The notes under the pieces: generated by a model
What the model was told of the DNA's origin: nothing
Seen by the model: the letters and a program-made list of their open reading frames with translations, nothing else
Databases searched by the model: none
DNA from: Gammaproteobacteria bacterium
GTDB lineage: Bacteria > Pseudomonadota > Gammaproteobacteria > Chromatiales > Chromatiaceae
Length of the DNA stretch: 38,437 nt
NCBI GenBank assembly: GCA_030066355.1
Contig: JASJBU010000007.1
Coordinates: 1-38,437 of the forward strand
Direction: 5' to 3'
In this document: piece after piece, positions 1 to 38,437 of the stretch
Numbering within the stretch: the first letter of the stretch is position 1
Layout: each line of letters opens with the position of its first letter
Program-made: the position numbers and the translations under genes

Positions 1-1227
1 CTGAAGCACGTCCTCCTGGCGGACGAATCGGTCTGCATCGGACCCGCTCCATCCATTGACAGCTATTTGCACATACCTGCCATCATCAGCGCTGCAGAGG
101 TCACAGATTCCGTTGCCATTCATCCCGGCTATGGCTTCCTATCGGAGAATGCCGATTTTGCTGAACGGGTGGAGAATAGCGGCTTTATCTTTATCGGACC
201 CAAGGCCGATACGATTCGCACCATGGGCGATAAAGTGGCCGCCATTGAAGCCATGCAGACGGCCGGTGTGCCTACCGTACCGGGATCGAACGGACCGCTC
301 GACGGTAACGCCAAGCGTACCAAGGAACTGGCAACGCAGATCGGCTATCCAGTCATCATCAAGGCAGCGGGCGGCGGCGGTGGGCGCGGCATGCGTGTGG
401 TGCATTCCGAAGCCACTTTACTGAATGCCGTGGCGATGACCAAAGCCGAGGCGGAAGCCGCGTTCGGCAACGGCATAGTGTACATGGAGAAATATCTGGA
501 AAACCCTCGTCATGTGGAATTTCAGGTGCTCTCCGACATGCATGGCAACGCCGTGCACCTGGCCGAGCGTGACTGTTCCATGCAGCGCCGCCACCAGAAA
601 GTCGTGGAAGAGGCTCCAGCACCGGGCATCACCGAGGTGCAGCGTCGGGACGTGGGTGAACGCTGCGCCGAGGCCTGCCGCCAGATCGGCTATCAGGGTG
701 CCGGCACCTTCGAGTTTCTTTATGAGAACGGAGAGTTCTATTTCATCGAGATGAATACCCGGGTGCAGGTCGAACATCCGATTACCGAACTGATTACGGG
801 TACGGATATCGTGCGTGAGCAGATCCTCATTGCCAGCGGCGAACCCCTCAGCTTCACCCAGCAGGACATCTCGATCACCGGACACGCCGTGGAGTGCCGG
901 ATTAATGCCGAGGATCCGGAGAAGTTCCTGCCCAGCCCCGGCACGATTACCCAGCTGCATATGCCTGGCGGTCCAGGTATCCGGGTGGACACTCACATTT
1001 ACAACGGTTACAAGGTCCCCCCCTACTACGATTCCATGATCGGCAAACTGGTGGCCTATGGCGCCACCCGTGACTCAGCCATCGCCCGGATGCGGATCGC
1101 ACTGGACGAAATGGTGATCGGGGGCATCAAGACCAACATCCCACTGCAACTGGAAATAATGAAAGATTCCACCTTTCAGGCGGGTGGTGCAAACATCCAC
1201 TACCTTGAACAGAAGCTGGGATTGTGA
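1..1227 (+). CDS. accC: Acetyl-CoA carboxylase biotin carboxylase subunit (5'-truncated by window start)
   Basis: Frame 1 is open from base 1. Translation has [35 protein letters not shown]-type [20 protein letters not shown] and [14 protein letters not shown] motifs. Confidence 0.97.
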
Positions 1228-1273
1228 GCGGTCGACAGCCGGGAAAAGCGGCATAGGTTACTAACTGAGAGGC

Positions 1274-2152
1274 ATGCCCTGGTTACAAATCTCCATCGAG
1301 ACCACTGAAGAACAGGCGCCTTTCCTTGAACTGGTCCTGCAAAACCTGGGGGCACTCTCGGTCACCCTGGATGATGCCGCCGACCAAGCCGTTCTGGAAC
1401 CCAGGCCCGGAGAACAAAAGATCTGGCAGTCAACCCGGGTGAGCGGGCTCTTCACAGCGGATACCGATGCTGATGAGCTGCGCAGTATCCTCAACCAAAC
1501 CTTACAGGCGGATATTGCCAGGACCCTAAAATGTGCAAGGATCGAGGATCGGATTTGGGAGCGCGTCTGGCTCGACGACTTTCATCCAATGAAATTCGGT
1601 CGACGTCTATGGATCTGTCCGCATGAGACAGCACCTGACGAGACCGACGCAGTAATCGTGCAACTCGATCCGGGGTTGGCATTCGGTACCGGCACCCACC
1701 CCACCACGGCGCTCTGCCTGGAGTGGCTCGATGGTTGCGACCTGAAGGGCAAAACGGTCCTGGACTATGGCTGCGGCTCGGGAATTCTTGCGATTGCTGC
1801 CCTGCGGCTCGGCGCCAGGCTGGCTATTGCCGTTGATTACGACACGCAGGCCATTCAGGCAAGCCGCATCAACGCCGAAAAAAACCGCGTGTCCGAGCGC
1901 TTATCGACCTATACACCGGATCAACTCCCCCCCCTCACCGCTGATCTACTGGTTGCGAACATTCTAGCCGGGCCCCTGATCGATCTTGCCCCCAGGCTCT
2001 GCAGTCTGCTCGTGCTTCACGGCAGGTTTGCCTTGTCAGGAATCCTGGAAGATCAGGGGCCCGAGGTCTCCACCGCCTATGCCGAATGCGCCGAACTGGC
2101 CCCCCCAACCAGGCGTGAAGACTGGCTACTGCTCAGCGGCACGAGGGTCTGA
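1274..2152 (+). CDS. prmA: Ribosomal protein L11 methyltransferase
   Basis: MPWLQISIE N-terminus, GTGTHPTTALCLEWL, VLDYGCGSGILAIAALRLGA, LVANILAGPL motifs. Confidence 0.96.
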   Translation: MPWLQISIETTEEQAPFLELVLQNLGALSVTLDDAADQAVLEPRPGEQKIWQSTRVSGLFTADTDADELRSILNQTLQADIARTLKCARIEDRIWERVWLDDFHPMKFGRRLWICPHETAPDETDAVIVQLDPGLAFGTGTHPTTALCLEWLDGCDLKGKTVLDYGCGSGILAIAALRLGARLAIAVDYDTQAIQASRINAEKNRVSERLSTYTPDQLPPLTADLLVANILAGPLIDLAPRLCSLLVLHGRFALSGILEDQGPEVSTAYAECAELAPPTRREDWLLLSGTRV

Positions 2153-2238
2153 AGGCGTCGATTTCGACTTAACTGCCTATTGCCAGCACGCTGACTTCAG
2201 TCTAACTTTATGCCTGCCGTTACTATTGTATGAATTCC

Positions 2239-3384
2239 ATGTACACACAGTGCCCTCACTGCCTAACCCTCTTTCGCATCAGCAGCGTAGAATTGAAGGT
2301 CGCCGCCGGGAAAGCGAGATGTTGTCAATGTAATCAGGTTTTCAATGCCCTGGAGACCCTGCAGGAGAGCCCGGTTTTGCGGGATCCAGCGGCCCAAGGT
2401 ATGCCGACCGACAGCGACAGTGACTTTGCAGAATCAGTCACTGAAGATTCTCTGTTTGCCGACACCCTCAATCTGGAAGCGGAGCAACTCATCGAGCTGA
2501 CCGCTGAAGCAGGGGTTGAACCGGACACAGGGGACGATTCCTTCACGATCATAGACGATGGTCTGGAAACCGAGCCCGATTATCTGGCGGCTGGAAGCGA
2601 ATCACAGATGTCCGCCCTGCTGGACAGCGAATCCAACCCCTTGATCGATACCCAAGATGATACGCCTGTCACATCCAAGGTGGTGCCACTCAACCAGCCC
2701 GCCGGTGCCGATGAGTCGCCAGATACCGCTCCTTCCGTACAATTGACCCAGGATTCATCTCAGCTAACCGAAACCCCGGAATCAATCGGTGCAGATTCCG
2801 CGAAAAATCTCTTCCACTTCACTGAACGTCAGAAGCTCGAAGACATCAGTTCCCCAGGGGAGAAGGCCGAATCCAATTACCCGATCGAAGAGATCTTCGA
2901 AAAGCAACCGTTCAATTACAAAGGATTGATCTGGGGAGGGGCGAGTCTGTTACTCATACTGATTTTACTCCTGCAGCTATCCTGGCTGTTTCGTGAGCAG
3001 CTCATCCAGTATGAATCCGGTCAACAATTGTTATCTCAAGTCTGCAACATGACCGGCTGTGTCGCACCCGTACGCCGGGACACCAGCCGCATCCAGGTTC
3101 AACATCGGGATCTGCGAGGCCACCCCAGTAAAGCCAATGCCTTGGTATTGCAATTGAACATGGTCAACCGTGCCGATTTTGCCCAACCCTACCCCAAACT
3201 GCATCTCAGCCTGTTCAACGACCACGACAAACTGATCGCACAACGCACCTTCGAGCCTACGGAGTATCTGTCTGATCCAAAGCGCATCGAACAACTGATG
3301 CAACAGGCCGAACCTGTCTTCATTAAGATGGAACTGCTCGATCCCGGTAAAGATGTCACCGGCTTTAAATTCGAGTTCCTGTAG
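2239..3384 (+). CDS. Zinc-ribbon (MJ0042-type) / DUF3426 domain protein
   Basis: N-terminal MYTQCPHCLTLFRIS...CCQCNQVFNALETL zinc ribbon, acidic linker, single TM, C-terminal DUF3426-like domain. ORF track starts at 2230; the ATG at 2239 is the more likely start. Confidence 0.85.
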   Translation: MYTQCPHCLTLFRISSVELKVAAGKARCCQCNQVFNALETLQESPVLRDPAAQGMPTDSDSDFAESVTEDSLFADTLNLEAEQLIELTAEAGVEPDTGDDSFTIIDDGLETEPDYLAAGSESQMSALLDSESNPLIDTQDDTPVTSKVVPLNQPAGADESPDTAPSVQLTQDSSQLTETPESIGADSAKNLFHFTERQKLEDISSPGEKAESNYPIEEIFEKQPFNYKGLIWGGASLLLILILLLQLSWLFREQLIQYESGQQLLSQVCNMTGCVAPVRRDTSRIQVQHRDLRGHPSKANALVLQLNMVNRADFAQPYPKLHLSLFNDHDKLIAQRTFEPTEYLSDPKRIEQLMQQAEPVFIKMELLDPGKDVTGFKFEFL

Positions 3385-3524
3385 TCATGGGCAAAGGCAG
3401 TATTTCGGGGCCACCCTTCCAGGTTGAAAAGTTCACAGAATAACCTTTGCTTCCCCCTACATTTGAAGGTAGTATTTATCGCCTTTCCCGCGAAAACAGC
3501 TCGTTGAATTGATGGTCAGGCCGG

Positions 3525-4511
3525 ATGCAGATCGGACCCTACAAACTGCAAAACAATCTGCTTCTGGCACCCATGGCCGGTGTGACGGACAGGCCGTTTC
3601 GCCAGCTGTGTCGTGAGTTGGGCGCCGGCATGGCGGTCTCGGAGATGATCTCGGCCGACTCTACACTGTGGGGACATCCAAAAACCCAACGACGGCTCGA
3701 TCATGCCGGAGAACCCGGACCGATCTCCGTACAAATTCTGGGCTCAGACCCCAAGATCATGGCGGATGCCGCCAGAATCAATGTCGATCTGGGTGCACAA
3801 ATCATTGATATCAATATGGGTTGCCCGGTGAAAAAGGTATGCCGGGTCGCAGCCGGATCGGCGTTGCTACAAAACGAGAAACTGGTTGCCCGGATCCTAG
3901 CTTCGGTGGTCAATGCTGTCGAAGTACCGGTTACCCTGAAGATCAGGACCGGCTGGGACAAGGAACGACGCAATGGTGTAGAGATCGCCCGCATCGCCGA
4001 GGGATCGGGTATACAGGCGCTGGCAGTGCACGGCCGCACCCGGGCCTGCAAATTTGCCGGTTCCGCCGAATATGACACCATCAGAAGCATCAAGCGGGCG
4101 GTGCACATGCCAGTCATCGCCAATGGTGATATCGAGACGCCGGAAAAGGCCAAGCAGGTCTTGGATTTTACCGACGCAGATGGGATTATGGTAGGGAGAG
4201 CCGCTCAAGGCCGGCCCTGGATCTTCGACGAGATCGACCATTATCTGCAGACCGGGGAGAAACGACCCGAACCTTCACTCGAGTGGGTTGAGCAGTTGTT
4301 GTTACGGCATCTACAACAACTTTATGAATTCTATGGCGAATACCGGGGCGTCAGAATTGCCCGCAAGCATATTGCCTGGTATAGCAAGGGGCACCGGGAG
4401 GGTGCAGCTTTTCGCAACATAATAAACGATTCGGAAACGGCGAATGAACAACAGGCACGGGTTCGTCAGTTTTTCGGACATCAAGTCTACCTCAGGGGGT
4501 TAGCCGCATGA
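3525..4511 (+). CDS. dusB: tRNA-dihydrouridine synthase B
   Basis: APMAGVTDRPFRQLCRELGAGMAVSEM, INMGCPVKKVC...AGSALL, directly upstream of fis. Confidence 0.95.
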   Translation: MQIGPYKLQNNLLLAPMAGVTDRPFRQLCRELGAGMAVSEMISADSTLWGHPKTQRRLDHAGEPGPISVQILGSDPKIMADAARINVDLGAQIIDINMGCPVKKVCRVAAGSALLQNEKLVARILASVVNAVEVPVTLKIRTGWDKERRNGVEIARIAEGSGIQALAVHGRTRACKFAGSAEYDTIRSIKRAVHMPVIANGDIETPEKAKQVLDFTDADGIMVGRAAQGRPWIFDEIDHYLQTGEKRPEPSLEWVEQLLLRHLQQLYEFYGEYRGVRIARKHIAWYSKGHREGAAFRNIINDSETANEQQARVRQFFGHQVYLRGLAA

Positions 4512-4804
4512 CAATGGAAGCTGGCGTATTTCACAATGAGGGCGCGGATGCCTTGACTGTCATTCACAGCAAAAAAACCGAACCACTACGCCATTGTGTG
4601 CTGGACGCAATGCAGCGTTATTTCAATCACCTGGATGGACACGGTGCAAGCAATCTCTACCGCTTGGTCATGAATGAAGTTGAAGCACCCCTGCTGGAGA
4701 GCGTTATGCAGCATACCGGAGGCAACCAGACCCAGGCTGCTTCACTGCTCGGCATCAGTCGCAGTACCTTGCGAAAAAAACTTTCACAATACGGTCTCGA
4801 CTGA
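4508..4804 (+). CDS. fis: DNA-binding protein Fis
   Basis: C-terminal GGNQTQAASLLGISRSTLRKKLSQYGLD helix-turn-helix; overlaps dusB stop (ATGA). Confidence 0.95.
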   Translation: MTMEAGVFHNEGADALTVIHSKKTEPLRHCVLDAMQRYFNHLDGHGASNLYRLVMNEVEAPLLESVMQHTGGNQTQAASLLGISRSTLRKKLSQYGLD

Positions 4805-4917
4805 TTGACACTGCTTCTGCGGTCATTGGTCTTGCCCACAAACCCCGATAGCAACGTCGCACCCTGGCAATACTTTCTATCGAGCTGAATTTTCCTCAAG
4901 CAACGGATCAAACCAAC

Positions 4918-6522
4918 ATGTCTAAGATCAATCGCGCCCTGATCAGCGTTTCAGACAAAACCGGCATCGTGGAGTTTGCCCGCTCCCTGGCTGAACGAGA
5001 CATCGAAATCCTCTCCACTGGTGGAACGGCCAGACTGCTCACGGAGAATGACATTCCTGTCATCGAAGTCTCTGAATACACCGGCTTCCCTGAGATGATG
5101 GATGGCCGGGTCAAAACCCTGCATCCAAAAATACACGGAGGGATCCTTGGTAGGCGCGGTGCGGATGACGCAGTCATGAAACAGAATGAGATCGGACCGA
5201 TCGACTTGATCGTTGTCAACCTCTATCCCTTCGAACAAACAGTGGCCGATCCCGATTGCGACCTCCCCACCGCCATCGAGAATATCGATATCGGTGGCCC
5301 TACCATGCTCAGGGCGGCCGCCAAGAACCACACCGATGTCACTGTGGTGGTCGACGCAACGGATTACGACAGGATCCTCGAGGAGATGGCGACTCACGAC
5401 AACTCGGTCACGGCCCGCACCCGCTTCGATCTCGCCGTTAAGACCTTCGAACATACCGCCCGTTACGATGGCGCCATCGCGAACTATCTTGGCTTGAGAG
5501 TCGATATCGAGAGTACCGGTGACCACACCCAGGAAGGATCTGCAGGCAGGGCGCCGCTAGCGGCCTTTCCCCGCACGCTCTCTCTGCAATTCTCCCAGAC
5601 CCAGGTCATGCGCTATGGTGAGAATCCCCATCAAAAAGCCGCCTTCTATGTCGATCACAAGATCGACGAGGTCAGCGTAGCCACTGCCCAACAGATCCAG
5701 GGCAAGGAGCTGTCCTATAACAATATCGCCGATACCGACGCAGCCCTCGAGTGTGTGAAGAATTTCGATGAGGCCCCTGCCTGTGTGATCGTCAAACATG
5801 CCAATCCCTGCGGAGTCGCCCTGGGAAGCAATTTACTGGATGCCTACAACCGGGCCTTCAGTACCGACCCGGAATCCGCCTTCGGCGGCATCATCGCCTT
5901 CAACGGGGAACTGGATGGCGAGACCGCCCGGGCCATCGTCGACAAACAGTTCGTTGAGGTGATCATCGCTCCGAAGGTCTCCGCCGCCGCTATCGAGGCG
6001 GTAAGCCGGAAGAAAAACATTCGACTGCTGGAGTGCGGCCCATGGAGTTCAGAGGCGGTGCACCGCACCGAATTCAAGCGGGTCAATGGCGGTCTGCTGG
6101 TACAGGACGCAGACCTGCAAATCAGCAACGAGATCAAGGTCGTGACTGAACGCCATCCCAGTGAGGATGAGATGCGCGACCTCTTGTTCACCTGGCGGGT
6201 CGCCAAATTCGTCAAATCCAACGCCATCGTATATGGCCGGGAAGGCATGACCATAGGTGTCGGTGCGGGACAGATGAGCCGCGTCAACTCTGCCCGGATC
6301 GCCGGCATCAAGGCGGAGCAGGCAGACCTCGAGGTCAAGGGCTCGGTGATGGCCTCCGATGCCTTCTTCCCGTTCCGCGACGGTATCGACAATGCTGCCA
6401 AGGCAGGAATCGTCGCGGTCATCCAGCCCGGGGGCTCGATGCGTGACGACGAAGCCATCCAGGCGGCGAACGAACACGGCATGGCGATGGTCTTCACCGG
6501 GATGCGCCACTTCAGACACTAG
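4918..6522 (+). CDS. purH: Bifunctional AICAR formyltransferase / IMP cyclohydrolase
   Basis: [53 protein letters not shown]-terminal GMRHFRH. Confidence 0.98.
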
Positions 6523-6595
6523 ACAAACCACAGCGACCCAGGGATGTGGTTTAGGGGTTCATCGGCCTTTCCTGGCGATTTACTTCAGAACGGAT

Positions 6596-6624
6596 CTGAC
6601 AGGGATAACCGCGTCCTTTATAAT
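6596..6624 (+). promoter_or_regulatory. Predicted sigma70 promoter of purD
   Basis: CTGACA (6596-6601), 17-nt spacer, perfect TATAAT (6619-6624), 46 nt upstream of the purD ATG. Confidence 0.7.
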
Positions 6625-6670
6625 CCCCCCTGCTCTGTGTCTCTATGGTCAATTATCATTTCGAATACCC

Positions 6671-7957
6671 ATGAACATCCTGATCATCGGCTCCGGTGGC
6701 CGCGAACATGCCCTGGCCTGGAAAGCGGCCCAATCACCCCTTGCAAGCAAAATCTTCGTCGCCCCGGGCAATGCGGGCACCGCTCACGAAGCCAAAATGG
6801 AGAATGTGGCGATCGGTGTCGAGGAGATCGACCGTCTGACCGACTTCGCCAGGACCCATGATATTGGTCTGACCATTGTCGGACCTGAGGCACCATTGGT
6901 ACTCGGCCTGACCGATGCCTTCAGCGCGGAGGGTCTGGCCTGCTTCGGGCCATCCAAAGGTGCTGCACAGCTCGAAGGCTCGAAATCCTTCACCAAGGAT
7001 TTCCTGGCTCGCCACCGGATCCCCACCGCGGATTACCGGACCTTCAGCGATCTGGAGCCGGCCCTCGCATACCTCCGACAGCAGGGAGCTCCCATCGTGG
7101 TGAAAGCGGACGGGCTGGCCGCCGGCAAGGGGGTGATCGTTGCCATGACCCTGGAGGAGGCGGAAACCGCGGTACGGGACATGCTCTCGGGCAACGCCTT
7201 TGGTGAAGCCGGTCATCGCGTGGTCATCGAAGAGTATTTGGAAGGCGAAGAGGCCAGCTTCATCGTTATGGCTGACGGCAAGCATGTCCTGCCCATGGCC
7301 ACCAGTCAGGACCACAAGCGGGCTCGAGACGGGGACACCGGGCCCAATACCGGTGGCATGGGTGCCTACTCACCCGCCCCAGTGGTCACCGATGAGATCC
7401 ACCATCGCATCATGCAAGAGGTCATCCTGCCCACCGTGCACGGGATGGCCGGGGAAGGTCTGCCCTATACCGGCTTTCTCTACGCGGGCTTGATGATCAT
7501 GCCGGACGGCACACCCAAGGTTATCGAATACAATTGCCGGTTCGGCGACCCTGAGACCCAACCGATCATGCTGCGCATGCAATCCGATCTGGTCAGTCAC
7601 TGCCTGGCCGCGCTGGACGGCAGACTGCATGAGGAGACGACAAGCTGGGACCCACGACCTTCCCTGGGTGTGGTCCTGGCCGCCGGCGGTTATCCGGGAG
7701 ATTACGCCAAGGGCAATCCCATCACTGGCCTACCTCGAGATGAAAAGCCTGGTGAAAAGGTCTTCCACGCTGGCACTGCTCTTGACAATCATCAGGTGGT
7801 GACCGCCGGTGGACGGGTGCTCTGTGCAACAGCTCTGGGTGAAAGTGTCACCCATGCACAGCAAAATGCCTATACCTTGGCCAAGTCCATCCGTTGGGAC
7901 GGCGTATACTATCGCTCCGATATCGGCTTTCGAGCCTTGACGCGGGAACGGCGATAG
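6671..7957 (+). CDS. purD: Phosphoribosylamine-glycine ligase
   Basis: MNILIIGSGGREHALAWK start at 6671 (the ORF track over-extends upstream); GPNTGGMGAYSPAP, EYNCRFGDPETQ motifs. Confidence 0.97.
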   Translation: MNILIIGSGGREHALAWKAAQSPLASKIFVAPGNAGTAHEAKMENVAIGVEEIDRLTDFARTHDIGLTIVGPEAPLVLGLTDAFSAEGLACFGPSKGAAQLEGSKSFTKDFLARHRIPTADYRTFSDLEPALAYLRQQGAPIVVKADGLAAGKGVIVAMTLEEAETAVRDMLSGNAFGEAGHRVVIEEYLEGEEASFIVMADGKHVLPMATSQDHKRARDGDTGPNTGGMGAYSPAPVVTDEIHHRIMQEVILPTVHGMAGEGLPYTGFLYAGLMIMPDGTPKVIEYNCRFGDPETQPIMLRMQSDLVSHCLAALDGRLHEETTSWDPRPSLGVVLAAGGYPGDYAKGNPITGLPRDEKPGEKVFHAGTALDNHQVVTAGGRVLCATALGESVTHAQQNAYTLAKSIRWDGVYYRSDIGFRALTRERR

Positions 7958-8228
7958 CGGCACCGGGCTTGCCCGCCCCCCAAAAGCCACCGCACATGGC
8001 TCAAGGCGTGTCTGTTGCCACGCCACTCTATTAGTATGGAATCTGCAAGCCGACGCAGTAGGCCTGGGACTGTATACACCGTCTTTTAGATTGCCGAGTG
8101 ATCCGCCAAGCCAACAGGACAGGGGGCACTGAACCGCCATTCATATCTCACCAGGCGATTCAGGGCACGTTCCACCCCTCCGCCGACATCGTCTACATTT
8201 ATCTGCAAATGAAACTGACGTTTCTTGC

Positions 8229-8268
8229 GGTTTGTTTTAGCATACGGTTCACACGATGTATGCAAACC
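8229..8268 (+). promoter_or_regulatory. Bulged stem-loop in glgP upstream region
   Basis: GCATAC(8240-8245)/GTATGC(8258-8263) extended by GGTTT(8229-8233)/AAACC(8264-8268) with a 6-nt bulge. Confidence 0.35.
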
Positions 8269-8310
8269 CATTGATTCACCCAATATAACCTCAACCTAGA
8301 CCGTTATGCT

Positions 8311-10794
8311 ATGAGCGACCCTCAAACCAAGGCCTTCAAATACGACTTCCTCGGTTCCGACACCAAGGCCCTGCAACGTTCCGTCTCCAATCACCTGGTC
8401 TATACCATCGGCAAAGACCCGTTTACCGCCACTGATCACGACTGGATGATGGCGTTTAGTTATGTGGTGCGGGACCGGCTCATCGAACGCTGGATGGAAA
8501 CCCAGCGAAGTTATTACCGGCACGATGCGAAGCGCGTCTACTATCTCTCGATGGAATTTCTCATCGGCCGCAGTCTCATCAACAGCCTGCTCAACATGGA
8601 CATCCATGACGCCTGCGGCGAGGCCCTGCATAAACTCGGCATGGAATTGGAGGCCTTGCGCAATCTGGAACATGACGCCGCCCTGGGTAACGGTGGTTTG
8701 GGCAGACTCGCCGCCTGCTTTCTTGATTCTATGGCCACCCTGAACATACCCGGTCATGGATACGGTATCCGCTATGAATACGGCATGTTCCGCCAAAAGA
8801 TCGAAGACAATCAACAGGTAGAGCTGCCGGAGAACTGGCTGACCCACGGCAATCCCTGGGAGTTTCCCCGTCCCGAGGTGTCCTACAAGATCCGCTTCGG
8901 CGGCCGAGTCATGGAGTACATGGGCCCAGAGGGAAACCGTCATTTCGACTGGATAGAAGGTGATGTGGTGATCGCCCAGGCCTATGACACACCAATCCCC
9001 GGCTTTCACAACGACACGGTCAACAACCTGCGGCTCTGGAGTGCCAAAGCCTATCAGGACTTCGACTTGAACCGTTTCAATCTGGGCGAATATACCCAGG
9101 CCGTAGAAGACAAGACCCACTCGGAAAATATCTCTAAAGTGCTCTATCCGGATGACAGCAGTGTCATGAACAAGGTGTTGAGGCTGAAACAACAATATTT
9201 TTTCGTCAGCGCATCACTCAAGGATATCCTCCGACGCTTTTTTTACGACCATGACGATCTCACAGAACTACCGGACAAGGTCGCCATCCAGCTCAACGAC
9301 ACCCACCCCGCCATCGCCATCCCTGAGATGATGCGGCTACTGCTGGACAAGCACCACCTGGAATGGCAGCAGGCCTGGGAGATCACCACTAAGGTCTTCT
9401 CCTACACCAATCACACCCTGCTGCCCGAAGCCCTGGAGACTTGGCCTGTCATCACCTTCGAGGAGATGCTACCGCGACATTTGCAACTCATCTACGAGAT
9501 CAACCGACGATTTTTACTCATGGTCGGGCACCTGCATCCGGCTGACAAAGAGATGCTCAAGCGGGTCTCCATCTTCGATGAACACGGTGCTCGCATTCGC
9601 ATGGCCAACCTTGCTATCGTCGGTAGCCATAAGGTCAATGGTGTCTCCGCCCTGCATTCCAAGCTGCTGCGTGATTCCACTTTCAAGGAGTTTGATGAAA
9701 TCTTTCCCGACAAACTGATCAACGTCACCAACGGCATCACCCCCCGACGCTGGTTGTTACTCTCCAACCCGAACCTCTCCCAACTGATCTGCGACGCCAT
9801 TGGAGACGACTGGACACGCGACCTGGATCAACTCACGCAACTGGAGGGGTATGCCGGCGATAGTCACTTCCAAGAACGCTTCAGCCAGGCCAAGCGGGCT
9901 AACAAGGCCCGTCTCGCGCACCTGGTGAAATACTATCTGGGTGTGGAAATCAATCCGGATACCCTGTTCGATGTGCAGGTAAAGCGCATCCATGAATACA
10001 AACGGCAACTGCTCAACGTGCTGCGCATCATCGCCCTGTACAACCGGCTGCTGGAAAATCCCCACGCCGACCTGGTACCCCGTACCTTCATCTTCGGCGG
10101 TAAGGCGGCACCTGGTTATTTCATCGCAAAGTTGATCATAAGGCTGATCAATGATGTAGCCGATGTAGTCGACAACGACCGTGAGGTCAGCGATCGCATC
10201 AAGGTCCTCTTTATCCCCAACTATGACGTCACCACCGCTGTCGACATCATTCCTGCGGCCGAGCTCTCGCAGCAGATTTCCACCGCAGGCCTGGAGGCCT
10301 CGGGTACCGGTAATATGAAACTGGCACTGAATGGAGCTCTTACCATGGGTACCATGGATGGGGCCAACATCGAGATGCATGAACGGATTGGCGATGAAAA
10401 TATCTTCATCTTCGGTCTCTCAACCGATGAAGTCCACCGTGCGAAGCACGAAGGTTACCGACCCCGGCACTTCTATGAGTCAAACACCACCTTGAAACAA
10501 GCCGTGGATATGATTGGTAACGGCTTTTTCTCCCCCGACGATCCCAATCGCTACCGGGTACTCACGGAAACCCTGTTGAACAGCGATCCGTTTATGGTGT
10601 TGGCCGACTTTCAGGCATACATGGATGCCAGCAACCGGGCCGACATCGTCTATCAAAAGCCTCAGGAATGGAATCGGATGGCCATTCTAAACACCGCACG
10701 GATGGGCTACTTTTCCAGTGACCGCACCATCAAGGAATATGCGGAGAAGATATGGGGGATTGAGGCGGGGTGGCAGACGGGGAGAGAGATGTAA
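8311..10794 (+). CDS. glgP: Glycogen/starch/alpha-glucan phosphorylase
   Basis: YYLSMEFLIGRSL, ALGNGGLGRLAACFLDS, PLP-site EASGTGNMKLALNGALTMGTMDGANIEM. Confidence 0.97.
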   Translation: MSDPQTKAFKYDFLGSDTKALQRSVSNHLVYTIGKDPFTATDHDWMMAFSYVVRDRLIERWMETQRSYYRHDAKRVYYLSMEFLIGRSLINSLLNMDIHDACGEALHKLGMELEALRNLEHDAALGNGGLGRLAACFLDSMATLNIPGHGYGIRYEYGMFRQKIEDNQQVELPENWLTHGNPWEFPRPEVSYKIRFGGRVMEYMGPEGNRHFDWIEGDVVIAQAYDTPIPGFHNDTVNNLRLWSAKAYQDFDLNRFNLGEYTQAVEDKTHSENISKVLYPDDSSVMNKVLRLKQQYFFVSASLKDILRRFFYDHDDLTELPDKVAIQLNDTHPAIAIPEMMRLLLDKHHLEWQQAWEITTKVFSYTNHTLLPEALETWPVITFEEMLPRHLQLIYEINRRFLLMVGHLHPADKEMLKRVSIFDEHGARIRMANLAIVGSHKVNGVSALHSKLLRDSTFKEFDEIFPDKLINVTNGITPRRWLLLSNPNLSQLICDAIGDDWTRDLDQLTQLEGYAGDSHFQERFSQAKRANKARLAHLVKYYLGVEINPDTLFDVQVKRIHEYKRQLLNVLRIIALYNRLLENPHADLVPRTFIFGGKAAPGYFIAKLIIRLINDVADVVDNDREVSDRIKVLFIPNYDVTTAVDIIPAAELSQQISTAGLEASGTGNMKLALNGALTMGTMDGANIEMHERIGDENIFIFGLSTDEVHRAKHEGYRPRHFYESNTTLKQAVDMIGNGFFSPDDPNRYRVLTETLLNSDPFMVLADFQAYMDASNRADIVYQKPQEWNRMAILNTARMGYFSSDRTIKEYAEKIWGIEAGWQTGREM

Positions 10795-10973
10795 GAAATT
10801 TCTAACGTTGGTCGATTCCGCTGAACCCTCAACGAGATTTGGTTATCCAAGCAAGTAGCATCGATCACACCTACTGAGCAAAGCACTGACCGGCAAGTCC
10901 TTGATGCACTTGTGCGGTGCTTGTATGCGCCCTATACCAGAGCCTCACCCCTGCGGGGCCAGCGCTGTCGCTC

Positions 10974-11007
10974 GGTTCGACATTGCTCCCTGCAATTTCG
11001 TCGAACC
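10974..11007. repeat. Long inverted repeat / hairpin
   Basis: GGTTCGAC-ATTGC-tccct-GCAAT-ttt/c-GTCGAACC: 13 paired positions with a small bulge. Confidence 0.6.
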
Positions 11008-11058
11008 TCGAGTGGAGCTTCTCACCCCCCATCCCTGGAAGTGAATAAAGAAGAGAAT

Positions 11059-11081
11059 AAAAAACCCGCACTTGGCGGGTT
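11059..11081 (-). terminator. Rho-independent terminator downstream of tRNA-Gln
   Basis: Stem AACCCGC/GCGGGTT, loop acttg, A-run on + strand at 11059-11064 gives a U-tract on the minus strand. Confidence 0.8.
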
Positions 11082-11092
11082 CTTATGCTCTA

Positions 11093-11166
11093 TGGCTGGG
11101 GATGGAGGATTCGAACCTCCACATACGGAGTCAGAGTCCGCTGTCCTGCCATTAGACGAATCCCCA
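11093..11166 (-). tRNA. tRNA-Gln (anticodon CUG)
   Basis: Reverse complement TGGGGATTCGTCTAATGGCAGGACAGCGGACTCTGACTCCGTATGTGGAGGTTCGAATCCTCCATCCCCAGCCA; acceptor TGGGGAT/ATCCCCA, loop CTCTGAC, GGTTCGAATCC T-arm, encoded CCA. Confidence 0.95.
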
Positions 11167-11217
11167 GTAGTGGTCTCCCTGCTGACAACCGCGATCGCCG
11201 TCGCAACAGATGAGCAA

Positions 11218-11607
11218 TTAACGCTTGGAGAACTGAGGACGTTTACGGGCCTTGTGCAGACCCACTTTTTTACGTTCGACAGCTCGAGCATCCCGGGTCA
11301 GGAAACCGGCCCTGCGTAATACAGTATGCAGGGACTCATCATAGGCATCCAAGGCACGGGCAATGCCATGGCGAATGGCACCTGCCTGGCCAGTGGTCCC
11401 ACCACCGGTGACAGTCACATTGATATCGACTTTCTCACCCATCTCGGTGACATCCAATGGTTGACGCACCACCATACGGGCAGTCTCACGTCCGAAGTAT
11501 TCGTCCAATGGTCTTTTGTTGACCGTGATGTTGCCGCTGCCAGCGTTAAGAAAAACCCGAGCGGTGGAACTCTTGCGACGCCCGGTTGTATTTTGAGTCT
11601 CTGCCAT
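11218..11607 (-). CDS. rpsI: 30S ribosomal protein S9
   Basis: [32 protein letters not shown]...[11 protein letters not shown]. Confidence 0.98.
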
Positions 11608-11633
11608 CGATCTTTCCTGGGAGTTTGTCTGTT

Positions 11634-12062
11634 TTAGATTTCCAGAGGTTGCGGTTGCTGGGCCTGATGAGTATGCTCGGGGCCGCTGAAGACCTTGAGC
11701 TTCTTGAACATCGCTCGGCCCAGAGGGTTCTTGGGAAGCATGCCCTTAACGGAGTGTTGTATCACTCGCTCCGGCGCCTTGACCAACAACTTCTCCAGAT
11801 TGATGGATTTCAGGTTACCCACATAACCAGTATGGTGATGGTACATCTTGTCGGACATCTTGTTACCCGTGACACGCACCTTCTCGGCATTGATCACCAC
11901 GATGTAATCGCCCGTATCCACGTGAGGGGTGTACTCGGGCTTGTGTTTACCACGCAGGCGTCGGGCAATCTCGGTGGAGAGGCGCCCCAAGGTCTTGTCT
12001 GTGGCATCTACGAGATACCAGTTACGGCGTACCTCGGCCGGCTTTGCACTTAAGGTAGTCAT
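11634..12062 (-). CDS. rplM: 50S ribosomal protein L13
   Basis: [48 protein letters not shown]. Confidence 0.98.
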
Positions 12063-12071
12063 CCGATGTCA

Positions 12072-12082
12072 CTCCAATGGAG
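12072..12082 (-). promoter_or_regulatory. Mini-hairpin overlapping the rplM Shine-Dalgarno
   Basis: Minus-strand CTCC-att-GGAG; GGAG lies 9 nt before the rplM ATG. Confidence 0.4.
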
Positions 12083-12163
12083 AACTGTTTAACTTCTGAA
12101 AAAGACGGCGAATATTACAGTATTGGATGACCCTGCACAAGGGTCTCTTTGTGGAAGGTGAGC

Positions 12164-12193
12164 AAAAAAAAACGCAACAGGGGATGTTGCGTT
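12164..12193 (-). terminator. Rho-independent terminator of candidate sRNA
   Basis: Stem AACGCAACA/TGTTGCGTT (9 bp perfect), loop tcccc, then T9 on the minus strand (the last two overlap the stem). Confidence 0.85.
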
Positions 12194-12253
12194 CAGAATA
12201 ACCACCAAAAGGAGGAATGGAGGATTACTGATTTAGCTTCTAGATCAGTATGT
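12164..12253 (-). ncRNA. Candidate orphan small RNA (about 90 nt)
   Basis: No convincing ORF; minus-strand promoter TTGACA-17-TAGTGT (12288-12260), 5' hairpin at 12226-12250, anti-SD CCUCC motifs at 12211-12225, 9-bp intrinsic terminator at 12171-12193 followed by a U-tract of up to 9. Confidence 0.55.
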
Positions 12254-12259
12254 ACAAAT

Positions 12260-12288
12260 ACACTAATATAGTAAGGCCGAATTGTCAA
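12260..12288 (-). promoter_or_regulatory. Predicted sigma70 promoter of candidate sRNA
   Basis: Minus strand: perfect TTGACA (12288-12283), 17-nt spacer, TAGTGT (12265-12260). Confidence 0.5.
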
Positions 12289-12541
12289 GTATTTTCCATC
12301 TTCAGTGACTCAGGGTTGGGCATCAAATACCTACACACCCAGCGAACTCGCCGCGCCGGCTGGACGCAATAACCTGAGTAGGCACAGGCCAGTCACCACC
12401 TTTTATACTCGATGACCGCATGAGCCATCAATCAAGCCCGTCCCTCCACCACAACCGTTTCAGTTTGACATATCAGTATTACTTAACCCAAACTGCGATC
12501 TGATTCAGACTTACCCATCCGTTCAAAATACCGCCGAGCGA

Positions 12542-13540
12542 ATGACCCACTCCAGTTCACTCACCGAATCCGAATCCAAAAGACTGCAAGAGCTGGGGCT
12601 GGCCGTCATTCAAACTGAAACTGATGCCATATCAGCCCTTTCAAGTCGTATCGATCATGCGTTTGCCAAGGCCTGTCACTACCTGCTCTGTTGCACCGGT
12701 CGTATCGTCGTCATCGGCATGGGTAAATCGGGGCATATCGGCAGCAAGATAGCTGCCACCTTAGCCAGCACAGGTAGCCCGGCATTTTTCGTCCACCCCG
12801 GTGAAGCGAGTCATGGAGATCTGGGAATGATCACCCAATCCGATGTCGTCCTCGCTCTATCCAACTCCGGAGAAACCGATGAATTGCTAACCATTCTACC
12901 CCTGATAAAGCGCCTTGGAGTCCCTCTCATCGCCATGACTGGCAACCCAACCTCCACTTTGTCGAGAGAAGCCGAGGTCAATATCGATGTCAGTGTTGCG
13001 AAAGAGGCCTGCCCTCTGGGACTGGCCCCGACTTCCAGCACCACTGCAGCACTTGTCATGGGAGATGCCATGGCCGTTGCACTGTTGGAGGCCAGGGGAT
13101 TCACCGCTGAGGATTTCGCTCTGTCTCATCCCGGCGGCAGTCTGGGAAGGCGCCTTCTCCTGCATGTCAGTGATATCATGCATACTGGCAGTTCGCTACC
13201 GAAGGTAACGCTCGATGCTTCTCTCGAAGAAGCCCTCAAAGAGATGTCTGACAAGGGACTGGGCATGACCGCAATCGTCACATCTGCCGGGCAGCTGGCC
13301 GGTGTCTACACGGATGGTGACCTGCGGCGAACACTCGATCGCCCCGTGAATATACGGGATGTCAAAGTGTCAGAGGTCATGACCCCCCGGTGCAAGACCG
13401 CAGCCCCTGAGATGCTGGCCGCCGAAGCATTGCAGTTGATGGATCAGAATAAGATCAACGGTCTATTGGTAGTGGACGCCAACCAGGAGCTGGTTGGCGC
13501 TTTCAACATGCATGACCTGCTTAGGTCCGGCGTAATGTAG
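12542..13540 (+). CDS. kdsD: Arabinose-5-phosphate isomerase (KpsF/GutQ family, SIS + CBS domains)
   Basis: GRIVVIGMGKSGHIGSKIAATLASTGSPAFFVHPGEASHGDLGMI; two CBS repeats; next to kdsC and lptCAB. Confidence 0.95.
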   Translation: MTHSSSLTESESKRLQELGLAVIQTETDAISALSSRIDHAFAKACHYLLCCTGRIVVIGMGKSGHIGSKIAATLASTGSPAFFVHPGEASHGDLGMITQSDVVLALSNSGETDELLTILPLIKRLGVPLIAMTGNPTSTLSREAEVNIDVSVAKEACPLGLAPTSSTTAALVMGDAMAVALLEARGFTAEDFALSHPGGSLGRRLLLHVSDIMHTGSSLPKVTLDASLEEALKEMSDKGLGMTAIVTSAGQLAGVYTDGDLRRTLDRPVNIRDVKVSEVMTPRCKTAAPEMLAAEALQLMDQNKINGLLVVDANQELVGAFNMHDLLRSGVM

Positions 13541-13553
13541 GAGAAAGCTCGAA

Positions 13554-14075
13554 GTGCAGGACATTCAGGAAAAAGCCAGGCAAATCAAACTGCTCATTTT
13601 CGATGTTGATGGTGTATTGACGGATGGGAGCCTGTTTCTCGGAGACGATGGCCAAGAATACAAGGCCTTCAATTCGCGGGATGGACATGGTATGAAGATG
13701 CTTCAGGATACCGGGGTTCAGATCGGCATCATCACCGGTCGCACCTCGGAAGTTGTGAGTATCAGGATGGAAAGCCTGGGGATCGAGCATGTCTACCAAG
13801 GCAAAGGGGACAAGCTGCCTACCTACTTGGAGCTGCGGGATAAACTGGGACTCGGCGATGAGCAGGTAGCCTATGTGGGTGATGATGTCGTCGATCTACC
13901 GATCATGCGCCGGGTTGGCCTGGCTATTGCCGTGCAGGACGCCCACCCTCTTGTTATCCAGCATGCCCACTGGCAGACACCCCATGCGGGTGGTCGAAGT
14001 GCCGGGCGGGATGTTTGTGAGTTGCTCATGGATGCCCAGGGCAACCTGCAACAGGCCTTGGAAAGCTATCTTTAA
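13554..14075 (+). CDS. kdsC: 3-deoxy-D-manno-octulosonate 8-phosphate phosphatase
   Basis: LLIFDVDGVLTDGSLFLGDDGQEYKAFNSRDGHGMKML HAD motif; GTG start. Confidence 0.93.
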   Translation: MQDIQEKARQIKLLIFDVDGVLTDGSLFLGDDGQEYKAFNSRDGHGMKMLQDTGVQIGIITGRTSEVVSIRMESLGIEHVYQGKGDKLPTYLELRDKLGLGDEQVAYVGDDVVDLPIMRRVGLAIAVQDAHPLVIQHAHWQTPHAGGRSAGRDVCELLMDAQGNLQQALESYL

Positions 14076-14213
14076 GTCTGGAAACCACTGTGGTTCGAAT
14101 AAACTCTGTCAATCACCTGAGTCGACACCAAGCGACTGATACACCTTCCGAGTAAATGACGCCATGCACCTTGCAAGCCACTTCCTTCAATCCTGCATTA
14201 AGCGATTTCCAGG

Positions 14214-14777
14214 TTGAACCGTCATGCGTTATTCTTTTTCTTCCTAGTGCTTGGCGCCGCCATGGCTACCTGGTGGCTGACGGGCGATACCCCGTCAGAC
14301 GTCAGACAACCCAGGCCGGTGGGATCATTTCCCAACAGTTATGCCGAACAACTGACGGTGACCAGTTACAATCACGACGGCATTCCCCACTCCAGACTGC
14401 AAACTCCACGCATGCGCTATTACGAAGCAACCGATACCACACTACTGGATAAACCCATCCTTTGGCGCTACAGTCCCGACCACGCCCCCTGGCTGATCCA
14501 AGGGGAAACCGCACAGATCACCCAAGCGGGTGAAAAAATCAGTCTACCGGGCCCTGTAACCATCGATAGAGCGGGCTTGGGGGCCTCACCTCCCTACCAC
14601 ATCGAAACCCGCGATCTACATATGGTGGCCGCGACCAACTATGCCGAGACCGATCAGGCAATTCGAGTAGAGAGCGAGGATCACTGGATCACGGCCATCG
14701 GCATGCAAGGCTGGCTGCAAGAACCGGTGCGGATCAAGTTATTGAACCAGGTACGTGGCCATTATGACCGCCAATAG
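14214..14777 (+). CDS. lptC: LPS export system protein LptC
   Basis: N-terminal TM, YNHDGIPHSRLQTPRMRYYEATDTT...; position between kdsC and lptA; TTG start. Confidence 0.88.
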   Translation: MNRHALFFFFLVLGAAMATWWLTGDTPSDVRQPRPVGSFPNSYAEQLTVTSYNHDGIPHSRLQTPRMRYYEATDTTLLDKPILWRYSPDHAPWLIQGETAQITQAGEKISLPGPVTIDRAGLGASPPYHIETRDLHMVAATNYAETDQAIRVESEDHWITAIGMQGWLQEPVRIKLLNQVRGHYDRQ

Positions 14778-15273
14778 ACTCAGCAGCCTTTATCTCTTAA
14801 TCATCACGCTGTTATCGCCGGCGCTTTGTCACGCTCTCTCGACCGACAAGGATCAGCCCATTCACCTGGAGGCGGACAGTGTCGAGATCGATGAAGCAAG
14901 TGGCATTAGTGTCTATCTCGGCAATGTGATCATCACTCAGGGCAGCCTCAAGCTGTGGGCGGACAAGATGTGGATTCACCGCAACCAGGGGGGTATCCAA
15001 AAGATCATAACTGAGGGTAATCCGACGCATTTCCGACAGCTCATGGACAACTCCCCACAAGAGATCCGCGGCAGCGCCAAACGCGCGGAGCTGATGCTCG
15101 ACAAGGATGAGCTGCACCTTAGCCAGGACGCCCTTTTGGAGCAGGCTCAAGATCGATTTCAAAGTGACCGAATCATCTTTCTGCGCAGCAAATCCCTGGT
15201 CAAAGCAGGTACCAGCGCCCAGGGTAAGGAGCGAGTTCGGGTTGTCATCGAACCTGCTCAAACCGCCCAATGA
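14755..15273 (+). CDS. lptA: LPS transport periplasmic protein LptA
   Basis: Signal peptide, [40 protein letters not shown] OstA-like repeats. Confidence 0.92.
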
Positions 15274-15995
15274 GCGAATTGCGCGCCGAAAATCTCCGTA
15301 AACAGTATCGAAAGCGCTATGTAGTGGACGGCGTTTCCCTGGCGGTCTCAAGCGGAGAGGTGGTAGGTCTGCTTGGTCCGAATGGGGCAGGTAAGACTAC
15401 CAGTTTCTATATGATTGTCGGACTGGTGCAGGCCGACCATGGACAAATCAAGATCGACGACCAGGATGTCACGGATCAAGCCATGCATAACCGCGCCAAG
15501 CTAGGCATCGGCTATCTGGCCCAGGAGCCCTCCATATTCCGCCGCATGAGTGTGGAGAACAACATCCTGGCGATTCTGCAAACTCGTAAGGAAATGAGCA
15601 CTCAACAACGACAGGAACGCTGCGACCACCTGCTGGAGGAGTTTGGCATTAGCCACCTGCGCAACAATCAGGCGATGAGTCTATCGGGCGGAGAACGTCG
15701 GCGTTTGGAGATCGCCCGCGCGCTCTCCGTGCAGCCCCGTTTTGTCCTTCTCGACGAGCCTTTCGCGGGTGTAGATCCCATCGCGGTGATCGAGATCAAG
15801 AAGATCATACAACATCTCAAGACATTGAAAATTGGTATATTAATCACAGACCACAATGTTCGAGAGACCCTCGACATCTGCGATCGTGCCTACATAATCA
15901 ACAACGGCTCGGTGCTGGCCAAAGGCAGTACCGAGTCAATACTGAAGAATCCCGAGGTGCGATCCGTCTATTTGGGAGAACACTTCAGTATGTGA
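15270..15995 (+). CDS. lptB: LPS export ABC transporter ATP-binding protein LptB
   Basis: [20 protein letters not shown] Walker [16 protein letters not shown] signature, [16 protein letters not shown] Walker B. Confidence 0.97.
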
Positions 15996-16173
15996 CACCC
16001 GGGATGTGAGAAGATCGATGATTTCCCTTGTCAAAATCCGCCTTACCACTCGTTTCAATGACTCAGCTCAGGAATGGGAAACAAGATTCTTACCGCGTCG
16101 GTGATTTTTTGGCTAGAATGGAAAATGTAATAACATACAAATAACATACCAGGTTGAATATTTACCTCTGCCT

Positions 16174-17658
16174 ATGAAGCAGACACTCCAACTACGACTC
16201 GGCCAACACCTCACCATGACGCCCCAGTTGCAGCAGGCCATCCGCCTGTTGCAGTTGTCAACTTTGGATCTGAGTCAGGAGGTGCAGGAAGCCCTCGAGA
16301 CCAACCCACTGCTGGAGGCCATCGAGGAATACTCCGGCAGTAGCGAACTCAACGGCAGTGATCATCAACCCAAGGAGCTGACCGAGGCGAGCACTGAAGC
16401 TGGCCCGGATAACGACATCAACAACGAGCGAGAGATCAAGACCGATGCTGCATCCATATCGGATGAATTGCCGGTTGACAGCGAATGGACCGATGTCTAC
16501 GACAGTTATGTACCAAGCAGCAGCTCCGCCGCGGAGGGTGGAGACACGGAATTTCTCCTGCAGCAGGGGGCATCCGAATCGCTCCATGACCACCTGCTCT
16601 GGCAATTGAATCTCACCCCTTTATCAGCGCTCGACAATGCTATTGCCACTGCCATCATCGACGGCATCAATGACGACGGGTATTTCACCGGGAATCTGGA
16701 GGACATCTTACGCTCCCTGCAGAACGACGAGATCAGTCTGGATGAAGTGAAGGCGGTGTTACACCGAATTCAGGCGTTCGATCCCCCCGGAGTAGGAGCC
16801 CAGGATCCACAGGACTGCCTACTCATCCAGCTATACCAATTGCCGGAGGAGACCCCCTTTCGCAAGGCCGCCATTCAGCTCTGTAAACATCATTTCAAAC
16901 TTCTGGCAAGCCAGGATCAGGCACAGATCATCCGCCGCATGAAAATTGATGAGCAGACACTCTGCGGCATCACCCAATTGATCCGCTCATTGCATCCGCG
17001 CCCCGGTGCGCTGATCGTCGAATCCAATTCCCAATATGTGGTGCCCGAAGTCTTTGTCACTAAACGCAACGGCCGTTGGCATGTAGAGCTGAACCGGGAA
17101 GCCACGCCAAAATTGAAGGTCAACAGCGAATACGCAAATTTGATACGCCGTGCCGATCAAAGCGAAGACAACACCTTTCTGAAGAATCACCTGCAGGAGG
17201 CCCGCTGGTTCATCAAGAGCCTTATGAGCCGCAATGAGACCATCCTGCGGGTTGCCACCAAGATCGTCGAATACCAACGCGGCTTCTTTGAACACGGCGA
17301 CGAGGCCATGAAACCCCTGGTGCTTCGGGATATCGCCGAATCTTTGGAGATGCATGAATCGACCATCTCCCGGGTTACCACTCAGAAATATATGCACACC
17401 CCGAGAGGCACCTACGAGTTCAAGTACTTCTTCTCCAGCCATGTGAGCACCAGTGCTGGCGGCGAGTGTTCTTCAACCGCAATTCGTGCTCTGATTAAAA
17501 AATTGATTGCTGCTGAAAAGCCCAATAAGCCGCTCAGCGACAATAAGATCGCCACCATACTCTCCGAGCAAGGCATTAAAGTTGCGCGCCGGACGGTGGC
17601 CAAGTACCGTGAGTCGATGAGCATCCCGCCATCGAACGAGCGAAAGCGCCTGCTTTGA
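16174..17658 (+). CDS. rpoN: RNA polymerase sigma-54 factor
   Basis: N-terminal MKQTLQLRLGQHLTMTPQLQQAIRLLQLSTLDL; C-terminal RpoN box ARRTVAKYRESM. Confidence 0.98.
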   Translation: MKQTLQLRLGQHLTMTPQLQQAIRLLQLSTLDLSQEVQEALETNPLLEAIEEYSGSSELNGSDHQPKELTEASTEAGPDNDINNEREIKTDAASISDELPVDSEWTDVYDSYVPSSSSAAEGGDTEFLLQQGASESLHDHLLWQLNLTPLSALDNAIATAIIDGINDDGYFTGNLEDILRSLQNDEISLDEVKAVLHRIQAFDPPGVGAQDPQDCLLIQLYQLPEETPFRKAAIQLCKHHFKLLASQDQAQIIRRMKIDEQTLCGITQLIRSLHPRPGALIVESNSQYVVPEVFVTKRNGRWHVELNREATPKLKVNSEYANLIRRADQSEDNTFLKNHLQEARWFIKSLMSRNETILRVATKIVEYQRGFFEHGDEAMKPLVLRDIAESLEMHESTISRVTTQKYMHTPRGTYEFKYFFSSHVSTSAGGECSSTAIRALIKKLIAAEKPNKPLSDNKIATILSEQGIKVARRTVAKYRESMSIPPSNERKRLL

Positions 17659-17724
17659 ATCCGTTCAATCGGCAGATCCAGCGGGCAGACTGATGAGAAG
17701 ACTCATCTAAGATAGGAGATAATT

Positions 17725-18051
17725 ATGCAAATCAGCGTGACCGGCCATCATGTCGATATCAGCGATGCTCTGAAAAGTTATGTGGATAACAAATTCGAGC
17801 GTCTCGAGCGCCACTTCGAGCATGTCACCAACGTCCATGTGATACTCAGCGTAGAGAAGTTACGCCAAAAGGCCGAAGCAACCATGCACATCAATGGCGC
17901 AAAGGTCTTTGCCGACTCGGTCCATGAGGACATGTATGCCGCCATCGACGGCTTGACAGACAAGCTAGACAGGCAGGTCATCAAACATAAGGAAAAAATG
18001 CAAAACCGCCGTGGCGGAAATGGCGTCAAATACGCCGAGCAATCCGAGTAA
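17725..18051 (+). CDS. hpf: Ribosome hibernation promoting factor (HPF/YfiA)
   Basis: MQISVTGHHVDISDALKSYVDNKFERLERHFEHVTNVHVIL; AGGAG Shine-Dalgarno. Confidence 0.95.
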   Translation: MQISVTGHHVDISDALKSYVDNKFERLERHFEHVTNVHVILSVEKLRQKAEATMHINGAKVFADSVHEDMYAAIDGLTDKLDRQVIKHKEKMQNRRGGNGVKYAEQSE

Positions 18052-18072
18052 CAGTCTACTGGCGAGGTCTCC

Positions 18073-18534
18073 ATGTTTCCCGACGGCTTTATTGTTGAGA
18101 AGCGTATCGGCTGCAACGTGGCGGCAGCCAGCAAGAAACGGGTACTGGAACAGCTGGGCAAGCGGCTGGCTCAACCTGTTCCAGCCCTGACCCAAGATAT
18201 TGTCTTCGACGCCCTGCAGCAACGCGAGCGTCTCGGCAGCACCGGGCTTGGGAATGGCATTGCCCTACCCCATGCCCGTATGCCACAGGTCGCCAAGGCC
18301 GTCGGTGCCTTTATCCAGATACCCAATGGGGTTGATTTCGACGCGGTGGACAATCAGCCTGTGGATCTCGCATTCGGTATGCTGGTCCCTGAAAACGCCA
18401 CCGATGAACATCTGCAACTGCTCGCCCAATTGGCGAAGCTGTTCAGCGATACTGATTTCTGTAGTTTGTTGCGCAAGGCTGAAACAGCCGAGGAGTTATT
18501 GACCCTGATCCTGAATCAGCATATCTCCAGCTAG
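18073..18534 (+). CDS. ptsN: Nitrogen-regulatory PTS EIIA (PtsN)
   Basis: GLGNGIALPHARMPQVAKAVGAFIQI phospho-His motif; downstream of rpoN-hpf. Confidence 0.94.
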   Translation: MFPDGFIVEKRIGCNVAAASKKRVLEQLGKRLAQPVPALTQDIVFDALQQRERLGSTGLGNGIALPHARMPQVAKAVGAFIQIPNGVDFDAVDNQPVDLAFGMLVPENATDEHLQLLAQLAKLFSDTDFCSLLRKAETAEELLTLILNQHISS

Positions 18535-18536
18535 GC

Positions 18537-19478
18537 ATGACACCCACCAAGACCATCCGTGATCTGTACGAAAAATTCGTGACGGAACTCGAGTTGCGAT
18601 GGGATGGCGAGGGTGATGTTCGACTGGACGTCGAGGGCGATACGGAGCATGAGCCAAACATCCCGATGGTCGGACCATTCAACATGATACGTCCCAATCG
18701 TATCCAAATCATCGGGCCACCTGAACAAAAACATCTAAAATCCTTGGGAGAACCCGGCCATCAAAATTGCCTGGAAAGCCTTTTCAGTACCCAGCCGGCA
18801 GCGATCATCTTTACTGACAACCTCTCACCCACCTCGGATTGCGCGGCACTTGCCAAGAAAACCCGGACCGCCCTGATCAAGACCGCTCAACCCGATTACC
18901 GAATCATCAGCCATCTTTTGGCTCATTTCAGCAAGCTCTCCAATGAAAGCATCCTGTTACACGGGGTTTTCATGGAAGTCTTAGGTAAGGGCGTCCTGCT
19001 AACCGGCATGCCTGCTGCCGGCAAGCGCGAACTTGCGCTTGAACTCGTTTCTCGGGGACATCGTCTGGTGGCCGACGACGCCACCGAATTCATGCGCCTC
19101 GACCAGCAGACGTTGAATGGACGCTGCCCCCCCGTCCTCCAGGACTTCCTGGAAGTGCGAGGGCTCGGCGTACTGAACATCCGCGCGATGTTCGGCAACA
19201 GCGCAATCAAACCCAAGAAAGTCTCACACTTGATTATTGATTTACAGCCCCTGGAGCAGATCTCCCACAAGATAGATCGTCTTCATGGCAATCAATCCAA
19301 CAGCGACATTCTCGGTGTCACGGTGCCTAAAACCACCATACCCGTAGCCCCTGGCCGGAATCTGGCGATCCAGGTCGAGACTGCAGTCCGTCAACACCTG
19401 CTGCATATCGAAGGCTATGACGCTGCTGACGACTTTACCCGAAGACAACGGGAACACATCGATCATCCGCATGACTGA
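18537..19478 (+). CDS. hprK: HPr kinase/phosphorylase with atypical P-loop
   Basis: HGVFMEVLGKGVLLTGMPAAGKRELALELVSRGHRLVADDATEFMR; signature RCPPVLQDFLEVRGLGVLNIRAMFG. Confidence 0.92.
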   Translation: MTPTKTIRDLYEKFVTELELRWDGEGDVRLDVEGDTEHEPNIPMVGPFNMIRPNRIQIIGPPEQKHLKSLGEPGHQNCLESLFSTQPAAIIFTDNLSPTSDCAALAKKTRTALIKTAQPDYRIISHLLAHFSKLSNESILLHGVFMEVLGKGVLLTGMPAAGKRELALELVSRGHRLVADDATEFMRLDQQTLNGRCPPVLQDFLEVRGLGVLNIRAMFGNSAIKPKKVSHLIIDLQPLEQISHKIDRLHGNQSNSDILGVTVPKTTIPVAPGRNLAIQVETAVRQHLLHIEGYDAADDFTRRQREHIDHPHD

Positions 19479-19780
19479 ATCTGAGAGAACCGACAATCTC
19501 TTGACCACACACCCAATGGTCGAGACCTGCGAATGGTACTAGAGTGGAAGTTTCATGCCGCAGAAAACTCATACCACATGCCTATTGTCTTCTCCCGCGC
19601 GCTTTGGGTTAATCTAAACTATCAAGAGAAATGTTGACTGCAAATACGACAGGACCGGCCGAGCAATAAGATCCTGAAAGCATCGATCAACAGTGGATAA
19701 TAAAGCTCCGCTCATGCCTTCTTTTCCAACAGGATTGAAAGACAGCGATCAACTCTAACAACCACACAACCAAGGTAATC

Positions 19781-20641
19781 ATGGGCATCAAGATAGACAT
19801 CATAACCGGACTCTCAGGCTCAGGAAAAACCATCGCCCTACACACCTTGGAAGATTTGGGTTACTACTGTATCGACAATCTACCGGTCTGCCTGTTAGCG
19901 GCATTTGCCGAGCATCTGGCCAAAAACCCCGAAGAGATCTTTTCCCGAACCGCTGTCGGCATCGACGCGCGTAGCCAACCTACGCACATTGCCAAACTGC
20001 CGGAAAAGGTCAAACAGATGCGTGAACAGGGAATTCAATGCGAGATCGTATTTTTGGAGGCCCAGCCCGACACCCTGATCAAGCGCTTCAGTGAAACCAA
20101 ACGCAAACATCCGCTATCCGATGAAAACCGCTCCCTTGCCGAAGCGATAAGACTGGAACGTACTCTGCTGGAGCCGCTCATCAACAGTGCCGATCTGCTC
20201 ATCGATACTACGCATACTACACTGCATGAATTGCGGAGCCTGATTCGTGACCGAATTGGCGAGACAACCCGCCGTGTCTCACTGTTGTTCGAATCCTTTG
20301 GATTCAAACACGGCGTACCTCGAGATGTAGACTTCGTTTTCGACGTCCGGTGCCTACCCAATCCCTATTGGGAACGGGAGCTACGGCCCCTGACCGGCCT
20401 TGACCCTCAGGTAGCGGCGTTTCTTGAACGCAGCATCGAAACCGAGGACATGCTGAACGACTTGATCCTGTTCCTGGAACGCTGGGTCCCGCGTTTCGAA
20501 GCGGATGGGCGTAGCTACCTGACCATCGCCATCGGTTGCACGGGCGGACAGCATCGCTCCGTTTTCATCACAGACCGGCTCTTCAACTATTTTCAGAGCC
20601 AGGGCCATAAAGTTCTGAGCCGCCACCGGGAATTACCATGA
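19781..20641 (+). CDS. rapZ: RNase adapter protein RapZ (YvcJ/RapZ family)
   Basis: IDIITGLSGSGKTIALHTLEDLGYYCIDNLPVCLL; FDVRCLPNPYWERELRPLTGLD; IGCTGGQHRSVF. Confidence 0.97.
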   Translation: MGIKIDIITGLSGSGKTIALHTLEDLGYYCIDNLPVCLLAAFAEHLAKNPEEIFSRTAVGIDARSQPTHIAKLPEKVKQMREQGIQCEIVFLEAQPDTLIKRFSETKRKHPLSDENRSLAEAIRLERTLLEPLINSADLLIDTTHTTLHELRSLIRDRIGETTRRVSLLFESFGFKHGVPRDVDFVFDVRCLPNPYWERELRPLTGLDPQVAAFLERSIETEDMLNDLILFLERWVPRFEADGRSYLTIAIGCTGGQHRSVFITDRLFNYFQSQGHKVLSRHRELP

Positions 20642-21036
20642 GCATCGGACTCCTCATCATCACCCATGACTCGATCGGTGATGCATTCCTTACCACCGCG
20701 AAGCGTATGTTCGAGAAGCCGCCATTGGCGTGCCGGACCCTGGAGGTCAACAACAGCAGCAATCCAGACGAAGTCAACCGCCAGGCACTCGAGTTGGTAA
20801 AGCAACTGGATAAAGGCGATGGTGTGCTCGTGCTTACGGATATGTATGGTTCAACCCCCAGCAACATCGCCGCTCGGCTATTACACAAGGGAAAGGTCAA
20901 CGTGGTAGCGGGCATCAACCTACCGATGTTGGTCAGAGTACTCAATTATGCGGAACTCAACCTGGATGAGCTCACACTTAAAGCCGTCAGTGGCGGTAAC
21001 GACGGCATCGTGCGTTGCATCCCGGGAACAGTCTAA
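20638..21036 (+). CDS. PTS mannose/fructose-family EIIA component
   Basis: MSIGLLIITHDSIGDAFLTTAKRMF with phospho-His; LTDMYGSTPSNIAARLL. Confidence 0.93.
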   Translation: MSIGLLIITHDSIGDAFLTTAKRMFEKPPLACRTLEVNNSSNPDEVNRQALELVKQLDKGDGVLVLTDMYGSTPSNIAARLLHKGKVNVVAGINLPMLVRVLNYAELNLDELTLKAVSGGNDGIVRCIPGTV

Positions 21037-21050
21037 GCATACTGAGAGCT

Positions 21051-21320
21051 ATGATCACCAAGCAGATCACCATCATCAACAAACTCGGGCTGCATGCCCG
21101 AGCGGCCGCTAAACTCGTGAGCTGCGCCAGCGGCTACCTCAGTAACGTCCACCTGAAACGCAACGGTCAAACAGTCAACGGTAAAAGTATCATGGGCGTC
21201 ATGATGCTGGCCGCCAGCCAAGGCAGTAGCCTGGATGTCGAGGTATCGGGAGAAGATGAAACCGAAGCTCTGGAGGCACTGGAACGCCTGATCAATGATC
21301 GCTTCGGAGAAGATCAGTGA
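21051..21320 (+). CDS. ptsH: Phosphocarrier protein HPr
   Basis: NKLGLHARAAAKLV (His15 site) and GKSIMGVMMLAA (Ser46 site); ATG at 21051 preferred over 21015. Confidence 0.95.
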   Translation: MITKQITIINKLGLHARAAAKLVSCASGYLSNVHLKRNGQTVNGKSIMGVMMLAASQGSSLDVEVSGEDETEALEALERLINDRFGEDQ

Positions 21321-23056
21321 CCCTCAGCTGTCTCGGCATCGGTATCAGTTCCTTGCATGAGATTGCTATCGGCGATGCCTACCTCCTGCAGCAACACACT
21401 CCTGAAATCAACAAACGGGAGATTTCTGCAGAATCCACCGAACAGGAAGTGGCGCGCTATGCAAATGCCCTGACCTCGGCACGTAACAAGCTGACGACCA
21501 TCCGCCAACAGATACCGGGGGAAACCGCTAAAGATATCCGGGCATTCATCGACACTCATCTGCTCATGCTGGAAGACAGCGCTCTCAGCGAGGCGCCCAT
21601 CGAGCTGATCCGTCAACACCACTACTCGGCCGAATGGGCGCTGCAAGTCAGGCGTGACGAGTTGGTCAAGATCTTCGATGAAATGGAAGATCCCTACCTG
21701 AGGACCCGCAAAGACGATGTGGAGCATGTAGTGGGATTAGTGCAGATCGCCCTCGCCGGCGGCAACGAACCGCCCCCTGACAATCTGCATGATCGCATCG
21801 TGGTGGCCAGAGACTTGACGCCGGCCGATACCATTCTGATGAAACACCAGGGTGTGGCCGCCTTTGTCACCGAATTCGGCGGCCCACTCTCGCACACGGC
21901 CATCCTAGCCCGGAGCCTGGGGATACCTGCGGTCGTGGGTATCCACCAAGCCACCCAGTTGCTACAACAGGGAGAAACCCTGGTGGTGGATGGAGCTCAG
22001 GGCGTGGTGCTCGCGCAACCCTCGCCGAAGATGCTGGTCCACTACCAGAATCGCATGAGGGCCCTGGAACTCCGCGAAGCGGAGCTCAGGCGGCATATCG
22101 ATCTGCCGGCCTTTACCCACGATGGGGAGCGGATCGCTCTGTTCGCCAATATCGAACTGCCGGAAGACATCGATGCCACCCTGCAAAACCGGGCCGATGG
22201 GGTTGGACTGTTCCGCACCGAATTCTTATACATGAACCGCCGGACCCCTCCGACCGAGGAGGAACAGCTGGAGGCCTATCTGGCTGCAGTGGATGGCCTG
22301 AAGGGCATTCCGATCACCATTCGCACCCTGGATCTGGGGGCAGATAAAACCACCAGCGGCAATGGCTGCCTACCCTCTGTCAACCCGGCACTGGGCCTGC
22401 GTGCGATTCGCCTGTGTCTGAAGGAACCCAGGCTCTTCATACCCCAGTTGAGGGCGATCCTGCGGGCCTCGGCCAAAGGGCCGGTGCGCCTGATGATACC
22501 GATGCTCTCGTCGCTCCAGCAACTGCAGGACACCCTGGATCTGATCGAGCAGACCAAACGGGACCTGCAGGCGGAAGGACTGGATTTCGACCCGCAGATA
22601 CCGGTCGGCGGAATGATCGAAATTCCCGCCGCGGCGATCACAGCACGCTCCTTCGCCCGTCAGCTCGACTTTTTATCGATCGGCACCAACGACCTGATCC
22701 AATACACTCTGGCAGTGGACCGCATGGACGAAGAGGTCAACTTTCTATTCGATCCTTTGCACCCAGCCGTCTTGCAGTTGATCCGCACCACCATCGATGC
22801 AGCGCTGGAGGCCAATATCCCTATCGGCATGTGCGGTGAGATGGCAGGTGATCCCCGTTTCACCCGCCTGCTGCTGGGTATGGGTCTGCGCGAACTGAGC
22901 ATGCAGCCTTCAGCGCTCCTGGAGACCCGGGAAATCATCCGCAGCAGCAATCTCAAGGACCTCGGCCAACGCACCCGTGAATTCTTCGCTCAACTGTATG
23001 AGGGTGAGATCACCCCCCTGTTCGACCGCTTGTTCACCAACGACCACGCCCATTAA
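21317..23056 (+). CDS. ptsI: Phosphoenolpyruvate-protein phosphotransferase (PTS enzyme I)
   Basis: GGPLSHTAILARSLGIPAVVG phospho-His; RTLDLGADK; NPALGLRAIRLCL; IPIGMCGEMAGDP. Confidence 0.97.
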   Translation: MTLSCLGIGISSLHEIAIGDAYLLQQHTPEINKREISAESTEQEVARYANALTSARNKLTTIRQQIPGETAKDIRAFIDTHLLMLEDSALSEAPIELIRQHHYSAEWALQVRRDELVKIFDEMEDPYLRTRKDDVEHVVGLVQIALAGGNEPPPDNLHDRIVVARDLTPADTILMKHQGVAAFVTEFGGPLSHTAILARSLGIPAVVGIHQATQLLQQGETLVVDGAQGVVLAQPSPKMLVHYQNRMRALELREAELRRHIDLPAFTHDGERIALFANIELPEDIDATLQNRADGVGLFRTEFLYMNRRTPPTEEEQLEAYLAAVDGLKGIPITIRTLDLGADKTTSGNGCLPSVNPALGLRAIRLCLKEPRLFIPQLRAILRASAKGPVRLMIPMLSSLQQLQDTLDLIEQTKRDLQAEGLDFDPQIPVGGMIEIPAAAITARSFARQLDFLSIGTNDLIQYTLAVDRMDEEVNFLFDPLHPAVLQLIRTTIDAALEANIPIGMCGEMAGDPRFTRLLLGMGLRELSMQPSALLETREIIRSSNLKDLGQRTREFFAQLYEGEITPLFDRLFTNDHAH

Positions 23057-23176
23057 TCCCGCCTGCCGATCAGGCATGATCGCCGAGGTAATGCTTAGCG
23101 GATCGGATTCACCACTTCCCGGCTCTCACACCCCCGGCTAAACTCAAGCTGTCCAGCATGTAGAGAGGTTCCACCG

Positions 23177-24623
23177 ATGTCGACCAATGGGCCGATAAAC
23201 TCGGATAAAGCCGTCTGCAACTGGTTCATGAGGTATCGAGCAGTGGCGCCATCCTCAAGGCCAGGCGCATGCTGAACGCCTTACGTCCGGCGGAAATCGC
23301 GCATCTCCTCGAATCGCTGCCGCTCAATCCACGCAAGATCGCCTGGCAGCTGGTCGACGAATCCGCCGAGGGTGAGATCCTCTTGGAGATGACCGATGAG
23401 CTCCGTGACAGCCTGATCCAAGAGATGGCCACCGCCGAGTTGGTCGCTGCCACCGAAGGCCTGGATAGCGACGATCTGGCAGATCTGCTCAAGGAATTGC
23501 CTCGTTATATCACCTGGCAGGTGTTGGACTTTCTGGATCTGCAAAATCGAGAAAGGCTCGAAGGCGTGCTCTCCTATCCCGAGGACAGTGCCGGCGGCAT
23601 GATGAATGTGGACAGGGTCACGGTTCGGACCGAGGTGACCCTCGACGTGGTCATGCGTTATTTACGCAAACTCGGGACCCAAGTGCCCAGAGTCACGGAC
23701 AAACTGTTTGTAGTCAATCGGGACGGACGCTATTTGGGTGCCCTGTCCCTCCCGGTGGTGCTCACTCGCGACCCGAACGACACACTAGCCGAGGTCATGT
23801 CCCTCGACCTGCAACCCATACCGGCTGACTGGAACGAACGTGAGGTCGCCAACCGCTTCGAACGACACGACCTGCTCTCGGCACCGGTGGTGGATTCACA
23901 AGGCCAGTTGCTGGGGCGGATCACCGTCGATGACGTGGTGGATGTGATCCGTGAAGAGGGCGAACATCAGTACATGGGCAAGCCGGCCTTAGCGAAGATG
24001 AGGATATGTTCGCACAGGTCCTCGTGAGTGCCCGACGTCGCGCCATTTGGCTTGGCATCAATCTGCTGACCGCGCTACTCGCGTCTTGGGTCATCCGCCA
24101 ATTCGAAGCCACCCTCGACCAGATCGTCGCCTTGGCAATCCTGATGCCGATCGTCGCAAGCATGGGCGGTATCGCCGGAACCCAGAGCTTGACCCTGGCG
24201 ATCCGGGGTATCGCCTTGGGCCAGCTCTCCACCAACAACTCCCGCTGGCTGCTCGCCAAGGAACTGGCGGTGGGCGCCATCAACAGCGCCGTGTGGGCCC
24301 TGGTGGAGGGAATCATCGTCGGGTTCTGGTTCCACCAAGCGAATATCGCAATCCTGAGCGCCGCTGCGATGACCATCAACCTGATTATTGCCGCTGTGGC
24401 AGGGGCCGTGTTGCTGCTGATTTTAGAGAAGATCGGTATCGATCCGGCACTGGCCGGAGGGGTACTGCTCACCACCGTGACCGTTGTCGTCGGCTTTCTT
24501 GCCTTCCTGGGTCTGGCGGCCTGGTTTATGCTGAGAGGCTCAGCCAGCAAGGCCTGGCAAGCCGCCCTCACCATTCACTCGCCAACACGACCTGCCTCCC
24601 AGGCAACCAGCGGTGGATGGTAG
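23177..24623 (+). pseudogene. mgtE: Magnesium transporter MgtE, disrupted by two apparent single-base frameshifts
   Basis: SD AGAGAGG + ATG 23177 opens one frame (MSTNGPINSDKA...). Homology continues in a second frame (RLQLVHEVSSSGAILKARRMLNALRPAEIAHLLESLP...RITVDDVVDVIREEGEHQYMGK) and a third frame (AGLSEDEDMFAQVLVSARRRAIWLGINLLTALLASWVI...GIDPALAGGVLLTTVT). Confidence 0.85.
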
Positions 24624-24994
24624 ATGAGCTGCACAAGCGTACCGTCCGGATCGCAACAATAGAAACTGCGTGCGCCGTCCCGGTGGTTCCGGGGCTCGGT
24701 ATGCATGCGCACCCCCTGTTGTTGTAGGAAGCCAAACCATGCATCCACCTCGTCGGCGCCCGCAAGAACAAAACCGATGTGGTCGAGACGCTGTCCCAGT
24801 TCATCACGCTCCACGTCAGGCGCTTGATGCAGGGCAAGATTATCGGGCCCGGAGCTGAGATAAAGATTCTGCGCATCGGGCCGCCACTCCACCCGCATCC
24901 CGAGTAGCTCCACGTAAAAATACTCACAAGCCTGCAGGTCCATGACATAGAGTGCGACATGACGCATCCCGAGCGTTGCACCCGGTCGATTCAA
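24575..24994 (-). CDS. VOC-family (glyoxalase/dioxygenase-like) protein
   Basis: MRHVALYVMDLQACEYFYVELLGMRVEWRPDAQNLYLSSGPDNLAL...HIGFVLAGADEVDAWF...SFYCCDPDGTLVQLIY. Confidence 0.88.
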   Translation of the reverse strand: MNRPGATLGMRHVALYVMDLQACEYFYVELLGMRVEWRPDAQNLYLSSGPDNLALHQAPDVERDELGQRLDHIGFVLAGADEVDAWFGFLQQQGVRMHTEPRNHRDGARSFYCCDPDGTLVQLIYHPPLVAWEAGRVGE

Positions 24995-26595
24995 ATCACC
25001 AACACCTCATCAGTGACCTGCTGCCAGATGGCCTCGCCGTAGACTCGTTTAATGACGAGTGGCAGGGCGACTGCACCATGCGCCAGAATCTCCGAGTGAA
25101 ATGCCTGAAGACTGAGCTCCGGTTTTGCCTGCAATACGAGACGGCGGCTGGTGTCCATCATGCTGGCGCCGATCAGCGCCATGAAGGCATCGGTGGGTCG
25201 GCGAGACACACTGGTCAAGCTCGACTCCGCCCAGCCGGGCACATCGCTGATCGCCTGCAGACGCTCCAGAGCCTGCATGCTGCTGATCAGGCCCATGTGA
25301 TATTCGAGATCCACCACCGCCTGTTCCGCCAGGGCCAGACGACGCTGCGCCAACTGCAGCATATCCTCACTACAAAAATAACCCCGGTCCTCGAGCAGAT
25401 GGCTCATGTAGTGTGCCCAACCCCGTTTGAACGCCGCGGATTGATTGATCTGTCTAACCAGGCTATGAGCCTCGATACCCCCCGCCCAGGCAAGAAAATG
25501 ACGGCCGGCCCAGCCCCCATATAGGGAACGCAGGCGAATCGAGGCAAGGCTCTCGCCACCGCCGATCTGTGATTCATCGGGAACCAGAAACACACCGCCG
25601 GCCTTGCTGCGCAGATAACTGCCGCATTCACATTTGGTGAAACAGTGACAAGTGAGTCTGAAATCCAATTCCTGATCCGGTGGATGCAGGATGTTTTCCT
25701 CCTCCACAAAGCGCCTTAGCCGCTCGGCTTCTTCACGATAGGCCTGCACCCGGGCCTCACCCGCAAGCAGCGGCTCGTTGGCCATCCGTTTGACGATATG
25801 TTCGACATTCAGCCCCGCGGCTTCCACCTGCTGCTGGATCTGTGCCTGGATCATGCGCGCCATGTACAGGGCATCCTCACCTGTCAGATCCAGGTGGTGG
25901 CGGTGTTTAATCAGACGGCCTGCGAGCTCTGGGCCGCAATCCGACGAGCCGCTCGCCACCGGCGCAATCTCGTTGATCAGATATTCACGGAAATCTTCGA
26001 TGGCTTGCGCCGCCTCACTACTCAGACTCTGCAGCTGTCCCTGATCCGTGCAGCACTCATTGGTCTGCGGCAATTCCCGTCCCAGTCGCTTAAGCCAGGG
26101 TACCCCCGCTTCCGTCGCTTCCAGGGCATCCGCCAGCCACATGGTGGAGATCAGCTCTGGCAATTCGGAGAGCTGTCCCCGTGCATCCCTGAGATAATTA
26201 CCCGTCCTCTCCAGCAAGCCCTGTATGGCCTCACAGAATCGGTCAGGCTGACGCACCACCAGTTCCTGCAAGGCCCGCAAGGGTAAATACTTGGCCGGAT
26301 CACGATGCCGCCAATCGCATTCCAGTAGGGTGCGGTGTTCCACCATCGCAGCCCCGAACAGAAGTTGTAAATCGAGCTGGCGGTCCGGATCCAGGGCCGC
26401 GTAGTCCAGCTCTTCCAGGCTCACCAGCAGATTGCTCAACCAGGAACCAAGGGCACCGATATCGTCATCACCATCCGCCTCCAAGAGACCTTCATACCCG
26501 GAAACTCCGGCAAAGATCGCAGCCACGGGGTGATAACGAAACCAGACCTTGTAAAATTCGCTGATCAGTTCATCGAAAGTACCGGCTTCATTCAT
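24991..26595 (-). CDS. DUF885-family-like protein with divergent metal-binding motif
   Basis: Overall DUF885 layout (FRYHPVAAIFAGVSGYEGLL; FKRGWAHYMSHLLEDRGYFCSEDMLQLAQRRLALAEQAVVDLEYHMG; RRPTDAFMALIGASMM). Internal Met at 26595 (MNEAGTFDELISEF) is the more likely start. Confidence 0.7.
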   Translation of the reverse strand: MNEAGTFDELISEFYKVWFRYHPVAAIFAGVSGYEGLLEADGDDDIGALGSWLSNLLVSLEELDYAALDPDRQLDLQLLFGAAMVEHRTLLECDWRHRDPAKYLPLRALQELVVRQPDRFCEAIQGLLERTGNYLRDARGQLSELPELISTMWLADALEATEAGVPWLKRLGRELPQTNECCTDQGQLQSLSSEAAQAIEDFREYLINEIAPVASGSSDCGPELAGRLIKHRHHLDLTGEDALYMARMIQAQIQQQVEAAGLNVEHIVKRMANEPLLAGEARVQAYREEAERLRRFVEEENILHPPDQELDFRLTCHCFTKCECGSYLRSKAGGVFLVPDESQIGGGESLASIRLRSLYGGWAGRHFLAWAGGIEAHSLVRQINQSAAFKRGWAHYMSHLLEDRGYFCSEDMLQLAQRRLALAEQAVVDLEYHMGLISSMQALERLQAISDVPGWAESSLTSVSRRPTDAFMALIGASMMDTSRRLVLQAKPELSLQAFHSEILAHGAVALPLVIKRVYGEAIWQQVTDEVLVI

Positions 26596-27004
26596 CACGG
26601 ATCTCATAGTCATGGGTGATCTCAGCAGTCTTGCCCAGCATGAGGGACGCCGAACAATATTTCTCCGCACTCAGCGAAACCGCCCGCGCCACATGCTTTT
26701 CGCTCAGTCCTTTACCAGTAATGACGAAATGCGCATGGATGCGCGTGAAGACCTTGGGGTCCGTCTCGGCCCGTTCAGCCTCCAATTCCACGACACAACC
26801 GGTCACCTGCTGGCGAGCTCGCTTGAGGATGTGCAGCACATCGAACTCTGTGCAGCCACCCATGCCCAACAACAACATCTCCATGGGGCGCACCCCGAGA
26901 TTGCGCCCGCCATGTTCCGGGGGGCCATCCATTACGACCGCATGACCACTGCCCGCCTCACCCAGCATGGTCGTCTCTTCAACCCACTTGATTCTCGCTT
27001 TCAT
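26588..27004 (-). CDS. OsmC/YhfA-family protein
   Basis: RPMEMLLLGMGGCTEFDVLHILKRARQQVTGCVVELEAER...SAEKYCSASLMLGKTAEITHDYEI with two conserved Cys. Confidence 0.92.
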   Translation of the reverse strand: MKARIKWVEETTMLGEAGSGHAVVMDGPPEHGGRNLGVRPMEMLLLGMGGCTEFDVLHILKRARQQVTGCVVELEAERAETDPKVFTRIHAHFVITGKGLSEKHVARAVSLSAEKYCSASLMLGKTAEITHDYEIRDE

Positions 27005-27100
27005 GCAAACTCCTGCCGAATGTCATCATCGATTCGAAATGGAAATTTATTCACTCGATGAGATTCCAGTCGTATTTTTATATGCTTCTCTATGCTATTT

Positions 27101-27132
27101 TGATTCATTGACTCATTGATTTATCGATTCGA
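27101..27132. repeat. Imperfect 8-bp tandem repeat x4 upstream of CRP/Vfr gene
   Basis: TGATTCAT TGACTCAT TGATTTAT CGATTCGA, head-to-tail. Confidence 0.6.
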
Positions 27133-27206
27133 CAAGTACGTGATGCTTGCTAAACTTGCAGAGATAAAAATCCAATCAACAACCCTTTCCATATTTGAGT
27201 AGCAGG

Positions 27207-27863
27207 ATGATGACGATCATTAAACCGCCACCGCAGGAACCCGAGTATCTTCAACGATTCCTCTCGTTTTGTCACCGTCGCAGATACCCCAAGAATACGG
27301 AAATCATCCACATCGGTGATCCGGCGGACATCCTCTACTACATGACCGAAGGTTCGGTCGCGGTCTATATCGAGGACGACGATGGCAAAGAGATCATTCT
27401 CACCTACCTGAATAAAGGGGAGTTCATCGGGGAGATGGGGTTGTTCATCCCGGAGCCAAAACGCAGCGTCATGGTCCGGACCCGTACGCCCTGCCAGATT
27501 GCCGAAATCAGTTACCAACGCCTCGAGCAGCTCTTCGATCACGACCTGAAGGAATACACCAAAGACATCCTCTATGCAATGGGTGCCCAACTCTCCCAAC
27601 GCTTGATGCAAACCAGCACCAAGGTCGGTCACCTGGCCTTCTTTGATGTCACCGGGCGCATCGCCCGCACCCTCCTCGACCTCTGCAAAGAGCCGGACGC
27701 CATGACCCATCCCGACGGCATGCAGATCCGCATCACCCGCCAGGAGATCGGCCGCATCGTCGGCTGTTCCCGGGAGATGGCCGGACGAGTGCTGAAAAAC
27801 CTCGAAGAACAGGGTCTGATCAGCGTCAGCGGTAAGACCATCGTGGTCTTCGGTACCCGCTGA
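27207..27863 (+). CDS. crp: CRP/Vfr-type cyclic-nucleotide-binding transcriptional regulator
   Basis: [45 protein letters not shown]-terminal [49 protein letters not shown] at 27207 preferred over TTG 27195. Confidence 0.94.
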
Positions 27864-28679
27864 TCAATCCGCTTCGAAGAGCTCCCGCAGCCGTTTCCCC
27901 GGCTGTGCGGTGCGCATGAAGGCCTCTCCCACCAGAAAGCCGTGCACCTCGTGCTGCCGCATCAGGCGTACGTCATCACGGCTCAGGATACCGCTCTCGG
28001 TGACCAGGATACGCCCACTGGGTATCTTATCAAGCATTTCCAGGGTGGTACCGAGACTGACTTCGAAGGTCCGCAGGTCCCGATTGTTGATTCCGATCAG
28101 TCGATTGTCCACCGCCAGCGCCCGCTTCAACTCGGCCTCATCGTGGACCTCGATCAACACATCCATACCCAACTCATGGGCCAGATCGTTCAATTTCCAT
28201 AACCGCTGGTCATCCAGACAGGCAACGATCAGCAGGATGCAGTCGGCGTTGATCGCCCGGGCCTCATAGACCTGGTAGGGATCGATGATGAAGTCTTTGC
28301 GGATCACCGGCAGGGCACAGGCCGCACGCGCCTGCTGCAGATAGACGTCTGCCCCCTGAAAAAAATCCACGTCCGTCAACACCGACAGACAGGCGGCCCC
28401 GCCCTCGGCGTAACTGCGCGCGATCTGCGCCGGATGGAAATCCTCTCGCAACACGCCCTTGCTCGGCGAGGCCTTCTTGATCTCGGCGATCACCGCGGAT
28501 TGACCCGCTGCGATCTTTGCTGCGAGGGCATTCGCAAAGCCTCTTGGCGGATCGGCAGCCTGCAGGTCCTCTAATAATACTGGCAGTGGTCGCTTGGCCG
28601 AGCGCGCCTCGATCTCCTGCCACTTGCGACGAACGATCTTCTGCAGGATATCCGGGGTATCACTCGCTGGATTCATCAC
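27864..28679 (-). CDS. trpC: Indole-3-glycerol phosphate synthase
   Basis: [55 protein letters not shown]. Confidence 0.97.
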
Positions 28680-28691
28680 TACACCCTCAGC

Positions 28692-29714
28692 TCAAGCGAA
28701 GCTCTGGGTCAGGATCACCAAGCGGTCCAACCGGTTCCGGGCCTCGCCACTGCTGATTGCCTGTTCGGCCTTTTCAAGGCCGGTCTGCAGGCTGTCTGCC
28801 AGACCGGCGGCGTAGATCGCCGCCCCCGCATTCAACAAGACGATATCCCTGGCAGGCCCCGATTCATCCTCCAGCACCCCACGAATTACCGCCAGGCTTT
28901 GCCCGGCATCCTCGACCTTGAGTGCATCAATGGGAGAACGCCTGATGCCGAAGTCTTCCGGCCGAATCGCATACTGGCGAATCTGCCCGCCTTTGAGTTC
29001 TGCCACATCGGTGGCCGCACCACAGCTGATCTCATCCAGACCGTCTCTCGAGTGAACCACCATCACATGCTGACTGCCGAGACGCTGCAACACCTCGGCA
29101 AGCGGCTCCAGGAGCTCGTCACTGAACACACCCAAGAGCTGATTCGGCACCCCGGCCGGATTGGTCAGGGGGCCCAGGACATTGAAGATCGTACGCACTC
29201 CCATCTCTTTACGCGGCCCGATTGCATGTTTCATGGCGCTGTGGTGCCCCGGGGCGAACATGAAACCCACCCCCACATCACGGACACATTGCTCCACCTG
29301 AACGGGATTGAGGTCCAGGCGTATCCCCGCCGCCTCCAATACGTCGGCGCTGCCCGACTTGCTGGAGACCGAGCGATTGCCATGCTTGGCCACGTGACAG
29401 CCTGCAGCGGCGGCCACGAACATGCTGGCGGTGGAGACATTGAAGGTGCCGGAGGCATCACCACCGGTACCTACGATATCCACCGGATTACTCAGGCCAC
29501 CGATATTGACCCCCGAGGCCAGTTCCCGCATCACCCCGGCTGCCGCAGCGATCTCGGTGACGGTTTCGCCCTTCATGCGCAGACCAATCAGAAACCCACC
29601 GATCTGCGCCGGGGTGGCACCCCCGGTCATAATGGTGTGCATAACCGCGGTCATTTCATCGGCACTCAGGTCCTGTCGAGCCAGAACCAGGTTTATCGCC
29701 TGTTGCATCTGCAT
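28692..29714 (-). CDS. trpD: Anthranilate phosphoribosyltransferase
   Basis: [53 protein letters not shown] at 29714 preceded by GGAGGAGG. Confidence 0.97.
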
Positions 29715-29935
29715 CGGTTTTTTCCTCCTCCAATTGTACTTATTACGTATGACCTCCAAACACTACCACGGACCGGGAAGCACCCAACATGCAGGGTATG
29801 GGCTGGCCCACGAAGACGCCGAGCTGAGTTAGCAATCTGTCGTTTGTTCCATGTCCTCTATGCGTTCCGGTATGCTGTAGAGGCCGAATATATGCGTTTT
29901 CATGACAGACCGGATCAGGGGGCTCGACGGTTCAC

Positions 29936-30517
29936 TCAGCGTCCCTCGATGAAATTCTGCAACATGGCGTGACCATGCTGGGTCAAAATCGATTCGGGGT
30001 GAAACTGCACACCCTGCACCGCGTGGGTTTTGTGTCGTACGCCCATGATCTCGTCCATCGCCCCATCCGCCCGCTGAGTCCAGGCGGTAACTTCGAGACA
30101 ATCAGGCAGACTCGCCTGTTCGATCACCAGCGAATGGTAGCGGGTCGCCTCGAAGGGACTTTCCAGACCAGCGAAGACCCCGCCATTCGCGTGATGGATG
30201 AAGGAGGTCTTGCCATGCATTACCTCGCGGGCGTGCACGATCTTGCCGCCATAGGCCTGCCCGATGGATTGATGGCCCAGACAGACACCCAGAATCGGAA
30301 TTCGCCCGGTGAAATGCCGGATCGCCTCCACGGAGATACCTGCCTCGGCAGGCGTGCAGGGTCCCGGGGAGATCACGATGTGCAGCGGATTCAGTGCTTC
30401 GATATCCTGGATACCGATCTCATCGTTGCGATAGACTCGCACATCGGCACCCAACTCGCCAAGATACTGCACCAGGTTGTAGGTGAATGAGTCGTAATTG
30501 TCGATCATCAGCAACAT
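29936..30517 (-). CDS. trpG: Anthranilate synthase glutamine amidotransferase component
   Basis: [71 protein letters not shown]. Confidence 0.97.
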
Positions 30518-30519
30518 GC

Positions 30520-32037
30520 CTACGCCTCCTCAGCCGCATCGTCGCAGGTGTGCCGACCGATGCCCGCTTCGGCCATGGCCACGGCGCGGAACACCGCCCG
30601 CCCCTTGTTCATGGTCTCCTTCCATTCGAGTGCAGGGACTGAGTCGGCCACCACCCCGGCACCCGCCTGGATATGCAAGGTGCGATCCTTGATTACCGCG
30701 GTGCGGATGGCTATGGCGGTATCCATATTGCCGTTCCAGGAGAGATAGCCCACCGCCCCGGAATAGACGCCACGCTTCACCGGTTCCAATTCATCGATGA
30801 TCTCCATGGCGCGGATCTTCGGCGCGCCGCTGACGGTGCCGGCGGGGAAGGTCGCGCGTAGCACATCGATGGCGGTCATATCCTTCTTCAGCACGCCGAT
30901 CACGTTGGAGACGATGTGCATCACGTGGGAGTAGCGCTCGATGATAAACTCGTCGGTCAGTTGCACACTGCCCACCTCGGCCACCCGCCCGGTGTCGTTG
31001 CGCCCCAGGTCGATCAGCATCAGATGCTCGGCCCGCTCCTTGGGGTCCGCCAGCAGCTCCTCTTCGAGAGCCCGGTCCTCCTCTTCGGTATAACCGCGGC
31101 GCCGAGTGCCGGCGATGGGCCGCACGGTCACCACGCCGTCTTCGAGACGGGTCAGGATCTCTGGCGACGATCCCACCACATGGAAATCGCCGAGATTCAG
31201 AAAATACATGTAGGGCGATGGATTCAACCCGCGCAAGGCACGGTAAAGATCCAGAGGCGGCGCCTCGAAGGGGATCGAAAGGCGTTGAGAGATCACGACC
31301 TGCATGCAGTCGCCCTCCAGGATGTACTCCTTGATCCTTTTGACCGCCTGTTTGAAGCCACTTTCGGTAAAGCCCGAGACGAAATCGGATTCATCCACCT
31401 CACGGGAGGACTGGCTGGTTTCCCGAGGAGCGCCCGATTGCATGGCCTGAATCAGCGCCTGGGCCCGCTGTCGCGCTGAATCCAGGGTACCACCCTGGGT
31501 CGGGTCCACGTGCACGATGACATACATACGCCCGCTCAGGTTGTCGAAAACCACCAGTTCATCAGAGACCATCAACAGAATATCCGGGGTCTCCAGTACG
31601 TCCGGGTTGGGACATTCGGCCAGCTTGGGTTCGATATAGCGCACGATATCGTAACCGAAATAACCGACCAGACCACCGTTGAAACGGGGTAGCCCTGGAA
31701 GTTCGGCCGCCTTGTAGCGCTGCTGGAAGGCCTCGATCCAGGCCAGCGGGTCTTCCACATGGGTCGATTCGGTGATCTTTCCTTCGGTCTGCACTTCGAC
31801 CTGATGACCGTTGACTCTGACCAGGGTTCGACAGGGCAGGCCGATAATGGAGTAGCGCCCCCATTTCTCGCCGCCGTGCACTGACTCGAAAAGATAGCTG
31901 TAGGGGGCGTTCGCCAGCTTGAGATAGACGCTCAATGGCGTATCGAGATCCGCCAGGACCTCACAGACGATGGGGATACGGTTGTAGCCCTGATCTGCCA
32001 GGGCATCGAATTCTTGGGGTGTCATGATCCTCTCCAC
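30520..32037 (-). CDS. trpE: Anthranilate synthase component I
   Basis: [81 protein letters not shown]. Confidence 0.97.
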
Positions 32038-32186
32038 ACAACAGACTCGGCAACGAGTTTCGGGTTAGCTGAGTTTACCCACGCCATCGCGTGCCGGTTT
32101 TCAAGGTCTGGTCGTGTGAAAGCAGGTACATGCTGATTTACCGGTCAGGTAGTTCGCCTAACAATAATCGAAAAGCCCTCAACAGC

Positions 32187-32867
32187 TCAAGCAGTGGCTT
32201 CCAGCAGCTCCTTGACCTCCACCATGGAGTCGATCACCGCGTCGGGATGGTAATCCCGAATGTCCTCACCATGGTTATACCCATAGCTCATGCAGACGAT
32301 TTGAAACCCTGCGGCGCGAGCCGCTTTCACGTCGCTTTGAGAATCCCCGATCATCATGGCGTTGTCGGGCGTGACACCAAAGCGATCGGCGGCATGTAGG
32401 AGGGGTAGTGGATCCGGTTTCTTTTTCGGCAGACTGTCGCCAGAAACCACCAGCTCGAACTCATCATGGACACCCAGATCTTGCAACAGGGGAATGGTGA
32501 ACTGGGCCGCCTTGTTAGTCACACAACCCAAGCGGTAACCCGCCGTCTTTAAATATTCAATCCCCTCGCGTACGCCGGGGTAGAGCACCGAGCGCTTGGA
32601 GGTGTTCTCCGCATAAAGTTCGAGAAAAATCGGGTAGGCCTGTTCGAAATCCGCATTATTTGGCTCACCATCCAGTTGACCGATCAAGGCGCGTCTGACC
32701 AGGCGCTCAACACCGTTGCCCACCCAGTTGCGCACCATATCCTCACCATACAGCGGTCGATCAAGCTGTTTCATCATCTCATCCACACAGTAGGCGAGAT
32801 CAGGCACACTATCCACCAGAGTGCCATCCACATCGATGAGGATCATTTGGGGCTTTTTAAGACTCAT
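32187..32867 (-). CDS. gph: Phosphoglycolate phosphatase
   Basis: ILIDVDGTLVDSVPDLAYCVDEMM, KPDPLPLLHAADRFGV, MMIGDSQSDVKAARAAG; start at MSLKKPQM (32867) preferred over 32885. Confidence 0.93.
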   Translation of the reverse strand: MSLKKPQMILIDVDGTLVDSVPDLAYCVDEMMKQLDRPLYGEDMVRNWVGNGVERLVRRALIGQLDGEPNNADFEQAYPIFLELYAENTSKRSVLYPGVREGIEYLKTAGYRLGCVTNKAAQFTIPLLQDLGVHDEFELVVSGDSLPKKKPDPLPLLHAADRFGVTPDNAMMIGDSQSDVKAARAAGFQIVCMSYGYNHGEDIRDYHPDAVIDSMVEVKELLEATA

Positions 32868-32887
32868 GGGTACTACCTGAACCATAA

Positions 32888-32916
32888 ACGGCAGGCATCC
32901 TCACGATACCTGCCGT
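32888..32916 (-). promoter_or_regulatory. Intercistronic stem-loop between rpe and gph
   Basis: ACGGCAGG (32888-32895) / CCTGCCGT (32909-32916), 8 bp perfect plus partial inner pairing. Confidence 0.5.
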
Positions 32917-32935
32917 CTATTGTGAATAACGCAAG

Positions 32936-33628
32936 CTAGACCTTAGCCAGTTCCGCCAGCATCTTACCGACGATAGTGTCATAGCGGTTGGCGTCGCCGT
33001 CCTCTGGGAAACCGAAGATGCCGGAGCCGGCCACGAAGGTGTCTGCACCGGCAGCCTTGATCTCGGCGATGTTGTCCACCTTCACCCCGCCGTCGATCTC
33101 CAGACGGATATCCAGTCCGGAATCATCGATCAGTTTGCGGCAGGCACGAAGTTTGTCCATGGTGGCCGGGATGAAACTCTGCCCACCGAAGCCGGGATTG
33201 ACTGACATCAGCAGGATCATATCGACCTTGTCGAGTACATAGTCAAGATGGGATAGTGGTGTGGCCGGATTGAACACCAGGCCGGATTTACACCCTTCAC
33301 TGCGGATCAACTGCAGGCTGCGATCTATATGCTCGGATGCCTCGGGGTGGAAAGTGATATAGGTGGCCCCCGCCTTGGCGAAATCCGGGATGATCCGGTC
33401 CACCGGCTTAACCATCATATGTACGTCGATCTCGGCGGTCACACCATGCTTACGTAAGGCATCGCATACCAGCGGTCCAATGGTCAGATTCGGTACGTAA
33501 TGGTTGTCCATCACGTCGAAATGTACTATTTCAGCACCAGAGGCCAGAACATTGTCCACTTCCTCGCCCAGTTTGGCGAAATCTGCAGACAGAATGGACG
33601 GTGCGATCTTATCGGATAGGCGTGCCAT
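32936..33628 (-). CDS. rpe: Ribulose-phosphate 3-epimerase
   Basis: [67 protein letters not shown]. Confidence 0.97.
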
Positions 33629-33861
33629 GTTTCTCTCCAGCTATATAGGATCCCAGAGCCGTTTACCGACTCCGGACAAGGGTTGAAGCGACGGATTCCC
33701 TCAGCCCAGTGTGATTCAAAACCGCCTCACTTTACCCCAAAGCGCGAGAATTTGCAGCCACGTCCGCTATACCCATTGATCTGTGTCTGCTTTACTTTAA
33801 ATTTGATCTTTGCACAGCCCGAATTGAGACTGATCGACCACGGATATACGGTGAACTCAGC

Positions 33862-34662
33862 ATGAAGATCCTTGATATATTTCTCATCAGCACCCTTGCC
33901 TGGACTGCCGCCCTCGCTACAAATCTGCAACGGGAACACCGCATCGCCGATCAGCTCAATACCCCAGCCAACGCTGGCGCGATACTTTGGCTCGGTGATC
34001 AGTCCCGTCCGTTTCTTGCGCTGCATCGTCTGCCGGCCTCGTCGGAAACCCTGGGCGGTGCCATCATATTGCATGATATGAATGCCAATCCTGACTCCGC
34101 CGAAGTGATCCAACCACTCAGACTCAGTCTGGCCGAGCAGGGCTGGGAAACCCTGTCGATCCAACTGCCTCTCGCCACACAGCATGCCGATCGGGCCGAA
34201 TATCAAGCATTGATGCGGGAGGCCCTGCCGCGCATTCAGGCCGCCGTGAATTTTTTCCTGGCCAAAAAGAATCGGAATTTGGTGTTGATCGGTCACGGCC
34301 TGGGCGCCCGTATGGGTCTGACCTATCTTGGCGAAACAACCACGCGGGAGCTGCGCGCCTTTGTCGCTATCGGCATGCCGGGCACCGACCCTGGGGAGAA
34401 AGACCCACTGTTGGCAATTCTCGGTGAGCTCAAGATCCCCATGCTGGACCTGTTCGGGAGTCGTGATCTTGATCGAGTCACAGGCAATACCGCAGCACGC
34501 CGCAGTGCAGCCAAGCGCGCGGGCATCGCCGGCTATCGTCAGGATCGTGTGAGTGGTGCCGATCATGACTTTCAGGGTCTGGCAGAGGCCCTGCAGTCCC
34601 GGGTTGGCGCCTGGCTCAAGAGAGAGGCGGCGGGCATGGAGATTGGTGACGGCGCGTATTAG
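33862..34662 (+). CDS. DUF3530-family (alpha/beta-hydrolase-like) protein with signal peptide
   Basis: N-terminal signal-like sequence; LPASSETLGGAIILHDMNANPDSAEVIQPLRLSLAEQGWETLSIQLP; VLIGHGLGARMGLTYL. Confidence 0.82.
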   Translation: MKILDIFLISTLAWTAALATNLQREHRIADQLNTPANAGAILWLGDQSRPFLALHRLPASSETLGGAIILHDMNANPDSAEVIQPLRLSLAEQGWETLSIQLPLATQHADRAEYQALMREALPRIQAAVNFFLAKKNRNLVLIGHGLGARMGLTYLGETTTRELRAFVAIGMPGTDPGEKDPLLAILGELKIPMLDLFGSRDLDRVTGNTAARRSAAKRAGIAGYRQDRVSGADHDFQGLAEALQSRVGAWLKREAAGMEIGDGAY

Positions 34663-34665
34663 GGC

Positions 34666-35229
34666 CTAGTCCACCTGCATCAACGCCTTGATACGTCTGA
34701 CATAGTGACGGGTCTCACCGGGCGCATAGGGGGCTACCTGTTCCCATAGCTTGACCTCTCCCAGTTGCTTCTGGGCACGCCGATAGGCCTTGTTGATATT
34801 TCCAAGGCCTGCATTGTAACTGGCCAGGGCAAAGGCTAGCCGTTGTTCGGTAGGCAATCCCCGCTTCCACTTCCTGTACAGCATGCGATCGTAGTAGATC
34901 CCCGCAGCAATATTCCAGCGTGGTGATTCGATCTGGGTAAAATGAGGATTCTTCTCTTTGATCTCTGCATAGGTCGCCGGCAGGATCTGCATGATGCCGA
35001 TCGCCCCGACCGGACTGTTCGCCTTGGGACTGAGTCCGGACTCGGCGATTCCTTGGGCCTTGAACCAGTGCCAATCGATGTGCGGACCGAAATAGTGTTT
35101 GGTGTATTTCCTGAAGTAACCATCATATTTGTCGGTCCAATAGTCATGCTTGACGTGTTTGAACACGCCTGCCAGAGCCAATCCTGGCAACAGCACCAAG
35201 ACCACAAACCAGCGCAAGGTCAATCCCAC
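34666..35229 (-). CDS. Membrane-anchored lytic transglycosylase (SLT/MltF-type domain)
   Basis: WFKAQGIAESGLSPKANSPVGAIGIMQILPATYAEI...AFALASYNAGLGNINKAYRRAQ. Confidence 0.92.
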   Translation of the reverse strand: MGLTLRWFVVLVLLPGLALAGVFKHVKHDYWTDKYDGYFRKYTKHYFGPHIDWHWFKAQGIAESGLSPKANSPVGAIGIMQILPATYAEIKEKNPHFTQIESPRWNIAAGIYYDRMLYRKWKRGLPTEQRLAFALASYNAGLGNINKAYRRAQKQLGEVKLWEQVAPYAPGETRHYVRRIKALMQVD

Positions 35230-35265
35230 ATGCGACCCCGGAACACCAAAATAATTATAACCGGA

Positions 35266-35496
35266 TCAGTTGAGGCCAAGACCAATGACCAAGCCCAGTG
35301 CGGTACCGATCCCTACAAAGATACCCATGATCATAACTCCAACCGCCATATTGCCTTTCTTTAATTCATCAGGAATGCTGAAGTTCACGATATGACTGAA
35401 CACCTTGCAACCGAACCACATAAAAAAGATGGTCAAAAGACCACCAAAAATGGCATAGATGAAATTGAGGATGATCGGATCTAACATATCGGTCAT
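35266..35496 (-). CDS. Small DUF350-like membrane protein
   Basis: 76 aa, two TM segments, IPDELKKGNMAVGVMIMGIFVGIGTALGL motif. Confidence 0.65.
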   Translation of the reverse strand: MTDMLDPIILNFIYAIFGGLLTIFFMWFGCKVFSHIVNFSIPDELKKGNMAVGVMIMGIFVGIGTALGLVIGLGLN

Positions 35497-35679
35497 TTTT
35501 TACCTCCCGGTATCATTCAGGTGTTTGGCGGCGATCAGAGCTGCTGGCGCGAGGCAGACACAATCAACTGACGACACTTCAGCTTAACCAGACCGTCGAC
35601 CCGTCACAAGAAAACGCCTCCCGCTCATCGACTAGAATCTGATTCGGCAGCAAACACAGATAACCTTAGGACCCGGGTC

Positions 35680-36495
35680 CTAGCGCATACCTCGCGCCTC
35701 TTTGACCCGCTCATAGGCCTTGCGAATCTCATCAGTCTTCTGGGCCGCCAGCTTCATCATTTCTTCAGGAAGCCCTTTGGCTACCAGCTTATCCGGATGG
35801 TGTTGACTCATCAGGCGCCGATAGGCTCGTTTCACATCCTTGTCACTGGTAGATTCTGTGATATTGAGGATCGCGTAGGCATCGTCCAGGTCGATCCGCT
35901 GTGGTTGAGCGGCACGTCGCCTGCCCTGTTGTGCGCCGGTGTAGTGCCGCTCCGCACGAATCATCTGCTCGAGGCGCCGGAAGGTGAACTCCGAGATATT
36001 CAGACACTCACAGATATGCAACAGTAGCGATTCTTCCGCCCCATTCATATCCCCGTCGGCATAAGCCGCCTGCAACTGGATCTCCATGAACATCTGAATC
36101 AAGGTCTGGCGGCGGTGACATTCCCGTCGAAACTGTTCCAAAACATCATCCAACGGGAAATCATCCGCCTTACCCTCATTGAACAATCGAATTGCTGTCT
36201 GCCGCATTTCGGCCGAGAGTGACATCTGGGACATCACGGCCTCCGCCAAGCGTATTTCACTGCTGGATACCAGACCATCCGCTTTGGAGACATTTCCCAT
36301 GACCGAAAATGTCGCGGTAAAGAACGCGGTTTGCACCCGCTCACGATCACCGCCATCCCAGCCTATGACATCGTCAGGGAGCCCCTCGAGGCCTTTGTCG
36401 AATTTATGCCCAAGCGCCGCCCCAAGTACAGCACCCAAGGGCCCACCCAGCATAAAGCCGAACGCACCACCTACGAGTTTCCCCCACCAGCTCAA
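35680..36495 (-). CDS. djlA: Co-chaperone DjlA (TerB-like + J domain)
   Basis: Gly-rich N-terminal TM (GGAFGFMLGGPLGAVLGAALGHKFDKG), TerB-like region, C-terminal J domain with HHPDKL. Confidence 0.94.
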   Translation of the reverse strand: MSWWGKLVGGAFGFMLGGPLGAVLGAALGHKFDKGLEGLPDDVIGWDGGDRERVQTAFFTATFSVMGNVSKADGLVSSSEIRLAEAVMSQMSLSAEMRQTAIRLFNEGKADDFPLDDVLEQFRRECHRRQTLIQMFMEIQLQAAYADGDMNGAEESLLLHICECLNISEFTFRRLEQMIRAERHYTGAQQGRRRAAQPQRIDLDDAYAILNITESTSDKDVKRAYRRLMSQHHPDKLVAKGLPEEMMKLAAQKTDEIRKAYERVKEARGMR

Positions 36496-36657
36496 AACAC
36501 AACCCCCTGATCAGTCATTTAGTCATAACGGCCCATTCTAGTTGGTCAGATGTCCACATCTTGTCTGATCCCAAGCAAAATTCCGCTACACGCAAGGATA
36601 CCCGGACTGCATTCAGCTCGACAGCTGTTTAAACAGCATCCGTCTCATGTGAGGCCG

Positions 36658-37323
36658 CTATTTCCCATTCAGGTACTGCTCATCGCTGAAGGAGTGGACC
36701 CACCCGGGGCAAAACAGTACCAGGATGGTAATGATCCAGCCATTGAGAATGGCTTCGGGAAAAAACATCAAAGGAAAGAAAGGAATGATGGTGGCATTCA
36801 ATTGCGCCATGGTATAGGCACCACTCATGACCAGCAGATTGACCGCTGCATAACCGCCCGCATAGGCCACCACCCATGCCGTGAGGAATCCATTGACCAG
36901 GACATAGATGAAGAAGTGCTTCGGTAGCCAGGAGCGAATCAATACCAGGAGCACCTGAGTCAGGGTTATCGGCAGTATGGCCACAGTATAGACACTGATG
37001 ATAAAACCTTCCCAGCCATGCCCGGTATTCAGGCAGGTCGCCAGCAGCGCCAGGCTGGCGGCAACCAGGGCAAGGGACCAGCCAAACATGAGGGTAATGG
37101 TAGTTACCCCCAAAAGATGAAAATAGAGCCCGGGTTGAATCTCCCCCCGCAGATGCCACAAAACAATGAGCGAGACGACGGCCCCCAGAAACACATGCAG
37201 TTGTCCTGGTTGCCGTAATCTCCACCACGGCGCCAAGTATACGGCGTATGACAGAGCGAGCAGATATAGGCCTCCACTCAGCCACAGGAATATAGCAGGG
37301 AAAAGCTCGCCATCAAGTTCCAT
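36658..37323 (-). CDS. CbiM-like energy-coupling-factor permease-type membrane protein
   Basis: Multi-TM; GQLHVFLGAVVSLIVLWHLRGEIQPGLYFHLLGVTTITLMFGWSLALVA; NATIIPFFPLMFFPEAILNGWIITILVLFCPGWV. Confidence 0.72.
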   Translation of the reverse strand: MELDGELFPAIFLWLSGGLYLLALSYAVYLAPWWRLRQPGQLHVFLGAVVSLIVLWHLRGEIQPGLYFHLLGVTTITLMFGWSLALVAASLALLATCLNTGHGWEGFIISVYTVAILPITLTQVLLVLIRSWLPKHFFIYVLVNGFLTAWVVAYAGGYAAVNLLVMSGAYTMAQLNATIIPFFPLMFFPEAILNGWIITILVLFCPGWVHSFSDEQYLNGK

Positions 37324-37416
37324 AGTTACACGAGAGATTTGAGTATTTTATCAAACACGGGAATAGAGTATGTTCATGTCTCGACCAACCTTTTCATATC
37401 GAATAGCGAAATTACC

Positions 37417-38437
37417 ATGATATACAGACACTTGGGAATGACAAACTTGAAAGTCAGTGCTCTGTGTCTTGGCACCATGACGTTTGGTGAACAAAACAGC
37501 GAAGCAGAGGCCCACGCTCAACTCGATCACGCAGCGGCTGCCGGAGTCAACTTTATAGACACGGCGGAGATGTACCCGGTTCCTCCCAAAGCCACCACAC
37601 AAGGGTTGACCGAAAAATTCGTCGGTAGTTGGCTGGCAAAGCGCGGGACAAGGGACAAACTGGTACTCGCCACCAAAGTGGCAGGACCGGCCGATTGGCT
37701 AGCCTACCTTCGCGACGGTGACCTGCACCTCGATCGCAAAAATATCGAAACGGCAATCAATGGCAGTCTGCAACGCCTGCAGACCGATTACATCGATCTT
37801 TATCAGCTTCATTGGCCGGAGCGCCAGACTAACTATTTCGGCAAGCTGGGTTATCAGCATCAGGAACTGCCGAACGAGACGCCACTCTTAGAAACCCTGC
37901 AGATTCTGGATGAGCTGGTGGTTGCGGGGAAGATTCGCTATTTTGGCGTATCCAACGAGTCTCCTTGGGGTGTCATGCAGTTTCTCAAACTCTCAGAAAA
38001 CCACGACTTACCCCGTTGTGTCAGCATCCAAAATCCCTACAGCCTGCTCAACCGAACCTTTGAGATCGGCTTGGCCGAGATCGCTCACCGGGAAACCTGC
38101 GGTTTGTTGGCCTACTCGCCGCTGGGATTTGGCGTACTTTCCGGAAAGTATCTGAACAACGCCCGGCCATCGGCAGCCCGGCTCACTTTATTCGATCGCT
38201 TCGATCGCTACTCCAATCCTCAGGCTGATGATGCCGTCCAAGCCTATGTGAAATTAGCACGCCAACATGATCTGGATCCGGCGCAAATGGCATTGAGCTG
38301 GGTAACACATCGATCATTCGTAACCAGCAATATCATCGGCGCCACCACACTCCAGCAACTCACAGCAAATCTTCAGAGCATCGAGTTAGAGCTGCCTGAA
38401 GCAGCAGTAGACGGCATAGAGGTAATTCATCGACAAC
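37417..38437 (+). CDS. Aldo/keto reductase (Tas-like), 3' end outside window
   Basis: ATG at 37417, open to window end: MIYRHLGMTNLKVSALCLGTMTFGEQNSEAEAHAQLDHAAAAGVNFIDTAEMYPVPPKATTQG...DYIDLYQLHWPERQTNYFG...KIRYFGVSNES. Confidence 0.94.
   Translation, partial: MIYRHLGMTNLKVSALCLGTMTFGEQNSEAEAHAQLDHAAAAGVNFIDTAEMYPVPPKATTQGLTEKFVGSWLAKRGTRDKLVLATKVAGPADWLAYLRDGDLHLDRKNIETAINGSLQRLQTDYIDLYQLHWPERQTNYFGKLGYQHQELPNETPLLETLQILDELVVAGKIRYFGVSNESPWGVMQFLKLSENHDLPRCVSIQNPYSLLNRTFEIGLAEIAHRETCGLLAYSPLGFGVLSGKYLNNARPSAARLTLFDRFDRYSNPQADDAVQAYVKLARQHDLDPAQMALSWVTHRSFVTSNIIGATTLQQLTANLQSIELELPEAAVDGIEVIHRQ

Follow-up and report, generated by a model that had tools for sequence, protein, structure and literature searches.

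We identified a small RNA (sRNA) gene beside rplM in the window, by which we mean the whole 38,437-nucleotide stretch of DNA that was analyzed. This gene is most likely a stand-alone anti-Shine-Dalgarno (anti-SD) sRNA gene and the rplM-linked gammaproteobacterial counterpart of the RF02278/S17/double-hairpin sRNAs. The existence of an RNA gene of about 90 nt at this place is clear. Its predicted transcript occupies positions 12164 to 12254 of the minus strand, with an approximate 5' end, and was matched there by our covariance model R1 and, below threshold, by RF02278.

Inspection of the sequence placed all of the minus-strand elements, to the base, where a first-pass annotation had put them. 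A 5' hairpin, TACTGAT-c-TAG-aag-CTA-a-ATCAGTA (12226 to 12250), is followed by AUCCUCCAUUCCUCCUUUUGGUGG (12225 to 12202), which separates it from an intrinsic terminator (12164 to 12193). The perfect 9-bp stem of the terminator is made of AACGCAACA (12193 to 12185) and TGTTGCGTT (12179 to 12171) around a TCCCC loop (12184 to 12180), and a run of nine T's then reaches 12164. The sequence, a consensus scan, and the fold all confirmed this terminator and its U tract. No convincing open reading frame was found in the sRNA region, in agreement with the first-pass annotation, and so a protein-coding reading was rejected.

The 87 nt from 12168 to 12254 folded at −23.9 kcal/mol, compared with a mean of −11.35 for shuffled sequences (z = −4.9), and none of 200 shuffles folded as well. 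There are three hairpins in the fold: the 5' hairpin, a small one in the middle, and the terminator. The middle segment, which contains the anti-SD core CCUCCAUUCCUCCUUUUGGUGG (12202 to 12223, minus strand), is therefore not merely single-stranded but forms CC.CCA(UUCCUCCUUU)UGG.GG, with one CCUCC in the loop. The unpaired probability in the fold of the window RNA was about 0.35 for the first CCUCC and about 0.65 for the second. GGUGG can pair with either one, and so the two are alternately exposed. Thus, the exposed CCUCC motifs that had been proposed are present and are exposed part of the time, but they lie within a small hairpin and take turns in pairing with GGUGG.

Upstream of the 5' hairpin is a promoter-like region (12260 to 12288, minus strand), consisting of TTGACA (12288 to 12283), a 17-nt spacer, and TAGTGT (12265 to 12260). 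It is present as described in the first-pass annotation, although as a promoter match it is weak. The consensus scan that found the terminator reported no promoter over its threshold at 12260 to 12288. Within this region, TATATTAG (12270 to 12263, minus strand) is the counterpart of a block, ATATTAGAAAAT, that is conserved in relatives. The window's version of the block (about 12270 to 12259) is degenerate, and its −10 box is poor. Of 167 related loci, 124 had TTGACA with a ATATTAGAAAAT-like block upstream, compared with 20 of 167 shuffles. The commonest gap between the two motifs in the 167 loci was 11 nt, and the −10 of the relatives would read GAAAAT if the spacer were 17 nt. The conserved block is longer than an ordinary −10 box, which suggests a regulator site or a special class of promoter. 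The position of the motif, close to the 5' side of the hairpin in most relatives, suggests that these RNAs may be transcribed directly rather than processed from a longer precursor with a small open reading frame. Despite its weak promoter match, the window locus stands above chance because it is conserved by BLASTN, covariance-model, and covariation evidence.

The sRNA had been described as an orphan of no recognized family. It is neither, because it has relatives across the Gammaproteobacteria and is itself a divergent relative of RF02278 (toxic sRNA/double-hairpin RNA/S17). By BLASTN, relatives were detected in two further genera of the window's family. R1 was built from an alignment of 21 gammaproteobacterial copies, and its 63.6-bit match to the window (12164 to 12250) is to one of those 21 sequences. 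It matched 78 of 96 genomes of the window's family (E value of 1e-5) and 132 of 369 genomes class-wide (E value of 1e-3). A phylum-wide search of 299 genomes gave matches in four, all within the Gammaproteobacteria, and none outside that class (E value of 1e-5). The window's genome itself has two strong R1 copies, the window copy and C100:1928-2010. A pattern scan of named genomes yielded at least 116 loci, mostly in Chromatiales, Thiotrichales, and related sulfur oxidizers. The genera included Thiocapsa, Chromatium (C. okenii), Halochromatium, Thioalkalivibrio, Sedimenticola, Thiodiazotropha, Thiothrix, Beggiatoa, Thiomargarita, and Arenicella, and one Gallionellaceae metagenome-assembled genome (MAG) was also matched. 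Pattern matches in an Oscillospiraceae MAG and in Levilinea are probably chance. Several hosts are culturable (Thiocapsa, Thioalkalivibrio, Thiothrix, and Chromatium).

The core, CUCCUCCAUCCUCCUUUGGUGG, is almost invariant, whereas the flanking hairpins differ in sequence yet covary. The core is fixed in the scan pattern, and therefore its invariance in the pattern-scan loci is partly a product of selection, but the same core is present in the R1-found loci, which were chosen without the pattern. The core differs in two loci (L205:1482-1561 and L206), where it reads CCUCCACCAUCCUCCUUUGAUGG; here GAUGG replaces GGUGG, and the register of the hairpin is apparently shifted.

Covariation was analyzed in 97 distinct copies, in which 90.7% of cells were paired. 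The covariation score was 0.454, compared with 0.152 after column shuffling and 0.09 or less in slid controls; these figures lean towards the structure, since the alignment had been fitted to the model. The 5' hairpin had two-sided changes in all 10 of its modeled pairs, with 87% of cells paired, and the terminator had them in 9 of 9 pairs, with 95.5% of cells paired. Five inner pairs of the core were practically invariant. The 48 nt preceding the core had a mean fold z of −2.6 over 167 loci, a result that does not depend on any alignment. The 5' hairpin is supported by its place, its fold, and its pairs, and the comparison of relatives favors the sRNA, with hairpins that covary around a conserved CCUCC core. 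What selection acts on can be read from the 22-nt core, which hardly varies, and from the hairpins on either side of it, which covary freely. Because the element is short, and because RF02278 alone gives low-level noise matches that extend to control genomes, one might see here no more than a terminator that happens to adjoin pyrimidine-rich intergenic DNA. However, this reading is already refuted by the conservation, the covariation, and the gene neighborhood kept in many genera, and we give it practically no credence.

The downstream neighbor of the sRNA, on the same strand, is rplM (ribosomal protein L13; 11634 to 12062, minus strand; PF00572, E value of 5.6e-48). The upstream neighbor is the divergent kdsD (arabinose-5-phosphate isomerase type, with SIS and CBS domains; 12542 to 13540, plus strand). 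We tallied sRNA copies by address, and about 68 of about 184 were upstream of rplM and on its strand, whereas about 61 were beside tgt and/or queA on the strand opposite to both; the tallies are rough because some loci came from more than one search. Contig ends truncated many of the remaining loci. Both addresses occur in the window's genome, with the rplM-linked copy and a queA-tgt copy (L034; tgt at 141 to 1286, sRNA at about 1429 to 1511, and queA at 1526 to 2560). Second copies in other genomes of the window's family were also rplM linked. Three genomes (G020, G088, and G116) have kdsD near the rplM-linked copy. Several gammaproteobacterial rplM copies are flanked on the side away from rplM by coq7, in some cases together with osmC, but the neighbor of the window copy is kdsD, not coq7. 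These two conserved chromosomal addresses make orthologues easy to locate. We found no paper in the Gammaproteobacteria literature that links an sRNA with rplM.

The position on the strand of rplM, 150 to 480 nt upstream in dozens of genomes, might indicate a cis element, a leader or attenuator in which conditional readthrough of the terminator sets L13/S9 synthesis. Some minor readthrough into rplM would still be compatible with the data. However, the same core and promoter motif are found between queA and tgt at about 61 loci, the window's own genome included, where the sRNA points away from tgt and runs against queA. The relative in Burkholderiaceae is by ilvA/osmC, and rplM was absent within 10 kb of it in six genomes. 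Furthermore, the sRNA-rplM distance varies, and the stretch from the terminator to rplM folds unremarkably (z = −0.8) and has a promoter-like sequence of its own, TTGTGC-17-TAATAT (12140 to 12112, minus strand), which the first-pass annotation had also pointed out. The occurrence of this RNA between queA and tgt is at odds with an element that works only in cis; on this ground we rejected the attenuator as the main reading, and we judge it very unlikely. The earlier proposal of an independent sRNA gene that ends in a terminator, exposes anti-SD motifs, and is something other than a simple rplM attenuator is well supported by the conservation, the covariation, the promoter-like motif kept in relatives, and the copies at the unrelated queA-tgt locus.

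An Rfam search had been suggested as a check. At the gathering cutoff it left the sRNA unmatched, and the sole match in the window was a tRNA gene 3' of rpsI (11096 to 11166, minus strand; 62.8 bits). The best subthreshold match was RF02278 (Betaproteobacteria toxic sRNA) at 12164 to 12229, with 25.4 bits (E value of 0.0065), which is about half of the gathering cutoff of 50 bits. The RF02278 model aligned over its full length (1 to 64 of 64), with CCUCCAUUCCUCCUUUUGGUGG of the sRNA aligned to its 5' hairpin. The core hairpin of RF02278, UCCUCCA...UGG.GGA with an exposed CUCC, and the terminator hairpin and U run that follow are all present in the window sRNA. Other subthreshold matches (ncr1241, ncS54, and ncS025) were set aside, since what they share is mainly the terminator.

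RF02278 exceeded its cutoff in none of the 194 genomes searched in the window's family. A loose search (E value of ≤1) matched 187 of the 194, but we left these matches out of the evidence because control genomes match too and some of the matches are a different CU-rich RNA. This second RNA, CAGUGUCCUCCUCGUCUCUC...GAGAC followed by a terminator and lacking the AUCCUCCUUUGGUGG core, occurs in several genomes of the window's family. It is at the center of loci L022, L025 to L029, and L031 to L033 and was picked up by RF02278.

Gammaproteobacterial loci linked to rplM scored 44 to 49 bits with RF02278. In the other direction, the gamma-only R1 recovered all 31 RF02278 loci of f108, a family that we took to be Burkholderiaceae by its RF02278 scores and gene order (E values of 9e-9 to 0.017); part of this cross-family score stems from the generic terminator. 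The gene order in f108, coq7-osmC-sRNA-ilvA, matches the gammaproteobacterial coq7/osmC-sRNA-rplM, and Bordetella S17 also adjoins coq7 (PMC11722255). The recovery of the f108 loci and the coq7/osmC neighborhoods make it likely that the gamma copies and RF02278 share common descent. We call the window sRNA a divergent relative, rather than filing it as an RF02278 member, because it misses the formal Rfam cutoff. It is a branch of the known RF02278/S17 kind, in the Gammaproteobacteria, that Rfam has not registered. This extends a poorly understood but experimentally supported family of anti-ribosome-binding-site (anti-RBS) sRNAs from the Betaproteobacteria to many Gammaproteobacteria. The gammaproteobacterial branch would suit registration as a new Rfam family or inclusion in a widened RF02278.

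The RF02278/double-hairpin RNAs include ncS03, ncS05, ncS27, and ncS62 of Burkholderia cenocepacia. In both groups a terminator hairpin and a U run come after the UCCUCCA...CUCC...GGUGG core hairpin, both are stand-alone genes with several copies per genome, and some gammaproteobacterial rplM copies share the coq7/osmC neighborhood with RF02278. Unlike RF02278, the present family has an extra conserved 5' hairpin and the ATATTAGAAAAT promoter block, it sits at rplM or queA-tgt, and its core spacer is AUCCUCCUUU rather than of the CCUCUCCUCCU type. The genes BCAL3348a and BCAL3349 flank ncS27 (PMC4603805). Because BCAL3348 appears in a list as a ribosomal-protein gene (PMC5688073), ncS27 may be rplM linked too. 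Bordetella pertussis S17/S17S has the same class of core, a coq7 neighborhood, and anti-RBS segments like those of the present family. S17S is an RNase E product of a 190-nt precursor with a small open reading frame (PMC11722255), whereas the window RNA lacks a convincing open reading frame and is closely preceded by a promoter-like sequence.

We infer transcription, Hfq dependence, repression, and targets as follows. The sRNA would be transcribed from its own promoter and end at its own terminator, with the 5' hairpin as a cap. The middle hairpin would show one CCUCC in its loop, the sister CCUCC and GGUGG forming the stem. The exposed CCUCC would pair with GGAGG-rich ribosome-binding sites of mRNAs, adjacent bases would give selectivity, and Hfq would probably assist the pairing, so that initiation is blocked. 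The best-supported possibility is that the sRNA covers SD regions and thereby represses, because the window RNA has an exposed anti-SD motif of the S17 type, which is partly accessible in the predicted fold. By analogy with Bordetella S17 and Burkholderia ncS27, such repression likely acts in trans (PMC11722255; PMC5688073). S17 is bound by Hfq, represses BP2158 directly by pairing with its RBS, and has single-stranded sites complementary to 70 ribosome-binding regions (PMC11722255). Overexpression of ncS27 slows growth and its silencing speeds growth (PMC5688073). When the 36 open reading frame starts of the window were roughly scanned for targets, with start codons unchecked, there was no clear excess of pairing (mean of −11.8 kcal/mol, compared with −11.1 kcal/mol for shuffled seeds).

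The core also contains CCUCCUUU, which closely resembles the 3' tail of 16S rRNA; the 16S rRNA 3' end was sought in the source MAG and was absent. The sRNA might then be a global, unspecific decoy of that tail that slows all translation, as a toxin-like growth brake. The linkage to rplM-rpsI would fit, as would the inhibition of E. coli growth by RF02278 RNAs on a cloning vector (Kimelman 2012, as cited in PMC4603805). However, S17S overexpression hardly affects E. coli growth, S17 acts on a defined gene set (PMC11722255), and the conserved stretch of about 22 nt goes far beyond a 5-nt anti-SD motif. Therefore, we consider a decoy to be quite improbable. It is also doubtful that a class-wide sRNA mimics the 16S tail so as to match translation initiation to the supply of ribosomes and tRNA modification. 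That sRNA would be a growth-linked global regulator rather than a set-specific one, with a shared, unusual TTGACA-N11-ATATTAGAAAAT promoter block and placement by rplM-rpsI and between queA and tgt.

Other CU- or C-rich sRNAs bear some likeness to the trans-acting anti-SD sRNA proposed here. The Rhizobiales sRNAs with the CCUCCUCCC motif likewise have a C-rich anti-SD motif, according to the title of PMC3927594, but that motif lacks the AUCCUCCUUUGGUGG core, and R1 gave no match outside the class (E value of 1e-5). NmsR of Neisseria is a pair of tandem CU-rich sRNAs. Some genomes with the present family recall this arrangement, with two or three copies about 100 to 280 nt apart (L150:5763-6057, which has three; G475:C3:141763-142057; G494:C107; G369:C27; and G337:C83).
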